A stretch of 64,000 nucleotides of DNA from Fulvitalea axinellae (lineage in GTDB: Bacteria > Bacteroidota > Bacteroidia > Cytophagales > Cyclobacteriaceae), in contig NZ_AP025316.1 in NCBI RefSeq assembly GCF_036492835.1, positions 310,001 through 374,000 of the forward strand, in the 5' to 3' direction. The translations under genes and the position numbers were made by a program. Position 1 is the first letter of the stretch; the number at the start of each line of letters is the position of its first letter. A model generated the notes under the pieces. The model saw only the letters and a program-made list of their open reading frames with translations, did no database searches and had not been told where the DNA came from. Of the stretch, positions 1 to 64,000 are shown in pieces.

Positions 1-1799
1 ATCTGGATACTTCCAAAGGGCAATATATGCAGACCTCGTTGGGTAATTTGCGGGATTTGAGTCCGCTTGACGTTTCTATCCTGAACGTAATGCTCAACTC
101 CGATTTCGTGGGCGGATATTCGCCGGAAGATATCGCTAACTTGAAATCCGTACCCGAAAATGGCGGAAGCCTTTGTTTTTTCTATTCTGGCGAAGCCAAA
201 AAACTGGACGGCGTAAACACGTTGGGAGCGGAGTTCGGCTTTACGATGACGGCTGGAGACGTGGCCGTTCCGGTCAAAACCACGGGCGAGCTCGGCGCTT
301 CGGGCACAGATGTGGCCATAGCGGGCAAAGGGGCAAAACTTACGCTTGCGACTCCCGCCGACTGGAAAATCGTGATGAAGGACGCCGCCGGCGAGGCTGT
401 GATGGCTTACCAGGAGTCCGGTTCGGGAAAGGTTCTCGTTTCTGCGGTCAATATCTTCGGACAGGACGCCGACGGAAACCTCCTGAATGACGCTTTGGTG
501 AAAGCGATGGTTCCGGAGCTGTCTAACGGAAAAATTGGGCCGGCTTCTAACAGTGTTTTATTGAAAAAAGTACTGGGCAAGCGCAATTTCGTTCAGGACA
601 AAGTGACGCTTTTGACCAACGATTATCAGCAAAATTATGGTGAAGATTTGAGCGCTTTGCTCGATGACGCATTCAAGGGTGTGGATGACTATCTGGAACT
701 TGAGGCTAAGAGCAATAAATTCAGTGTAGATCTGCTTTCTACAGACCAAAAGATAATCAAAAGCGCTGATCGTCTGAGTGTTGGTTTGTTTTATAGCGGT
801 TATCCGGATTCTAAGGAAGGAATGGTTGAGCAGTTCATCACAGCCATAGCTGACAATTGGATGCTTTACAAAGACCCGATCGAGGACGAAGCTTTGAGAG
901 TTTATCTTTCCGCTGTTGTCGCCAAATCGAAAGGACTTGACAGTGACAAGATTTTAATGCCGTATCTGGCATTGGCCAATGATCCTGCAAACGCTCAGAA
1001 GCTCAAGGAGTATGATCCTATAACCATGACGGACGAGCAAAAAGCAACTTTCCCCAAAGATCTCCGCCTGGCTAAATATATCAAGGCGTTGGTTGGCATA
1101 ACTGAGGATTTCGGCCCGGAATCTTTATCAAAATACCTTACGATGCAGGACGAAGTGGTGCCGAAGTCGGAATCGTATGACTTTACCGGCCATGATGCCG
1201 TCTGGATTTGGGATAAATTGGCCAAAGACAAAAATGAAGACGCCGACCTGTTTCCGCTTTTCAACCAGATGGGCTATATGGCTAACCGCGATAAAGTAAC
1301 CCTGCCAGCCTCACTCGGTGCCGATTATCTCGACCGCTCCGAGTGGGAAGTTATCTTCGCTTCCGATGAAGAAACAATCGGGGAGGGTAGTGCCAAAGGA
1401 TGGGCCCGCAACGCGTTTGATGGTAATAAGGGAACCAATTGGCATTCGCAGTATAGGCCTAGTTCTCCGGGTTTCCCTCATGAAGTGCAATTTGATATGG
1501 GCAAAGAGGCCACGGTTATCGGTTTCTCAAAAGAAGGCCGAAAGCAATTCTTTAACGGCCTGATTGGCAAGTTTGCCCTTTACGTTTCCAACGATCTCGA
1601 CGATTGGGGAACGCCCGTAGCGACAGGCGAGTGGAAGAAGGTGACTTACGACGAACTGGTAGTTTATACTACGGCCCAGAAAAAAGGCCGATACGTTCGC
1701 TTTGTGGCTCTCACGCCACTTATTGACCCGAACGGTGGTAATCAGGACCCGAAGGCTATGGTAATCTCAGAATTTAAGGTTATCGGTGTTGAAGAATAA
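1..1799 (+). CDS. Discoidin (F5/8 type C) domain protein, 5' end outside window
   Basis: The reading frame is open from the first base of the window, so the Met codon at 27 is probably internal and the gene starts upstream. At least 590 residues are visible. The last ~150 residues look like an F5/8 type C (discoidin) carbohydrate-binding domain: an Ala-Phe-Asp-Gly-N-x-x-T-x-W-H core near residue 470, a hydrophobic Phe-Asp-Met-Gly strand, and a closing Arg-Tyr-Val-Arg-Phe strand. The preceding ~440 residues are not recognised; I see no HExxH or other clear catalytic motif. No T9SS tail is visible. Such proteins are usually exported and bind glycans or cell surfaces. A strong hairpin terminator follows at 1850. 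Function beyond carbohydrate binding is unknown. Confidence 0.75.
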   Translation, partial: LDTSKGQYMQTSLGNLRDLSPLDVSILNVMLNSDFVGGYSPEDIANLKSVPENGGSLCFFYSGEAKKLDGVNTLGAEFGFTMTAGDVAVPVKTTGELGASGTDVAIAGKGAKLTLATPADWKIVMKDAAGEAVMAYQESGSGKVLVSAVNIFGQDADGNLLNDALVKAMVPELSNGKIGPASNSVLLKKVLGKRNFVQDKVTLLTNDYQQNYGEDLSALLDDAFKGVDDYLELEAKSNKFSVDLLSTDQKIIKSADRLSVGLFYSGYPDSKEGMVEQFITAIADNWMLYKDPIEDEALRVYLSAVVAKSKGLDSDKILMPYLALANDPANAQKLKEYDPITMTDEQKATFPKDLRLAKYIKALVGITEDFGPESLSKYLTMQDEVVPKSESYDFTGHDAVWIWDKLAKDKNEDADLFPLFNQMGYMANRDKVTLPASLGADYLDRSEWEVIFASDEETIGEGSAKGWARNAFDGNKGTNWHSQYRPSSPGFPHEVQFDMGKEATVIGFSKEGRKQFFNGLIGKFALYVSNDLDDWGTPVATGEWKKVTYDELVVYTTAQKKGRYVRFVALTPLIDPNGGNQDPKAMVISEFKVIGVEE

Positions 1800-1849
1800 T
1801 AATGGAATAGGCAAATATAGTTCATTACCAACCCTTGGCTAGAAAGGGG

Positions 1850-1888
1850 AAAGGCCTCCGCAAAATGCGGAGGCCTTTAATTTTTTTA
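1850..1888 (+). terminator. Intrinsic terminator after the discoidin-domain gene
   Basis: A perfect 12-bp GC-rich stem (1850-1861 with 1867-1878, 5-nt loop) is followed by a T-rich tract. It sits 50 bp after the stop codon of the upstream gene and may also serve the sigma factor gene arriving on the opposite strand. Confidence 0.85.
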
Positions 1889-1936
1889 AAATAAGAATGT
1901 GTCGGCGTGTTATTTATGAAGCGCATTACTTGGCAC

Positions 1937-2524
1937 TTAAAGTGTGGCCAAAATGCAAAAAGGAAGGATGTTTTTCAGTTTCTTAAGTGCTTTATGCATT
2001 TGGCTTCTGATGCGTTTGTTGTCAAGATCAGTTATCTGTTCTATTTCCTCATAATCAAGGCCCATCAGATACTTCATTTCCACAATTTCCCTTTGGCCTT
2101 TACTGAGTTGAGTAACAGCCTTTTTAATGATATATGGTAATTGTTCGAAGGTGTTTTCTTCGGATACCAACGGATACCTCTGTTTACCAGAACTTTCCAG
2201 TTGCTGAAGAGTCGCGTTATCCATCGTAAATTCCCGTTTCTTTTTCAGTGCCTGAAAGATGGTGTGCTTGAGCATCCCGCACAGATACGCGTTTATATTA
2301 CGCACATTGGCAAGGGAATCGGGCTTGGTCCATAACGTGATAAACATCTCGTGTATACAGTCTTTGACAAACTCCGGGCTGTCATAGAGCTTGATGCCAA
2401 ACCGTAGCAAAAGCGGATAAGCTTTTTTATATAAGTCGACGAATTTGGCGTACTCGTTTTGTTTAATCGATTGCAATGGTGGACGCAGTTGATTAATATA
2501 ATTATTTGTAGAGCTTCTAAGCAT
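1937..2524 (-). CDS. ECF RNA polymerase sigma factor, Bacteroidota FecI type
   Basis: This 195-aa protein has the two-domain layout of ECF sigma-70 factors. Sigma-2 is at about residues 25-90 (a YKKAYPLLLRFG-like helix, then an acidic D-x-x-H-E-x-F region). Sigma-4 is at about 130-190 (LSKGQREIVEMKYLMGL then a helix-turn-helix ending in MHKALKKLK). Length and order fit the Bacteroidota FecI-like group that redirects RNA polymerase to TonB-receptor or surface-protein genes. Unlike the other two ECF genes in the window it has no FecR neighbour. Its target is therefore unknown; the 1022-aa surface protein transcribed divergently 1.07 kb away is one candidate, by position only. Confidence 0.9.
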   Translation of the reverse strand: MLRSSTNNYINQLRPPLQSIKQNEYAKFVDLYKKAYPLLLRFGIKLYDSPEFVKDCIHEMFITLWTKPDSLANVRNINAYLCGMLKHTIFQALKKKREFTMDNATLQQLESSGKQRYPLVSEENTFEQLPYIIKKAVTQLSKGQREIVEMKYLMGLDYEEIEQITDLDNKRIRSQMHKALKKLKNILPFCILATL

Positions 2525-3590
2525 ATAAACTTCAATGTGTGTGTGAAAAATATAAGGTTCTCATTATCTGAGATCCTAAGAAGCTGGCTATGGGATAGAA
2601 TCTTTTGGGTATTAATAGAAAGTGGTAGTATTTCTTAATACCCGATAGGTCTGTTTTATGATTCTAAAAACCAAAATGCTACGAACTAGATTCAACGTTC
2701 GGAGCGTTGTATTCTTTTTTTCTGTTCATGGGTGTGTTATAAATATAAAAATGACACTAAGTGTCTCAGTTAAATAGTTTGTAAATAACCTATTATATGA
2801 GTGTCTGCCGAAAGTGAATTGATGATTTTATCCACTATACTATATCATCAAATCCATCTTGAATGTTAAATACATCGTCTCAATTAATGTAGACTGGGGA
2901 CTTGTTTTATAGTCGGTGAGTTAGGGACGCCTACGGATATAAAGTAAATGCTTTTACTGCCTGACCTGCTATTTTAAAGTGAATAAGCCATTGGATTTGT
3001 CATTTTACCCCTTCGGGGTTTTTCGTAAGTGTCTGAATAATAGCTTTTATAATCGAAGTTTCGACTAGGAAAAAAAATGTATAGATAGCGGGGGAATTCT
3101 GTTATCGAAAAAAGATTAAAAAATGGTGGTTTCATTTTGGCGGCATTCTCTTTGTAAAAGACACTACAGGTAGTTGTTGAAAATAAATAGGCTCTATTCT
3201 TTTTTTATCAAGAAAAACGGTATAAGTATATCAGGTTCGTGTATTTTTACTTTGTAAAGTGAGGTGCAGGTTTTAGTTTTTTATTTATTGTATTTATCAG
3301 TTGCTTATTTTTGGACTCTTCATAAGCCGGGTTTCGTAATAGTTAAGATTATAAATCTTATTTTTTTACAACGAAAGTATGTATAAACATATAATTTTAA
3401 GTGATAATAAAAGAATCTTTTATCTTTTATTAATACTCTTATGTATTCATATATACATGATATAAATTACTTATGTAATATATAGTCGGATTGATGGCTC
3501 CTATTTTTTGGATCGAATCAATCCGGCATGTATAAAAAGAATACACCGCTGTGGGAGGCGGAAAAAATGGATGTTTAACATAGAACCGAC
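2525..3590. other. AT-rich intergenic region, ~1.07 kb
   Basis: No convincing gene is visible on either strand. The stretch is markedly AT-rich compared with its surroundings, with many short A/T runs. It contains a short CCCC-TTC-GGGG hairpin followed by Ts at 3008-3023 (a weak terminator-like element with no visible parent transcript) and a 9-bp inverted repeat at 3487-3525. It must hold the promoters of the divergent sigma factor and the 1022-aa protein, but I could not find a clean TAnnTTTG box. Confidence 0.6.
3487..3525 (+). promoter_or_regulatory. Inverted repeat upstream of the LRR surface protein
   Basis: A 9-bp perfect inverted repeat (CGGATTGAT at 3487-3495, its complement at 3517-3525) encloses a 21-nt loop and lies about 65 bp before the start codon of the downstream gene. 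It could be an operator or a 5'-UTR hairpin. No T-run follows, so it is not a typical terminator. The role is inferred from position only. Confidence 0.4.
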
Positions 3591-6500
3591 ATGAAAAGAG
3601 ATTTAATTTTTAGGCTATTTCCCTTGTCAGTCGCATTGGTGTGTGCGTCATTTTTAGGGTATGGACAGGAAATAACCAAAACACAAAAAGATGCGCTCGA
3701 ATTGTTGTATGATCAATTGGACGGGCAGAATTGGCGGGGAGCCAACGATAAGCCGAATTTGATTAAAACATTGAAGGCAAATACGAAAAGTCCCCGAATC
3801 ACACTCCATAAAGGGGGAGGGTTTGGACCGGAATTATCGTTATTGGATTTGTCGGGAAACAAGCTGAAAGGCAAATTGCCGGACGCTTTCTTTCTGTATA
3901 ATCCTGATAACTACCCTGAATTTCCGGCCTCGTGGAATAAGAGACCAACTGTTTTTCGAAGGGATTTGAGAACGTTTGACTTAGGCCATAATTCCATAAC
4001 CGAGGTCTCGGAGCAGTTTATGACACTTAACGGTTACGCAGGTCCTAAGAATATATTTCTGGACCATAATAAGCTGACGAAATTCCACATGAATTCCGAT
4101 AAGAAAATCGTGAGCGGAAGCGGAATTGGCGGTTGGGGAATATCCGGAGTTCTTGACCTTAGCTCCAACGACATAACTTCCATTACGCAAGATGACCTCA
4201 TGAAAGGGCTGTCGGATAATGCCATTGGAACCTATGTCACTGACGTCGATATTTCCAACAATAGATTTGATTTCCAAAGTATCAAGGCTTTCACCTATGC
4301 GGTACTTTTCGGGGCTAATGGAGCCAGAGCTTCTTGGGACGACAAGTATGTGATTACCGACATTACTTATGCTCCCCAAAAGAAACTTGGAGATAAGCAG
4401 GATGAGGTTTCTTTGGATAATGGCGCTGGCCATGAGATGACATTTTCTTTGCGCGATGGAGGAAACGCCTATTCTTGGCTGTTGAACGGAAAACCTGTTC
4501 CGGCTTCGGAAGGAAAGACCTTGAAATTGTTGGATTTCGGGCCGAACCAAGCCGGCATTTACACTTGTGCGGTAACTAACAGTGGCGTGCCCGGCTTGAT
4601 TATCGAAAGTGTCGATTTTGCTGTTTGGGCCAAAAAATCAGGGAACCAAGCGCCAACAGCCCTTTCGATTAGCAATGACAAAGCCGTGGCCACTACGCCC
4701 GCTTTCAACATTGTGGGAGATTTGTCGGGTACCGATCCGGATGGCGATCCTTTGAATTTCCGTTTGGTGGATGATGAAAACTATCCTTACAATTTCAGCT
4801 TCAGAATCAAGGACGGAAAGACGCTCGTTTCTTCAGAGGAATTGTTTGAGCGGGATTTTCTCACGGAATATAAAATCAAAGTAGAGGCTTATGACCCTTA
4901 TGGGGGAAAATTCTCAAAAGAATTGACTATCAAAAGGGTTGACCTTCCGGCGGGAGCGCAATTGGCGAATGAATTTAAGCTTTCTTCTTTTGACGTGTCG
5001 GAAAACGTGGATGAGGGAGAAGAGGTGGGTGTTCTTGCCTTGAATAAGTACTCTCTGCGTTGGCATACCGAAAACCGTAAGATCAATAGAATTGTAGAGC
5101 GCGTTGATTTGCTCGGTCAGTATAATTTGAGCCTTCCTTCGGGGCAAATGGACAACGATTTATTCGCCATTAAGGACGGTAAGATTGTTACGAAGTCAAA
5201 GTTTAATTATGAGCAACGCAAAGAATACAATGTCAGTGTGAAAGCCTCACACAAGGAAAGCGCCGAGGTTTTTACGACTCAAATTTTTACGATAAAAATC
5301 ACGGATGCTAACGACGCACCATCAGTAGTGGCTTTGAGCAATAATATTATCAAGGACAAAGACGAGGCTGGAAAAATTGTGGGAACGTTGCTTTCCAGCG
5401 ACGAAGACCCAGACGATGTCCGTTTTACTTTCTCGTTGGCTCCCGGATCGCCGAACAACAGTGCGTTCGCCGTTTCAAAACAGTTTTTGAAGACTCGAAA
5501 ACAGTTGGAATCAGGCGTTTACGATTTGCAGGTAAGGGCCGAAGATCCGCAAGGCGCATACGTGGACCAGCCCCTGAAAGTGGTGGTTTTGGAAACCAAT
5601 GACGAAGGAGAAGTTACTAAAAGTACTCCTGAGATCATGTATATCGAAGACTTGGCCCTGTCGGCTGGGACGAAAAGCTACGTACTGAAAGGCTACTCTA
5701 CATCCGACGCCAAGGTGCAGTATAGCCTAGTGGAAGGATCGGATGCCGTAAGTGTTGACGGCGCCAAAGTGACGATCCTTGCTGAAGGAAGCGCCAAAAT
5801 CAAAGCGGCGGTAGCGGAAACAGACTTGTTCCTTTCCGCCGAAAAAACCTTCAACGTTACGGTAAATCCGGCGACAGTACTTACACCAACTGTGATTACC
5901 AACTTCGGAAATAAAGTATTGCCGATAACCGAAGGAACGTTTGGCTTGTCAGCATACACAAATTCTGATGCCAAGGTGCGTTACGAGGTTTCGGCTGGCA
6001 ACGATGTGATAAGCATTAACGGCTCTTTGGTGACAATGGTCAAAGCGGGTAACGCTACTATTCGTGCGTATGTGGAAGCATCCGAAAACTACGCGGCCAC
6101 GGAAGCGACGGCCAATATTCGGGTAATTGCTGATGGTGAGGTGTTTACTACCGAAATACTAGGCTTTGAGGATATGATCAAAAACATGGGTGACGAAGCC
6201 TTCCCGCTTTCCGCCTATTCCGACTCGCCAGCCAAAGTCAGCTACGAAATTATGTCCGGTGCGGACGTAGCGGAGATTGACGGAGTGAAAGTGAAAATTC
6301 TTGCGCCGGGTTTGGTGGCCATTCGAGCTTACGTCGATGCGTTGCAGAATTTTTCGGCTGCGGAGAAAACCGTTACCCTGAGAGTTAATACCGTGACGGA
6401 AATCGGTAAAGACGGAGAAATCACTTTTTATCCGAATCCGGTAACGGATATTCTGAAGATAAAAACAGAAGCTGGCTATAATTCAGAAGCTAGCGTAACG

Positions 6501-6659
6501 GTGTTTGGGCAAGACGGGAAACAATTGCTCTCTACTCCGGCTGTAAACTCCGAAGGCGGAGAATTTTCGGTGGATCTTTCGTCGCTTTCGCCTGGTATTT
6601 ACCGAGTTAGATTGACTACTGACAAAGGGACTTTGGCTTCTACCATTGTAAAAAAATAG
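3591..6659 (+). CDS. Secreted LRR/Ig/cadherin-like protein with T9SS type A sorting domain
   Basis: The 1022-aa product begins with a signal peptide (MKRDLIFRLF... cleaved near Gly-Gln-Glu, about residue 26). Residues ~80-230 contain irregular leucine-rich repeats (LDLSGNKL, FDLGHNSI, LDHNKL, LDLSSNDI, VDISNNRF). Next come an Ig-like domain (~262-345, with a YTCAV strand) and two or three cadherin-like modules (~355-670, with DANDAP and DPDGDPL calcium-binding style motifs). Three tandem ~85-aa beta repeats follow (~680-930), each containing a S-x-AKVxYE-like strand and an IRAYV- or IKAAV-like strand. The end (~935-1022) is a T9SS type A domain starting YPNPVTD and ending in Lys-Lys. It is probably a surface-anchored adhesin or ligand-binding protein. 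The start is fixed by the signal peptide. A bidirectional terminator follows at 6702. Confidence 0.88.
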   Translation: MKRDLIFRLFPLSVALVCASFLGYGQEITKTQKDALELLYDQLDGQNWRGANDKPNLIKTLKANTKSPRITLHKGGGFGPELSLLDLSGNKLKGKLPDAFFLYNPDNYPEFPASWNKRPTVFRRDLRTFDLGHNSITEVSEQFMTLNGYAGPKNIFLDHNKLTKFHMNSDKKIVSGSGIGGWGISGVLDLSSNDITSITQDDLMKGLSDNAIGTYVTDVDISNNRFDFQSIKAFTYAVLFGANGARASWDDKYVITDITYAPQKKLGDKQDEVSLDNGAGHEMTFSLRDGGNAYSWLLNGKPVPASEGKTLKLLDFGPNQAGIYTCAVTNSGVPGLIIESVDFAVWAKKSGNQAPTALSISNDKAVATTPAFNIVGDLSGTDPDGDPLNFRLVDDENYPYNFSFRIKDGKTLVSSEELFERDFLTEYKIKVEAYDPYGGKFSKELTIKRVDLPAGAQLANEFKLSSFDVSENVDEGEEVGVLALNKYSLRWHTENRKINRIVERVDLLGQYNLSLPSGQMDNDLFAIKDGKIVTKSKFNYEQRKEYNVSVKASHKESAEVFTTQIFTIKITDANDAPSVVALSNNIIKDKDEAGKIVGTLLSSDEDPDDVRFTFSLAPGSPNNSAFAVSKQFLKTRKQLESGVYDLQVRAEDPQGAYVDQPLKVVVLETNDEGEVTKSTPEIMYIEDLALSAGTKSYVLKGYSTSDAKVQYSLVEGSDAVSVDGAKVTILAEGSAKIKAAVAETDLFLSAEKTFNVTVNPATVLTPTVITNFGNKVLPITEGTFGLSAYTNSDAKVRYEVSAGNDVISINGSLVTMVKAGNATIRAYVEASENYAATEATANIRVIADGEVFTTEILGFEDMIKNMGDEAFPLSAYSDSPAKVSYEIMSGADVAEIDGVKVKILAPGLVAIRAYVDALQNFSAAEKTVTLRVNTVTEIGKDGEITFYPNPVTDILKIKTEAGYNSEASVTVFGQDGKQLLSTPAVNSEGGEFSVDLSSLSPGIYRVRLTTDKGTLASTIVKK

Positions 6660-6701
6660 GAGCCTGAAATAGTATAGTGTTTGGAATATTTCAGAACAAA
6701 A

Positions 6702-6733
6702 AAAGACCGTGGCGTATTCCCGTCACGGTCTTT
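6702..6733. terminator. Bidirectional terminator between convergent genes
   Basis: A 10-bp stem (AAAGACCGTG at 6702-6711 with its complement at 6724-6733) is flanked by A-rich and T-rich sequence. It lies between the ends of the convergent 1022-aa and 966-aa genes and can work in both directions. Confidence 0.85.
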
Positions 6734-6756
6734 GATTTTCTTAAAAATGAATAATC

Positions 6757-9657
6757 TTATTGAACTTCCTCAGCTTCTATTTCTTCAGTATTCTCTTCCG
6801 AGCTCTTTTCCACTTGATTCTCTTCTGGAATCTCTACAATTTCGCTCCCTTCTTCCGAATCTTCTGTATCTAAGTCAATCATTTCGGGTGCTTCAGGTTC
6901 CTCAGGAATAATTTCGAGAGCTACTACTCCTATTTTTACTGTTTTGGTTCCTTTCGGAAGGCTAAGCGTGTAAGTTCCGGGCCAAAGCATTTGGGCTTCG
7001 TAGTTGTTGTCGTTTACGGTGAATTCGTATTTTCTTCCCGAATTCATCGAAATCACCAAACCGCGCTTCGTTTTTCCGCTTTCGGCAAAGCTTACAGTCG
7101 CTTCCAGCTCGGTAGCGTCTTCGTTGGTTTTCAGTTCTTTGGTCCAGCAATCAAAACCGCCCGTAACCGTGCCTGGCGTAAAGTACGCTTGATGCCAGCT
7201 AAGCGCCGGCGAGACGTAACCCGTAGCTCTCGGATAGCCGAAACCGCGGCCCGTTTGCGGAAGATAATGCCCGTAAACGTTATGCGAAGAAGCCGTTTCC
7301 TCGCTGAGCGTGGTCAGCGCCGTTTCGGCTATTTTTGCTGCGAATTCCGTTTCGCCCAAGTCCAGCATACTTTTCCAGAAAAACCATTGGTGCGCGAAGC
7401 TCACCGCACCGTTCCACCTGCGGTCCGACTGGCAATAGGAGGCGCTTTGCGATACGTTCCGCAAGCCCGTTGGCGACCACAATTCACTTTCCGATTTCAG
7501 GTTGGCCAAGATCGCTTTGGTTTGGCGCTTGTCACATTCGCCTGTGATAATCGGATAGGCGCCGTCCAGCCCCATATTCAGGTTTTCGCCCTTGTCGTTG
7601 CGCAACACCCCGATCGGGCGCTTGTTCTTGCTGTCGTGTACCAAGTAGCCGTAATAGCCCGAGGCCTTGTCCCAAGCATTATCGTTCAACCCTTTGGATA
7701 GTGTTTTTATGTTCTTGTCGAATTTCTGCTTGTCGTCCGATTTGTTGAGCATATCGGCAGCTTGCTTCATTATTTTCGAAATTCGGATCAAATGAGCGGG
7801 CAAAATCGCCGGAGCCGTTTGTCCCAAAAGCACTTTATCCTTGGCGTAATCCTGAGCCGGATAATCTGTCCATCCACCTGAATTGTCGGTGTAGTCCCAA
7901 GGGAGCGGAAGACCGGTGTCGGTCATTTTAACGCCACCTTCGCAGAGGAAATCATAGTAGCGGAGCAATTTGGGATAAAAATGACGGAGCAAATCCCAAG
8001 AATGTGTGCTGTTCCAAAGCTCTTGGTAAAGGTAAAACTGCGTAGGGACCAAAGCGCCTTGGTGTACGAAGGCCGAAGCGCGATTTTCTTGCGCAAGATA
8101 CGTTTCCAGCAATTCCACAGCCCTTTCGGTGTCCGTCTGCGCCAAACCGATTCCGGTTGTTCCGGCGGTCCAGGTGTCTAGCCCATTCGTTTTTCCGAAA
8201 GAAGCGTAGCGTAAAATGTTGCTTTTCGGCCCGAAAACCGGGAAAACGATATTGGTACGTGCGGAGGCCAACAGTATTTGCGCAGCTTCGTCGTGGTTCG
8301 GGCGTTCCGGCGCAAGGCTGTCGAATACGACAAGCGAATCGGCTACGAACTCTGGGCGGACAAACGCTTTGCGGAGATCGCTTCTTGTTTCCTCGAAACC
8401 TTGCTTGTCGGCTTGGGCGTATCTGTTGAGCAGACGTTCCACATCGGTTTTGTTTCCGGCGAACACCAGCGAGTAAACCACTTTCGATTCTCCCGCCGGA
8501 ACCGTAACGGGCTTGAGGGTAATAAGTGTCAAATCACCGCCTTGTCCGCTTTGCGTGTTTTGGTTGATATCGTCGCCTTTGCGAATACTGCTCACACGCC
8601 CGGGACCGTACCAACGGATTCCGTAAAAAATTTCGCTCTGCGGATATTTCAGCGTGATATTGCGGTCATCGGTTTTCCCGATTTCAGGTTTCGAGGCCCT
8701 TGAAGTGGGCGATATTTTCACATCGCCGAGTTCTTTCTTTTCGCAGATGGCGATACCGTCAAGGACAATTTCGCCTCCGTCTTTGCCAACTTCCACCGCA
8801 ATCCAGTATTTGCCTGCTACCAACGGAGCCATTTCAACGTTCAGGTTTTGGAAAGATCCGTTGCTGGCTATCTTAAGCTTTTTGCGAAATCCCGTTCCCT
8901 TAATTGTCAGGGCCGCGTTTTGTCCTTCGGCCACTTTTAGCCGGAGGCTCATAACAGGATAGCGGTAGTTTTGAGGAAAATTGATAGCGTAGATCAGGCG
9001 GTCGCCTTTTTTCTTTCCGAATCCGCGGGCCAAAGCTGTACCGTTTACGAATTCGCTACTTACGATTTGGCCTTTGCGCCACCCGTGTGGAACGAGTTTG
9101 TCTTCGGGCGTTTCGTTTTTCTTTTGTAAACGCTCGTAGTCCATACCGTCTACCCAGAAACCCGTTTGCGGAAGGGAAATCGTGGCCGGAAGAATCTCGG
9201 GCAGATTCATGGAAGAGAGCAGATTCAGCGAAACGCTCTCGGGCAAATCCCCGGAGTTTACGATCTCCGTACGTACCAGCCGTGCGTTGTCTTCCAATTT
9301 TTCGTAAGAAACCTCGGCGTAAAGTTTAGCGTAAAGCTGATGGCGAAACGCGTAATGCGAAAGGTCCGAAGTAGCTTCCCATGGGTAGTATCCGGAATCC
9401 TTGTTCACGTCGGGCAGTTGGGCGCTTCTTCCGAAGATGTTTGGGAAAACGCTCAAGTCGAAGCGTAGGCCTTTTTCGTAGTTGGCGATATGGGAAATGC
9501 CTGCGTATGTTTTGGAGTATGGACCCCAATCGGGGAGATTGATTTTTTGTCTTTTCTCCAGTTCTCGGAAGTAGCCGGCGTCGGGCCGAAATGTTTGGGC
9601 TTGGGCCCCAAGGCTCCAGAGGAGTAAAAGCAGGAGGATAGATCGTGTGTGTTTCAT
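6757..9657 (-). CDS. Six-hairpin (alpha/alpha barrel) glycosidase-like secreted protein
   Basis: The 966-aa protein starts with a clear signal peptide (MKHTRSILLLLLLWSLGAQAQ). Residues ~25-430 form a beta-rich region. Residues ~440-840 read as an alpha/alpha toroid of the trehalase/GH63/MGH1 type: GLDTWTAGTTGIG near 492, LPWDYTDNSGGWTDYPAQ near 585, a NGAVSFAHQWFFWKSM helix near 750 and a GGFDCWTKEL segment near 835. This points to hydrolysis of an oligosaccharide outside the cytoplasm. The exact GH family and catalytic acids cannot be assigned by eye. The C-terminus (~912-966) is an unusual tail very rich in Glu and Asp, with no T9SS signature. The gene stands alone, convergent with the LRR protein and divergent from the peptidase. 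Confidence 0.75.
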   Translation of the reverse strand: MKHTRSILLLLLLWSLGAQAQTFRPDAGYFRELEKRQKINLPDWGPYSKTYAGISHIANYEKGLRFDLSVFPNIFGRSAQLPDVNKDSGYYPWEATSDLSHYAFRHQLYAKLYAEVSYEKLEDNARLVRTEIVNSGDLPESVSLNLLSSMNLPEILPATISLPQTGFWVDGMDYERLQKKNETPEDKLVPHGWRKGQIVSSEFVNGTALARGFGKKKGDRLIYAINFPQNYRYPVMSLRLKVAEGQNAALTIKGTGFRKKLKIASNGSFQNLNVEMAPLVAGKYWIAVEVGKDGGEIVLDGIAICEKKELGDVKISPTSRASKPEIGKTDDRNITLKYPQSEIFYGIRWYGPGRVSSIRKGDDINQNTQSGQGGDLTLITLKPVTVPAGESKVVYSLVFAGNKTDVERLLNRYAQADKQGFEETRSDLRKAFVRPEFVADSLVVFDSLAPERPNHDEAAQILLASARTNIVFPVFGPKSNILRYASFGKTNGLDTWTAGTTGIGLAQTDTERAVELLETYLAQENRASAFVHQGALVPTQFYLYQELWNSTHSWDLLRHFYPKLLRYYDFLCEGGVKMTDTGLPLPWDYTDNSGGWTDYPAQDYAKDKVLLGQTAPAILPAHLIRISKIMKQAADMLNKSDDKQKFDKNIKTLSKGLNDNAWDKASGYYGYLVHDSKNKRPIGVLRNDKGENLNMGLDGAYPIITGECDKRQTKAILANLKSESELWSPTGLRNVSQSASYCQSDRRWNGAVSFAHQWFFWKSMLDLGETEFAAKIAETALTTLSEETASSHNVYGHYLPQTGRGFGYPRATGYVSPALSWHQAYFTPGTVTGGFDCWTKELKTNEDATELEATVSFAESGKTKRGLVISMNSGRKYEFTVNDNNYEAQMLWPGTYTLSLPKGTKTVKIGVVALEIIPEEPEAPEMIDLDTEDSEEGSEIVEIPEENQVEKSSEENTEEIEAEEVQ

Positions 9658-9950
9658 CGTGCGCTATGCAAGAAAAAAGAAAGTTGAAAATTTACCTTTA
9701 CAAAGGTTCTTGCAAATTTCAGCATATGTAAAGACTCATGAAAGCCTGACCCGGAAATTCCTGTAATTATTTGTCTAGAACTGGTGATTAAAGCCGTGTT
9801 TTTTAGACGGAAGTGCATCTTTTGGCTTTTGTGGGTAAATTGCGTGTCTAAGCATCGGTTTTACTATGCTTGGCGGGCGTTTTGGCCAGCGGTAGAATAT
9901 TTCCTTTAGGCCGGCGCTTCGGATTTTTCAATTCTCAATACAAGGAAATT

Positions 9951-11510
9951 ATGCTTAAAGGATTTTTGAGTTTGGTATTGTCCCTTACGGTGATGGCGCC
10001 CATGTTGGCGCAATCAGCCAAGGACAGAGGACTAGAGGCCATTACCGAAGGCTCCGTGCGTGGTGCGCTGGAATATTTGGCCTCGGACTGGTTCGAAGGA
10101 CGCGAGGTTGGGCGCCGAGGATCGTATATGGCGGCGGCTTATATCGAAAGCGTTTTCAAAACGCACGGCCTTGAGCCCGCTGGCGATGATGGAAGTTATT
10201 TTCAGAAAGTAACCTTGACAGAATACAAACCGGGCGAGAAGCAAATCTTGTCGGTAATCGGTAATGGAAAGCAAATCGATTTCGCCCACAAAGTGGACTT
10301 CAGCGTTACCTTGCCGGAGGTTGGTGGCATTTATGAGGCGCCCGTAGTGTTTGTGGGCTATGGCATGCCCGATGATTTCGAGAAAGCAGACGTTTCGGGT
10401 AAAGTGGTTTTCCGCCTGAAAGGTTTTCCGGGCCAAGCCGATACCGCCTCGGTAAGCTATAAAAAATACAAACCGGCGGGGGCAAGAGAATTACGTCGTG
10501 ACAAGGACAAAATGGCTTTTGATGCGGGCGCTGTTGCGATTGTGGAGTTTGACCCTTCGAAAGATATTACCAAACGTTGGGCTTCTAATTTGCCTTTTAG
10601 GGTAAATGGCAAAGACTACGAGGGAGACAAAATTCGGGAATCGTTTTATGAGACAAAAGTAAAGTTGCACGGCGATACGTTGCGTCCAGAATTGCCGGTG
10701 GCGACGGTTAGCGCCAAAGTGGCAAACGAATTGGTATCTGGAAGTGGAATTAGCCTTAAAGGTTTCGCCAAGAAAGCGGAAAGCGCCTATAAGTTTAAAA
10801 AAGTGAAACTCGGGAAGAGTATTCGCTTGCAGACCAGCGTAGATTCTGAAATTGTGGTGTGCAGAAACGTAATTGCCAAAATTCAGGGCAAGGACGCTAC
10901 GAAAACCGTAGCAGTGGGCGCTCATTACGATCATTTGGGCAAACATGACGGTTATATCTGGAACGGTGCCGATGACAACGCTTCGGGTGTAACGGCGATT
11001 TTGAATATTGCGAAAGCCTTTAAAGCTTCGGGCCAACAGCCGGACAAAACGATTTTGTTCACGGCTTGGACTGCGGAGGAAAAAGGCCTGAACGGATCGG
11101 AACACTTTCTGCGAGAGGCGGACCGCAACGGTTTGGAGATCGAGTATTATTTGAACTTCGACATGATCGGCCGGAACAGCTCCTGGGATCCGGAAGGGAA
11201 CAAATGTATGATGCTGTACACCAAGGCCTTTCCGATTTTTGAGGAAACCAATAAGAGAAACAATAGCGGATACGATTTGAATTTGGACGTGTCGTACAGC
11301 AGAGTGGAGCGTCCGGTAAATGGCAGTGACCAAGCGAATTTCGCCCGTAGGGATATTCCGATTTTCTGGTTCCATACTTGGGGCCACCCGGATTATCACC
11401 AGCCGACTGACCATTCGGAAAAAATCAATTGGGACAAAATCATTAAGATCATCAAGGTGAGCTATCTGGATGTTTGGGATTTGACCAACGAAGGCGTGAC
11501 GGTGCAGTAA
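9951..11510 (+). CDS. M28 family zinc aminopeptidase with signal peptide
   Basis: I chose ATG 9951 over the more upstream in-frame start at 9870 because it opens directly with a signal peptide (MLKGFLSLVLSLTVMAPMLAQ), giving 519 aa. The C-terminal half has the M28 di-zinc ligand set in order: AHYDHLG (His ~325), GADDNASG (Asp ~341), AEEKGLNGSEH (Glu pair ~373), NFDMIGR (Asp ~404) and a closing HQPTDH (His ~486). The middle part (~110-260) fits a protease-associated (PA) insert common in secreted M28 enzymes. It likely trims N-terminal residues from peptides in the periplasm or outside the cell. It appears monocistronic, ending at a hairpin terminator at 11533. Confidence 0.92.
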   Translation: MLKGFLSLVLSLTVMAPMLAQSAKDRGLEAITEGSVRGALEYLASDWFEGREVGRRGSYMAAAYIESVFKTHGLEPAGDDGSYFQKVTLTEYKPGEKQILSVIGNGKQIDFAHKVDFSVTLPEVGGIYEAPVVFVGYGMPDDFEKADVSGKVVFRLKGFPGQADTASVSYKKYKPAGARELRRDKDKMAFDAGAVAIVEFDPSKDITKRWASNLPFRVNGKDYEGDKIRESFYETKVKLHGDTLRPELPVATVSAKVANELVSGSGISLKGFAKKAESAYKFKKVKLGKSIRLQTSVDSEIVVCRNVIAKIQGKDATKTVAVGAHYDHLGKHDGYIWNGADDNASGVTAILNIAKAFKASGQQPDKTILFTAWTAEEKGLNGSEHFLREADRNGLEIEYYLNFDMIGRNSSWDPEGNKCMMLYTKAFPIFEETNKRNNSGYDLNLDVSYSRVERPVNGSDQANFARRDIPIFWFHTWGHPDYHQPTDHSEKINWDKIIKIIKVSYLDVWDLTNEGVTVQ

Positions 11511-11532
11511 GCATGTGTTTTTCTGGTAAGAG

Positions 11533-11563
11533 AGGCGTTATGATATTCGTAACGCCTTTTTTT
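11533..11563 (+). terminator. Intrinsic terminator after the M28 peptidase gene
   Basis: An 8-bp stem AGGCGTTA/TAACGCCT with a 9-10-nt loop is followed by seven Ts, 22 bp after the stop codon. Confidence 0.85.
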
Positions 11564-11605
11564 GTGCTTATGTGTCTCGTTCTGAAAGGTCTCGCTTCAT
11601 GATAC

Positions 11606-11636
11606 TTGGCTTCCGTTACCCTTTTAGATAATTTTG
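11606..11636 (+). promoter_or_regulatory. Bacteroidota-type promoter for the MATE gene
   Basis: TTG at 11606-11608 and TAATTTTG at 11629-11636 match the Bacteroidota -33/-7 consensus (TTG, TAnnTTTG) with a 20-nt spacer. Transcription would start near 11643, 18 nt before ATG 11661. The -7 element overlaps the alternative TTG start codon at 11634, which argues that translation begins at 11661. Confidence 0.65.
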
Positions 11637-11660
11637 CGACGGTCGCATCGTAAAGTGAGT

Positions 11661-12977
11661 ATGAATCGAAGAATACTATCCCTTGCCGTTCCGAATATCA
11701 TCAGTAATGTTACCGTCCCTTTGCTGGGGCTGGTGGATATGGCGCTATTGGGGCATCTGGAATCGGAGGCCTATTTGGGAGCCATTTCTTTGGGCGGAAT
11801 GGTGTTTAACCTGCTGTATTGGGGTTTTGGCTTCTTGCGGATGGGTACCGCAGGCTTTTCGGCCCAAGCTTTCGGAAAAGAGGATTGGGACGAATCGGGT
11901 TTGGTAATGGCCCGTTCATTGTCGTTGGGTTTGGCTATCGGTATCGGCCTGATTCTGTTAAGAACACCGATTGGTAATTTGTCTTTCGGTCTTTTGCAAG
12001 GCGGGGAGGACGTATTGCGCTGGGGGCGTTCCTATTACGATATCCGGATTTTTGCGGCGCCGGCTACCATCGGCACTTACGCTTTGGTAGGTTGGTCCGT
12101 GGGAATGCAAAATACCCGTGTGCCTATGGCCGTAACGGTGTTGAGCAATGTACTGAATATAGTTTTTAGCGCAATTTTCATCTACGTTTTCGACCTAAAG
12201 TCCGATGGGGCGGCTTACGGTACGGTGCTGGCGCAATATGGCGGGCTTATTTTGGGCGTTTACGCATTACGAAGAAAATACGCCTTTGCGTGGAAGTGGC
12301 CTGATTGGGGGAAAGTGCTGGAACGTGTGGCGCTGAAGCGTTATTTCTCTGTCAACAGGGATATTTTTATCCGTACAATGTGCCTAATCGCCGTATTCAA
12401 TTACTTCACTTACGCTTCGGCAGGCTTGGGCGATACGCTGTTGGCCGCTAACGCTTTGTTACTTCAGTTTACGTATTTCTTCTCTTATCTGATCGACGGA
12501 TTCGCCTTTGCGGCGGAAGCCTTGGCGGGACGATATATGGGCGAAGGAAATCTGGATAAAGTTAAACAAGCTGTTAAAGTGCTGTTCGTTTGGGGACTTG
12601 GCCTTTCTTTGGCCTTTAGTGGCGTGTACGCATTGGCGGGAGAAGGGATTCTTTCTTTGCTGACATCCAATGCTAAGGTACTCCAAGCTGCTCATCCATA
12701 TTTGATCTGGACATGGCTTATCCCGATTCTGGGCTTCGCTTCTTACTTGTGGGACGGGATTTTTATCGGGGCCACGGCCGGCCGGCAGATGATGTTGAGC
12801 ATGATGGTCGCTTCGTTGCTGGTTTTCTTTCCGGTGTATTTCTCCCTGAAAGGAATATGGCCAAATCACGCTTTGTGGGCGGGACTTAGCGCTTTTTTGT
12901 TTGCGCGTGGTGTACTGCAAACCTTTATGGCGAAAGTTGCGGTATATGGGAAGTTAGAGGCCGTTCAGAGTAAATAA
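11661..12977 (+). CDS. MATE family efflux transporter
   Basis: The product is a 438-aa integral membrane protein with about 12 hydrophobic segments. The N-terminal LAVPNIISNVTVPLLGLVDMALLG motif is typical of the MATE/DinF-NorM superfamily, which expels cationic drugs or metabolites in exchange for Na+ or H+. The two halves show the expected pseudo-repeat (the second half begins near residue 225 with an RDIFIRTMC helix). An upstream in-frame TTG at 11634 is rejected because it lies inside the predicted promoter -7 box. The DinF-like subgroup is likely from the short N-terminus. The substrate is unknown. Confidence 0.92.
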   Translation: MNRRILSLAVPNIISNVTVPLLGLVDMALLGHLESEAYLGAISLGGMVFNLLYWGFGFLRMGTAGFSAQAFGKEDWDESGLVMARSLSLGLAIGIGLILLRTPIGNLSFGLLQGGEDVLRWGRSYYDIRIFAAPATIGTYALVGWSVGMQNTRVPMAVTVLSNVLNIVFSAIFIYVFDLKSDGAAYGTVLAQYGGLILGVYALRRKYAFAWKWPDWGKVLERVALKRYFSVNRDIFIRTMCLIAVFNYFTYASAGLGDTLLAANALLLQFTYFFSYLIDGFAFAAEALAGRYMGEGNLDKVKQAVKVLFVWGLGLSLAFSGVYALAGEGILSLLTSNAKVLQAAHPYLIWTWLIPILGFASYLWDGIFIGATAGRQMMLSMMVASLLVFFPVYFSLKGIWPNHALWAGLSAFLFARGVLQTFMAKVAVYGKLEAVQSK

Positions 12978-13094
12978 ACTACTCGGAAATGATTTAATTG
13001 TCTAGGATTTAAAAAAATATTATTCTGGATCACACTCTTCCCGAATAAAATAAAAAGATAGACTTAGGGTTAAATCCAAAGCAGCTTACAGGCA

Positions 13095-13152
13095 AAAAAA
13101 CCGTTTGAGGACACTCATCATCTTTATGATGGGTTTTATCAAACGGTTTTTT
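13095..13152. terminator. Bidirectional terminator, MATE and convergent small genes
   Basis: A 14-bp perfect stem (13095-13108 with 13139-13152) with A-run and T-run edges encloses a second small hairpin (CATCAT/ATGATG). It lies between the end of the MATE gene and the end of the convergent 110-aa gene. Confidence 0.85.
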
Positions 13153-13173
13153 CTGTTCCGGATTAGGGGACAG

Positions 13174-13506
13174 CTAAAGTGGAATGCCTGCGAAATCGGT
13201 TTGCGAGGCTTCGATGCGGAGGTTTCTGATTTTGTGGCTATGGTCAGAGATAAGGGCGCGGAACTCAAATGGGCAGTCAACGCAACGCTCTCTGCTGGAA
13301 TATACGGGACGCACCATTAGGTCGAAGCATCCGTAACCGGCCACTTCACGGAAGTCTTCGTCGTTGATGGGGCCTTTTTCGTCGATGTGAATATGCTTGA
13401 TGAGGGTCATTTCAATACGGCCCTCCAAGGGAGTAAAGGCGGGGAGTTGTTCGCGGTCTAAAAATTCATAGATGGCTTTCGTCATTCTTTGTTCATGTAG
13501 ATTCAT
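13174..13506 (-). CDS. Hypothetical 110-aa protein
   Basis: A small soluble protein of 110 aa, acidic in the middle (HIHIDEKGPINDEDF), with two cysteines in a CVDC motif near residue 75-78 and no signal peptide or membrane segment. I do not recognise a family. Its start overlaps the end of the upstream 86-aa gene by 14 bp, so the two are probably co-transcribed and translationally coupled. It ends 22 bp before a strong bidirectional terminator, which supports it being a real transcribed gene. The CxxC pair could bind a metal, but one pair alone is weak evidence. Confidence 0.55.
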   Translation of the reverse strand: MNLHEQRMTKAIYEFLDREQLPAFTPLEGRIEMTLIKHIHIDEKGPINDEDFREVAGYGCFDLMVRPVYSSRERCVDCPFEFRALISDHSHKIRNLRIEASQTDFAGIPL

Positions 13507-13753
13507 GGCTTAAAAGATTATCGTGATCACTTGGTTTCCTTTGCGTATCACACCGCAAAGTTGATTCCCAAAATGATCTCCAATACTTTTTTAACCAACA
13601 ATCTTTACTGTGTTCCATAGTGTAAGGTACGTTTTCCGAAGGATCGGAAGGGGTGTTGTCGGAAGGCTCGAAGTGATGGAGTACGGTTTTTATTTCGAAG
13701 AGTTCCTCAAGGCCGGAGAGGAAAAAACGGGTCGGATTTTTTTGGCTTTCCAT
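13493..13753 (-). CDS. Hypothetical 86-aa protein
   Basis: An 86-aa soluble protein with a Ser/Pro/Asp-rich linker in the middle and an aromatic, basic C-terminal half. No signal peptide, membrane segment or known motif is visible. It is the first gene of an apparent two-gene unit with the 110-aa protein (14-bp overlap). Evidence that it is real is the overlap and the shared terminator; coding bias is not decisive. Confidence 0.45.
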   Translation of the reverse strand: MESQKNPTRFFLSGLEELFEIKTVLHHFEPSDNTPSDPSENVPYTMEHSKDCWLKKYWRSFWESTLRCDTQRKPSDHDNLLSHEST

Positions 13754-14516
13754 AGTGACAGGTTTGAGGTTTGTTGTTGAAAATATACCTTTTAATATTC
13801 TTTATATCAAAAATATAAATCTAATACTTTCAAAAAACATATTATTTATTCTCTTATATGGAAAATAAAATCGATATAGGGTTATAATTTGACAAGCTTC
13901 GACCTTCCTGTATTTTTCAACGAAGAAAGATATACGCATACCGGTTATCATTTAAGAATATGAACACCTTTATCGACCGATAGCTTTTCGTTTTGGTTAT
14001 GGCCGGTAATTGCAGGTCGAATTGATTTTGGCCGTTTTTCCTTTATCCGTCTACAATAAAATTTCCTTAAAAAATATTTTTCACGGATAATATAGTACTG
14101 GCTATATCGATCGGTTTGCGTTGTGCCTAGACGCTTATTTTTTAATCAGAAAATTAATCGCTTTGAGTGTGGAATGAGTCTTTCTTGATTATCGTGTGAT
14201 TTCATCCCAGAAATAGGGGCGAATGCCTTATTAAGGGGGTAATCGTTTAGCTTAGGGTCTACTTTAGTAGGCAGGTGATAATATTGAATATGAAATAGCC
14301 GTATTTTTTTGTCATTAATTCATTTAATCACATACTTTAAGACTCCTTTTTAGACGACTTCCCATGTTGGCTTATGGGGAAGTCGGTGATTCAGTTTGTA
14401 TAAACGATTTAGTATTACGGAAATAGTGTGGAGTTTCCGTGATGCGTAATGGTGTTTTGGAGGTGGCTTAACTACGAGCGGAACTGTTTATGAGAAAATT
14501 TTAAGTATAGGCGCCT
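13754..14516. other. Intergenic region upstream of ECF-FecR system 1
   Basis: About 760 bp with no convincing gene. It contains an 11-bp inverted repeat with one bulged G at 14355-14385 (CGACTTCCCAT and its complement) that lacks a T-run and could be a regulatory hairpin. No clean TAnnTTTG box was found. Confidence 0.5.
14355..14385. promoter_or_regulatory. Hairpin-forming inverted repeat upstream of ECF gene
   Basis: CGACTTCCCAT (14355-14365) and its near-perfect complement (14374-14385, one bulged G) form a stem with an 8-nt loop 130 bp before the ECF start. Without a T-run it is more likely an operator or leader structure than a terminator; this is position-based inference. Confidence 0.35.
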
Positions 14517-15101
14517 ATGTATGGTGACGATTTCTATCTGGAAAGGTTAAGGGAAGGAAGCCTGGTCGCTTACGAATATTTCTTCAATCGCTATAGTGGC
14601 GTGTTGTTCGGGTATGCTTTTCACTTGCTTCAGGACAGACAGGCGGCGGAAGACCTGGTGCAGGATGTATATTTAAAACTTTGGAACAATAAGGCAAAGC
14701 TGAGGCCCAGTGCGTCGTTGAAACCGTATCTTTTCCGTAGCGCTTTTAACGCTTATATGGATATGCGCAGACATTTGGCCGTAAGGGAGAAGTTTGACCG
14801 GCGTTTTTTTGTGGAACCGGAACGGACATCGGACGATAACGCCGATAGTCCCATGATAATAACCGAGATGGGCGAGCGCATAACGGAGGCTTTGGATACT
14901 TTGACCGAGAGCCAAAGGGCCGTTTTTGTGAAGTGTAAGATGGAAGGAAAGAAATATAGTGACGTGGCAGAAGAAATGGGGGTCTCTATAAAAACCGTGG
15001 AAGCCCATATGACCAAGGCTAAGAAAAAGTTGGGCGTCGCTCTGCGTGATTACGCTCCGGCAATAACGGTTGTGTTGTTGTTGGGACGTGATTTTTTATG
15101 A
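14517..15101 (+). CDS. ECF RNA polymerase sigma factor (FecI type), system 1
   Basis: A 194-aa ECF sigma factor. The sigma-2 region (~20-85) has YFFNRYSGVLFGYAFHLL then the acidic AEDLVQDVYLKLW core-binding motif. The sigma-4 region (~125-180) has LTESQRAVFVKCKMEG, a helix-turn-helix (YSDVAEEMGVSIKTVEAHM) and KAKKKLG. It should be held inactive by the FecR protein encoded 110 bp downstream and released when the STN-bearing SusC1 receptor is occupied. It likely activates the susCD genes that follow. The C-terminus ends in a short hydrophobic segment (ITVVLLLGRDFL), slightly unusual for the family. Confidence 0.93.
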   Translation: MYGDDFYLERLREGSLVAYEYFFNRYSGVLFGYAFHLLQDRQAAEDLVQDVYLKLWNNKAKLRPSASLKPYLFRSAFNAYMDMRRHLAVREKFDRRFFVEPERTSDDNADSPMIITEMGERITEALDTLTESQRAVFVKCKMEGKKYSDVAEEMGVSIKTVEAHMTKAKKKLGVALRDYAPAITVVLLLGRDFL

Positions 15102-15211
15102 TTGAAAAATTATCGAACACCTTTGCGGATCAACTTTGTGAATTTTTTTTGAAAAAAGGATTAGGGTAAAATTAAATCTTGCCGTAATAGCTTTCGGACA
15201 GGCTAAAGGAT

Positions 15212-16354
15212 ATGATGAAAGACGAACGGATCAGGTTTTTGGCAGATAAACATTTGTCAGGCCAATTGGGGGAGGAGGAGCTAACTGAGCTAGGTGGTCG
15301 TCTGGACTCGGATCCGGATCAGGCCGAAGTGTTTGCCGAGATGATGTCGGAGGCCTTTGCCGGAACTGATGCTCCTGCCGGGCTTTGGATAAAGTTAAAG
15401 GGCCAAGCCCAAAAACGGGAGAGAAGAATAAAGCTAAGGCTTTGGCTAGGCAGAGTGGCGGCGGGCTTGGCCTTGTTGGCCGTGGCTTTTGTCGGCTATA
15501 GGTTTGCCGCCGATAAAGCGATGGAAGACTCTCGCCTTGCGGAAAGCCAAGAGGTGGAACTGTTGCTGTCCGACGGAACCAAGGTGCCTTATAGCGCGCT
15601 GAAAGACAGTTTGTCTGAGGTCTCCGGGAAAGGTTTCATCCGTAGTCTTGACTCCGGGAGTACGCTGAATTACGAAAAAGACGGTTTCCAGAGCCTTAAA
15701 GAGACTTATAACACGATTAGGGTTCCTAGCGGTAAGCGTTTTGCCCTTCGTTTGTCGGACGGAAGCAGGCTTGTTCTGAATTCCGAGACCGAGGTTCGTT
15801 ATCCGGTGGTGTTTAAAGGAACGGAACGGAATATCGAACTTTTGGCAGGAGAGATATACTGTGTTATCGCAAAAAACAAGATACGGCCCTTTCATGTAAG
15901 TACAGACCGTTTGAAGCTAAGGGTGCTGGGGACGGAGTTTAACCTGAGTGCTTACAAGAACGAAAATATTAGCCGGGCGGTGTTGGTGGAAGGTAGTGTC
16001 GGTATTCTGCCCCGCGGTTCGTTTTATGACCCTAAAAAGGCCGTAGTGCTAAGTCCGGGACAGGCTTTGTCTTATAACCGAACGACAAAGAAAGTAATCA
16101 GGAGCAATGTGGACGTAGGGCTTTATACGGCATGGAAAGACGGACGGTTCGTATTCCACGATATGCCGCTGGACGAAATTTTTGGAAGGGTGGAGCGCTG
16201 GTACGGCGTAAAGATTAACAGCGAGTTCCGTTTGCCGGGCGAACTGTATCGCGGAGAGCTTGATGAGGAAACCGTGGATGATGCGATGGAGGCGCTGTCG
16301 TATCTTTGCGGGTTCAAATACAAAAAAGATTCAGATGGTTTTGTCGTATGGTAA
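15212..16354 (+). CDS. FecR-family anti-sigma factor, system 1
   Basis: A 380-aa inner-membrane anti-sigma factor. The cytoplasmic N-terminal ~75 residues would bind the ECF sigma factor, and a single membrane helix (RVAAGLALLAVAFVGYRF, ~82-100) follows. The periplasmic FecR domain covers ~170-275 (TIRVPSGKRFALRLSDGS, then LNSETEVRYP, LLAGEIYCVI, VLGTEFNLSAY, VLVEGSVGI). A DUF4974-like C-terminal module (~310-380, FHDMPLDEIFGRVERWYGV) should contact the receptor's STN domain. Order and spacing with the upstream sigma gene and downstream susC fit a FecIRA-type regulatory relay. Confidence 0.93.
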   Translation: MMKDERIRFLADKHLSGQLGEEELTELGGRLDSDPDQAEVFAEMMSEAFAGTDAPAGLWIKLKGQAQKRERRIKLRLWLGRVAAGLALLAVAFVGYRFAADKAMEDSRLAESQEVELLLSDGTKVPYSALKDSLSEVSGKGFIRSLDSGSTLNYEKDGFQSLKETYNTIRVPSGKRFALRLSDGSRLVLNSETEVRYPVVFKGTERNIELLAGEIYCVIAKNKIRPFHVSTDRLKLRVLGTEFNLSAYKNENISRAVLVEGSVGILPRGSFYDPKKAVVLSPGQALSYNRTTKKVIRSNVDVGLYTAWKDGRFVFHDMPLDEIFGRVERWYGVKINSEFRLPGELYRGELDEETVDDAMEALSYLCGFKYKKDSDGFVVW

Positions 16355-16542
16355 CCTTTTGGTTTTTAGATATTACAGGCCTTAATCCTGAGTCGGAATA
16401 GTTCAAAATAATAGCCTATTAAAGTTTTTAGAGGCTAAAAAAGAGGGGAATATAAACCCGAATAAAATTTTTTATTAACCAAAAAAGAGAAAGGAGGTCT
16501 ATAGGCGAAAGAAAACTTACAGATCCACACCTAACCAAATAA

Positions 16543-16570
16543 CAAGAGGCGGTTGTGGGACCGCCCCTTG
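16543..16570 (+). promoter_or_regulatory. Strong hairpin in the fecR-susC1 gap
   Basis: CAAGaGGCGGT and ACCGCCcCTTG form a 10-bp stem with one A-C mismatch and a 6-nt loop, 43 bp upstream of the susC1 start. It is followed by GGTACTTTTAG, too weak a T-tract for a clear terminator. A comparable hairpin sits at the same place in system 2 (25555-25591). Both may partially attenuate read-through from the regulatory genes or stabilise the susC mRNA 5' end. Confidence 0.5.
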
Positions 16571-16613
16571 AGGTACTTTTAGATTAAAGTTCCATTATTA
16601 ACTTTCTAAAGAT

Positions 16614-19600
16614 ATGAATGATTTTTACAAAACTCCTTTCGTTTTACGGCGAAAGGCAGGATTTCTTTTGTTTTTATTTTTGATGATTACCATTGTCAGC
16701 TCATCGGCAGTGGCCGAAAAACGGATAAAGGTGAGCCTAAACTTCTCTTCTCAGCCACTGGAAGAAGTGGTGAGGGAGATAGGTAGACAGGCGAATAAAA
16801 AAGTTCTTTATAACAATTGGCACTTGAGCCGTTACAGTACGGTGACGATTGAAGGAACCTTTTACTTTGACGAGGCCTTAAAAAAAGTTTTCGAAGCTTC
16901 GGACCTTGAGTATAAGGTGATTAAGAACCATATAGTTGTAAAGAAGAAAAAAGCGAAGAAGGCGCCTCTGGAAGTCAAAACAGTAGAGGTTCAGCAACAA
17001 ACTCAGAAAGTCACGGGAAATGTGACCGATAAAGAAGATGGCGGAGGGTTGCCTGGAGTCAGTGTAGCTGTAAAAGGGACTACCCGTGGTATGGTGACTG
17101 ACGTAAACGGAAAGTTTTCGTTGGAGGTGGAGCCCGAGGATATTCTGGTATTCAGTTTTGTAGGTTATAAAAACCAGGAGATCAAAGTTGGTAACCAAAC
17201 GAATATTAATGTGTCTTTGGAGCCGGACCTTGAGCAACTGGAAGAAGTTGTGGTAATCGGATACGGTACTCAGAAGAAAAAGCATATTACGGGAGCGGTG
17301 GCTACACTGAAAGGCAAGCAATTGGTGAAAGCTCCAGCCACTAATATGGCTACGGCCTTGACCGGAAAGCTTCCGGGGGTTATCACCAGACAAACTTCCG
17401 GGGTGCCTGGAGCCGAAGGTATCAGATTGAGAATTAGGGGGGTAACATCATATAAAAACCATGATAAAGGCGAACAAAACCCTTTGGTAATTGTGGACGG
17501 AATCGAGCGTCCGTTCTCAAGGCTTGATCCGAACGAGATTGCTGATATTAGCGTACTTAAAGACGCCGCCGCAACGGCTATTTACGGCAGGCGTGGAGCA
17601 AACGGCGTACTTTTGATCACCACGAAACGTGGCCAGGAAGGGAAGCCGTCGTTTGAGTACAGCGGGCGCTTCAGCATTCAGAAAAGAACCCGTGAGGTGG
17701 AAGCGATGAGCGCTCCGGAATTCGTACGTTACTATAACGAAGCTAAGATAAACGACGGCGAGGACCCTGCCTTCAGTGACGAAGTGGTGGAAGCGTATCA
17801 ACGTGGGGAACTTCCGGGATATAATTGGCTAGACGCCCTATTGGACGAAACCGCACCTCAACAGCAACATAATTTTTCTGCGTCAGGCGGTTCCAAAAAA
17901 GTCAAATACTTTGTTTCGTATGGATACTTAGACCAAGAAGGCCTTTACTCTACGGTAGGGTATAACCAGAATAACCTAAGAACGAATATTGATACGAAAT
18001 TTAGCGATCGATTAAGCTTTTCGCTTGACCTCGCCGGAAGAATAGAGGAGAGGTCAAATACTTCGTATGATAGGGGTATTTATGAGACTGCAATTTATGC
18101 CCAACCAATTTTAAATCCTTTGCCGAATGTGCCGGGTGTACCCGACGCATTGGGATATAATGGTTTTAGCGGTTCACCGATTGGACAGGCGGAAAGGAGC
18201 GGTACGAAGGACCGGAATAAAACCTATTTCCAGTCGAATATATCTTTCAAATACGATATCCCCGGCGTGAAGGGGTTAAGTGCCAAGGCATTGTTTTCTT
18301 ATGATATTCTGAATGAGAGGGAAACAAATTTTAATAAGCCCTATACATGGTATGAATATAACGAAACAACTGACAAATTTACGGAAACCAAAGCTTTCGA
18401 AAATAATGATATCCTATCAAAGGAGTATAGGAAGCAATGGGTAGAAAAGACACTTCAGTTGAACCTTTCGTATAACAGGACTTTCGGAGATCACAACGTT
18501 AGCGGTTTGGTATTGTTGGAAAGGCTCGAGAATGATTTTAATGAAATTTCTGGAGAGCGAAAGGGATATATTTCCACATCGATCCCGTACTTTTTTGCCG
18601 GAGACGAAGGTAATGACAAGAACAACTCGAAAGCGACTGAATCAGCCTCTTTAGGTTGGGTAGGAAGGCTTTCCTACAACTATAAGGACAAGTATATGAT
18701 CCAATTCAATTCCCGAATTGATAAGTCCTTCAAGTTTGACGAAGAGTATCGTACGGGATTTTTTCCTTCTGTTTCGGCGGGATGGCGTATATCATCCGAA
18801 CCGTTTATGAAAGCGTTACCTTTTGTAAGTAACCTTAAGGTTCGCGGTTCGTGGGGACAGGTTGGTAATGACAATGTGCCTTCATTTAAATATCTCGCTA
18901 CATACAGCTTTAGAGATGGAACAGTAATGGACGGGATTTGGAAACCGGGTATTAAAAACGATGGAATACCAAACCCGACTATTACTTGGGAAACGGTGAC
19001 CAGCCAGAATATCGGTATTGACGCCGGATTCTTTGAGAATAAGTACGAGTTCGAACTTGACTATTATTGGAGAACAACGACGGATATCCTCGATAAACCG
19101 GACGCTGTGGTTCCGGCCACATATGGTGGAGATATCGCTGAGCAACCTCTCGGGGAATTTGACTCATGGGGTATTGACGCATTGGTTCGCCACCGTAACC
19201 AAATCGGGAAATTGAAATATTCCGTATCTGCCAATGTAAGTTGGTATGATAATAAAGTGGTGAAGAAGGCGGAGTCTGAAAATGTTAACCCCGCATTATC
19301 GGCCATTGGCAGAAGAGTGGGACAACGTAAGGGCTATATTTCCGAAGGGTTGTTCCAGACTCAGGAGGAAATAGACAATCACGCCAAGCAACCTTGGGGC
19401 GAAGTTTTTCCAGGCGATATCAAATACAAGGATATCAACGGCCGTGACGAAGAAGGTAATCTGACAGGAAAGCCTGATGGTAAAATCAATGGTGATGACA
19501 AGACCATAATCGGTACCAGTGGATTCACCAATTTCGTATATGGTTTTTCGCTTAGCGCAGAATATGAAGGGTTTGACTTTCAAGCGAATTTCCAAGGAGC

Positions 19601-19991
19601 TACGAACTATACCAGCCATATAAGGATGGGAACATTTACCAGAGATGGAAATGCGCTTAAGGTAAGAGGAGACTCTTGGCGCCCTGGAAACGAAGATGCC
19701 AGATATCCGCGAATGGTAATTGGTAGTGCTTCTAACAACACGCAGGATAGCGACTTTTGGATGCAGGAGATATGGTACCTCAGGCTAAGGAATATAGAGT
19801 TGGGGTATAATTTCGACAAGTTTGCTTTTGTAAAGAAGGCGGGGCTGAAGAAGGTTCGTGTCTTCGCTTCGGGTACCAACCTCTGGACATTGACCAATGT
19901 GGATTGGCTTGACCCTGAAAGTGCGGGATCGGGTATTCAGTACTATCCGCAGATGATTAATATGTCGGCAGGTATTCAAGTAGGGTTTTAA
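16614..19991 (+). CDS. SusC-like TonB-dependent receptor with STN domain, system 1
   Basis: A 1125-aa outer-membrane receptor. After a signal anchor (~13-35) comes an STN domain (~38-112) that signals to FecR. Next are a carboxypeptidase-D-like regulatory domain (~132-215, GGGLPGVSVAVKGT ... FSFVGYKNQEI), the SusC hallmark VVIGYGTQ (~233), a TonB plug (~240-350, ISVLKDAAATAIYGRRGANG) and a beta-barrel to a terminal aromatic Phe. It imports an oligomer captured by the SusD lipoprotein encoded 12 bp downstream. The STN domain shows the system is regulated by substrate through the upstream ECF/FecR pair. No glycosidase accompanies it, so the ligand could be a glycan, peptide or other oligomer. 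Confidence 0.95.
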   Translation: MNDFYKTPFVLRRKAGFLLFLFLMITIVSSSAVAEKRIKVSLNFSSQPLEEVVREIGRQANKKVLYNNWHLSRYSTVTIEGTFYFDEALKKVFEASDLEYKVIKNHIVVKKKKAKKAPLEVKTVEVQQQTQKVTGNVTDKEDGGGLPGVSVAVKGTTRGMVTDVNGKFSLEVEPEDILVFSFVGYKNQEIKVGNQTNINVSLEPDLEQLEEVVVIGYGTQKKKHITGAVATLKGKQLVKAPATNMATALTGKLPGVITRQTSGVPGAEGIRLRIRGVTSYKNHDKGEQNPLVIVDGIERPFSRLDPNEIADISVLKDAAATAIYGRRGANGVLLITTKRGQEGKPSFEYSGRFSIQKRTREVEAMSAPEFVRYYNEAKINDGEDPAFSDEVVEAYQRGELPGYNWLDALLDETAPQQQHNFSASGGSKKVKYFVSYGYLDQEGLYSTVGYNQNNLRTNIDTKFSDRLSFSLDLAGRIEERSNTSYDRGIYETAIYAQPILNPLPNVPGVPDALGYNGFSGSPIGQAERSGTKDRNKTYFQSNISFKYDIPGVKGLSAKALFSYDILNERETNFNKPYTWYEYNETTDKFTETKAFENNDILSKEYRKQWVEKTLQLNLSYNRTFGDHNVSGLVLLERLENDFNEISGERKGYISTSIPYFFAGDEGNDKNNSKATESASLGWVGRLSYNYKDKYMIQFNSRIDKSFKFDEEYRTGFFPSVSAGWRISSEPFMKALPFVSNLKVRGSWGQVGNDNVPSFKYLATYSFRDGTVMDGIWKPGIKNDGIPNPTITWETVTSQNIGIDAGFFENKYEFELDYYWRTTTDILDKPDAVVPATYGGDIAEQPLGEFDSWGIDALVRHRNQIGKLKYSVSANVSWYDNKVVKKAESENVNPALSAIGRRVGQRKGYISEGLFQTQEEIDNHAKQPWGEVFPGDIKYKDINGRDEEGNLTGKPDGKINGDDKTIIGTSGFTNFVYGFSLSAEYEGFDFQANFQGATNYTSHIRMGTFTRDGNALKVRGDSWRPGNEDARYPRMVIGSASNNTQDSDFWMQEIWYLRLRNIELGYNFDKFAFVKKAGLKKVRVFASGTNLWTLTNVDWLDPESAGSGIQYYPQMINMSAGIQVGF

Positions 19992-20003
19992 CGCAGAAAG
20001 AAG

Positions 20004-21740
20004 ATGAAAGCAAAATATTTACTTTTCGTATTGTTGTTGTTGGCCGGAACGGCTTGTGACGACGATTTCTTGAACAAACCGCCTAAGGATAAAATTAATA
20101 GCGACGCGGTGTTTAAGGACATGGATTTGGTTCAGGCTAACCTTAACGAAGTGCTGGGGCGTCTGCCAAGTGGCCATTTTGAAGGAGGAAAAGGTTATGG
20201 ACGATACTATATGTTGGGAAGTATCACTGACGAGGCGCGTTCAAAAAGCGGTTGGGTAAAGTCGAACAAAGTGATAATCAAAGGTGCGCTGTCGCCTACC
20301 CTATCTTCGCATAATGATACTGGTTTAGGTAATTGGAATGATCTGTATAAAGACATCCGCGCTGTTCATGATTTGATGAAGGGCTTGGAAGACTCGCCAC
20401 TTGATGAGGAATTCAAGAATAAGGTTCTAAACCAAGCTCGTTTTGTTAGGGCTATAAAGTACTTTGATTTGGCCCGTCGATATGGTGATATTCCTTTGTT
20501 GAAGGAGGCCCAAGATGTTCCTGATGACTATGCGGACCTTTTCGTGCCTAAATCCAAGCAATCGGAAATTTACGCTTTTGTTAAAGCGGAATTGGACGAA
20601 ATCGCTACACAACTTCCCAAACTGTCCGATACGCCAAGTGGTGGAATCAGCCGTCAGGCCGCTATTGCGCTGAATGCCCGTACAATGCTTTACGCTGAGC
20701 GTTGGGCCGAAGCGGCCGCTTATGCCGATCAGCTCATATGGGGTGACGCCAACGACGGTTTAGACCTTTATAAACCTGAACCCGCTACGGCTGAAGAGGC
20801 TGTGGCCAATATGCGTGAGCTTTTTATTTCATTAGGTGGAAATACTGAGACTATCTTGGAGAAAAATTATCTGGAAGGCTCCCGCAAACATTCCTTCGAT
20901 TATGGCAATTGGCCAGTCCGCTGGAGGGGAAATAATGGAGGACAGACTGACCCGACCCAAGAATTGGTAAACGCTTTCGAAATGCAAGCGACTGGTCTCC
21001 CAATAGATAATCCGGCTTCCGGATATAACCCGGAGGATCCATATAAAGGAAGGGATCCCAGGTTTGATATGGCCGTGTACCACCATGGGTCTCCAGGACC
21101 TGAAGGGGTGGCCCCACGAAGTGGGGAGCCTTTTATCGATATGGAATGGAACAAGAAAAATGAGGGACCCGGCACGATCAAGGACGGTAATGCTTCGATC
21201 ACGGGCTATTTGGTCCGGAAATTTGTCGACCCTAGAAATGGGTTCTACCCTAGAGAGAGTTTTACTTCTTGGCAAGAGTTCCGGTTTGCAGAGATCCTGT
21301 TAATCTATGCCGAAGCCGAGAACGAGGCTAATGGCCCGTCGGCCAAAGTGTACGAGGCTATAAACCGAATCAGGAGAAGGGCGATGATGCCACCTTTGAA
21401 AGCCGGTTTGGACAAAGAAGGTATGAGGCAAGCTATTCGTCATGAGCGCCGAATCGAATTGGTGTTCGAGAGCCATCGCTGGTTTGACCTTATTCGTTGG
21501 CGAATTGCCCGTGATGTGTTGGACGGTTATGAGCCTATGGGCGTAAAGATCGAACGTCGTGAGGGAGCGCCTACAGTGGCCGAACAGGAATATCTCTTTG
21601 ATCCAAGCCAATTGAAGTTTAGTTATTTCAAAGTAGGCGGACGCTCTCAGGTATTCCCGGAAAGTCATTACCTATTGCCTATACCGCAAAGCGAACTCAA
21701 TAAGTTCCCTGAGCTAGGGCAGAATCCGGGGTATGACTGA
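20004..21740 (+). CDS. SusD/RagB-like surface lipoprotein, system 1
   Basis: A 578-aa lipoprotein. The signal peptide ends in the lipobox AGTAC (Cys18), followed by Asp-Asp-Asp, which suits surface-exposed Bacteroidota lipoproteins. The SusD fold is indicated by an N-terminal TPR-like helical part (KNKVLNQARFVRAIKYFDLARRYGDIPL-type motif, ~135-165) and the C-terminal IRHERRIELVFESHRWFDLIRW signature (~475-495). It acts as the lid of the SusC1 transporter and binds ligand at the cell surface. The 12-bp gap from susC1 indicates tight coupling. Confidence 0.95.
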   Translation: MKAKYLLFVLLLLAGTACDDDFLNKPPKDKINSDAVFKDMDLVQANLNEVLGRLPSGHFEGGKGYGRYYMLGSITDEARSKSGWVKSNKVIIKGALSPTLSSHNDTGLGNWNDLYKDIRAVHDLMKGLEDSPLDEEFKNKVLNQARFVRAIKYFDLARRYGDIPLLKEAQDVPDDYADLFVPKSKQSEIYAFVKAELDEIATQLPKLSDTPSGGISRQAAIALNARTMLYAERWAEAAAYADQLIWGDANDGLDLYKPEPATAEEAVANMRELFISLGGNTETILEKNYLEGSRKHSFDYGNWPVRWRGNNGGQTDPTQELVNAFEMQATGLPIDNPASGYNPEDPYKGRDPRFDMAVYHHGSPGPEGVAPRSGEPFIDMEWNKKNEGPGTIKDGNASITGYLVRKFVDPRNGFYPRESFTSWQEFRFAEILLIYAEAENEANGPSAKVYEAINRIRRRAMMPPLKAGLDKEGMRQAIRHERRIELVFESHRWFDLIRWRIARDVLDGYEPMGVKIERREGAPTVAEQEYLFDPSQLKFSYFKVGGRSQVFPESHYLLPIPQSELNKFPELGQNPGYD

Positions 21741-21859
21741 TCAAATCGAATAGTAATAGAAAGACGATTAATAACTATGGTATTGCTTGCCTAGACGGTA
21801 TCAAGAAATAGGCGTATATAGTTTAGGCATATATAATTGTAGTTGAAAACACTCATTAT

Positions 21860-21884
21860 CGCAGGCCTCTTTTAGAGGTCTGCG
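21860..21884. terminator. Hairpin between susD1 and enolase
   Basis: A 10-bp stem with one G-T pair (CGCAGGCCTC with GAGGTCTGCG, 5-nt loop) lies in the gap between two convergent genes. T-tracts are weak on both sides, so termination is likely but not textbook. Confidence 0.6.
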
Positions 21885-21927
21885 ATATTACGTTAGAGAC
21901 TTTCGTTAGTGATAATCCTTTTAACTT

Positions 21928-23202
21928 TTAACTCCAACGATACTCGGAGTGGCCCTTTAACTCATGCTCGATTTCCAGAAGCCTGTTATATTTTGCGAGG
22001 CGCTCGCCTCGGCACGCTGATCCGGATTTTAAGTGACCGCCGTCCATTGCTACGGCGAAGTCAGCCAAAAAGCTGTCTTCCGTTTCTCCTGACCTGTGCG
22101 AGAGAAAGTATCGCCAACCGGCCTCCCGGCACATTCTCACAGCGTCAATGGTTTCCGATACCGTTCCTATCTGGTTCAGTTTGATCAGGGCCGCGTTAGC
22201 TGTTTTCAGTTCTATTCCTTTTGATATAAACTTTGTGTTGGTTACGAATATATCATCACCAACAACTTCGATGCGGTCTCCATACTTTTTCGTGAACTGC
22301 GCAAACCCTTCCCAATCGCCTTCCGACAAAGGGTCTTCCCATAATATTATCGGATAGTTGTCTAGCCATTTTCCCGTAAGGTCTATAAGGTCTTTGGACA
22401 GGGCTTTACCTTTGCCTGACCATTTCAGGTCATATTGATTATTAAGGTTCGGGGAAAAAGAATTTGCGGCGCTGTCGATACCGATGGATAAGTCTTTTCC
22501 GGGTTCGTACCCTGCCTCGCCGATAGCTTGGGTTATCAATTCCACAGCCTCCTCATTACTTTTGCAGTTTGGGGCGAAACCGCCTTCATCGCCTACGCTG
22601 GTGGCCAAGCCCTTGCGGTTAAGGATGCTTTTCAGGTGGTGGAAGGTTTCGGAGACATAGCGCAACCCTTCCCTGAAGTTTGGCGCACCGTCAGGAATCA
22701 GCATAAACTCCTGAAAGTCGACGCTGTTGTCCGCATGCTCCCCTCCGTTCAGAATATTCATACAAGGCACGGGAATGCGGGGCGTGCCGGCTCCGCCGAG
22801 GTATTGGTATAATGGCAAGCCGGAAATATTGGCGCCAGCCCTGGCTACGGCCATGGAGACGCCCAGTATTGCGTTGGCCCCTAATCGGTCCTTGTTTTCA
22901 GTGCCGTCAAGCCTAATCATTACGTCGTCGATAACTCTTTGGTCGGTGGCCCACTTTCCGGTTAGGGCGCCGGCTATTTCCGTATTTACATTCTCTACTG
23001 CTTTCAATACGCCTTTGCCCCCATAGCGGTCTGCTCCGTCCCGGAGCTCAATAGCCTCGTTACTGCCGGTTGAAGCGCCCGAAGGAACTGAAGCCGTGCC
23101 TAGAGTGCCGTCTTCCAACCGGACATAAACCTTTATGGTAGGATTCCCCCTTGAATCCAGAATTTCAAGGGCGGATACCGAGCTTATTTTCGAGTTCTTC
23201 AT
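21928..23202 (-). CDS. eno: Enolase (phosphopyruvate hydratase)
   Basis: A 424-aa cytoplasmic enzyme converting 2-phosphoglycerate to phosphoenolpyruvate. All family landmarks are present: DSRGNPT, SGASTG, GGEHADN and DFQEFM (His/Glu of the active site), DEGGFAP, the Mg2+ ligands in GIDSAA, WEDPLSE and VGDDIF, the catalytic Lys in IKLNQIGT, SHRSGET, and the second Lys in LKSGS. Length is standard. Two positions look off-consensus: Trp before EDP, and the C-terminal GHLKSGSACRGER where most bacterial enolases read GQIKTGSxSRxER. It stands alone between two SusCD systems, so it may be a divergent or second copy. It should be functional, since the catalytic residues are retained. Confidence 0.95.
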   Translation of the reverse strand: MKNSKISSVSALEILDSRGNPTIKVYVRLEDGTLGTASVPSGASTGSNEAIELRDGADRYGGKGVLKAVENVNTEIAGALTGKWATDQRVIDDVMIRLDGTENKDRLGANAILGVSMAVARAGANISGLPLYQYLGGAGTPRIPVPCMNILNGGEHADNSVDFQEFMLIPDGAPNFREGLRYVSETFHHLKSILNRKGLATSVGDEGGFAPNCKSNEEAVELITQAIGEAGYEPGKDLSIGIDSAANSFSPNLNNQYDLKWSGKGKALSKDLIDLTGKWLDNYPIILWEDPLSEGDWEGFAQFTKKYGDRIEVVGDDIFVTNTKFISKGIELKTANAALIKLNQIGTVSETIDAVRMCREAGWRYFLSHRSGETEDSFLADFAVAMDGGHLKSGSACRGERLAKYNRLLEIEHELKGHSEYRWS

Positions 23203-23781
23203 GGGAATATATTTTCCCTAGAACCTCCCGCAAATGTGTTTGTTCTTCCTTGGACTGTTGAGTCCTCCGCAATAGCGCTATTGGCTTTTGCCAATCAGAA
23301 AAACTTATTGATCGATGGGGATTTACTTTTTTGAAGAGTATAAATTCGAGTACAATTTTAGACTTATATCTCTTTGAAACTATTAGTGGTATTCAGTCTT
23401 GTGAGTTATTTCTCAACAAGGAGCATCTCGGTAAGTAATACTAAGCCCTTATAACAAAACGTAATGTGGCGGATAGCAATGATAGGTATCAAAAATGAAT
23501 ACGACTATCAATCTCATCCAATACCATTCATCCCCCCATAGTCTGACACCCATCCATTCCACTCCAAATCAAAGGGTATAAATCGTTAAATACCGTTGCC
23601 GTTTTATCAATTTGCTCAATCTCACTATTCAAAGACGATACTTTTCATACCTGATCGCAAAAGTATTTTTTGGAAACTCAAGCCTCGGTTACGGGGTCAT
23701 ATGGTTTCCCTTTTTGCTAAAATCCCCCGTGGTCGAACCAGACGAGCACTGATATAAACCAACACATCACTAATAAACGGA
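23203..23781. other. Divergent intergenic region, enolase / ECF system 2
   Basis: About 580 bp separating divergently transcribed genes. No gene is visible. It must carry both promoters; I found only imperfect -7 boxes (for example a CACATTTG on the enolase strand near 23231-23238). Confidence 0.5.
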
Positions 23782-24297
23782 ATGAATGAAACGAATATCT
23801 ACAAACACACGCTAGAGCGATATTTCCGGGAATACTATGGCCCCCTTTGCCGTTTTTCGAATTATTATGTTCGAAACGAGACCTTGGCCGAGGATATCGT
23901 GCAGGAAGTTTTTTGCGATATCCTTAGGCGCGTGCCGGTGGTTTTGAGAAGCGGTTCGGTAAAGACCTACCTACAGTCGGCGGTGTATAACCAGTGCATG
24001 AAGGCTCTGAACCGTGAGGCCGATTCCCTGATCACGGATATGGATCTTTATGATATGGACTTGCCTGATGGTGAAGCGGACGGTATAAGTGATGAAAGTG
24101 GTGTTAGGATGAGGGAAATAGAAAGTACCGTTGTGGACTTGCCTGACAAGTGCCGTGAGATTTTTGTCCTGAGCAAATATGAGGGGCTGGAAAACCGTGA
24201 AATCGCTGATTATAAGCATATATCGGTCAAGACTGTGGAGAATCAAATGACGAAAGCCATTAAGTTTATTCGGGAACGGCTGAAGGCGAATCATTGA
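23782..24297 (+). CDS. ECF RNA polymerase sigma factor (FecI type), system 2
   Basis: A 171-aa ECF sigma factor. Sigma-2 (~10-75) contains YYGPLCRFSNYYV and the acidic AEDIVQEVFCDIL helix. Sigma-4 (~112-165) contains LPDKCREIFVLSKYEGL, the NREIADYKHISVKTVENQM helix-turn-helix and KAIKFIRERL. It is followed 103 bp later by its predicted FecR partner and then by susC2/susD2, the same order as system 1 with low sequence similarity, so the two systems are paralogous but independent. Confidence 0.93.
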   Translation: MNETNIYKHTLERYFREYYGPLCRFSNYYVRNETLAEDIVQEVFCDILRRVPVVLRSGSVKTYLQSAVYNQCMKALNREADSLITDMDLYDMDLPDGEADGISDESGVRMREIESTVVDLPDKCREIFVLSKYEGLENREIADYKHISVKTVENQMTKAIKFIRERLKANH

Positions 24298-24400
24298 GCC
24301 GGAATTCTTTTTTCGAAAATATTTTCCGCATGCGTAGGGGTAGTATTATGATTTTGGAACTAATAGAAAAGTCGTCGGGATAATCGGCGATACAACTGTG

Positions 24401-25525
24401 ATGAAAAGGAATAAGAAAGGATTGCATATCAGGCATTTGATCGAAAGTATGGGTGGTGAGGCCAATGCCCGTACGGAAGAAAAGGTCAAAGCTTGGAGCA
24501 AACGAGCAAAGGAGAACAAAGAAAGAGCGGAGGACTTAAACGAAGCCCTTCAAGCATTTGACGATCATTCGGGAGAGTCGCCCGAAAACGTATCGGCAAT
24601 CTGGCAAACAGTAGTGGAACGTTCGCAGGAAGCCAAAAGGAAAAAAAACCGTAGGCGTTTCGTTTATATTGGAATTGCGGCGTCTTTGGCGGTTCTATAC
24701 ATTACGGTTCCGTTGCTTACACGCTATTTGGATAATAGTAATATGGCTGAGGATCAGATTGTCCTGATTACGGAATCGGGTGATAACGTGACCTTAGCGA
24801 ACCAGGAGGAAGCGATTTGGGTTGATGTCCGAAAGGAGATGGAAGGCGATAAGCCTGGGAATGAATCAGCGGAAGCGGAGATTTCGTGGAATACGATTCG
24901 CATTCCGAAGGGAAAACGCTATCGCTTTATTTTGGAGGACGGCACGACTGTGCATCTCAACGGAGACAGCGAGTTCAGATTCCCAAGCCACTTCCCTTTA
25001 GGCAAACGGGAAGTTCATCTTGTAGGAGAAGCCTTTTTCGATGTGGAAAGGAATGAGGATAGACCGTTTAGTGTAAAGGCTGGCAAGATGGATGTTGTGG
25101 CCTTGGGGACGAGCTTTAACGTGTCGAATCGAAAGGGAGCCGATATGGTTCGTTCAACGCTGGTGAGCGGAAAGGTACGAGTGGATGCGTCAAACGGTGA
25201 ACGAATCACGCTTGAGCCTGGGGAGCAGGCGTCTTTAGTGGCGGGGGCTAGTGTACACAAACGGCGAGTGGATACGGAACTGTACACCTGTTGGATGGAA
25301 GGCAAGATGATTTTTCGGAGGGAAAAGTTTGAGCGGATCAAAGTAAGGTTAGAGGATTTTTACGGATTGGAGATCGATAACCGGAACAAGGAGCTAGATG
25401 CTAGACATTTTACCTTGGTAGTGAAGGAGGGGCATGACATCGGTTTCGTGTTGGAAGTAATCGAAGCCTTGTATTCCGAGGATATTCGCTTTGAAAGGAA
25501 AAAAGGAAAGGTGATAATCCACTGA
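24401..25525 (+). CDS. FecR-family anti-sigma factor, system 2
   Basis: A 374-aa anti-sigma factor; ATG 24401 is preferred over the adjacent GTG at 24398. The first ~80 residues are highly charged and cytoplasmic. One membrane helix (FVYIGIAASLAVLYITVPLL, ~88-107) is followed by a periplasmic FecR domain (~165-275: TIRIPKGKRYRFILEDGT, LNGDSEFRFPSHF, VGEAFFDVERN, ALGTSFNVSN, TLVSGKVRV) and a DUF4974-like C-terminus (MIFRREKFERIKVRLEDFYGL, ~305-325). It should relay ligand occupancy of SusC2 to the ECF factor. Confidence 0.93.
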   Translation: MKRNKKGLHIRHLIESMGGEANARTEEKVKAWSKRAKENKERAEDLNEALQAFDDHSGESPENVSAIWQTVVERSQEAKRKKNRRRFVYIGIAASLAVLYITVPLLTRYLDNSNMAEDQIVLITESGDNVTLANQEEAIWVDVRKEMEGDKPGNESAEAEISWNTIRIPKGKRYRFILEDGTTVHLNGDSEFRFPSHFPLGKREVHLVGEAFFDVERNEDRPFSVKAGKMDVVALGTSFNVSNRKGADMVRSTLVSGKVRVDASNGERITLEPGEQASLVAGASVHKRRVDTELYTCWMEGKMIFRREKFERIKVRLEDFYGLEIDNRNKELDARHFTLVVKEGHDIGFVLEVIEALYSEDIRFERKKGKVIIH

Positions 25526-25554
25526 AATACGAATGGCAACGGCCATTAACAAAT

Positions 25555-25591
25555 ACGGGGAATCGGAATCTGGTACATTCCTCTTCCCCGA
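25555..25591 (+). promoter_or_regulatory. Two-part hairpin in the fecR-susC2 gap
   Basis: CGGGGAA (25556-25562) pairs with TTCCCCG (25584-25590), and an inner GGAAT/ATTCC stem caps it. It is followed by ATACATTTTTC, a modest T-tract. It lies 34 bp before susC2 and mirrors the hairpin in the same position of system 1. It may be a partial terminator separating regulator from transporter expression. Confidence 0.5.
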
Positions 25592-25624
25592 TACATTTTT
25601 CAATATTCTGAAACGATTTAATTT

Positions 25625-28600
25625 ATGAAAAACAACTATGAAAAGAAAGGCTTTTCCGGCCGGAAAAGCTTTTTGAAGGCCCTGACTTTTTTGATGGCCT
25701 TCTGGTTGGGGGTACAGGCCCAGGGCTATGGATCTGTTTTTATCCGCTTCGATAAGATTACCTTGGAGCAGGCTTTTAGGAAGATCGAGAAAGAGACCGA
25801 CTATTCGGTCGTCTTTATCCATGAGGACATCCAGCTCAAGAAAATGATCAGCTATGAGTTTAAGGACCAACGCATTGAAGGCGTGCTTAAGACCATGCTT
25901 AAGGGTACGGGCCTTGATTTCGAAATCAAAAAAGACCTTATTCTGATCAAAAGAAAAAAGGCGGTGAAAGAATCCGTTAAGAGCGATGATTCCATCAATA
26001 CCCGCAATGCGCAGGATAATAAGCTTACGGTGTCTGGAAAAGTCACCGATAAAGATGGCGAAGGCCTTCCGGGCGTGAATATCCTGATAAAAGGAACCGT
26101 CAAAGGTGTGATTACTGATTATGAGGGGCGCTACTCGTTAGAGGTTTCGAAGTCGGATGTTCTCGTTTTTTCATTCATCGGATATGTCAGCGAAGAGGTG
26201 CAGGTTAATAACCGTTCGACGATCGATATTAGCCTAGCCGAAGATTTGACCAAGCTGGAGGAAGTAGTGGTCGTGGGTTACGGTACGCAGAAGCGCGAAC
26301 GGGTTACTACGGCGGTAAGTTCCGTGAAGTCGGACGCTTTTACTCAGGGTGCCGTAAACGACGCCGGTTCTTTGATACAAGGCAAAGTGGCCGGCTTGTC
26401 GATCACCCGTCCCGACGGGAACCCGACCAGCAACACGCAGATCAACCTTAGGGGTATCTCGACAATCAATTCCGGCACAGGACCCTTGGTATTGATCGAC
26501 GGAATTCCCGGCGACTTGAATACCGTGGCGGCGGAAGACATCGAGTCTCTGGACGTTTTGAAAGACGGTTCGGCGGCGGCGATTTACGGTACCCGAGGTT
26601 CGAACGGCGTGATTTTGATCACGACCAAATCGGCCAAGACAGGAACGCCGACGACGGTGGAGCTGAACGCTTACGCTACAACGCAGAAGCTGATCAACAA
26701 TGTGGAGTTCCTTTCGGCCGACGAATACCGCGAGTTGGTGAAGGCTGGCAAGCCCGGAGCCACGGACTATGGTTCGGACGTGGATTGGCTCGACGAAGTT
26801 ACCCGCACGCCCGTATCGCAGGTATATAACCTTTCGGTGAAGGGCGGTAATGACAAGACTACCTATATCGCCAACGTGAACTACAGGATGCAGGAAGGCG
26901 TGATCAAGAAATCCGATAACGAGAAGATGTTCGGAAGGGTGGAAGTGTCGCACCGCATGCTTGATAATAAGCTGAAGGCCGACTTTTCTTTGAGCGGTTA
27001 TTCGCAGGATTATTACGGATACAACAACAATGTATACCGTAACGGACTGACTTACAACCCTACGGACCCCTTGAAGGACGCCAATGGAAAGTGGTCGGAG
27101 CATCCGGGCATCACGGCGTATCAGAATCCGGTGGCCTTGCTTGAGGAGACCGAAGCGGACAATAACGTGATCAACCTCAGGGGTTTCGGAGCCTTGACGT
27201 ATACGCCTATCGAAGCTTTGACTTTTAAGGCTTTGGCTTCTAACAATATCAAAAAACATAACGAAGGATATTACGAATCGAAGAAGCATTACTCTACGGC
27301 CCGTTCCAACCGAAACGGCCTTGCCAGACGTTCGTTCAGCCGTAACGAGGATAACCTTTTCGAACTCACGGGCCTCTATAACGGAGAGTGGGCCGAGCAT
27401 ACTTTTTCTTTTCTCGGAGGATACAGTTACCGTAAGAACACTTCGGAACGATTCAGCGCCAGAAACTATAATTTTCCCGCTGACGAGACAACGTATAACA
27501 ACCTGGGCGGTGGCCGGGCGCTGAAAGACGGTGCCGCAAGTATGAGCTCGAACAAAACCGAAAGCGTTTTGGTAGGCTACTTCGCCCGTGTCAATTACGC
27601 TTATAAAGACAAGTACCTGTTGATGGCCAGTGTACGCCATGAGGGCTCCACGAAGTTTGGCGACAATTATAAATGGGGAAGCTTCCCGGCGGTATCCTTG
27701 GGGTGGAATCTCCATAAGGAATCTTTCTTGGAAGACAGCAAGGTGCTCTCAAGTTTGAAACTTCGTGGCGGTTATGGCGTGACGGGAATCGAGCCTGACG
27801 AAGCCTATATGTCTTTGGCCCTTTTGAATTTCAAGCGTAGTTATTATTACGATGGCAACTGGGGCTTCGCCGTTTCGCCCGCGACTAACGTGAACCCCGA
27901 CTTGCGCTGGGAGAAAAAGAAGGAAACGAATATCGGTATCGACTTCGGACTTTTTGACAACCGCCTCTTCGGCACCTTGGACCTTTACAACCGTCGTACG
28001 ACGGACCTGATCATGAACTATCCGGTTCCGACGCCACCGTACCTTTATGATAACATCTTCGCCAACGCCGCTGTGATGGATAACAAGGGCTTGGAGCTGA
28101 GTGTCAACTATCTGGCCGTGAAGAAAAAGGATTTGGAATGGACGACGGGCATTAACTTCTCGACCAACAGAAACGAACTCGTTAGCCTTAGCGACGAATC
28201 TTTCCGCATCGAAGGAGGCTTTATCGACTTGGGATCAGCCGGTGAGCCGATCCAGCAAAGACTGCAGCGAATCGCCATCGGCGAACCGATCGGTAACTTT
28301 TACGGATACAAAAGCATAGACATCGACGACCAAGGCTATTGGATTATCGAAGGCGCCGACGGTGAGCCAAAATCAATCAAGGACCAACAGCCTGAAGACA
28401 AGCAAGTGCTGGGCAATGGCCTTCCGGATTTCAATTTGAACTGGAATAACACCGTTCGTTACAAGAACTGGGACTTCTCCGTTTTGATGCGTGGCGCTTT
28501 CGGTTTCCAGATCCTGAACCAGAACCGCATGTGGTACGAAGCGCCGGTTATGCTTACCCGTGGCAATATTCTCAAGTCAAGCTCGGATAAGATCTACGGC

Positions 28601-28900
28601 AAACGAGTCTTGGCCGACGATCAGGAACTGCAATACGTAAGCTATTACCTCGAAGACGGCGACTACTGGAAGATCGATAACGTGACCGTTGGTTATACTT
28701 TCGATCTGAAAAACAGCAAGATCAAAAACGCCCGCGTATACTTCTCGGCTTTGAACCTTTACACCTTCACTGGTTACAATGGCAACGACCCGGAAGTGAG
28801 CACCTCCTATAACGGCAATCCGCTAGTGCCCGGCGTCGACAACAAGCACCGCTACCCGAGCACACGCTCGTTTACGGTTGGCTTCAGCGCCTCTTTTTGA
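25625..28900 (+). CDS. SusC-like TonB-dependent receptor with STN domain, system 2
   Basis: A 1091-aa outer-membrane receptor. Signal segment ~15-37 (ALTFLMAFWLGVQAQG); STN domain ~40-112; carboxypeptidase-D-like domain ~138-215 (GEGLPGVNILIKGT ... FSFIGYVSEEV); SusC hallmark VVVGYGTQ (~217); TonB plug ~225-345 (LDVLKDGSAAAIYGTRGSNG); the rest is beta-barrel ending in Phe. It works with the SusD2 lipoprotein and signals through FecR2. The gene is richer in GC-ending codons than susC1, which creates a long spurious antisense frame, but nothing else suggests recent transfer. Ligand unknown. Confidence 0.95.
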   Translation: MKNNYEKKGFSGRKSFLKALTFLMAFWLGVQAQGYGSVFIRFDKITLEQAFRKIEKETDYSVVFIHEDIQLKKMISYEFKDQRIEGVLKTMLKGTGLDFEIKKDLILIKRKKAVKESVKSDDSINTRNAQDNKLTVSGKVTDKDGEGLPGVNILIKGTVKGVITDYEGRYSLEVSKSDVLVFSFIGYVSEEVQVNNRSTIDISLAEDLTKLEEVVVVGYGTQKRERVTTAVSSVKSDAFTQGAVNDAGSLIQGKVAGLSITRPDGNPTSNTQINLRGISTINSGTGPLVLIDGIPGDLNTVAAEDIESLDVLKDGSAAAIYGTRGSNGVILITTKSAKTGTPTTVELNAYATTQKLINNVEFLSADEYRELVKAGKPGATDYGSDVDWLDEVTRTPVSQVYNLSVKGGNDKTTYIANVNYRMQEGVIKKSDNEKMFGRVEVSHRMLDNKLKADFSLSGYSQDYYGYNNNVYRNGLTYNPTDPLKDANGKWSEHPGITAYQNPVALLEETEADNNVINLRGFGALTYTPIEALTFKALASNNIKKHNEGYYESKKHYSTARSNRNGLARRSFSRNEDNLFELTGLYNGEWAEHTFSFLGGYSYRKNTSERFSARNYNFPADETTYNNLGGGRALKDGAASMSSNKTESVLVGYFARVNYAYKDKYLLMASVRHEGSTKFGDNYKWGSFPAVSLGWNLHKESFLEDSKVLSSLKLRGGYGVTGIEPDEAYMSLALLNFKRSYYYDGNWGFAVSPATNVNPDLRWEKKKETNIGIDFGLFDNRLFGTLDLYNRRTTDLIMNYPVPTPPYLYDNIFANAAVMDNKGLELSVNYLAVKKKDLEWTTGINFSTNRNELVSLSDESFRIEGGFIDLGSAGEPIQQRLQRIAIGEPIGNFYGYKSIDIDDQGYWIIEGADGEPKSIKDQQPEDKQVLGNGLPDFNLNWNNTVRYKNWDFSVLMRGAFGFQILNQNRMWYEAPVMLTRGNILKSSSDKIYGKRVLADDQELQYVSYYLEDGDYWKIDNVTVGYTFDLKNSKIKNARVYFSALNLYTFTGYNGNDPEVSTSYNGNPLVPGVDNKHRYPSTRSFTVGFSASF

Positions 28901-28919
28901 TTTGTAGAAAGTAGAAGGT

Positions 28920-28947
28920 GAGGGGTACCCGTTACATCATACCCCTC
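28920..28947 (+). promoter_or_regulatory. Hairpin between susC2 and susD2
   Basis: An 8-bp perfect stem (GAGGGGTA with TACCCCTC, 12-nt loop) sits 20 bp after the susC2 stop and 38 bp before susD2. No T-run follows. It may set the SusC:SusD ratio by protecting processed mRNA or by partial attenuation. System 1 has no equivalent, as its gap is only 12 bp. Confidence 0.45.
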
Positions 28948-28985
28948 CCGGACTTTAATCGCTTTAGGTTTAAATTTTTAAGGAA

Positions 28986-30590
28986 ATGAAAAGAACATTA
29001 TATATACTTTCCCTTTCACTTTTAACGGGGCTGATGTCCTGTAACGATCTGGAAGAGGCCCCTTTTTCGCAAATATCGCAGGACGGATACAGCTATTCGA
29101 ACCCGAGGCAGGCCATGGGCATCGCCTATGCCAATATGCGCTACCTGATGGGAATACAGGAATATTATATGAGCCAAGAACTCTGCACCGATGAGATCGT
29201 GGCACCGGCGAACGCCTCGGGGTGGGATGACGGCGGTATTTTCAAGAAGATGCACTTTCATAGTTGGGATTCGGAGTCCCCGCAGTCGAGGCACCTTTGG
29301 AGCAAACCCTATACGGGCATTATACATTGTAATAGGGTCATCGAACAGTTGGAGTCGGGTTTGATTCCGGCTACAGACGAGATTAAGACGGAATACATGG
29401 CCGAAATGCGCGCCGTGAGGGCTTTTTACTATTGGCAGTTGATGGACAATTTCGGCGACGTTCCTTTGGTAACCAGCTCTAGCCAGGAACTTCCCGAACT
29501 GTCGACGCGCAAAGAGCTTTATGACTTTATAGTAGCCGAGCTTACAGCCATCGATAAGGATTTGAACGAAGCTGTCGATTCAAAAAGCTACGGGACTTTC
29601 CATCGTTGGGCAGGGAAGGCACTTTTGGCCAATGTATACCTGAATGCTGAAGTATATACGGGTGAAGCGAAGTGGGACGCTTGCCTGAAGGTATGTCAGG
29701 AGATTATCGACTCGGGCAAGTATATGATGGATGCGGACTATCGCACGCCCTTCAGCACGAATAACCACGCCGATTCGAAGGAGATCATTTTCCCGATCGT
29801 ATTCGACAACATAAACGCCAAAGGTAATAACTTCACCCATCTGTTTTCATGGGGTGCGGGTATGAAGGACAAACTGTTGCTTAACTCCACTCCTTGGGGC
29901 GCCGGAACGGCTATGGGCATTACGCAACACATCGATACTTATGATGAGAAAGACGGACGTTTGGCCGACAATTGGTTGATCGGCACGCAGTACAAACACA
30001 ACAGCACCGAGCCGTGCTTGGGGAATTACGATAAGCTCGGTAAGCCATTGACCTATACCAAAGACATCCCGAACGCTTCGTATACAAGCGAAACGGAGGG
30101 CTATCGAATGAATAAGTTCGAGGTTAAAGTCGGCGCCGAATTCCAGCTGGACAACGACTTTCCCTTCTTCCGATATACACAGGTAATGATGATGAAGGCC
30201 GAATGTCTTTTGCGTCAAGGCAAGGCCGATGAGGCGGCTACGCTCGTGACACAAGTTCGTAAACGTAATTTTGAGAATGAAAGCGACGCAACGCTTACCG
30301 GAGCAGACCTGAACGCCGACACGAAGTACCAATACGGATTCTACAAGACCGACTACGGCACGGAGATCGAAGCCGGCGACCAGAGCGCCGTCGCATACGG
30401 AGGCCTGTATGACGAACTTGGCTATGAGTTCGCATGGGAAGCGCATCGCCGTCGAGATATGATTCGTTTCGGAACCTTTACCACCAAAAGCTGGCTGTCG
30501 CACAAACCGAACGGAGACCATAGAAAGGTTTTTCCGATACCTCAACAAGCGATTAACGCCAATCCAAAATTGGAGCAACGTTATTATTAA
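28986..30590 (+). CDS. SusD/RagB-like surface lipoprotein, system 2
   Basis: A 534-aa lipoprotein with lipobox GLMSC (Cys19) followed by Asn-Asp. SusD features are present: an AEMRAVRAFYYWQLMDNFGDVPL motif (~138-160), a TPR-like helical core, and a C-terminal ELGYEFAWEAHRRRDMIRFG signature (~477-497) that matches the position of the ExxR...W.DL motif in other SusD proteins. It partners SusC2 at the cell surface. A strong terminator 49 bp downstream ends the system-2 operon. Confidence 0.94.
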   Translation: MKRTLYILSLSLLTGLMSCNDLEEAPFSQISQDGYSYSNPRQAMGIAYANMRYLMGIQEYYMSQELCTDEIVAPANASGWDDGGIFKKMHFHSWDSESPQSRHLWSKPYTGIIHCNRVIEQLESGLIPATDEIKTEYMAEMRAVRAFYYWQLMDNFGDVPLVTSSSQELPELSTRKELYDFIVAELTAIDKDLNEAVDSKSYGTFHRWAGKALLANVYLNAEVYTGEAKWDACLKVCQEIIDSGKYMMDADYRTPFSTNNHADSKEIIFPIVFDNINAKGNNFTHLFSWGAGMKDKLLLNSTPWGAGTAMGITQHIDTYDEKDGRLADNWLIGTQYKHNSTEPCLGNYDKLGKPLTYTKDIPNASYTSETEGYRMNKFEVKVGAEFQLDNDFPFFRYTQVMMMKAECLLRQGKADEAATLVTQVRKRNFENESDATLTGADLNADTKYQYGFYKTDYGTEIEAGDQSAVAYGGLYDELGYEFAWEAHRRRDMIRFGTFTTKSWLSHKPNGDHRKVFPIPQQAINANPKLEQRYY

Positions 30591-30638
30591 GATCTATCTG
30601 AAAGGCGAGTGAATGCCTTCGGGTAACCCCAATATTTT

Positions 30639-30676
30639 AAGAGCCGTTTCCTTTTTCGGGAAATGGCTCTTTTCAT
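30639..30676 (+). terminator. Intrinsic terminator after susD2
   Basis: A 13-bp stem (AAGAGCCGTTTCC with its complement, one G-T pair) with a 7-nt loop is followed by TTTCATTTTG. It closes the ECF-FecR-SusC-SusD system 2 unit. Confidence 0.85.
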
Positions 30677-30813
30677 TTTGATCGTAATATATTCTTTGGG
30701 TTGTTGAATGAGTGCTTATTTGTAAATGACGGCACTTACTATTCAGTCTAAACTTAGACTCGTTTTCTCCGAATCAATTTGTATTTAATGACATAAGCCC
30801 TTTAATTACAGCC

Positions 30814-31443
30814 ATGTCTCAATTGAACATCGCCCACAGAGCCCAAATATACCTAGGCATCCGCAATGGCAAAACGGACGCTCAGATAGCCCGTGGTATC
30901 GGTTTCCATAGAGGAACCGTGGGACGTGAGATTATGCGCAATGGCGGTAGGGAAAACTATGACCTCTGGCGCGCCCAACGCGCCCGTGATATCCGGCAAG
31001 GCATGGCCGTAACGGATCGAATACTTTTTGGCGGAGGAGTGCCCTTTAATTCTCGTTTGCGAAATCTTGGGTTGAAATATGCCCACCTTTCGCATTTGCA
31101 TATCCATTGGTATGATTATTACCAAGACCGTTTTTTTCGTAAAGCGGAGGCTTGGCGGTATAGGAGATACATATCGGGCAAGAGTAAGGCTGGAGCCTTA
31201 CCGTTGGTTAAACCACAAGGTCGGAACCTTGCGGTGGCAGATGGTTTTGTGGTAGAGAGCAAAGGATTGATTGCTGAAGTGTGTTTATGGTACCGTTTCG
31301 AGATTATTCAATGCGCAATACCGTTGACGGTAATTTATATAGGGACTGGGCTTACCCTGTCCGTTCTCGTTATACTTTTCAAATCGTTAGGCAGGGATTT
31401 CTTTTTAAAGACGGTATTCTTTGGAGGATATGCCATTTTTTGA
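30814..31443 (+). CDS. IS30-type (HTH_38-like) helix-turn-helix protein, possible transposase remnant
   Basis: The 209-aa frame opens with ~65 residues that resemble the DNA-binding N-terminus of IS30-family transposases: an IAHRAQIYLGIRNGKTDAQIARGIG helix pair, a recognition helix RGTVGREIMRNGG, and the Y-x-x-x-x-A-x-x-A-R-x-x-R segment. The rest is basic to ~140 and then becomes hydrophobic and family-less; no DDE integrase core is visible and no terminal inverted repeats were found. It may be a domesticated DNA-binding protein or a decayed transposase whose 3' part has shifted frame. It is not part of either flanking operon, since a terminator lies between it and susD2. The first ~140 residues are more trustworthy than the C-terminal 70. 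Confidence 0.5.
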   Translation: MSQLNIAHRAQIYLGIRNGKTDAQIARGIGFHRGTVGREIMRNGGRENYDLWRAQRARDIRQGMAVTDRILFGGGVPFNSRLRNLGLKYAHLSHLHIHWYDYYQDRFFRKAEAWRYRRYISGKSKAGALPLVKPQGRNLAVADGFVVESKGLIAEVCLWYRFEIIQCAIPLTVIYIGTGLTLSVLVILFKSLGRDFFLKTVFFGGYAIF

Positions 31444-31890
31444 GGTTTGTGTGGACAGGACAAGTCTAATCCCTACAACTTTTGAATTGATATTGCCTTC
31501 CGGTTCCCCTCGATCTTTTCATTTTTAGCCGTGTGGAAGGTCATTCCAACCCTTGTCGCGTTTTAACAAGATCATCCGGAGAGTTTTCAAACAGGAGGTA
31601 CGGCCTTTTTGGAACTGGACATATCTTCCCTGTCTCTCGTTGCCTATTTTTTAAGTTGATGTCTTTACAAAAGGGTAAGTCCTATAAGCTCCCACAAAAT
31701 AAAACACGCTATTCACAAAGTATACACCCCCGTTCACAAAGTACGGAGGCCCTTCGGCTTTTGGACCCGTTTTTTCTGGTCTCGTCCACTTATTTTTGTT
31801 GAATAACAATCGCCTGTAATCAACCCCGGAGGATCCTGTTTGAAGCCGAACCCATTGCGTCTTCAGAAGGTCTGACAAACAAATAATACC
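31444..31890. other. Intergenic region upstream of the giant surface protein
   Basis: About 450 bp without a supported gene. A TATTTTTG -7-like box lies at 31791-31798. The rest shows no strong inverted repeat or transposon end. Confidence 0.45.
31791..31798 (+). promoter_or_regulatory. Candidate -7 box for the 2498-aa gene
   Basis: TATTTTTG matches TAnnTTTG and lies 92 bp before the start codon. No TTG at the ideal 19-21-nt distance was seen, so the match is partial. Confidence 0.3.
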
Positions 31891-34800
31891 ATGTTTTTCG
31901 TCAAAGAACCGAGCCGTATTCTACGGCTGGTACATATAACTATTCTGTCACTGTACCTCGTCTTTTCCGGAGCGACTCCGGAAGTTAGCGGGCAAACATC
32001 TTCCGTTCAAAATACGGCTCCCAAATTCACCAGCGCCCCGGTGACGGGGGTGAACGAAGGAGACACCTACCGTTACGAGATCAGCTTGGTCAATGCGAGC
32101 GTCGCCCAATTGGACTTGGGCGCTTCGACGATTCCAGACTGGCTAAGCCTGAAGGAGGAGGCAAACGTAAGCACCTTGGCGGGAACCGGGCTTGGAGACT
32201 TCCAAGACGGGCCCGGAAACAAGGCGAAATTCTTTTTTCCTCGTGATGTGGCTGTGGACACCGAAGGCAATGTCTACGTGGCGGATTGGGGAAATAACCG
32301 GATACGGAAGATTACGCAAAGCCCTGATGGAACGGCTACTGTAAGCACTTTGGCGGGAACAGATGGTTACGGCTTCCAAGACGGGGTAGGCTCCACGGCG
32401 CAATTCAAAAATCCCAACGGTGTGGCTGTGGACGCCGAAGGCAATGTCTACGTGGCGGACAAATGGAATCACTGCATCCGGAAGATTACGCAAAGCCCTA
32501 ATGGAACTATAACCGTAAGCACCCTAGCGGGAACCGGCGTTAAAGGCTACCAAGACGGGGATGGAGCCTTGGCGAAATTCAGACATCCCGATGGTGTGGT
32601 AGTAGACGGCGAAGGCAATGTCTACGTGGCGGACGAGTGGAATAACCGCATCCGGAAGATTACGCAAAGCCCTGATGGAACTATAACTGTAAGCACCCTA
32701 GCGGGAACTGGCGAATACGATTTCAAAGACGGGGATGGAGCCATGGCGAAATTCAGCTGGCCCGATGATGTGGCAGTGGACGCCAAAGGTAATGTCTACG
32801 TGGCGGACGAATGGAATTACCGGATACGGAAGATTACGCAAAACCCTAGTGTTACGGTCAGCGTAAGCACCTTTGCAGGAACCGGCATTAGTGGTTTCGA
32901 AGATGGGGACAGAGCCACGGCGAAATTCCGCTACCCCTCCAGCGTGGCGTTGGATGGTGAAGGTAATGTCTACGTAGCAGATGTTAGCCGGATTCGGAAG
33001 ATCACACAAAGCCCTGACGGACAGGTAACTGTAAGCACCCTAGCGGGAACCGGCGTTAAAGGCTACCAAGACGGGGCTGGACCCGTGGCACAATTCGGTT
33101 CCCCCTCCGGCGTGGTGGTGGATGCCGAAGGCAGTGTTTACGTGGCGGACAGAGATAATCACCGCGTCCGGAAAATTGCTCAAAAAGCCGTTTTATCGGG
33201 AACCGCGAGCGTTCCAGGGGACTATCCCGTAATCTTAAAACTTAAGGACGGGAAAGGAGGCTATATAGATCAAACCTTCACTATCAAGGTCAAAGACATT
33301 ACGCCACCACAGGCGATATCTTACACACCCTCTCCGCAGGCCTCGGGCATAAGTATTCCGAACAAACTGACAATCACTTTTGACGAGGCCGTACGAACGG
33401 GAACCGGGAGCGTATCGGTTATAAGGAGCTCCGACGACGTTACCGCCGAAACCATTCAGGCGGGCGGTATTTCCGTCAACGGGAAAACGGCAACCATCAA
33501 CTTGACTGCCACCCTGAAGAGAGGCGAGGCCTACCACGTGCTGGTGACGGCGGGCGCCTTCGAAGACCTTTCCGGGAATGACTTCGCCGGGGTTTCGGAT
33601 AAGACGGCATGGATGTTCGAGACATTGCAACCGCCCAAATTCACTAGCGCCCCAGTGACGGAGGTGAGCGAAGGAGACGCCTACCGTTACGAGATTAGCT
33701 TGGCCAACGCGAGCGTCGCCCAATTGGACTTGGGCGCTTCGACGATACCCAGCTGGCTAAGCCTGAAGGAGGAGACAAACGTAAGCAGCCTTGCGGGATC
33801 TGGCGTTGTAGGCTTCCAGGACGGTGCCGGGACCGTGGCGAAATTCAACACCCCCTACGGCGTGACGGTGGACGCAGAAGGCAATGTCTATGTGGCGGAC
33901 ATCAATAATAACCGGATACGGAAGATTGGTCAAAGCCTCGATGGAATAACAACCGTAAGCACCCTAGCGGGAACCGGCAGTTACAGCTTCCAAGACGGAG
34001 ATGGAGCTGTGGCGGAATTCCAGAATCCTACCGGAGTGGCGATAGGCTCCAAAGGCAATGTCTACGTGGCGGACCAAAGGAATTACCGGATACGGAAGAT
34101 TAGCCAAAATCCTGATGGCACGGCCAGTGTAAGCACCTTTGCGGGAACCAGCGTAGGGGGCTTTCAAGACGGAGATGGAGCCATGGCGATATTCAAGTTT
34201 CCCACCAGTGTGGCGGTGGATGTCAAAGGTAATGTCTACGTGGCGGATCAAAGGAATCACCGAATACGGAAGATTAGTAAAAACCCTGATGGAACGGTAA
34301 AGGTAAGCACCTTTGCGGGAACCGGCGCTAAAGGTTTCCAAGACGGGGCCGGATTCGTAGCGAAATTCGATAGACCCACCAGTGTGGCGGTGGACGCCGA
34401 AGGCAATGTCTATGTGGCGGGTTACAATAATCACCGTATACGGAAGATTAGTCAGAACCCCGACGGAACAGTCAATGTAAGCACCTTTGCGGGAACCGGC
34501 GATAAAGGTTTCCGAGATGGGGATGGGTCCGTGGCGAAATTCAAATGGCCCACTGGCGTGGCGACGGACGTCGAAGGCAATGTCTATGTCGCCGACCAAG
34601 GGAATCACCGGGTACGGAAGATTAGCCAGAACCCCGATGGAACGGTAGAGGTAAGCACCTTGGCGGGAAGTGGCGCTGGAGGCTTCCAAGACGGGGAGGG
34701 GTCCACGGCGAGATTCACATTGCCTACCGGCGTGGCGGTGGACGCCGAAGGTAATGTCTACGTAGCCGACCAACAAAATCACCGCATCCGGAAAATCGCG

Positions 34801-37800
34801 CAAGAAGCCGTTTTATCGGGAACCGCGAGCATTCCCGGAGACTATCCCGTAATCTTAAAACTTAAGGACGGAGAAGGGGGCTATATAGAACAATCATTTA
34901 CGGTCCGGGTGAAGGAAATAATCCCGCCCAAGGCCGTTAGTTTTGCTCCCGCCAACGATGCTACTGATATACCATTGACCGAGCGTCTGCGTATTGAATT
35001 CGATGAGCCAATACGGAAAGGAACGGGGAATGTATATATCAAAGATCTTTCGGATAATTCCGTAGTGGAGACTATCGATGTCACAACCCGTAATGTATTT
35101 GCGGAAGGCAATTCGGTTACCATTAGGGCTGATAAGGCTTTTGGGCTAGGAAAGAATTACTATGTAGAGATGGATGCCGGGGCTATCGAAGATATAGCCA
35201 GTAACGGTTTTGCCGGTATCTCCGGACCGAGTAAGTGGAGATTTCAAACCCGATCCAATCGTTTGCCTGAATTCCGAAGCCAACCTATAACCGAAGTGGA
35301 TGAAGGCAATCAATACAGCTATGAGATAATAGGCTTTGATGCTGATAAACATGCCATGAAGGTTACGGCTGTAAATATGCCTTCTTGGCTCAGTCTGGAG
35401 AAGAAGGTAATGGTGAGCACCGTTGCTGGAAACGGTAATCTTGGCTTTAATGATGGTGATGGGAGGTCTGCGGAGTTCGGTTATCCGAATGGGCTATCCG
35501 TAGATACAACAGGATCAGTATATGTCGCCGACTATGTGAATCATAATATCAGAAAAATTGTTCAATCCCCTGATGGTCGTTATACTGTCAGTACTTTGGC
35601 GGGAACGGGTGCTATTGGTGCTATGGACGGGGCCGGAGGTGTCGCGACTTTTAATGGCCCAACCCATCTAATGCCAGATGATATTGGGGGATTTTATGTG
35701 ACCGATTTTTTTAACAAAAAAATTAGATTGATTAAATCCGCTTCTGATGGTACCGTAACGGTTAGTTCTTTTATAGGTGAGGACAATAATAACTTTGTCA
35801 TAAAGAAAGACTTTGGTTACCCAGGCAGGATTGTTCAGGATAATAAGGGAAGTATATATGTAGGGACTTTGGACAACTTTTCTGCATCACTAGGTTTTAT
35901 ATGGAAAATAGGCCTAGATAATAATACAATTAATATTAATAAACTAAAGAGTTCAGACGGTAGGATACTTAAATTTGGAGACCTAAATAGCTTGATTACC
36001 AGTTCTGAAGGGGAATTATATGTAAATGATAATAATAGCAAGGCTATAGTACATCTCGTCCAGAATGCCGATGGCAGTGTTGACCGCAAAACGGTAATAG
36101 ATGGTATTGCATACCGATCTGCAGCATTGGAAATTGACGGGTCAGGCAACTTTTATAATACGAACAATAAGCAAATATTTGCCTATTTGAGGCAACCCGA
36201 TGGCACATTCAAACAAAACCTGTTGGCGGGAGCAAAGAACGCAGGATATATAAATGGAGAAGGTGGTGTAGCGATGTTTAACCACGTTATAGATATGGCT
36301 GTGGATGAGACAGGAACAATCTATGTGGTGGATACGCCTCATTATATCCGCAAAATCACCCGAAATTATTATCTGGAAGGCATAGCCCCTATGCCCGGAG
36401 ATTTTCCTGTAGCCTTAAGGCTTGATGACGGGAAGGGCGGTGTTACCGATCAAACATTCACGGTTCGGGTGAAGGAGATAATACCGCCCAAAGTCGTAAG
36501 TTTTACTCCCGCCTCAGGTGTTAAGCAAATCGTGCCTCCAACTTCGTTGTCTGTTATTTTTGACGAGACTATTCGGAAAGGAACGGGACCATTACAGATT
36601 TTTGACGCAAAAGATAATACTCTGGCGGTAACTGTGCCGGTAAGTGACAAAAGCGTTACTGTCAATGGCGGTACGCTTAGCCTTACCCTCGGGAAGGTAT
36701 TGGAAAAGGGGAAGGCGTATTATGTTAAAATAGGTGCGGGGGTGGTAGAAGACTTGTCAGGGAATCCCTTTTCAGGTATTCAAAGCCAAACGGGCTGGAC
36801 CTTTACTACAGAGCCTAAAAAAGCTCCTACCGTCAACTTTTCGGATATAAGCAAAACATACGGCGATCCCGATTTTGATTTGTCAGCCACCACCTTGTCC
36901 ACGGGGATGCAGGCTTTCAGCGTTGTGGGCGATCCTAAGAAAACAAGCCTTTCGGGTTTGGGAAATAGAAGAGTTAACTTGGGCGATGCCGGAAGCCTCC
37001 GTATAAAACTGAGGATTGAAGAGGACGCCGACTACTTGCCCTTTGAAAAAACGATAACGCTTACCATAAACAGGAAACCTATTCAGGTAAGCGCAAATGC
37101 CGGTCAAAGCAAGGTTTACGGCACAGTTGATCCAGTATTGACTTACACGGCCGATAATCTTCTTGGCACGGACAAGCTGTCGGGTGCGCTGACGAGGGAT
37201 CCGGGTAATGATGCGGGCGCTTACGCCATCCGGCAAGGATCGCTCATCCATCCGAACTACGATATTACGTTCCATACTTCGGACTTTACGGTTACTAAAG
37301 CGTCGTTAAAGGTTATGGCCGATGCCGGCCAAAGCAAGGTATACGGACAGCCCGACCCGGTATTGACTTACACGGCCGATAATCTTCTCGGCACGGACAA
37401 GCTGTCGGGCTCCCTGTCACGGGATCCGGGCAATGACGTGGGCGCTTACGCCATCCGGCAAGGGTCGCTCACCCATCCAAATTACGACATCACGTTCCAA
37501 TCCTCGGACTTTACGGTCACCAAAGCCCCGCTAAAGGTGATCGCTGACGTCGGCCAAAACAAGGTTTACGGTACGGCTGATCCTGTATTAACTTATATAG
37601 CCGATAATCTTCTCGGCACGGACAAGCTTTCGGGCTCCCTTTCAAGGGATTCAGGTAATGATGTTGGCGCTTACGCCATCCGGCAAGGCTCTCTCACCCA
37701 TCCGAACTACGATATTACGTTCCAATCCTCGGATTTTACGGTCACCAATGCACCGCTAAAGGTGATCGTTGACGCTGGGCAAAACAAGGTTTACGGTACG

Positions 37801-39387
37801 GCTGATCCGGTATTGACTTACACGGCCGATAATCTTATCGGGACGGACCAGCTGTCGGGTGCGCTGACGAGGGATCCGGGTAATGATGCGGGTACTTACG
37901 CCATCCGGCAAGGCTCGCTCATCCATCCGAACTACGATATTACGTTCCAATCTTCGGACTTTACGGTTACTAAAGCTCCGCTAAAGGTGGTCGCTGACGC
38001 CGGCCAAAGCAAGGTTTACGGCACAGTTGATCCGGTATTGACTTACACGGCCGATAATCTTCTCGGCACGGACAAGCTGTCGGGCGCGCTGACGAGGGAT
38101 CCGGGTAATGATGTTGGCGCTTACGCTATCTGGCAAGGCTCTCTCACCCATCCGAACTACGATATCACGTTCCAATCTTCGGACTTTACGGTCACCAAAG
38201 CCCCGTTAAAGATTATGGCCGATGCTGGCCAAAGCAAGGTTTATGGTACAGTTGATCCGGTATTGACTTACACGGCCGATAATCTTATCGGTACGGATAA
38301 TCTGTCGGGTTCCTTGTCAAGGGATCCGGGCAATGATGTTGGCGCTTACGCTATCCGGCAAGGTTCGCTCGCCCATCCGAACTACGATATCACGTTCCAA
38401 ACTTCGGACTTTACGGTGACCAAAGCCCCGCTAAAGGTGATCGCAGACGCCGGCCAAAACAAGGTTTACGGGACAGTTGATCCGGTATTTACTTACACGG
38501 CCGATAATCTTATCGGTACGGACAAGCTGTCGGGTGCGCTGTCAAGGGATCCGGGCAATGATGTTGGCGCTTACGCTATCCGGCAAGGCTCTCTCACCCA
38601 TCCGAACTACGATATTACGTTCCATACTTCGGACTTTACGGTCACGAAGGCACCGCTAAAAGTTATCGTTGACGCCGGCCTAAGCAAGGTTTACGGGACA
38701 GTTGATCCGGTATTGACTTACACGGCCGATAATCTTCTTGGTACGGACCAGCTGTCGGGTGCGCTGTCGAGGGATCCGGGTAATGATGCGGGCGCTTACG
38801 CTATCCGGCAAGGCTCTCTCACCCATCCGAATTACGATATTACGTTCCAATCTTCGGACTTTATAGTCACGAAAGCTCCATTACTTATAAAAGCCGAAGA
38901 TAAAGTAAGGGGGTATGGGGAGTCTAATCCCGTTTGGACCTTAATCTATTCAGGCTTTCGCTATGATGATAGCCAAGCTGTTTTCGAAACGCTGCCCACG
39001 GCATCTTGTGAGGCGGTTATCGACTCTGAGCCGGGGGAGTATATGATTAGCCTATCAGGTGGCGTGGCCATTAATTATTTTTTGGAATATGAAGACGGGA
39101 TCCTACGTGTCACTGAAGACAATTATTTTCCTGACTTGAATATTCCGACTATGATTACGCCGAACGGTGATGGCATGAACGACACATGGAATATTTTGAA
39201 CACCCGTTACTACGAAACTGTGGGCGTATCTGTATACAACTTGTCGGGGAAGCTGATTTACCGTAATGACCAGTATGGTGAAAATTCGGAATGGGACGCT
39301 TCGGGTGTCGATTCAGGTGTATATCTCTATCAAATCACCACCAATCGTGGTGGGAATTACAAGGGCAGGATTCTTATTCGCAAATAA
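31891..39387 (+). CDS. Giant NHL/Ig/MBG repeat surface protein with T9SS type B (CHU_C) tail
   Basis: A 2498-aa exported protein (signal peptide ~1-36). It is built from three copies of a composite unit followed by a repeat stalk. Each unit holds an Ig-like half domain ending in WLSL, an NHL beta-propeller block, the other Ig half (LSGTA...PGDYPVILKLKDG...QTFT), and an SbsA-type Ig domain (IPPKAVSF...FDE). NHL blocks lie at ~93-430 (six 58-aa repeats), ~631-970 (six repeats) and ~1173-1492 (degenerate). Ig_5-like domains are at ~471-580, 1011-1122 and 1531-1642. Residues 1731-2330 are eight MBG repeats of exactly 75 aa, then one diverged MBG. The last ~85 residues (TPNGDGMNDTW, then SGVDSGVYLYQI) are a gliding-type C-terminal domain for T9SS export. 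It is probably a filamentous adhesin. A PorP/SprF gene follows 3 bp later. Confidence 0.9.
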   Translation: MFFVKEPSRILRLVHITILSLYLVFSGATPEVSGQTSSVQNTAPKFTSAPVTGVNEGDTYRYEISLVNASVAQLDLGASTIPDWLSLKEEANVSTLAGTGLGDFQDGPGNKAKFFFPRDVAVDTEGNVYVADWGNNRIRKITQSPDGTATVSTLAGTDGYGFQDGVGSTAQFKNPNGVAVDAEGNVYVADKWNHCIRKITQSPNGTITVSTLAGTGVKGYQDGDGALAKFRHPDGVVVDGEGNVYVADEWNNRIRKITQSPDGTITVSTLAGTGEYDFKDGDGAMAKFSWPDDVAVDAKGNVYVADEWNYRIRKITQNPSVTVSVSTFAGTGISGFEDGDRATAKFRYPSSVALDGEGNVYVADVSRIRKITQSPDGQVTVSTLAGTGVKGYQDGAGPVAQFGSPSGVVVDAEGSVYVADRDNHRVRKIAQKAVLSGTASVPGDYPVILKLKDGKGGYIDQTFTIKVKDITPPQAISYTPSPQASGISIPNKLTITFDEAVRTGTGSVSVIRSSDDVTAETIQAGGISVNGKTATINLTATLKRGEAYHVLVTAGAFEDLSGNDFAGVSDKTAWMFETLQPPKFTSAPVTEVSEGDAYRYEISLANASVAQLDLGASTIPSWLSLKEETNVSSLAGSGVVGFQDGAGTVAKFNTPYGVTVDAEGNVYVADINNNRIRKIGQSLDGITTVSTLAGTGSYSFQDGDGAVAEFQNPTGVAIGSKGNVYVADQRNYRIRKISQNPDGTASVSTFAGTSVGGFQDGDGAMAIFKFPTSVAVDVKGNVYVADQRNHRIRKISKNPDGTVKVSTFAGTGAKGFQDGAGFVAKFDRPTSVAVDAEGNVYVAGYNNHRIRKISQNPDGTVNVSTFAGTGDKGFRDGDGSVAKFKWPTGVATDVEGNVYVADQGNHRVRKISQNPDGTVEVSTLAGSGAGGFQDGEGSTARFTLPTGVAVDAEGNVYVADQQNHRIRKIAQEAVLSGTASIPGDYPVILKLKDGEGGYIEQSFTVRVKEIIPPKAVSFAPANDATDIPLTERLRIEFDEPIRKGTGNVYIKDLSDNSVVETIDVTTRNVFAEGNSVTIRADKAFGLGKNYYVEMDAGAIEDIASNGFAGISGPSKWRFQTRSNRLPEFRSQPITEVDEGNQYSYEIIGFDADKHAMKVTAVNMPSWLSLEKKVMVSTVAGNGNLGFNDGDGRSAEFGYPNGLSVDTTGSVYVADYVNHNIRKIVQSPDGRYTVSTLAGTGAIGAMDGAGGVATFNGPTHLMPDDIGGFYVTDFFNKKIRLIKSASDGTVTVSSFIGEDNNNFVIKKDFGYPGRIVQDNKGSIYVGTLDNFSASLGFIWKIGLDNNTININKLKSSDGRILKFGDLNSLITSSEGELYVNDNNSKAIVHLVQNADGSVDRKTVIDGIAYRSAALEIDGSGNFYNTNNKQIFAYLRQPDGTFKQNLLAGAKNAGYINGEGGVAMFNHVIDMAVDETGTIYVVDTPHYIRKITRNYYLEGIAPMPGDFPVALRLDDGKGGVTDQTFTVRVKEIIPPKVVSFTPASGVKQIVPPTSLSVIFDETIRKGTGPLQIFDAKDNTLAVTVPVSDKSVTVNGGTLSLTLGKVLEKGKAYYVKIGAGVVEDLSGNPFSGIQSQTGWTFTTEPKKAPTVNFSDISKTYGDPDFDLSATTLSTGMQAFSVVGDPKKTSLSGLGNRRVNLGDAGSLRIKLRIEEDADYLPFEKTITLTINRKPIQVSANAGQSKVYGTVDPVLTYTADNLLGTDKLSGALTRDPGNDAGAYAIRQGSLIHPNYDITFHTSDFTVTKASLKVMADAGQSKVYGQPDPVLTYTADNLLGTDKLSGSLSRDPGNDVGAYAIRQGSLTHPNYDITFQSSDFTVTKAPLKVIADVGQNKVYGTADPVLTYIADNLLGTDKLSGSLSRDSGNDVGAYAIRQGSLTHPNYDITFQSSDFTVTNAPLKVIVDAGQNKVYGTADPVLTYTADNLIGTDQLSGALTRDPGNDAGTYAIRQGSLIHPNYDITFQSSDFTVTKAPLKVVADAGQSKVYGTVDPVLTYTADNLLGTDKLSGALTRDPGNDVGAYAIWQGSLTHPNYDITFQSSDFTVTKAPLKIMADAGQSKVYGTVDPVLTYTADNLIGTDNLSGSLSRDPGNDVGAYAIRQGSLAHPNYDITFQTSDFTVTKAPLKVIADAGQNKVYGTVDPVFTYTADNLIGTDKLSGALSRDPGNDVGAYAIRQGSLTHPNYDITFHTSDFTVTKAPLKVIVDAGLSKVYGTVDPVLTYTADNLLGTDQLSGALSRDPGNDAGAYAIRQGSLTHPNYDITFQSSDFIVTKAPLLIKAEDKVRGYGESNPVWTLIYSGFRYDDSQAVFETLPTASCEAVIDSEPGEYMISLSGGVAINYFLEYEDGILRVTEDNYFPDLNIPTMITPNGDGMNDTWNILNTRYYETVGVSVYNLSGKLIYRNDQYGENSEWDASGVDSGVYLYQITTNRGGNYKGRILIRK
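32167..33180 (+). repeat. NHL repeat block 1, six units of ~174 bp
   Basis: Unit starts (GTAAGCACC-like) fall at 32167, 32341, 32515, 32689, 32863 and 33031, a 174-bp period except the fifth, which is 168 bp. Each encodes VSTLAGTG...GFQDG...KF..P.GVAVDAEGNVYVAD..N.RIRKI, one blade of a beta-propeller. Confidence 0.9.
33781..34800 (+). repeat. NHL repeat block 2, six units of exactly 174 bp
   Basis: Unit starts fall at 33781, 33955, 34129, 34303, 34477 and 34651, a constant 174-bp period. Sequence is close to block 1, indicating duplication of a whole Ig-propeller-Ig unit. Confidence 0.92.
37081..38880 (+). repeat. Eight tandem 225-bp MBG repeats
   Basis: Eight head-to-tail units of exactly 225 bp start at 37081, 37306, 37531, 37756, 37981, 38206, 38431 and 38656. 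They are nearly identical in DNA as well as protein (for example KVYGT.DPVLTYTADNL in every copy). A ninth, much diverged MBG unit follows from 38881. The low synonymous divergence indicates recent expansion or ongoing homogenisation by recombination. Confidence 0.95.
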
Positions 39388-39390
39388 GTC

Positions 39391-40407
39391 ATGGACCGTA
39401 AGATAATTTTCTTTTTTGCCATACAGTTCTTTTGCCTAGGCCACACGCTGAAAGGGCAATCTGACATAGGCTTCAAGCAGTATTACCAAACGCCTCAGGC
39501 CTTGAATCCGGCTTATGCCGGTTCGAATCCTTATTGGTCGTTTAGTATGGGTTACGGTGCGGTAAGTTTGGGCCAAGGTCTTCGTGCGGATAATTACCTA
39601 GTCGCAGCCAACTTCGTTTTTCCATACGACCAAATGAAGAACTACGGAGTCAACGCTTTAAAAGGAAGGCGTCCTGACATCTTTGTCAGAAGCAATGCCA
39701 AATCAATGGGGCAGGGAAAGAGCTACCGCTCGGGTATGGGTATTTCCGCGCATAGACAAAGCAGTGGCTGGGTGAGCCAAACCCAATTGCAAGTAGCTTA
39801 CGCTATTCATGTTCCTTTGAGCAGAAAGCTGAGAATTTCGGGTGGCGCAGGGTTTGTCCTGAGCGGTTTCGAGGCCGACCAAGACGGGATATTTGTTCGC
39901 GATGAATTGGATCCCGTTTATAGGTCTTTTGTGGAGAATGGAGGGGCTAACACTGCTTACGGTATTAGAGTGGGCTTGGCATTGCATGGCGAAAACTTTT
40001 ACGGGGGATACGCTTTTTCCAGAAAAGTGGGGGAGAGCGGTTTTAATCTGGGAAATGTTTCGGTATTAAACGTTCATAGAATTTCCGGTGGATATCGACT
40101 TCCGCTAGCTGGTAACACCGACTGGTTAAATTCGTGTATGCTAAATGTATACGAGAAAAAGACTACCGTGGCTGTTGTGTCGCAAATAGAGTATAAAGAG
40201 CGAATAAGAGCCGGGGTTATTGTCAGTCCCGACGAGTATTTTAGCTTGATAGCGGGAGTGTTGATACAACAGCGTGGTCGAGTCGATATTACGGTGTCAC
40301 AACCAATGGGAGGAGAAGGCGGCATAAGTGACAACAAGACGCTATTGGAACTGGGATTAAGTGTTTTCTGCTTCAGGTATCAGGGACAGAAAAGACGCTT
40401 TTGGTGA
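39391..40407 (+). CDS. PorP/SprF-type T9SS outer-membrane protein
   Basis: A 338-aa outer-membrane beta-barrel-like protein with a signal peptide (~1-22). The family signature near the N-terminus reads KQYYQTPQALNPAYAGSN. The remainder is alternating hydrophobic strands. PorP/SprF proteins assist or anchor cargo of the type IX secretion system, and SprF-type members are paired with large type-B-tail adhesins such as SprB. The gene starts 3 bp after the stop of the giant protein, so it is almost certainly its dedicated partner. It has no T9SS tail itself. Confidence 0.93.
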   Translation: MDRKIIFFFAIQFFCLGHTLKGQSDIGFKQYYQTPQALNPAYAGSNPYWSFSMGYGAVSLGQGLRADNYLVAANFVFPYDQMKNYGVNALKGRRPDIFVRSNAKSMGQGKSYRSGMGISAHRQSSGWVSQTQLQVAYAIHVPLSRKLRISGGAGFVLSGFEADQDGIFVRDELDPVYRSFVENGGANTAYGIRVGLALHGENFYGGYAFSRKVGESGFNLGNVSVLNVHRISGGYRLPLAGNTDWLNSCMLNVYEKKTTVAVVSQIEYKERIRAGVIVSPDEYFSLIAGVLIQQRGRVDITVSQPMGGEGGISDNKTLLELGLSVFCFRYQGQKRRFW

Positions 40408-40745
40408 GGTTGGATTTTATGTTTGATAAAATCACCCCTGCCTCAGGATATTATATTTTTAATGCTGACCATTAAGTCAGTGCTCATATACTCGCTCAAT
40501 TTTTTTCTAAAAAAACATCTCCGCTTTTTAGGGTATATCCCAACTGGCTTGTCATAATCACGAAACGACGGTAAAAAACGAAAACTATACCGTAACGTGA
40601 CGATGGCGCCCGTTGCGTATCGGATTGTTTTTTAATCGGATAAGGCTTGCGATATTTGCGATATGCATACCCTTAAGTTAAAATATCGTGTTGGCCGGTA
40701 TTGCGCTTTGCCGTCGTGGATAGATCTTTTATAAAACGAGTATCA
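40408..40745. other. Intergenic region before the TonB receptor
   Basis: About 340 bp with no gene. An A/T-rich inverted repeat (GATTTTAT/ATAAAATC, 40413-40433) just after the PorP/SprF stop could be a weak terminator, though no T-run follows. An imperfect -7 box (GATATTTG, ~40649) is the only promoter-like element seen. Confidence 0.4.
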
Positions 40746-43349
40746 ATGAAAAGATTCGCGACGATATTTATTTTTGTATTTCAATTATTGGGCGGTTCGC
40801 TTTGGGCGCAAAGTGACAGTGTGAACGTGCGTATTCCCCAAAACCGCCTTGGCTTATCTGGGGTGGTGGACGCTTTGCGGAATGCCGGCCGGGAAGTAGC
40901 CTATAGTAAAGAGGCATTGAAAGGCGCCGGTTACTTTTATTTTGACAGGGGGTCTTATTCTTTACAAGAAATACAAGAGATTTTGGAGGCGTCTGGCAAG
41001 GTGATTTGCTTCGAGGAAAACGGAACCTTGTTGTTGTTGCCGAACCCGAAAAACAAAACGGCGAAAGCCGATCTGAGAACCCTAAACGGGTATGTCAGGG
41101 AAACCGGCAGTGGCGAGAACCTTCCTGGTGTCACGGTCCTGCTTCCCGATGCCGGTACGGGGACAGCCACTAACGGCTACGGATTTTTTTCTTTGCGAAT
41201 CCCGAAACACGGCGCAAGGGTGGTTTTTTCGGCAATCGGTTTTGCGCCTCTTGACACTGTGCTTGTCGCAAATGCCGGAAACCCGGTTGAGATACGTTTG
41301 TCTCCGGACCTTGTGGCTCTTGACGCCGTAGTCGTGAAGGCGTCGAATAAGGCGCCTTTGTCTAGCGATACGCCTTATTCGGGGCGTATTAATTTGCCGG
41401 TGGAACAAGTAAGGGACCTGCCTTCATTTATGGGGGAGAAAGACGTGTTCAAGACCCTTCAGCTCATGCCCGGTGTGCAGTCCGGGCAAGAAGGTAATTC
41501 GGGGCTGTACGTTCGCGGCGGCGGTGCGGACCAAAACCTTATTATCCTTGACGACGCTCCCGTTTATAACGCAAGCCATTTGTTCGGGTTCTTTTCGGTA
41601 TTCAACGGCGACGCCCTGAAGAGCGTAACGTTGCACAAGTCCGGTTTTCCGGCCCGGTTTGGCGGGCGTTTGTCTTCGGTACTGAAAATGGATATGAAAG
41701 AAGGCGACCGTGAGCGCTTTAGGGCGCGGGGAGCTATAGGGGTGCTCACCAGCTCGTTGACGGTGGAAGGCCCTTTGGAAAAAGGAAAATCCTCTTTCTT
41801 GGCCTCCGGGCGCAGATCATTTTTGGATTTGGCTTTGCGTCCGTTTACCGAAGACAAGGCCACACCGTATTTTTACGACGTAAATCTCAAGTTTAACCGT
41901 TCGTTCGGTCCAAAGGACAGGCTCTATGCCAGCGGGTATTTCGGCAATGATCATTTCTATTTCAAGCAGAGTAGCGGACACTTGCTTATAGGTTGGGGGA
42001 ACCGCACGGGGACTTTGAGGTGGAACCACCAGTTTTCAGACCGATTATTCGTAAACACCTCCGCCATATACAGCGATTTCAAGTTTAATATCGATTATGA
42101 ACGGAAGTATGATCGTGTGGATGAGGATGATTACCGTTTCGAATATACCTCGACAATATCTGACCTGACGCTTAAGAGTGATTTTGATTATCGTCTTTCC
42201 AACGCCCATCAATTGCGTTCGGGTATTTCGGCTTCCCGTAGGAGATTTAGGCCGAATATCATAGACATTAACAATGGAGAGAACGGATCATATCGTCAAC
42301 ATGTGCCCAAGGAATATAGTATGGAATACAATGCGTATTTGGAAGACGAAATGCGGTTGGGCAAGTATATTCAGGCCAATTTTGGGGCGAGGATTTCCGC
42401 CTTCGAGGCCAATGACAAAAACTATACGAGTTGGGAACCGCGGTTGGCGTTCTCTCTCAAAACGGGATCCAATAGTGCAATCAAAGCTTCGTATTCCAAA
42501 ATGACCCAATATCTCCACCTGCTCTCCACCACGGGGATCGGGTTGCCGACGGATTTGTGGGTGCCAAGCACGGATAAGATCAAGCCGGCCACGTCATGGC
42601 AAACGGCCACGGGATGGGTAAAGGATTTCCCTGACCACGGTTTGGAATTTACAGCTGAGACGTATTACAAGGAAACGAATGGCTTGGTTCTTTACCGTGA
42701 TGGTGCGAATTTACTCGATCTGAGCCAAGCCACCGATATAGATGTGCGCAGTGTGGATTTCGATTGGTCGGATAAGATTACCCAAGGGAAAGGAACGTCT
42801 TACGGGGCGGAATTTCTGTTGCGGAAGACGACCGGAAAAGTGACCGGCTGGATAGGCTACACCATAGCGAAGGCGAGTGTCAAAGCCCCGGACAACAACC
42901 AAGGCAAGTCATATGCGCCACGCCATGACCGTAGGCACGATTTGGCTGTTGTCGGTATATATAAGCCGAGCAAAAAACGGACATTCTCCTTTTCATGGAC
43001 TTATGGTTCCGGTACGCCTTATACCATATCATCGGGGCGTGGCGTGAGCCTTAACTATCCGGAACCGAACCGAACGAACCACTTTCAGGACCTTTTCGGC
43101 GAGAAGTCCAATTTCAGAGGCGAAGCGCAACACCGTTTGGATGTAAGCGTGCAGTTTCATAAAGACAAACGTTGGGGACGCAGGACTTGGGAACTGGGGG
43201 TATATAACCTGTATAATCGAAAGAATCCCTATTTCTATTATACGAACACTGATTCAAGTCCGGATTCTGAAGTGACTAAAACCAGTTTTAGAAAAGTCAC
43301 GCTCTTTCCCATATTGCCCTACTTTAGCTATAAGTTCATTATCGGATAA
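40746..43349 (+). CDS. TonB-dependent receptor (DUF4249-associated type)
   Basis: ATG 40746 is chosen because it begins a signal peptide (MKRFATIFIFVFQLLGGSLWAQ); an in-frame TTG at 40701 is less likely. The 867-aa protein has an STN-like N-terminal domain (~25-100), a carboxypeptidase-D-like regulatory domain (~112-200, NLPGVTVLLPDAGTGTATN), a TonB plug (~225-330, LMPGVQSGQEGNSGLYVRGGGADQ) and a beta-barrel. Receptors of this type are typically followed by a DUF4249 lipoprotein, as here 41 bp downstream. No ECF/FecR pair lies next to it, so the STN-like domain either signals to a distant partner or is vestigial. Ligand unknown. Confidence 0.92.
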   Translation: MKRFATIFIFVFQLLGGSLWAQSDSVNVRIPQNRLGLSGVVDALRNAGREVAYSKEALKGAGYFYFDRGSYSLQEIQEILEASGKVICFEENGTLLLLPNPKNKTAKADLRTLNGYVRETGSGENLPGVTVLLPDAGTGTATNGYGFFSLRIPKHGARVVFSAIGFAPLDTVLVANAGNPVEIRLSPDLVALDAVVVKASNKAPLSSDTPYSGRINLPVEQVRDLPSFMGEKDVFKTLQLMPGVQSGQEGNSGLYVRGGGADQNLIILDDAPVYNASHLFGFFSVFNGDALKSVTLHKSGFPARFGGRLSSVLKMDMKEGDRERFRARGAIGVLTSSLTVEGPLEKGKSSFLASGRRSFLDLALRPFTEDKATPYFYDVNLKFNRSFGPKDRLYASGYFGNDHFYFKQSSGHLLIGWGNRTGTLRWNHQFSDRLFVNTSAIYSDFKFNIDYERKYDRVDEDDYRFEYTSTISDLTLKSDFDYRLSNAHQLRSGISASRRRFRPNIIDINNGENGSYRQHVPKEYSMEYNAYLEDEMRLGKYIQANFGARISAFEANDKNYTSWEPRLAFSLKTGSNSAIKASYSKMTQYLHLLSTTGIGLPTDLWVPSTDKIKPATSWQTATGWVKDFPDHGLEFTAETYYKETNGLVLYRDGANLLDLSQATDIDVRSVDFDWSDKITQGKGTSYGAEFLLRKTTGKVTGWIGYTIAKASVKAPDNNQGKSYAPRHDRRHDLAVVGIYKPSKKRTFSFSWTYGSGTPYTISSGRGVSLNYPEPNRTNHFQDLFGEKSNFRGEAQHRLDVSVQFHKDKRWGRRTWELGVYNLYNRKNPYFYYTNTDSSPDSEVTKTSFRKVTLFPILPYFSYKFIIG

Positions 43350-43390
43350 ACAATCGTTTGAAATAAACAGCTGAAGGTTTTATCAGACAT

Positions 43391-44422
43391 ATGCCGAAAG
43401 GCATTAATACTGACATTGTTATGATCAATCGTTTTAAGACATTTGCAAATAGCCGGTTAACAACCGCCATCATTCGTAGAGAATATAGTTTTTCCTTTTC
43501 TCTAATCCTTATTGCTTTATATTCACTGAGCGCTCTGCTTTTTTCTTGTGACTTGGCTACTGACGTTGAGGTGGATCCCGAAGATTTGGGAATAACCGAA
43601 CGCAAGCTAACTGTTCTCTCCGTGATTTCGCCGACAGACGAGACGATAAAGGTTAAGGTTTATAAAAACCTCAGCCTTTTCGGAGAGCGTCGTGAAGAAG
43701 AAGAGGCGCAAGAATATGCCGATGCTACGGTAACAATATCCTCGGGCGAGATCACGAAGGAAATACCATACCTCCCAAGTGAGAAATGTTATTCTTTGCT
43801 GGCCTCCGAATTTCCGATTGTTGAAGGAAAGCGGTATACCTTAAGAGTAAAATCGCCATTGGCTGACGCTACGGCCTCCTGCACTGTTCCCAAAGCGTTG
43901 GAAAAGGTAAATTTGATTTTGACCGAAGATAAAGAGGGGCGGTTGACGATGCTCAAAGCTTCTTGGGAAGATAACCCTGACTCTGAAGATTTTTACGCTT
44001 TGGAAGCGCGTTACCGCCAATTTCGAACACCCCAATATGGTCCGGAGAATTGGTATATATCACATAAAAGAACCATTTACCCTTATGACCGTGAGAGGCC
44101 TTTCCCGATTCAGGACCTTAATCGAGTATCATCTGGTATGACGGAAACGGTGGCCATATATGATCGACCTTACAATCATGATAAGGAATGGTTGGAACTG
44201 CGGGTAGCCGTTTCCCGACTGGATACCCACTTTGGGAAATACGCCCGTTGGCAGAATTATGCGGAGATCGCGGATTTAAAAAACCCTTTTACCGAACCTT
44301 CGGCCACGTATACGAATTTTGATAACGCTTTCGGTGTGTTTGGAGCGAAAAGCAATTCGGAGTGGACTTATTTCAACAAGTTTGAGAAGGAATACAGCGA
44401 AAGGCTCAATGAGCGGGATTGA
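43391..44422 (+). CDS. DUF4249 family lipoprotein
   Basis: A 343-aa protein whose hydrophobic segment (~33-52) ends in LLFSC (Cys53 from this start). The alternative ATG at 43421 would shorten the unusually long N-terminal region by ten residues. The mature part starts with TDVEVDPED and RKLTVLSVISPTDETIKVKVYK, characteristic of DUF4249, a Bacteroidota family linked to TonB receptors of the preceding type and thought to be their surface accessory. The C-terminal ~150 residues are rich in aromatic and charged residues. It forms a two-gene unit with the receptor and ends ahead of a terminator at 44556. Confidence 0.85.
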   Translation: MPKGINTDIVMINRFKTFANSRLTTAIIRREYSFSFSLILIALYSLSALLFSCDLATDVEVDPEDLGITERKLTVLSVISPTDETIKVKVYKNLSLFGERREEEEAQEYADATVTISSGEITKEIPYLPSEKCYSLLASEFPIVEGKRYTLRVKSPLADATASCTVPKALEKVNLILTEDKEGRLTMLKASWEDNPDSEDFYALEARYRQFRTPQYGPENWYISHKRTIYPYDRERPFPIQDLNRVSSGMTETVAIYDRPYNHDKEWLELRVAVSRLDTHFGKYARWQNYAEIADLKNPFTEPSATYTNFDNAFGVFGAKSNSEWTYFNKFEKEYSERLNERD

Positions 44423-44555
44423 GCATGGCTTATGTAGACTTGGCACGCCGTGCCTTTTCATGTGACTGGGTATTTATTTTAGATATTTTAAAATACCAAA
44501 ACAACATCCGATTTGTATGAAGGTGCTGGTTTCATGGGTGATGACTTTTATTTAA

Positions 44556-44579
44556 AAAGCCCGGTATTAGCCGGGCTTT
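44556..44579 (+). terminator. Terminator-like hairpin after the DUF4249 gene
   Basis: A 9-bp GC-rich stem AAAGCCCGG/CCGGGCTTT with a 6-nt loop lies 134 bp after the stop codon; the trailing T-tract is only three to four bases. Confidence 0.65.
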
Positions 44580-44721
44580 CATCTCATACAACACAAAAAG
44601 AGAATTTCTTAATAATTTTTCTTGAACTTGCCAGTATCAAGATTAATGGTGTTATCTGTACTGTATTTTTTTACGCCCTTATTGCCCTGTACTACAATGT
44701 CAGCTAGTTCGTCTGTTGTAA

Positions 44722-45153
44722 CTAGAATCCCCCCAGCATAGAGAATGACATGCGTTTAGGCTCTCCATTTCCAGATATAACTATCGAGTGTTTCACCCCA
44801 TTTTTAATCAGATTGTACATCAAAAAATCTTGGTTACTGCTGGGTGACAATTCAAATCCATCTCCATACTTTTTCATTAACCATTTTAATATGATTCGGA
44901 TATCTGCCATATACATATCTTTCTTAAAACCGTAGTGCATATAGGCTACCTTTCCGTGTCTGTCTGGTGTGACGGATAGCTTACCAGTGTTAGCCATAAA
45001 GGTAGATTCAACCTCGTAGGTGTCTTTGTCTATCCTTGTCAATATTTTATGATAGTCACTGACAGGCTTTCCCATGTACACACCATTGATTTCTTGGGCA
45101 TTGGCCACAAAAAAGGCGCATGAGAGCAATGTTGCGATTAAAAACTTTTTCAT
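44722..45153 (-). CDS. Small secreted protein, paralogue A
   Basis: A 143-aa protein with a signal peptide (MKKFLIATLLSCAFFVANAQ). The mature ~123 residues are mixed alpha/beta and match no family I know. The N-terminal 45 residues resemble the protein encoded just upstream (LLSCAFFVxNAQ-x-INGxxxG, then a Tyr-Lys-Ile pattern), so the two are tandem duplicates that diverged strongly after the signal peptide. It lies 13 bp after the neighbouring gene and is probably co-transcribed with it. A Cys within the signal peptide is part of the hydrophobic core and probably not a lipobox. Confidence 0.75.
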   Translation of the reverse strand: MKKFLIATLLSCAFFVANAQEINGVYMGKPVSDYHKILTRIDKDTYEVESTFMANTGKLSVTPDRHGKVAYMHYGFKKDMYMADIRIILKWLMKKYGDGFELSPSSNQDFLMYNLIKNGVKHSIVISGNGEPKRMSFSMLGGF

Positions 45154-45166
45154 ATAAAAATGCGTG

Positions 45167-45601
45167 TTAAATCTTCGACAGTCTCAGGTCAATGTCATAT
45201 TTCCCGTCTTCCCTTTTGAATATCTCAAAGTCTGTCTGTAGCCCTAATGTGAATTTTCTGTACAGCCATCGCCTGTCCTTAAGTAATGTCCTTGGTTCTT
45301 CACCTGACAATCCATATTCAAGCCTAAGCAATGCGTTTGCGTTCTTTGCTTCGTTGAATGATAACCCACGATCATACTTGAATGTAAGGTATCTGATTTC
45401 GTTCTTTTCATTGAGTAGGATCCTGATGGTACCCCGACAAGACAGCAACATACCGCAAGTGGTATATTCCTTATCGTTTACCTTCTTGATTCGCTTGTAA
45501 TACTTGTCGATGTTGTCACCAATTGTAATCCCATTGATGTGTTGGGCGTTGGTCACAAAAAAGGCGCATGAAAGTAACGCCGTGATAAGAAGTCTTTTCA
45601 T
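45167..45601 (-). CDS. Small secreted protein, paralogue B
   Basis: A 144-aa protein with a signal peptide (MKRLLITALLSCAFFVTNAQ) nearly identical to that of the next gene, at DNA level too. The mature part contains a CGMLLSC cysteine pair that could form a disulfide, absent from its paralogue. It is the first gene of the two-gene unit. Function unknown; a periplasmic or secreted location is the only supported statement. Confidence 0.75.
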   Translation of the reverse strand: MKRLLITALLSCAFFVTNAQHINGITIGDNIDKYYKRIKKVNDKEYTTCGMLLSCRGTIRILLNEKNEIRYLTFKYDRGLSFNEAKNANALLRLEYGLSGEEPRTLLKDRRWLYRKFTLGLQTDFEIFKREDGKYDIDLRLSKI

Positions 45602-45941
45602 TTACTATAAGTTATTTTTATCCTTCTGCTATTTGTGCGTCCTCACTATGACGGTTAGAAATGAATAAGCTATTATATTCCGTAAAAATAAATGAATAAT
45701 CACTCATATGTATTTACGGTTGAGCTATTATTCTCCATTATCCGTTCATATTCATCCTAATGTTATATATCGCCGTCATTTGGTCAAACAGACATGTAAA
45801 TAGTAGAGATGTTGTCGTCTTGAGGTCATCTAAAGCTAGAGGTGAGTGTAGCCGGCTAATAACCATAAAACCAAAAAGGCTCCCCGTTAGCGGGGAGCCT
45901 TTTTCTTTAGAATCGTCAAAGACTATGGTCTTCGAATCGTC
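45602..45941. other. Intergenic region between small secreted proteins and hutU
   Basis: About 340 bp with no supported gene. It holds the hutU terminator at 45873-45905 and the unidentified promoter of the two-gene unit on the minus strand. Confidence 0.5.
45873..45905. terminator. Bidirectional terminator downstream of hutU
   Basis: A 14-bp stem (AAAAAGGCTCCCCG with its complement, 4-nt loop) with an A-run on one side and a T-run on the other lies 37 bp beyond the hutU stop codon. It terminates the marR-hutH-hutU transcript on the minus strand. Confidence 0.9.
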
Positions 45942-47630
45942 TTAGATCTCTAACCCAAAATCCTTACGAACTTCCATAGCCTTGTCATATCCGGCGTCGG
46001 CGTGGCGGAAGACGCCCATGGCCGGGTCCGAGTGCAGGACACGGCCTATGCACTTGTCGGCGCGTTCGGTACCGTCGGCCAAAACTACCATGCCGGCGTG
46101 TTGCGAATAGCCCATTCCTACGCCACCTCCGTGGTGGAACGAGATCCACGTGGCGCCACCCGTGGCGTTGGCCATCAGGTTGAGCAAAGCCCAGTCCGAT
46201 ACGACGTCCGAACCGTCTTTCATGCCTTCGGTTTCGCGGTTTGGCGAGGCTACGGAACCGCAGTCCAAGTGGTCGCGTCCGATTACGATCGGAGCTTTTA
46301 GTTTGCCTTCTCGTACCATCTCGTTAAACTTAAGGCCCGCTTTTTTACGGTCGCCCAAGCCGAGCCAGCAGATGCGTGACGGCAGGCCTTGGAAAGCGAC
46401 TTTCTCTCTGGCCTCGTCGAGCCAGTGGATCAGGTGCTTGTTGTCGGGGAACAGTTCCCTGAGGGCCTGGTCCGTGGCGTAGATGTCTTCCGGATCGCCG
46501 GAAAGTGCCGCCCAGCGGAACGGCCCCATGCCTTCGCAGAAAAGCGGCCGGATATATTCGGGAACGAATCCGTTGAAATCGAACGCGTTAGGTTCTCCGC
46601 CCTGTTTGGCGAATTCGCGGAGGTTGTTGCCGTAGTCGAAAGTGACAGCGCCTTGCTTTTGCATTTCCAACATAAAGCCTACGTGGCGAGCCATACTTTT
46701 GAGCGAAAGCTCTTTGTAGCGTTCCGGATCTTCGTTGCGGACTTTTTCAACTTCGTCGCCCCTGAGGGTATCGGGCACATAGCCGAATACGGGATCGTGG
46801 GCGGAAGTCTGGTCGGTGAGCACGTCCGGGATAATACCGTCCTTAAGCAACAGCTCCAGCGAATCGCCGATATCGGCCACCAAACCTACCGACAGGGCTT
46901 CGCCTTTTTCTTTGGCCTCCAACACCCACTGCTTCGCCTCTTCGTACGAGTGTGTCATCTTGTCAAGGTAGCGGGTTTCGATACGCTTCTTTACGCGTTC
47001 CGGGTCCACGTCTACGCCCAAATATGCCGCGCCGTTTAGGGTAGCGGCCAATGGCTGGGCTCCGCCCATACCGCCGAGTCCGCCGCTGACTACAAGCTTT
47101 TTGCTGAGGCTACCGCCGAAATGTCTGCGGGCGCAGGCGGCGAAGGTCTCGTAAGTACCTTGCAAGATGCCTTGGGTGCCGATATAGATCCAGCTTCCGG
47201 CCGTCATCTGGCCGTACATCATCAGGCCTTTTTTCTTCAGTTCCTCAAAGTGTTCCCAATTGGCCCACTTTGGCACCAAGTTACTGTTGGCGATCAGCAC
47301 GCGGGGCGCTTCGGGGTGGGTTGGGATAATACCCACCGGTTTGCCCGACTGTACCATCAAGCTGTGGTTGTCGTCGAGTTTCATCAGGCACTCGATGATC
47401 TTTTCCACCGATTCCCTATTGCGGGCGGCTTGTCCGGTACCTCCGTATACCACCAGGTCGTCGGGGTTTTCGGCCACTTCGGCGTCGAGGTTGTTGAGGA
47501 ACATTCTCAACGGGGCTTCGGTCTGCCAAGAGAGGGTGTTGAGTTTGTCGCCGTGCGGGGCCTTATAGTGAGGGTGCGCGGCGTATTCGGCCATAAAGGC
47601 CTTATATTTTTTTTCAAATTCGTTATTCAT
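45942..47630 (-). CDS. hutU: Urocanate hydratase
   Basis: Second enzyme of histidine degradation, converting urocanate to 4-imidazolone-5-propanoate with tightly bound NAD+. Start ATG 47630 (MNNEFEKKY, 562 aa) is preferred to the in-frame ATG at 47657, because the latter lies inside a repeat element. Landmarks: [10 protein letters not shown] (~62), the NAD-binding [11 protein letters not shown] (~183), DQTSAHDP, the active-site cysteine in [29 protein letters not shown] and a C-terminal [15 protein letters not shown]. Length matches the common ~555-aa type. It is downstream of hutH in the same direction, separated by a 142-bp gap holding an inverted repeat. hutI and the later pathway genes are not in this window. 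Confidence 0.96.
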
Positions 47631-47647
47631 GACAGTTATTTTTGTTC

Positions 47648-47776
47648 GTAGAGACATGGCATGCCTTGTCTCAGCGTGGGGTATTTCAGGTTATGGTTTG
47701 TGGATTTTAAATCAAATCGAAATCAATCAAACCGGTTATCCATCCTCGGGTTAGACGAGGCGTGCCATGTCTCTAT
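47648..47776. mobile_element. MITE-like element / large inverted repeat between hutH and hutU
   Basis: Two 24-bp arms (47648-47671, beginning GTAGAGACATGGCATG, and 47753-47776) are inverted copies with 21 of 24 matches around an ~80-bp centre. All three mismatches are G-T wobbles when the + strand is read as RNA, so the + strand stem stays fully paired. The element supplies the TAG stop codon of hutH at one end and a spurious in-frame ATG for hutU at the other. Repeats with a GTAGAGACxTGGCAxGCC core recur in many bacterial genomes, but I cannot check copy number here. No target-site duplication is evident. Confidence 0.6.
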
Positions 47777-49293
47777 GGAGTTGTAATATATTGATCCACA
47801 ATGTTTACCAATTCGCCGTTGGCGACTATTTGGCGACACTGTTCGATATCTTGGGTGTAGATTTTGTCTTTCTCGGATTTGTCTACGCTCTTGCGGACGT
47901 GGTCCACGCAAGCTTCCAGTACATCGGTGGTCTTGAGCGGACGACGGAATTCCAGGCCTTGGGTGGCGGCCAATAGCTCGATGGCCTGTATGCGTTCCAG
48001 GTTTTGGATTACTTTCAGGGCTTTTCTACCGCTGATCGATCCCATGCTTACGTGGTCTTCCTGCCCCATGGAGGTAGGTACGCTGTCGGCGCTGGCGGGG
48101 TAGCAGAGGGTTTTGTTTTCCGTTACCAACGCCGCGGTGGTGTATTGCAGGATCATAAAGCCCGAATCCAGACCTGCGCTTTCCATCAACAGTTTCGGAA
48201 TGCCCGATTTCCCTTCCATGGAAAGGTAGATGCGGCGGTCGGCGATATTGCCGAGCTCGGCGGCGGCCAAGGCGGCGTAATCCATTACCATGGCTATGGG
48301 TTGTCCGTGGAAATTACCACCGCTTACGGTATGGTCGGCGTCGAACACTATCGGGTTGTCCGTTACGGAGTTAAGTTCCGTTTCTATCAGCTCGTTGAGG
48401 TGGTTCCAAGCGTTGCGCGAGGCGCCGTGTACCTGCGGAATACAGCGCAGGGAGTAGGGGTCCTGCACGCGGTCGCAGTCGTGGTGGGAAGCCACTATTT
48501 CCGACCCTTTGAGCATCTCCGTCATGCGGTGGGCTACATGCAGACAACCTTTGTGCGGACGAATGCGGTGGATTTCTTCGGAGAACGGCATGACCGAACC
48601 TTTAAGCGCCTCTACCATCAGAGCGCCGTTGATGTCGGCTTGCTCAAGGCAGTTGTGGAGCTTTTGGGTGATCATTATACCGTGCGAAAGCATAAACTGC
48701 GTGCCGTTGATCAGACCGAGGCCTTCTTTGGGACCTAAGTCCAGCGGGGCGATACCGACTTTCCCCAGTACATGCGCCGTGTTTTCTCTTTTTCCTTTGT
48801 AAAACACATCGCCAAGTCCCAATAAAGGCAAGAAAGCGTGGGAAAGCGGAGCCAAATCGCCGGAGGCGCCGACGGAGCCTTGTTCGGGCACTACCGGTAT
48901 TATATCGGATTCGATAAAGAAAATTATGCGTTCCACCGTGCGCAGGCGTACGCCCGAGTAGCCCTTGGCCAAGGCGTGCGCCTTGGTGATCAGCATAAGC
49001 TTGGCCAGCTTGGGAGCTATGGGATCACCTACGCCCACGGCGTGGCTCATCAAAAGGTTACGCTGGAGGCGGGTGGTTTCCTCCTTGGAAATATGCGTGG
49101 TACATAAGGGGCCAAAGCCCGTGTTGATGCCGTATACGACCCTTTCGCCCTCGACGATGTCTTGGACGTGTCGGGCCGAAGCCTCGATCCTGCGCCGGGT
49201 GCCGGCGTCCAAGGCGCCCCGGACACGCCCTTCGGCGATGTCCAGCGCAACCTTGACGGTCAGGCGGTCGGTTCCGTAGTTAAACGTTTTCAT
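47773..49293 (-). CDS. hutH: Histidine ammonia-lyase
   Basis: A 506-aa cytosolic enzyme that removes ammonia from L-histidine to give urocanate. The MIO cofactor precursor Ala143-Ser144-Gly145 lies in GSVGASGDLAPLSH, at the expected position. Other landmarks are YGINTGFG (~54), LIKTK-type helix residues, GLINGTQ, and RNPIV/NSVTDNPIVF (~320) near the active site. The final codons and the TAG stop run into the repeat element, so the last residues (YITTP) may replace an original C-terminus. The start overlaps the end of marR by 14 bp, giving a coupled marR-hutH-hutU operon. Confidence 0.96.
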   Translation of the reverse strand: MKTFNYGTDRLTVKVALDIAEGRVRGALDAGTRRRIEASARHVQDIVEGERVVYGINTGFGPLCTTHISKEETTRLQRNLLMSHAVGVGDPIAPKLAKLMLITKAHALAKGYSGVRLRTVERIIFFIESDIIPVVPEQGSVGASGDLAPLSHAFLPLLGLGDVFYKGKRENTAHVLGKVGIAPLDLGPKEGLGLINGTQFMLSHGIMITQKLHNCLEQADINGALMVEALKGSVMPFSEEIHRIRPHKGCLHVAHRMTEMLKGSEIVASHHDCDRVQDPYSLRCIPQVHGASRNAWNHLNELIETELNSVTDNPIVFDADHTVSGGNFHGQPIAMVMDYAALAAAELGNIADRRIYLSMEGKSGIPKLLMESAGLDSGFMILQYTTAALVTENKTLCYPASADSVPTSMGQEDHVSMGSISGRKALKVIQNLERIQAIELLAATQGLEFRRPLKTTDVLEACVDHVRKSVDKSEKDKIYTQDIEQCRQIVANGELVNIVDQYITTP

Positions 49294-49795
49294 TTTGGGT
49301 AGATGTTGTTTGTGAGAGCCCTTTTGTTACATTTTCGAAAAGGCTATTATCGGCCAGCATTTTTTCCTCAAGGGCGTTGAGGATGCCGAAGAGTTTGTCG
49401 CCGTCGGGTATGTCGGCGATCATCTTGGCCATATGTGCGCGAATGCCTTGCCAAATGGGCTGAATTTTCCGGTTGAGGTAGAGGCCTTTGTCGTTGAGGC
49501 TGACAAGCCTTCTCCTGAGGTCGTCCGGATCTTTTTCAATGACTACCAGCCCTTCTTTTTCCAACGCTTTGAGGATTTGGTTAAGCGCCGGATGGCTGAT
49601 GTCTACGGCTTTGGCGAGCTCGGTGACGGCGTATTGTTCGCCGTCTTTAAGCAGAAAAAATATGGGAAACCAGCTAAGGTCGAAACGGATGCCCTGTGAG
49701 GCGTAAATCCTCACCACGTCCTGCTGGAAGCGGGTGGCTATCCGTTTGAGGTAGGTACCGAAAAGCAACTCTCCCTGTTCGCTGTATATCGCCAT
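49280..49795 (-). CDS. MarR-family transcriptional regulator of the hut operon
   Basis: A 171-aa winged-helix protein: recognition region YAVTELAKAVDISHPALNQILKALEKEGL (~55-83), wing KDPDDLRRRLVSLNDKG (~88-104), and flanking dimerisation helices. MarR proteins are usually ligand-responsive repressors. It is the first gene of the operon and overlaps hutH by 14 bp, so it most likely controls hutH and hutU and itself, with histidine or urocanate as plausible ligands (inference). In many other bacteria this role is taken by HutC, a GntR-family protein, so MarR control is somewhat unusual. It could also control the divergent symporter genes. Confidence 0.88.
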   Translation of the reverse strand: MAIYSEQGELLFGTYLKRIATRFQQDVVRIYASQGIRFDLSWFPIFFLLKDGEQYAVTELAKAVDISHPALNQILKALEKEGLVVIEKDPDDLRRRLVSLNDKGLYLNRKIQPIWQGIRAHMAKMIADIPDGDKLFGILNALEEKMLADNSLFENVTKGLSQTTSTQNENV

Positions 49796-49804
49796 GCCTT
49801 TTTA

Positions 49805-49822
49805 TGTAAGTACCTACGTAAT
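49805..49822. promoter_or_regulatory. Imperfect palindrome before marR, possible operator
   Basis: TGTAAGTACCTACGTAAT lies 10-27 bp upstream of the marR start. The two halves (GTAAGTAC / TTACGTAG) match at 5 of 8 positions in inverted orientation. Position suits MarR autoregulation, but the symmetry is modest. Confidence 0.3.
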
Positions 49823-49909
49823 ATGGTTTGAGTTTGTGAAATATGCAAGTTAGGAGGTTTTTTTCCTTGCGGATAAGGTGTATGTCTTCTCCGATCAGGA
49901 CTTGCTTTC

Positions 49910-49917
49910 CAAAGCTA
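49910..49917 (-). promoter_or_regulatory. Candidate -7 box for marR-hutH-hutU
   Basis: On the minus strand this reads TAGCTTTG, a perfect match to TAnnTTTG, about 115 bp before the marR start. No good TTG is seen at the -33 distance. Confidence 0.35.
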
Positions 49918-50025
49918 TAAGCGTCGATTTCTTTGTGTTTATTTTAAATTTTTAATAGTTTATATGAATGTTTTTTAGGTATGTGCAGTTGATAATTCAT
50001 TTTTAAACATTTAAAATTTATTACG

Positions 50026-50334
50026 ATGACGCATGGTTCTAATGACGGAGAAGTCTTGGAAAAGGAAGCCCGGCTTCCGGAGACGGCCGTGTTACGTTCT
50101 TATTGGACCGCCAACCTCAGATACTTGGCGGTCTTGCTTGGGGTGTGGTTTGTAGTGTCGTTCGGTTGCGGTATTCTGTTTGTCGATGAGCTGAACGCTG
50201 TCCGTATAGGAGGGTTTAAGCTGGGCTTTTGGTTTGCGCAACAAGGGTCTATTTATGTGTTTGTAGCCTTGATTTTTGTGTATGTGTGGCTGATGAACAG
50301 GCTGGACCGTAAACATGGGTTGGACGAGGGGTGA
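50026..50334 (+). CDS. DUF4212 small subunit of sodium/substrate symporter
   Basis: A 102-aa membrane protein with two transmembrane helices (~33-53 and ~70-90) and the DUF4212 pattern YWTANLRYLAVLLGVWF ... FKLGFWFAQQGSIYVFVALIFVYVWLMNRLDRK. Such proteins are found directly upstream of VC_2705-type sodium:solute symporters and are thought to be their small subunit. Here the symporter starts 146 bp downstream. The gene is divergent from marR-hut across ~230 bp. Confidence 0.9.
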   Translation: MTHGSNDGEVLEKEARLPETAVLRSYWTANLRYLAVLLGVWFVVSFGCGILFVDELNAVRIGGFKLGFWFAQQGSIYVFVALIFVYVWLMNRLDRKHGLDEG

Positions 50335-50479
50335 CGGACTATGAAGGAATCAAAAAAATAAAGTGTAAAAAAGTATTTCCGGCAAAATACGGACAGGTAG
50401 GGCAGTGATGTGCGGAGTGATGATGTAGCGCTTGGGTGAGTGTGGATTATTTTTTCGGACACAAAAACTAAGTCGATAT

Positions 50480-52171
50480 ATGGATATTCAAGACTGGACT
50501 TACCTGATTGTCGGGACGACATTCATGATATATATGGGCATCGCCATTTGGAGCAGGGCGGGTTCCACCAAAGATTTTTATGTGGCCGGCGGAGGCGTGT
50601 CGCCTTTGGCCAACGGTATGGCCACCGCCGCCGATTGGATGTCGGCGGCCTCGTTCATTTCCATGGCGGGGCTGATCTCGTTTATGGGGTACGACGGGTC
50701 GGTGTACCTGATGGGCTGGACGGGAGGATATGTGCTTTTGGCCCTGTTGCTGGCGCCGTACTTGCGGAAATTCGGGAAATTTACGGTACCTGACTTTATC
50801 GGTGACCGCTACTACTCGCAGACGGCCCGGCTGGTGGCGGTGATTTGCGCCATAGTTGTGTCGTTTACTTATGTGGCGGGGCAGATGCGTGGCGTGGGCG
50901 TGGTGTTCAGCCGTTTTTTGGAAGTGGATATCGAAACGGGCGTTATGATAGGAATGGGCTTGGTGTTTTTTTACGCCGTTTTGGGCGGAATGAAAGGCAT
51001 TACCTATACGCAGGTGGCGCAGTACTGTATTCTGATTTTCGCTTTTATGGTTCCGGCCATATTTATAAGCCTTCAGCTCACGGGCAATATCATTCCGCAG
51101 TTGGGCTTCGGGTCCACATTGGAGGGGACGGACGTTTACCTACTTGACCGTCTCGATGGGCTTTCGGAGGAACTGGGTTTTGCAGCCTATACTTCCGGCC
51201 AGAAATCGATGACGGACGTATTTGCCATAACGGCTGCTTTAATGTTGGGTACTGCCGGTTTGCCACATGTAATTGTTCGTTTCTTTACCGTGCCAAAGGT
51301 GCGTGACGCCAGGGTTTCTGCGGGTTACGCGTTGGTTTTTATCGCAATCTTATATACCACGGCGCCGGCTATCGCGGCGTTCGCCAGAACAAATCTTATC
51401 CAGACCGTTAGCGAAAAAAATTATGATGAGGTGCCGGCGTGGTTTGGCAAGTGGGAAGAGACGGGCTTGATTGGTTTCGAAGACAAAAACGCTGACGGCA
51501 AGATCCAATACTTGGCCGATGCCGGCGCCAATGAGCTGACTATAGACCGTGATATTATGGTGCTGGCCAACCCCGAGATCGCCAATCTGCCGGATTGGGT
51601 AATTGCCTTAGTGGCGGCGGGAGGTTTGGCCGCGGCATTGTCCACTGCGGCGGGACTATTGTTGGTAATATCCACGGCGGTGTCGCATGATTTGCTGAAA
51701 AAGCAATTAATGCCGAGGATATCGGAGCGTCATGAATTGGCGGCCGCCCGGACGGCCTCGGCTGTGGCCGTGGCTATAGCCGGGTATTTCGGAATCAACC
51801 CACCCGACTTTGTGGCCGCTGTGGTGGCTTTGGCCTTTGGTTTGGCGGCGTCCACATTTTTCCCCGCCATTATTCTGGGAATATTCTATAAGAGAATGAA
51901 TAAAGAAGGTGCCGTGGCGGGTATGTTGGCCGGGCTGGGGCTGATGGTGTTTTATATTTTACGCTTTAAGTTCGGTATGTTTGGCCCTACCACACCCGAA
52001 GATTGGTGGTACGGTATTTCGCCCGAAGGTTTCGGCAGCGTAGCCATGTTAGCTAATTTGATCGTTTCGGTAGCGGTTTGTTCGTTTACCGCCCCTCCGC
52101 CACAGGATGTTTGCGAAATTGTGGAGAATATCCGTTATCCTAAGGGAGCCGGTGAGGCTGTGGAACATTGA
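50480..52171 (+). CDS. Sodium:solute symporter (SSS family, VC_2705-like)
   Basis: A 563-aa integral membrane transporter with about 13 helices. I chose ATG 50480 (MDIQDWTYLIVGTTFMIYMG) over an upstream in-frame TTG at 50432. SSS features: DFYVAGGGVSPLANGMATAADWMSAASF (helix 1-2 region), an RY-containing DFIGDRYYS loop, and the GGLAAALSTAAGLLLVISTAVSHDL motif (~382-410) near the Na+ site. Family members move organic anions such as acetate or amino acids with sodium. Pairing with DUF4212 supports the VC_2705 group. A terminator follows at 52221. Confidence 0.93.
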   Translation: MDIQDWTYLIVGTTFMIYMGIAIWSRAGSTKDFYVAGGGVSPLANGMATAADWMSAASFISMAGLISFMGYDGSVYLMGWTGGYVLLALLLAPYLRKFGKFTVPDFIGDRYYSQTARLVAVICAIVVSFTYVAGQMRGVGVVFSRFLEVDIETGVMIGMGLVFFYAVLGGMKGITYTQVAQYCILIFAFMVPAIFISLQLTGNIIPQLGFGSTLEGTDVYLLDRLDGLSEELGFAAYTSGQKSMTDVFAITAALMLGTAGLPHVIVRFFTVPKVRDARVSAGYALVFIAILYTTAPAIAAFARTNLIQTVSEKNYDEVPAWFGKWEETGLIGFEDKNADGKIQYLADAGANELTIDRDIMVLANPEIANLPDWVIALVAAGGLAAALSTAAGLLLVISTAVSHDLLKKQLMPRISERHELAAARTASAVAVAIAGYFGINPPDFVAAVVALAFGLAASTFFPAIILGIFYKRMNKEGAVAGMLAGLGLMVFYILRFKFGMFGPTTPEDWWYGISPEGFGSVAMLANLIVSVAVCSFTAPPPQDVCEIVENIRYPKGAGEAVEH

Positions 52172-52220
52172 TGGAAACACATTAGGCTGAACGGTATTGC
52201 TTTGGGAATCTCTGTGATTG

Positions 52221-52258
52221 GACCCGTTTTCTACGCTTGTAGAGATCGGGTCTTTTTT
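52221..52258 (+). terminator. Intrinsic terminator after the symporter gene
   Basis: GACCCG pairs with CGGGTC around an inner CTAC/GTAG stem, followed by seven Ts, 50 bp after the stop codon. Confidence 0.88.
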
Positions 52259-52484
52259 AAATATGCGTCATTTATTTTATTGAAAAACATTAATGAGGCT
52301 TTGGCTATGCATCGCTAAGTATAGCTTTTCTGTTTATCAATTATATGAAATGATTTTATTGATGTTTTAATATATTGTGCCTTATTCCTGAGAACAGATT
52401 CTTTTTTGGAAAGATTGCCAGTATTTAATTTTAAACTCTGTTTCGGCAGGTTCTCAGAATTTGTGTAGCTATATAACTTAAGTA

Positions 52485-53084
52485 ATGAAAGTAAATATTA
52501 GAAGGTATATCGGAGAAGGGGCATTGATAGTTTTTAGTGTTTTGTTTGCGTTGTTTATTAACCAGACTTTTGAAGATTACCGTATCCGCAAAAAGAAAGA
52601 TATAGCGAAGGAAAGCATACTTAAGGAAATAAAGAGAAATCAAGAAACCCTTAATCAATGGAAGACGACGCACGCGGGATTCAGCAAAAGAATTAAGGAT
52701 ATGCATGAAGGGCGTGCGGACAGTCTTAAGGTTGCTCTTTTTAAAGGTGGTTTTCTAAATATAGGGGTGTTAACAAATGGAAAATCATTTGCGAATGATT
52801 TTCTGTCTATGACGGCTTGGGAATCGGCGAGGACTACGGGTATAATAACTGAGTTTGATTATGAGACTATAGAAATGCTTACGGAAGTTTATACCGTACA
52901 GGATTTATTGGTAAATAAAACGCTTATGGGGCTTTTGGATTCGTATTTTGATCCTAATACCCATAATCTTGAGAATAAAGACAGAACGATGATGCATTTC
53001 AGAGTGCGTATAATGGAACTGACGAGTCAAGAACAATTTATGGGGAGGGTGTATAAGAACGCGATAAAACGTTTAGAGGAATAA
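52485..53084 (+). CDS. DUF6090-like membrane-anchored protein
   Basis: A 199-aa protein with one N-terminal membrane helix (GEGALIVFSVLFALFINQTFED, ~10-31) followed by a charged alpha-helical region (~32-65, coiled-coil-like) and a globular C-terminal part. The start RYIGEGALIVFSVLFALFINQ resembles DUF6090 proteins, which begin with a similar AIGEIVLVVIGILIALQINNW segment; the match is by eye. Function unknown. Codon use is more AT-rich than in neighbouring operons. Confidence 0.7.
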   Translation: MKVNIRRYIGEGALIVFSVLFALFINQTFEDYRIRKKKDIAKESILKEIKRNQETLNQWKTTHAGFSKRIKDMHEGRADSLKVALFKGGFLNIGVLTNGKSFANDFLSMTAWESARTTGIITEFDYETIEMLTEVYTVQDLLVNKTLMGLLDSYFDPNTHNLENKDRTMMHFRVRIMELTSQEQFMGRVYKNAIKRLEE

Positions 53085-53254
53085 CTGAATTTTATTAGCC
53101 ATGAGGTTGGCTTATTTATAGGACTAGTGTCGGCTCAATTTTGCGATATTTGATTACACTGGCTGAAAAGATTTTTAGGAATGGATATCAGTGCGCAGTT
53201 TTTCTTCAGCGCTTTGGGAGCGTTTAACGGAGCGGACTACAGTAAAAATAGAAA

Positions 53255-53728
53255 ATGAGACTTATTAATAATAGATTCACGTCTTTCTTGAAAAGGATGC
53301 TTAAGCCTTTTGTTGCGCCTGTTTTTGCAATCGTATTGTTTTTCACGATTGTCCATGAAACTCCCGAGGAAAAAAAAGAAGCGATTCTTAAGTGTTACAA
53401 AGAGTGGGAATTTACTTCGTTATGTGGAGAGGTGATAGAAAAAGGAAATACACATGGAATTTATTATAAAATTAAATGTACAGATGGTGAAATTAAACGG
53501 GTAAGTGGAGTTTCAATGCCCGTAACATCGACTTCATTGAAATCCGAGTTAATCTTGGGAGATTCGGTCATAAAAAGATCAGGAGAGGATTTCTGTTGGA
53601 TTATTCGAAAAGGAAAAATATCCAAAATCCAATTTCTGAAAGAGATTAATGACAATATTCAGAAAGGTATTTATGAAAAAACAATTTGGGTAAACCGAGA
53701 TGAGGTCAAGGTCTCTTGTGACAAATAG
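53255..53728 (+). CDS. Hypothetical membrane-anchored protein, 157 aa
   Basis: A 157-aa protein with one N-terminal hydrophobic segment (PFVAPVFAIVLFFTIV, ~18-33) and a ~120-residue beta-rich soluble part with several Lys and Ile residues (GIYYKIKCTDGEIKRVSG, WIIRKGKISKIQF). No family recognised. It lies 170 bp after the DUF6090-like gene in the same direction and shares its AT-rich codon use. A terminator follows at 53853. Confidence 0.65.
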   Translation: MRLINNRFTSFLKRMLKPFVAPVFAIVLFFTIVHETPEEKKEAILKCYKEWEFTSLCGEVIEKGNTHGIYYKIKCTDGEIKRVSGVSMPVTSTSLKSELILGDSVIKRSGEDFCWIIRKGKISKIQFLKEINDNIQKGIYEKTIWVNRDEVKVSCDK

Positions 53729-53852
53729 AGATCCTATTGTTTACCTAAAGAGACGACCATTTTATGTTACTAAGACTTTTAAAAGCAATGGGCTGGTGCC
53801 ATTAGGGTTTCCAGTTTTCGGGCTAGAACAGGTCAGTTATCAATATCCAGCG

Positions 53853-53892
53853 ACCCGCCTTTCGCGATTCACGGAAGGCGGGTTTGTTTTTC
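53853..53892 (+). terminator. Intrinsic terminator after the 157-aa gene
   Basis: An 11-bp stem (ACCCGCCTTTC with GGAAGGCGGGT, one T-G pair) is followed by TTGTTTTTC. It separates the small membrane genes from the riboswitch-controlled gene. Confidence 0.8.
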
Positions 53893-53992
53893 TGGTCTTA
53901 TCCAAGTGTTCTTTTTCGATTGAAAAGGAAGAGAACATATTGCATTGAACTAGCCATCACGCATAAAAAACATATAAATTATTCTTCATGGT

Positions 53993-54027
53993 TTTGCGTA
54001 ACAAATAGAATAAAGCCGTTACCTTTG
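53993..54027 (+). promoter_or_regulatory. Promoter for the cobalamin-riboswitch transcript
   Basis: TTTG at 53993-53996 and TACCTTTG at 54020-54027 match the Bacteroidota -33/-7 boxes with a 23-nt spacer, slightly longer than ideal. Transcription would start near 54034, at the beginning of the riboswitch. Confidence 0.5.
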
Positions 54028-54205
54028 CGCCGGATTGGTTTTTATGCCTTGAAGGTATAGAACTAAGAGGGAATCCGGTGAAAATCCGGAACAGAACCCG
54101 CTGCGGTAATCCCCTTTTAATGTCCTTAGCACATGCCACTGGATTTCTCCGGGAAGGCGCTTGGGATTGGGGTAAGTCCGAAGACCTGCCGTCCGCTATC
54201 GATAA
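54028..54205 (+). promoter_or_regulatory. Cobalamin (B12) riboswitch
   Basis: The conserved core of a cobalamin riboswitch is visible in order: GGTTTTTATGCC (~54037), AAGAGGGAATCCGGTGAAAA (54065-54084), AACAGAACCCGCTGCGGTAA (54091-54110), GCCACTGGAT and GGGAAGGCGC (54135-54160), and the B12 box AGTCCGAAGACCTGCC (54175-54190). Such RNAs bind adenosyl- or methylcobalamin and switch off the downstream gene. Here the next gene encodes a 1530-aa T9SS-secreted protein, not a BtuB receptor. Confidence 0.93.
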
Positions 54206-54272
54206 CTTTTGCCTTCGGGAGTTAAGGCGAACGGGTATTTTTTTAGCGAAGGTCTCGTTTCCTTTTCTGGAT

Positions 54273-54303
54273 TTGCCCTTTTTTCTCTCCCGGGCAATTT
54301 TTT
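54273..54303 (+). terminator. Possible expression-platform terminator of the B12 riboswitch
   Basis: A TTGCCC/GGGCAA stem (54273-54278 with 54292-54297) with a 13-nt T/C-rich loop is followed by six Ts and lies between the riboswitch and the start codon. It would allow ligand-dependent premature termination. The stem is only 6 bp, so translational control is the alternative. Confidence 0.55.
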
Positions 54304-54317
54304 CAAAACATCTATCC

Positions 54318-57300
54318 ATGAAGATCTTTACAAAATACCAAAGCCTCGCTTTGATTGTCTTTTGGGCGTTTATTGTCCAAAATGCGTTCGGGTTAAACGC
54401 TACAGAGGCAGAACCTATTATTATGAAAGCCGGTAGCCAGACCGTGCAAGTGTCTGGGCCTGTGTTGTTTTATGATGACGGTGGTTCCAACGGAAAATAT
54501 TCCAACGGATTCAATGGGCAAATTACTTTCACTCCCGCCACAAGTGGCCAGAATATCAAGATCGATTTCAAAGAGTTCAAACTGGGAACTTTCGGCTACG
54601 ACGTTATGAAAATCTACCATGGGGCCGAAGTGAATGATGATGCGTTAGTGGGCGAATTCAATACTGACAAAAAAGCCGGACTGATAAAGTCAACCGCTAC
54701 CGATGGCTCGTTGACTGTGGTTTTTAAAGGCGCCGGTTGGGGAGACACTTATCTTGACCAAGGCTGGAAAGCAGAGGTAAGTGCGTTTACGCCATCGCCT
54801 GTCGCCTTCAAGGACGCTGTGGTTTCACAAGAATTTCCGAAGTATGTCACTAAAGGTCAAAAAGGTGTGAAGCTTTTTAAGGCTACGCTAAACTTTAGCG
54901 GTGAATCGGGCTCGTTGGTTCTGGACAAACTTAATTTTTCGGCTACGGGAAGTACGAACACTTCAAGCGTGACCGAAGCCCGTCTTTATATTTCGGATAA
55001 AGAGGATGGATTTGATGACGCTACCCTTTTTGGAGAGACTGTGAACCCGTTCGCCGAAACATTTTCCTTTTCAGGAAACGTAGAGATCAAGGCCGAAGGG
55101 CAACGTTATTTCTGGCTTGTATGCGACATTTCGGCCGATGCGTCATACGGTGACAAAATAGACGTCTCGCTTGTTTCACTGAAATTTGGGGATAAAACCG
55201 TAGCTATTGAAAACGGCATGGCCGAAGGATTCCGTGAAGTTGCGCCCGGTATGAAAGGCGTGTATACGCTTGATAAAAGTAACGGCGATTTCACCACTTT
55301 CAAAGAACTGGTAGAAGCTTTGGAAGCCCGTGGCTTGGAAGGTCCGGTGACCGTTAATGTCGCTTCTGGGGAGTATGAGGAGTTTGTAGTTTTGCCGGAA
55401 ATTAAAGGCGCATCCGCTCAGAATACGCTTACAATCCGTTCGGCTACGGGCAAAGCGAGAGATGTAAAAATCATTAATAAAGACGCCAGCGCCGACGCCG
55501 ACGGACTTTTTATTATTCACGGCGCCGACTTCCTTACGCTTGAATACCTCACTTTTGAAAGCGTATTGTCTGATCTGAAAGCCGTCGTGTTTATGGACAA
55601 TGTCAGCTGCGACAATGTCTTTCGTAATAATGTGGTTAAAGCTCCTTTGACTGTGGATTACTCAAAGGACATTGGCCTGTTGGAGACAAAAGCCATTAAC
55701 GAAGAAGGAAAAAACAACGATCGCTTTCTCTTGGAAAACAACAAATTTATAGGCGGATATATTGGTCTTGATTTGGGCGGAACGGGCTATGTCAAACTTA
55801 CTAAAGAAACTGGACACAGAATCATAAACAACCGTTTTGAGAACCAGGGATCCAAATCGATTTATTTGAATAATCAGGACGGGGCCCTTGTGGAGAATAA
55901 TTATATTTTCAATAACGCTTCTACAAAACGTGGATTTCAGGGAATGGACCTGTACCGTTGTATTGGTAACTCGGTAATTCGGGGCAACAGGGTTGTTCTT
56001 GAAACAAAAAATGAGGCTATAGGTGTGGAAATGCGACCTGTTTCGGGTTCGGAAACATCACCAGCCAAATTTTATAATAATATGGTTTCGTTGAAATCGG
56101 TAAACGCTTCTTCCGTTGGCGTTTTGCTTGATGACAAATGCGAGTACCTTACCCTCGCTCATAACACGGTTCACATTTATGGAGATACCGAAGGCACGGC
56201 ATTAAAAGTGGAAGGCAGAAGTAATGAAGCGCCGGTAAAAACCTTTGGTATTAATAATATCTGGAATACCGTATCGGGCACGGCTGTTTGGCTTTATAGA
56301 GACGTGTTCGCTGATGATTTCCGTTTTGAAAATAACGCCGTAAACGGTAGTGTCGCTATTGCGAAAATAGGTGATACGGAACATAAAACTATTGGCGAAT
56401 GGAACGCTTTGTCTAATGTGGAATCCAATATTTCCGAAACTATCGAGTTTGTATCCGATAAAAATCTGCAACTGATGAAAACCGGAAACCTGCAGAACGG
56501 AAAACAAGCGACGGGTATCGGTAAAGATATTCACGGCGATTCACGGGCCGATATACCTACCATAGGCGCTGATGAGTACAGGACGCCAGACTTTAACGCT
56601 CCTGAATTCACGGAAGCATTTCCTGCCGTTACGGCGGAGGCTTGGAATTTGGTGATCGCCGATGTGAAATCTACGGAAAATGCCAATCTGTTTGTAGGCG
56701 TTTTGGAAAAAGGGGCGGAAGCTCCCACGTCAGAGGAATTGAAATCTAAAAACGGTTTTGTTTTCGCAATCACTGAGGAACTTACGGCAAATATTGAAGC
56801 CAATGTGGAGTTAAATACTCTTTCCCAAAATACGGAATATGATATTTATTTTCTGCTTGAGGATTATTCAAGAAATAAATCCGACGTGGTAAAGAGAACT
56901 GTCAAAACGCCTTTCAAACCTACCCAAGTCAGTGATTTTGAAACTGAAGCGATAAAGGACGGCGATCTTTTGTCGCAAGGAACTTCGACATTCAGAAATA
57001 TAACGGTTAAAACCGAAAACCCGGATAATAAGAAAAATACCTATGCCTCAATAGCCCAAAACCAAACGGCTACGGTCCGCTTTACTAACACTGTTGACGG
57101 GATTAAGTGCAAAGGTTTTTATTATAAAGGAGGAGCCGTTGAGCTGGCCGTCGTTTCGAAATCGGGAACGTCGGAAAAGGAAAGCCTGCCGGCCATCGAT
57201 TCTTGGACATTTGTGGATATTCGCAAGAAAGGAGATATTCTGGGATTTGATTTGACGACCGCTGATGTGGTGGTGGATATTGACGGAATTCACGGACTTC

Positions 57301-58910
57301 CTCCGGTTCTGACATTAGTTAAACTGGAGACTATCCGTGTAAGCAAAGGCGAGACAATAAACGTTTCACCTGAGGTTACAGGTGGGTTTAAGCCTTATGT
57401 TTATTCGTGGAAAAAGCTCTCCGATAATACCGTTTTCGAGACATCAGGCCTTGGAGACAGTCCAGAGCGCACCGAAATTTACAAACTGACGGTTACCGGC
57501 GATGAGGGTGCGGTGGTTTCGCAATATTTGAGAGCGGAAGTTAGCCGTGAAAGAGAAAGGACCAGTTTTGAGGAATTAGTGTTGGCAAAAGAAAGCTTCT
57601 GGCGTGGCAATCCCGGAGCTACCGGCTATACCCAAGGATTTGTAAGTGGCGGTTATCACTTTTCGAATACTTATATCGAAAACATCAACACTTGGGGCGG
57701 TTTTTCTTATTCCAATAAAACGAATAAGGACGAGTCCGGAGGATTGAATAATCAGTTCACTTCCGTAACCGGAAAAGGTGCTCTTGATACGGATAATTAT
57801 GTAGTGGCTTATACCATCGGCGACCCGTGCGAGATGAAAGTGACGCATTCGCCTGACGGTGACCAGATAGCCGGTATGTATGTCACGAATAACACTTACG
57901 CTTTAAACTCAATGCTTAACGGCGATCAATTTGCCGAGGATAAGTTTGGAGGTGATTCGGGAGACGAACCCGATTGGTTCAAACTGGAAGCGGAAGGTTT
58001 TGATTCAAATGGAAAAAGTACAGGAAAGGCAGAATTCTATCTCGCGGATTTTCGTTTTGAGAATAATGAAAAGGATTATATCGTAAAGGATTGGCGATGG
58101 TTCGATCTTAGTGGATTGGGCAAAGTCAGTAAAGTAAGGTTCCGCCTCACGTCTTCAGATACGGGTAAGAACGGAATGAATACCCCTGCGTATTTTTGCA
58201 TGGATGAGGTGAATAAGCTGGAACAAAAAATCGATTTCCCGGAACCTTCGGCGCTTACCTATGGCGATATGGTGGAGCTTCCCGTCAACTCTTCCGCCAA
58301 TAAAGTCCTTACGTTTTCTTCGTCTGACCCAAGTATTTTGGAAATCGTAAACGGAAAAGCGACTATTAAAAAGGCGGGTACGGTTACGGTTACCGCCAGC
58401 CAAGCCGGTGACAAGGATTATCTGCCGGCAACTGAAGTAACCCGTAATTTTAGTATCGATAAAGCTACGCTTACGGTGTTTGTAGAGAAATTCGAAAAAC
58501 CCAATATCGACTACCATTTTGAAGGATTCGTTTATGACGAAGACGTTAGCGCGCTTAGTGGCCAGCTCACTTACGGTTATGATGATTCCAACGACCTGTT
58601 TTTCTCCGGCTTCACATCCGATAATTATGATATCGCATATAATACGGAAGGATTGACAGTAATCACGGGTATCGGTTCCGATACGCGGATAGCCTTATAT
58701 CCGAATCCCGCTACGGAATTTATCCGTCTTAATATACCCGAAGGGCAATATAGCCTGAAGGTTTATGACCGTGCGGGCAATACCGTATTTGAGAGTTCCG
58801 ACTATTCTGCCGATAGTAAACTGGATGTTCAGAGCCTTACTACAGGGATATATATACTGAAAGCGCAGAATCAGAAAAACACATTTGCTCTCAGATTTTC
58901 TGTGAGATAA
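54318..58910 (+). CDS. B12-riboswitch-controlled secreted multidomain protein with DUF4465-like domain and T9SS tail
   Basis: The open frame extends upstream, but a GTG at 54078 falls in the riboswitch core; ATG 54318 begins a signal peptide (MKIFTKYQSLALIVF..., cut near residue 25), giving 1530 aa. Domains: CUB-like (~37-160, FYDDGGSNGKYSNGFNG), a BNR-associated-like beta domain (~161-310), a right-handed beta-helix (~313-753, many ENNxF/NNRF turns), a fibronectin-like module (~761-868), a PKD-like region (~998-1075), a DUF4465-like domain (~1090-1296, FVSGGYHFSN, WGGFSYSNKTN, DNYVVAY), Ig/MBG-like repeats (~1303-1446) and a T9SS type A tail (~1455-1530, ALYPNPATEFI). DUF4465 proteins recur, as I recall, near Bacteroidota B12 uptake genes. 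A surface cobamide-binding or B12-sparing role is inferred; catalytic activity of the beta-helix is equally possible. Confidence 0.85.
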   Translation: MKIFTKYQSLALIVFWAFIVQNAFGLNATEAEPIIMKAGSQTVQVSGPVLFYDDGGSNGKYSNGFNGQITFTPATSGQNIKIDFKEFKLGTFGYDVMKIYHGAEVNDDALVGEFNTDKKAGLIKSTATDGSLTVVFKGAGWGDTYLDQGWKAEVSAFTPSPVAFKDAVVSQEFPKYVTKGQKGVKLFKATLNFSGESGSLVLDKLNFSATGSTNTSSVTEARLYISDKEDGFDDATLFGETVNPFAETFSFSGNVEIKAEGQRYFWLVCDISADASYGDKIDVSLVSLKFGDKTVAIENGMAEGFREVAPGMKGVYTLDKSNGDFTTFKELVEALEARGLEGPVTVNVASGEYEEFVVLPEIKGASAQNTLTIRSATGKARDVKIINKDASADADGLFIIHGADFLTLEYLTFESVLSDLKAVVFMDNVSCDNVFRNNVVKAPLTVDYSKDIGLLETKAINEEGKNNDRFLLENNKFIGGYIGLDLGGTGYVKLTKETGHRIINNRFENQGSKSIYLNNQDGALVENNYIFNNASTKRGFQGMDLYRCIGNSVIRGNRVVLETKNEAIGVEMRPVSGSETSPAKFYNNMVSLKSVNASSVGVLLDDKCEYLTLAHNTVHIYGDTEGTALKVEGRSNEAPVKTFGINNIWNTVSGTAVWLYRDVFADDFRFENNAVNGSVAIAKIGDTEHKTIGEWNALSNVESNISETIEFVSDKNLQLMKTGNLQNGKQATGIGKDIHGDSRADIPTIGADEYRTPDFNAPEFTEAFPAVTAEAWNLVIADVKSTENANLFVGVLEKGAEAPTSEELKSKNGFVFAITEELTANIEANVELNTLSQNTEYDIYFLLEDYSRNKSDVVKRTVKTPFKPTQVSDFETEAIKDGDLLSQGTSTFRNITVKTENPDNKKNTYASIAQNQTATVRFTNTVDGIKCKGFYYKGGAVELAVVSKSGTSEKESLPAIDSWTFVDIRKKGDILGFDLTTADVVVDIDGIHGLPPVLTLVKLETIRVSKGETINVSPEVTGGFKPYVYSWKKLSDNTVFETSGLGDSPERTEIYKLTVTGDEGAVVSQYLRAEVSRERERTSFEELVLAKESFWRGNPGATGYTQGFVSGGYHFSNTYIENINTWGGFSYSNKTNKDESGGLNNQFTSVTGKGALDTDNYVVAYTIGDPCEMKVTHSPDGDQIAGMYVTNNTYALNSMLNGDQFAEDKFGGDSGDEPDWFKLEAEGFDSNGKSTGKAEFYLADFRFENNEKDYIVKDWRWFDLSGLGKVSKVRFRLTSSDTGKNGMNTPAYFCMDEVNKLEQKIDFPEPSALTYGDMVELPVNSSANKVLTFSSSDPSILEIVNGKATIKKAGTVTVTASQAGDKDYLPATEVTRNFSIDKATLTVFVEKFEKPNIDYHFEGFVYDEDVSALSGQLTYGYDDSNDLFFSGFTSDNYDIAYNTEGLTVITGIGSDTRIALYPNPATEFIRLNIPEGQYSLKVYDRAGNTVFESSDYSADSKLDVQSLTTGIYILKAQNQKNTFALRFSVR

Positions 58911-59289
58911 ATTATTATTTGTCAATCAGTAACGATTGATAATTTTTTGAAATAGGTATTATAATCGAATTGTTAGGTATTAACAAAATCAAGAAAGAGA
59001 TAGGCGTAGTCCTGTCTCTTTTTTTGTTACCGATAATCATAGGTTAAATGTTTTGAAAGGGTGAATCCAAAATATTAATCCATAAGATAAAGTATCGCCA
59101 AGCAGTCGCATTATTCTAGACACTTTACTTTGTACTATTTAGAGTGGCAAATGGAGGGGAAGATATTAAGATGCCGTCTTTTGGATAAGGACTACAGCGA
59201 AGAATATGCGCGCGACAGGGAATCGGCCGATGTTTTTCGGTTGAATTTTTTGATTCTTGGCCTAGTCCGTTTTGACATGATTTATAGTA
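58911..59289. other. Intergenic region after the B12-controlled gene
   Basis: About 380 bp. It contains the terminator at 58994-59025. A short frame from 59130 overlaps the next gene and has no support. Confidence 0.5.
58994..59025 (+). terminator. Intrinsic terminator after the 1530-aa gene
   Basis: An 11-bp stem (AAAGAGATAGG with CCTGTCTCTTT, one T-G pair, 6-nt loop) is followed by a T-run, 84 bp after the stop codon. Confidence 0.85.
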
Positions 59290-62142
59290 ATGGATTTTTA
59301 TTTCACCGGCATGTACAGAATAGCGAGTTTAGTTTTTATAATATGTTTTGGCTTTGGGGCTGGAGCCTTTGGGCAATCCGGCAAGGATATTCAGCGTATC
59401 CGAAAAGAGGCTCTGGAAGCTTTTAAGCCTAGGTTTACGGTTTTTTATCGGACTTCGAATCCCAAAATGTCGCTCCGTCCCAGCAAATATGTGGACGGTT
59501 ATGGTATCCCGACTTGGATGTCTACCCAAGGCGACGAAAACCTAAGGGACGGCGGAAGGAGCGCCAGTCATTACGGTGACGGTTTCGATTCCAGAATATT
59601 GGAAGCCAAGATGGATAAGCGTACGGCTAACAGCTATCTGTCGGCCAAGGGCGTGGATGTTAAAGGGAAAGTACGAACCGAAGATGGAACGGTTTATTGG
59701 ACTTTCCCGGAACATGAGTTGTTCCGGTTGGAAGCTAAAGTGTCTGAAAACGAGGACGGAACTTTGGGCTTGAGGTTTAAGCTTCACCCCAAAAAGGACG
59801 GTTACTACTCGGTGGCGTATACAGGCGCACCGTCTTATGCGCTTAAGGCCGTGGACGAGATTTGGCAACCGATGATTTGGAGCGAGAAGCGGTTTCCGAA
59901 TGGTCCGCATATGACGTTGGCATTCCGGGCGCCTTTACCGACGACACTGGTTGAGCGAAAGGGCATAACATACGGCGTTTTGGCCCATCCCGACGAGTTT
60001 CCTTTTGATCCTTTGCCTACGGTGTCGAACAGCAGGTTTGGCATAGCGGTCCGAAACGCCGAAGGAAAGGCGCAGGCCCAACTGTTCGCCCCGGTGATGG
60101 GCGGTACGGGTTCGAAGATGGCCAAAGGCGAGGATTTCGAATTCTCCGTTGTATTGGCCGCTCTTCCGGGAGATTTGACTGAGGCTTATGAGAGCCTGGC
60201 CCGTAACCATTACGGTTTTAGGGATTATAGGCGCAACAGTATTTCCTCGCTCAACAAGACGCTGGACCGTATGGTCAATTACGCCAATTCATCGTTTAGC
60301 CAGTTTGTCGATTCTCTGAAAGGTTTCGGTTATTCCACCGACGTGCCGGGCGCTGTGAAAAACGTTTCGAGTCTGAACGCTTTGGAAATGGCCATGGTGC
60401 AGGACAATCCCGATATGTTTTGGGAAAAGGCGTATCCGATGGTGGAGTATATGCTGTCAAGGGAAAAATTTCTGTTTAGCCTGGATCCGAAACAAAAGAA
60501 CCAACACCCGTCGAGGCGGTTGCTTGGGCCTGTGGCGCCGGTATCTGAGTTGGTGGCTTTGCATGATATCTTCGGCGGGGAAAACCCGTTTCTGATTCAG
60601 ATGGCCGAAGAGAACTTTTTGAAAACAAGGGTTAAAAACCTGGATGTGGCCGAGCGCGAGGATAACTGGATTAACGCGCTGTTCCTTTATAAATCGACCA
60701 AAGACGAGAAATATCTGACGAAAGCGAAATCAGGTGCCGACCAATACCTTAGGAATAGAGTGGAAAGAAAGCAAACCGATTTTAATGACGAATACGGCAA
60801 GAGTTTCTTTTTTTGGATCGACTTTACCAACCGGTGGATAGAACTGGTGGAACTTTATGAACTGACGGGCGAAGAGCGTTATCTGGAAGCCGCCCGTGAA
60901 GGCGCGCGGCGCTACGCGCTGATGTGTTGGATGGCTCCGAAAATACCCGAAGGCGATATTTTGGTAAACAAAGGAGGGAAAGCCCCGGCCTATTGGTATT
61001 TGAAATCGAAAGGGCATGAGCAGATGAGCGTACCGGAAACCAATGTACCGGCTTGGCGTATGTCGGAGATTGGCCTTACTTCGGAATCGTCGGGAACATG
61101 CTCCGGACACCGGGCTGTTTTTATGGCCAACTTCGCCCCGTGGATGTTGCGTTTGGGCAAATATTGCAATGATGATTTCCTGATGGAGATCGCCAAGGCG
61201 GCGGTAATCGGTCGTTATCGCAACTTTCCGGGTTATCATATCAACACCGCCCGCACAAACGCCTATGAGTCGGCGGACTATCCGCTTAGGGCGCACAAAA
61301 AGCTGAGCGTAAATTCGTTCCACTATAACCATATTCTTCCGATGGCCTCTATGCTTTTGGATTATCTGGTGACGGACGTATGGGCCAGGTCCAATGGTGA
61401 GATCAGTTTCCCGTCGACCTATATCGAGGGTTACGCCTATATGAAAAACAAGTTTTACGGACATGAGGAAGGGCGGTTTTATTCCGAAAAAGGTGTACGC
61501 CTCTGGATGCCGGAAGGACTTTTGGAAATCGATAATGTTGAGCTGAATTATATAGCGGGACGTAAAGAAGGCAAACTGTTTTTGGCCTTTAGCAACCAAA
61601 GTCCGGAGGACGTAAAAACTACCGTAAGGATCAACCCCGTATTGGTGCGCCATCTGGAAAAAAGTGGCTATACCGTATACACGGACAATAAATTGACACA
61701 AGAGAAGAAGAGTCTGGGCCGCGCCGGCTTTACGGTAAACGTGAAAGCGAAGGGCCTAACGGCTATAGTGATCGAAGGTGTGGATTTCAAATCGGAATTG
61801 CAGAACAAACTATCTCAAGAAACAAACCTGACGGCGGACAACACCGAGTATAAATCCTTGGAATTTGGCGGAGCGAAAGCCATGCTTTTCAAATTGGGCG
61901 GATTTGCCCCGAGAGCCTATATCTACCTCAGCGATGACGATAGCCAGTACTCTTCCGTGAATTTGCATTATAAAAAGCCAAACGGAAAAACCGTGACGAT
62001 CAAAGACGCTATCTACCCCTTTGAATTTACGGTGGAATTGGATACCGAGTCTCCCGTTCCCGAGTTTTGGTTTAGCGCTACGGATAAAGCTGGTAAGCGT
62101 GACGTTTCTAAGAAGTTTTCTTTTGGTGGTGTGGTGAATTGA
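59290..62142 (+). CDS. Large secreted protein, possible polysaccharide-degrading enzyme
   Basis: A 950-aa protein with an N-terminal signal peptide; ATG 59311 (MYRIASLVFIICFGFGAGAFGQ) is a plausible alternative start. Residues ~30-300 look beta-rich, ~310-720 strongly alpha-helical with paired-helix spacing (for example EDNWINALFLYKSTKDEKYL, ELYELTGEERYLEAAREGARRYAL) as in alpha/alpha-toroid glycosidases or polysaccharide lyases, and ~730-950 are beta-rich again. Candidate polar residues include YHINTARTNAYESADYP (~650) and NSFHYNHILPM (~675). No family can be named with confidence. The convergent sulfatase suggests a sulfated polysaccharide substrate. No T9SS tail is evident. Confidence 0.7.
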   Translation: MDFYFTGMYRIASLVFIICFGFGAGAFGQSGKDIQRIRKEALEAFKPRFTVFYRTSNPKMSLRPSKYVDGYGIPTWMSTQGDENLRDGGRSASHYGDGFDSRILEAKMDKRTANSYLSAKGVDVKGKVRTEDGTVYWTFPEHELFRLEAKVSENEDGTLGLRFKLHPKKDGYYSVAYTGAPSYALKAVDEIWQPMIWSEKRFPNGPHMTLAFRAPLPTTLVERKGITYGVLAHPDEFPFDPLPTVSNSRFGIAVRNAEGKAQAQLFAPVMGGTGSKMAKGEDFEFSVVLAALPGDLTEAYESLARNHYGFRDYRRNSISSLNKTLDRMVNYANSSFSQFVDSLKGFGYSTDVPGAVKNVSSLNALEMAMVQDNPDMFWEKAYPMVEYMLSREKFLFSLDPKQKNQHPSRRLLGPVAPVSELVALHDIFGGENPFLIQMAEENFLKTRVKNLDVAEREDNWINALFLYKSTKDEKYLTKAKSGADQYLRNRVERKQTDFNDEYGKSFFFWIDFTNRWIELVELYELTGEERYLEAAREGARRYALMCWMAPKIPEGDILVNKGGKAPAYWYLKSKGHEQMSVPETNVPAWRMSEIGLTSESSGTCSGHRAVFMANFAPWMLRLGKYCNDDFLMEIAKAAVIGRYRNFPGYHINTARTNAYESADYPLRAHKKLSVNSFHYNHILPMASMLLDYLVTDVWARSNGEISFPSTYIEGYAYMKNKFYGHEEGRFYSEKGVRLWMPEGLLEIDNVELNYIAGRKEGKLFLAFSNQSPEDVKTTVRINPVLVRHLEKSGYTVYTDNKLTQEKKSLGRAGFTVNVKAKGLTAIVIEGVDFKSELQNKLSQETNLTADNTEYKSLEFGGAKAMLFKLGGFAPRAYIYLSDDDSQYSSVNLHYKKPNGKTVTIKDAIYPFEFTVELDTESPVPEFWFSATDKAGKRDVSKKFSFGGVVN

Positions 62143-62200
62143 TTGTCTCTTCAAAAAATATTTATGATAAAGGGATTCGCTGTGACAATAGCCCTTTAAA

Positions 62201-62233
62201 AACAGTAGCCCCTTTTAATGAGGGGCTATTGTT
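62201..62233 (-). terminator. Terminator between convergent genes, sulfatase side
   Basis: A 12-bp stem with one mismatch (AACAGTAGCCCC with GGGGCTATTGTT, 9-nt loop). On the minus strand it is followed by a short T-run, so it mainly serves the sulfatase gene. Confidence 0.7.
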
Positions 62234-62262
62234 AGTTGCTGAATATCGAGATTATTATTTCC

Positions 62263-63723
62263 TTAAAGCCCCTTAACAGCCTCTTTCCGTTCTTGCACTT
62301 TACGGATAAAGTAATCGTTGACTTTAAAATTAGTATACACCGATAATTCGGCCTGCTGGGCGGGGATATGCTTTTCCAGCCTTTTAAGCGTTTGGGCGTA
62401 GTCGGGTTCTTGGGCTACGTTTTTCCACTCGTTCGGATCTTTTTTGTGATCGTAGAGTTCGGAAGAGCCGTCTTCGTAGCGGATGAGTTTGTAACGCTCG
62501 TCAGTTATGGCTGTGTTGCCTTTTCCGTAAGAGGTTATGGCTACGTGGTTCCAATTTTTGCTTTTCGGTTTTTTCAATAAAGGAACCAGTGAATGCCCTT
62601 CGTTTTGCCTGTTCTCCGGAAGTCCGCAGAGTTCTACCAGAGTGGGGTACATGTCGAGGAGCTGTACCGGTTTGTCGGATGTCGCTCCATGTTTTGCCTG
62701 TCTAGGGGCTTTGAATATCAGTACTGTTTTGGTGTCGAGGTTCCAAAGGGCTTGTTTGGCGAAGCGGTTTTTCTCTCCCAAATGGTAGCCGTGGTCCGAC
62801 CAAAGTACCACAATTGTATTGTCGGCGTAGGGGCTTTCCTCCAGCGCGTCGAGGACTTTGCCGATTTGAGCGTCCACAAAGCTGATGCAGGCCAGGTAGG
62901 CTTGGACGGCTTTTTTCCATTGGCCTTCCTTTTTCATCCACTCGGTGGTGGGCATCATCGGCACGTCGGCTACGCGCCTGCCGAACGGAGGCACGTCTTC
63001 TTGATCGTTTTTCAGATATGGCGGAACGATCACCTTGTCGAGCGGAAACCGGTCGAACCATTTTTGGGGAACGTACCAGGGCACGTGCGGACGTACGAAG
63101 CCAACGCCCAAAAAGAACGGTTTCTCATGACTTTCCCGAAGCTTGGCAGTTGCCCAGCGGGCGGATTTGAAATCCGGCATTTGTTCGTCCTTTTCCGGAA
63201 AGGCTCCCCAGTCCGTTTGGGTGTTGCCCTTTTTATCTTCGAACCAAGCGGGGTTATAATTGAAACGCTTAGCGGGTTTTGGACCGAATTTTTCAAAAAC
63301 GCCACCATATTCCTGAAAGGCGCCGGCCTTGTCGCCATTGTGGAAAAGCTTGCCCACAGCCATGGTTTTGTAGCCGTTTTGCTCAAAATATTCCGGCAGG
63401 AAAGTGGACGGTGCCGCGCTTCCTTTTTGAATGTCCTTGTCGTTGAGTTGCAGGTAATTTCCGGAAGTGGCGGGTTGTAAACCGGTCATAATGGACGCTC
63501 TGGAAGGTCCGCAAATCGGGGCTTGGCAGTGTGCGTTCCGGAATAAGACTCCACTTTTGGCAAGCCGATCGATATTTGGCGTGTGAGCCTGCGGGTGCCC
63601 TTTCATTACGCCAATCCAATCGTTCAGGTCGTCCACGGCGATAAACAAAACGTTCGGTCGTTTCTGTGCCCATACAGTGGCGGGAAACAGCAGGGCGAAA
63701 AAAGTCAGAATTTTTCTTATCAT
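62263..63723 (-). CDS. Type I sulfatase, iduronate-2-sulfatase-like
   Basis: A 486-aa exported sulfatase (signal peptide MIRKILTFFALLFPATVWAQ). The formylglycine motif C-x-P-S-R is present as Cys71-Gly-Pro-Ser-Arg, and the calcium ligands Asp31-Asp32 lie in AVDDLNDW. Downstream motifs GVGFVRPHVPW and LWSDHGYHLGEKNRFAKQALW fit the iduronate-2-sulfatase-like (S1_7-like) branch. It would remove sulfate esters from a sulfated glycan in the periplasm after Cys oxidation by a formylglycine-generating enzyme, not encoded here. Convergent with the 950-aa secreted protein. The sequence is full-length, with no damage seen. Confidence 0.93.
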   Translation of the reverse strand: MIRKILTFFALLFPATVWAQKRPNVLFIAVDDLNDWIGVMKGHPQAHTPNIDRLAKSGVLFRNAHCQAPICGPSRASIMTGLQPATSGNYLQLNDKDIQKGSAAPSTFLPEYFEQNGYKTMAVGKLFHNGDKAGAFQEYGGVFEKFGPKPAKRFNYNPAWFEDKKGNTQTDWGAFPEKDEQMPDFKSARWATAKLRESHEKPFFLGVGFVRPHVPWYVPQKWFDRFPLDKVIVPPYLKNDQEDVPPFGRRVADVPMMPTTEWMKKEGQWKKAVQAYLACISFVDAQIGKVLDALEESPYADNTIVVLWSDHGYHLGEKNRFAKQALWNLDTKTVLIFKAPRQAKHGATSDKPVQLLDMYPTLVELCGLPENRQNEGHSLVPLLKKPKSKNWNHVAITSYGKGNTAITDERYKLIRYEDGSSELYDHKKDPNEWKNVAQEPDYAQTLKRLEKHIPAQQAELSVYTNFKVNDYFIRKVQERKEAVKGL

Positions 63724-64000
63724 CTTTTAGTGAGTATTGGGTCTTAGGAATTAAGTCTTTGGGCCGTTTCTGTGCGTAAACCAAGGCTTAGTCCTGTTTA
63801 TAAAGTACTTTCGTCATGTCTATTTTTACGCTAAGAGGGTTGCATATGATAGACTTGGCGGATTGTTAGTTAAGGAAAAAAATAAACGGGAAAAGGGAGG
63901 TGTGTACTAAAGCTAAAACAGTGTTATTCGGAAGGCGAGAACATATTTATTATCATTAAGACCTTAGTTACGGGATGTTGTTGGTTGTGGTCCTTTTCAC
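63724..64000. other. Right edge of window, no gene seen
   Basis: The 277 bp upstream of the sulfatase gene have no supported open frame. They would carry the sulfatase promoter, but no clear TAnnTTTG box was found on the minus strand. Confidence 0.4.

Follow-up and report, generated by a model that had tools for sequence, protein, structure and literature searches.

In the 64-kb stretch of Fulvitalea axinellae DNA that was analysed (the window), a cobalamin riboswitch stands before a gene for a 1530-aa protein which most likely belongs to the BtuJ (DUF4465) family, is repressed by B12, leaves the cell through the type IX secretion system (T9SS) and captures cobamides outside it. A B12-binding DUF4465 is already known; new here are the predicted delivery by T9SS and the architecture. 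Chance pairing of riboswitch and gene is excluded, because of the match scores and because the pairing is conserved in relatives.

The cobalamin riboswitch and its leader

A search of the window against Rfam gave one match above the gathering threshold, the cobalamin riboswitch RF00174 (106 bits against a threshold of 31.5, E 1.6e-25, covering the full model, positions 1-189). The riboswitch recognised in the initial annotation was thereby confirmed, and its start moved from 54028 to 54018, since the earlier position was 10 nt too late. This aptamer is the highest-scoring of three cobalamin riboswitches in the genome and ends 110 nt before the open reading frame, which starts at 54318. A 1610-aa frame from a GTG at 54078 was dropped as a gene because it overlaps the aptamer.

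54018..54207, + strand: cobalamin riboswitch aptamer (RF00174)
54020..54027, + strand: TAnnTTTG at the 5' end of the aptamer, predicted Bacteroidota-type -7 promoter element (motif match)
54208..54231, + strand: hairpin followed by a T-run directly 3' of the aptamer, candidate expression platform (consensus match only)

TAnnTTTG, which we take to be the Bacteroidota -7 promoter motif, was found at -2 to +11 nt relative to the aptamer start at 17 of 17 loci (85 nt inspected per locus), compared to 56 of 3400 random 40-nt stretches from the same sources. Because the motif sits at 54020-54027 in the window, the aptamer is the probable 5' end of the transcript, which would thus open with it. The hairpin and T-run consensus was observed at nine sites between 53900 and 59400 with 6.1 expected, and the leader folded no better than shuffled sequences (z -0.72; 25 of 100 shuffles were equally stable), a result on the platform mechanism that counts against cobamide capture. 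In 8 of 11 shorter relatives just 26-28 nt separate the aptamer from the first ATG, leaving scant space for a terminator in those relatives. In the part of PMC11575231 considered here, genes near cobalamin riboswitches are among the most B12-responsive ones of a rumen Xylanibacter, and this part names neither a DUF4465 nor a T9SS protein among them.

Domain layout and predicted export

54318..58910, + strand: T9SS-tailed DUF4465 protein of 1530 aa, ATG at 54318, stop at 58910 (Pfam and NCBIfam)
54318..54392, + strand: signal peptide, approximately residues 1-25 (judged by eye)
54450..54782, + strand: CUB-like domain, approximately residues 45-155 (blastp alignment to the relatives L051, L052 and L054)
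54894..55196, + strand: BNR_assoc_N-like domain, residues 193-293 (Pfam, 24.9 bits, just below the cut-off of 25)
55251..56522, + strand: right-handed beta-helix, approximately residues 312-735 (PF13229, predicted model and alignment with 10 relatives)
56598..57572, + strand: fn3/Ig-like linker, approximately residues 761-1085, poorly modelled (by eye and alignment to L051)
57687..58211, + strand: DUF4465, the BtuJ-type B12-binding domain, residues 1124-1298 (Pfam, BtuJ1 match and model)
58695..58904, + strand: T9SS type A sorting tail, residues 1460-1529 (Pfam and NCBIfam)

DUF4465 (PF14717), which the initial annotation had described as a resemblance, is a firm match (192.9 bits, E 7.9e-57, cut-off 25). 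The beta-helix (PF13229, residues 466-617, 27.9 bits, cut-off 25.9) and the T9SS tail (Por_Secre_tail PF18962, residues 1460-1523, 43.6 bits; TIGR04183, 39.2 bits, cut-off 23) were also recovered. For the CUB-like domain Pfam gave no match in the window protein, and the assignment stands by alignment of residues 42-864 with relatives whose PF00431 CUB domains score 88-112 bits (L051, L052, L054). The linker matched no Pfam family, and the predicted structure of residues 856-1110 is of low confidence. At E <= 1, neither the clostripain peptidase C11 (PF03415) nor a BtuG-type DUF5074/beta-propeller was found in the protein by Pfam.

By eye, residues 1-39 are free of Cys and the protein is therefore without a lipobox. 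The genome encodes SprA (TIGR04189, 2461 bits) and has 61 Por_Secre_tail matches, 56 of them above the cut-off; a PorP/SprF protein is encoded in the window (39391-40407). These findings point to secretion of the window protein by T9SS, as far as its sequence can tell.

The N-terminal modules allow another reading, in which B12 represses a surface protein that is an adhesin or active on glycans: its beta-helix and sialidase-N-like modules would attach to or cleave polysaccharide, with DUF4465 only sensing or retaining B12. The predicted N-terminal model indeed matches GH87 and sialidase structures (the latter over ~170-180 columns in the BNR_assoc_N-like region), and a sulfatase and two SusC/SusD-type pairs are encoded in the window. 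Further, of the 241 genomes of the order that were searched, 58 gave matches to residues 26-1081, for the most part within other large reading frames; judged from these homologies, the N-terminal modules have no particular tie to B12, which counts against cobamide capture. However, the TM-scores to GH87 and LnbX are low (0.22-0.35 by query or target length) and Pfam detected no enzyme family in the window protein, so that the surface enzyme which had been considered at first finds no support there, its C11-bearing relatives aside. We regard a surface adhesin or glycan-active protein as unlikely.

Relatives behind cobalamin riboswitches

Thirteen relatives in other Bacteroidota have the helix region, DUF4465 and the T9SS tail in common with the window protein. 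A cobalamin riboswitch lies upstream of all 13 testable ones, within 161 nt in ten and at 1.6-2.0 kb in three. Among DUF4465 genes that have a T9SS tail and a complete 5' end, the riboswitch was found at a distance of up to 400 nt in 40 of 51 and upstream within the examined flank in 48 of 51. DUF4465 genes that lack the tail also follow riboswitches, at a distance of up to 400 nt in 16 of 23. The riboswitch thus goes with the domain rather than with the export route, which counts against the link to export in the capture reading.

Three giant relatives carry a peptidase C11 domain (L051, 174.5 bits; L052, 183.2 bits; L054, 178.6 bits). Two of the three are intact, with 3024 and 3158 aa; a cobalamin riboswitch directly precedes L051 and L054, and the 5' part of L052 is truncated. 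All three are homologous to the window protein over ~820 residues from the CUB to the beta-helix part. The window protein could therefore be part of a proteolytic B12-release machine that docks to B12-carrier proteins as the C11-bearing relatives may, with the peptidase missing here; but a peptidase domain is precisely what it lacks, and we consider this decidedly unlikely.

Gingipains, T9SS cargo that wins haem from haemoglobin, compare with the window protein in being large surface proteins of several domains that end in a sorting tail. The C11-bearing relatives resemble them, by analogy only, as secreted cysteine proteases linked to cofactor capture, whereas the window protein has no peptidase and its cofactor would be B12 instead of haem. 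By this analogy, the riboswitch-controlled T9SS giants might form a class not described so far, extracellular B12 piracy machines in which CUB and beta-helix modules dock to other cells, matrix or B12 carriers, C11 of the 3000-aa members cuts the carrier and so frees B12, and DUF4465 catches it, the window protein being a member without peptidase; this idea is tentative and rather doubtful. The protease-bearing relatives suggest an overlooked extracellular route of grabbing B12, and they make protease-assisted B12 release directly testable.

DUF4465 and the B12 contacts of BtuJ

DUF4465 is the BtuJ family, for which B12 binding was demonstrated in papers of 2025-26. The proper counterpart of the window protein is therefore BtuJ and not BtuG or BtuH, neither of whose domains is present in it; a T9SS-delivered, far larger counterpart of B12-capture lipoproteins, as proposed at the outset, remains the favoured reading with this change of homologue. 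The nearest solved chains are BtuJ1 (9fct, E 9.5e-24) and D5EK51, both crystallised with B12 according to the published papers. The predicted DUF4465 model has the augmented jelly-roll fold of DUF4465/BtuJ and matched BtuJ1 9fct with an E-value of 2.5e-15 (TM 0.79 by target length, rmsd 3.7). BtuH2 (PDB 7BIZ), likewise a riboswitch-linked B12-capture protein of the Bacteroidota cell surface, differs in its domain and is absent from the eight matches of the window protein at E <= 0.01, contrary to the BtuH likeness that had been suspected.

Tyr146, Asn241, Thr242 and Tyr245 form the hydrogen bonds to B12 common to BtuJ1 and BtuJ2, according to the part of PMC12751083 used here, which supplied the numbering and seems to have exchanged the numbers of the two Asn residues. 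All four are kept in the window protein (Y1194, N1288, T1289, Y1292). The AB-loop contacts are not kept: Y97 is replaced by L1143 and W78 by I1123, with W1126 three residues on. This loss counts against B12 capture; Trp78 is missing in BtuJ2 too, according to the same part of PMC12751083. That DUF4465 no longer binds B12 and has become a structural scaffold of a riboswitch-controlled protein, as the loss of the Y97 and W78 equivalents might indicate, is highly improbable given the four retained hydrogen-bonding residues and a PF14717 score above that of the genome's own lipoprotein copy (199.2 vs 180.7 bits). Judged by homology, the window protein would bind cobamide through DUF4465.

Transport partners and proposed mechanism

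No BtuB-like or other transport neighbour was found among the 21 of 27 window ORFs of at least 250 aa that were scanned with Pfam, as had been noted before, and this counts against capture. Three TonB receptors among these ORFs (16614, 25625, 40701) belong to the CarbopepD_reg_2 type and have SusD or DUF4249 genes next to them; the closest receptor is 10.7 kb away from the gene of the window protein. The same window also holds the sulfatase gene and SusC/SusD-type pairs mentioned above. The transport partner was predicted to be elsewhere and, indeed, one of the two further cobalamin riboswitches precedes an operon on contig C1 with BtuG-type, BtuH-like and TonB-receptor genes; the other precedes a gene for a BtuJ-like lipoprotein. 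The BtuH-like lipoprotein of the genome (L004:8374-9480) is thus a protein distinct from the window protein. Since CbiC was not found in the genome and the B12-binding enzyme domain gave four matches (three above the cut-off), the host is likely a B12 scavenger.

In the capture model, scarce B12 would leave the riboswitch open and the protein would be made. The signal peptide would direct it across the inner membrane and T9SS across the outer membrane, with the tail as sorting signal, so that type IX export would take the place of lipidation. The protein may be kept at the surface or released, its CUB, sialidase-N-like and beta-helix modules serving as spacer or attachment arm; some 1100 residues carry no established function, a further point against capture. 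DUF4465 would grip the cobamide via the tyrosine of the DE-helix and the NTPAY loop and hand it over to the BtuG/BtuH/BtuB-type receptor from the second riboswitch operon.

BtuJ1 and BtuJ2 of Bacteroides thetaiotaomicron (PF14717/IPR027828) have the DUF4465 contacts and riboswitch control in common with the window protein, and BtuG/BtuH/BtuB-type genes are present in this genome as well. Unlike the window protein, they are lipoproteins of ~250-300 aa from btu operons, found on vesicles; the window protein has 1530 aa, no lipobox, a T9SS tail and additional CUB-like, sialidase-N-like and beta-helix modules, and its gene lies apart from transport genes. DUF4465 proteins are described as lipoproteins or periplasmic (PMC13398666), and B12 competition in Bacteroidota has so far been studied via gut lipoproteins. 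Here, a published B12-binding fold bears a T9SS sorting tail in many Bacteroidota, partly in long multidomain proteins whose regulation by B12 is indicated by the riboswitches; should the predicted export hold, such proteins would act as far-reaching or releasable B12 traps.

Distribution and possible transfer

Of 395 genomes drawn from the phylum, 11 had DUF4465, a number that includes the genome analysed here. Matching frames in the rest had 254-414 aa, except for three weak ones: a frame of 1866 aa scored 26.3 bits, and two frames of 732 aa fell short of the cut-off. Giants are thus not common. None of the other genomes searched from the family of the window had DUF4465, and the remaining matches all belong to the same order. 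In the tree, the window domain clusters with L050 (support 82) and also with giants and shorter helix proteins (support 84); of the 29 relatives that belong to its order, 26 form another group (support 96) and three stand apart. The genome's own BtuJ-like lipoprotein has a long branch and no firm place. Since all supports placing the window domain are below 95, horizontal transfer of the domain is possible only. Plasmids gave no DNA match, and protein matches in 10 records were dismissed as relatives because they covered only 5-17% of the query. The best match is a DUF4465 protein of a Persicobacter plasmid, judged by eye to be a lipoprotein, and no cobalamin riboswitch was present in the 12.7 kb examined there.

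The riboswitch and the encoded protein

The only Rfam match at gathering threshold in the window was a full-length cobalamin riboswitch, and Pfam found the following domains in the product of the gene behind it:

54018-54207 (+): cobalamin riboswitch, 106 bits
54318-58910 (+): gene with start ATG at 54318, product of 1530 aa
residues 193-293: BNR_assoc_N, slightly below cut-off
residues 466-617: Beta_helix, 27.9 bits
residues 1124-1298: DUF4465, 192.9 bits
residues 1460-1523: Por_Secre_tail

The aptamer carries at its 5' end a TAnnTTTG element, which we take to be the Bacteroidota -7 motif, and therefore the transcript probably begins with the aptamer. The element was present at all 17 riboswitches examined, -2 to +11 nt from the aptamer start (85 nt inspected each), and in 56 of 3400 random 40-nt control stretches.

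Despite its name, the DUF4465 family has a known function: PMC13398666 reports that eight distantly related members bind B12 and describes a B12-bound structure, and PMC12751083 reports that BtuJ1 and BtuJ2 of Bacteroides thetaiotaomicron are vesicle-borne lipoproteins that bind B12 tightly and are encoded in operons under riboswitch control. The solved chains closest to the window protein were 9qpm (BtuJ1, E 1.9e-24), 9fct (BtuJ1, 9.5e-24) and 9hmu (D5EK51, 2.5e-23). A ColabFold model of residues 856-1320 had a mean pLDDT of 64.9, with 68-98 in the DUF4465 blocks, and BtuJ1 aligned to it with a TM score of 0.79 by target length. Six BtuJ1 contact residues named in PMC12751083 were mapped onto the window protein; four are identical (Y1194, N1288, T1289 and Y1292) and two are not (Y97 corresponds to L1143, W78 to I1123).

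B12-related genes in the window and in the genome

The initial annotation had noted that a BtuB neighbour is lacking, which agrees with the Pfam scan of 21 of the 27 window ORFs of ≥250 aa: none of the 21 resembled a B12-uptake gene. Three encode TonB receptors, all belonging to the CarbopepD_reg_2 type and none closer than 10.7 kb to the gene. A gene 379 nt downstream (59290-62142) encodes a 950-aa product without Pfam matches at E <= 0.01. Elsewhere in the window (31891-40407), a PorP/SprF gene directly follows one for a 2498-aa protein that has NHL repeats, MBG_2 domains in nine stretches and a T9SS tail.

The whole genome (7.39 Mb, 15 contigs, 99.66% complete) has three cobalamin riboswitches, one in the window and one each on contigs C1 and C5:

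C1 riboswitch: followed by genes for a DUF5074 lipoprotein, a BtuH-like lipoprotein, a TonB receptor and a second DUF5074 protein
C5 riboswitch: followed by the gene for a 245-aa BtuJ-like lipoprotein

The BtuH-like lipoprotein matched 7BIZ (E 1.5e-62), which is BtuH2 according to PMC8941943. DUF5074 is the propeller PF16819, which PMC13398666 links to DUF4465; the first C1 DUF5074 protein matched 9s6c (E 1.9e-16) and other propeller chains and, more weakly, YncE or surface-layer proteins. From this context, we infer that it is of the BtuG type and the C1 receptor of the BtuB type. The T9SS component searched for, SprA, is present, and Por_Secre_tail matched 61 times at E <= 0.001 (56 above the curated cut-off). 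Since CbiC, the B12-synthesis gene searched for, was not found in the genome and the B12-binding domain matched at four places (three above cut-off, two strong), the cell seems to use B12 and to obtain it by scavenging.

Distribution of DUF4465, sorting tails and riboswitches

DUF4465 was found in 37 of 390 genomes of the order, the own genome counted and no other of its family among them, and 35 of the 36 others have a cobalamin riboswitch. A draw from the phylum gave 11 of 395 genomes. Named genomes held at least 506 relatives; the best 80 were used and, being the top matches to a query built from the window protein and seven relatives of its order, are not a random sample. Sorting tails were detected with a profile made from Pfam-confirmed tails, which matched none of 222 negative controls. 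Loci were available for 31 of the 47 DUF4465 matches in the order, and 27 of the 31 (window and C5 lipoprotein counted) have a T9SS tail, as do 55 of the best 80 named loci. Among these 80, 53 of the 55 tailed loci name a Bacteroidota taxon in the record title, and the sole Bacteroidota-titled locus without a tail, L052, is cut by the contig at its 3' end.

Among T9SS-tailed genes complete at the 5' end, 40 of 51 have a cobalamin riboswitch at most 400 nt away and 48 of 51 have one upstream within the flank. Positions were matched by coordinates alone with contig names unchecked; they are consistent with direct Rfam scanning of 14 of these loci. Since genes without a T9SS tail gave 16 and 20 of 23, respectively, the riboswitch accompanies the domain rather than the export route. 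By eye, planctomycete DUF4465 proteins carry PEP-CTERM-like (L072, L087, L104, L115, L119, L126, L129) or dockerin-like tails (L074, L079, L084, L085, L100), and coordinates place a cobalamin riboswitch at most 400 nt away at all 12 loci.

The tree built from 111 DUF4465 domains placed the window domain with that of L050 (support 82) and, together with the peptidase-bearing and shorter helix proteins described below, in a set of 20 (support 84), so that its place has moderate support. Another group (support 96, starred) holds 26 of the 29 relatives from its order; three stand apart.

The N-terminal part is shared with peptidase-bearing relatives

In a blastp comparison of the 111 proteins, three relatives aligned to the window protein from its CUB-like domain to its beta-helix, with 27-30% identity (E 4e-83 to 1e-62): L052 (residues 42-864), L051 (22-864) and L054 (45-851). 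These are giants with an added clostripain (C11) peptidase:

L051:2669-11740: 3024 aa, T9SS tail, Peptidase_C11 174.5 bits
L054:981-10454: 3158 aa, T9SS tail, Peptidase_C11 178.6 bits
L052:1-7242: 2414 aa, open at both ends, Peptidase_C11 183.2 bits

All three also have CUB repeats and several BNR_assoc_N copies, and a cobalamin riboswitch immediately precedes the genes of L051 and L054. In L051, the C11 domain aligned to clostripain 9cip (E 3.7e-27), and its HGGG histidine and FDxCL cysteine, presumably the catalytic residues, fall in register. Pfam found no C11 domain in the window protein.

The beta-helix alone occurs in 11 shorter proteins (966-1069 aa) of Bacteroidales or Bacteroidia; yak, red deer or water buffalo appear in four titles, another four carry RUG or RUI names, read as rumen, and three are uninformative. 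Unlike the window protein, L051, L054, L052 and L067 are missed by the Pfam Beta_helix model, so their helix rests on the alignment and the model of the window protein. Homologues behind B12 riboswitches, which the initial annotation had suggested looking for, do exist: all 13 helix relatives (all but L052, whose 5' end is missing) have one, ten at 26-161 nt and three at 1.6-2.0 kb, and all 13 have a T9SS tail. The N-terminal modules are common: of 241 genomes of the order, 58 gave matches to residues 26-1081, most of them in different large frames, with at most a few candidates scored per genome.

Proposed function and relation to published members

Beyond the sequence anatomy and the conserved riboswitch-gene pairing documented here, we propose that low B12 would permit expression through the riboswitch, that the protein would be exported by the T9SS, that DUF4465 would capture cobamide outside the cell and that the ligand would be handed over to a BtuG/BtuH/BtuB-type receptor for uptake. 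The long N-terminal part, whose model (mean pLDDT 71.6) showed only loose likeness to GH87 and LnbX, may be an arm or docking device.

It is already published that DUF4465 binds B12 and that its B. thetaiotaomicron operons are controlled by riboswitches. PMC13398666 puts the share of lipoproteins among DUF4465 proteins at more than 70%, with periplasmic signals on the remainder; "T9SS", "type IX" and "peptidase" do not occur in its text. Full-text search found no paper on T9SS together with B12-binding, and none among the papers listed tied clostripain to cobalamin or a riboswitch; PMC9723704, the one paper found that mentions T9SS, vitamin B12 and riboswitch together, has a passage on a TonB transporter. 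Among the papers listed, in a search with capped lists and thin coverage of subscription journals, no description of T9SS-exported or peptidase-fused members was seen. The C11-bearing relatives are the most surprising part.

Further domain combinations

Another genome of the order, G192, has two cobalamin riboswitches before DUF4465 genes:

L049:5248-12493: riboswitch 1, before a 761-aa DUF4465/Ig protein and a 1456-aa ORF
L049:12808-14674: riboswitch 2, before a 419-aa DUF4465 protein with tail

The 761-aa protein has no Pfam sorting tail. In the 1456-aa ORF, a BtuH-like domain (43% identical to the BtuH-like protein of the window's genome) is combined with DUF4465, several Ig domains and a sorting tail, which places two different B12-linked folds in a single chain. 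Of the 111 proteins, 13 have at least two DUF4465 domains, among them L116, L124, L065, L026 and L031. In many T9SS proteins of the order (~540-570 aa), DUF4465 is followed by a conserved domain of ~230 aa (alignment A5, with L011:2062-2751 plus nine similar stretches). Pfam did not recognise this domain at E <= 0.01, and no solved structure matched it better than E 0.3; hhalign gave a weak profile link (72.6%, E 3.2e-5) between it and the BtuH-like domain.
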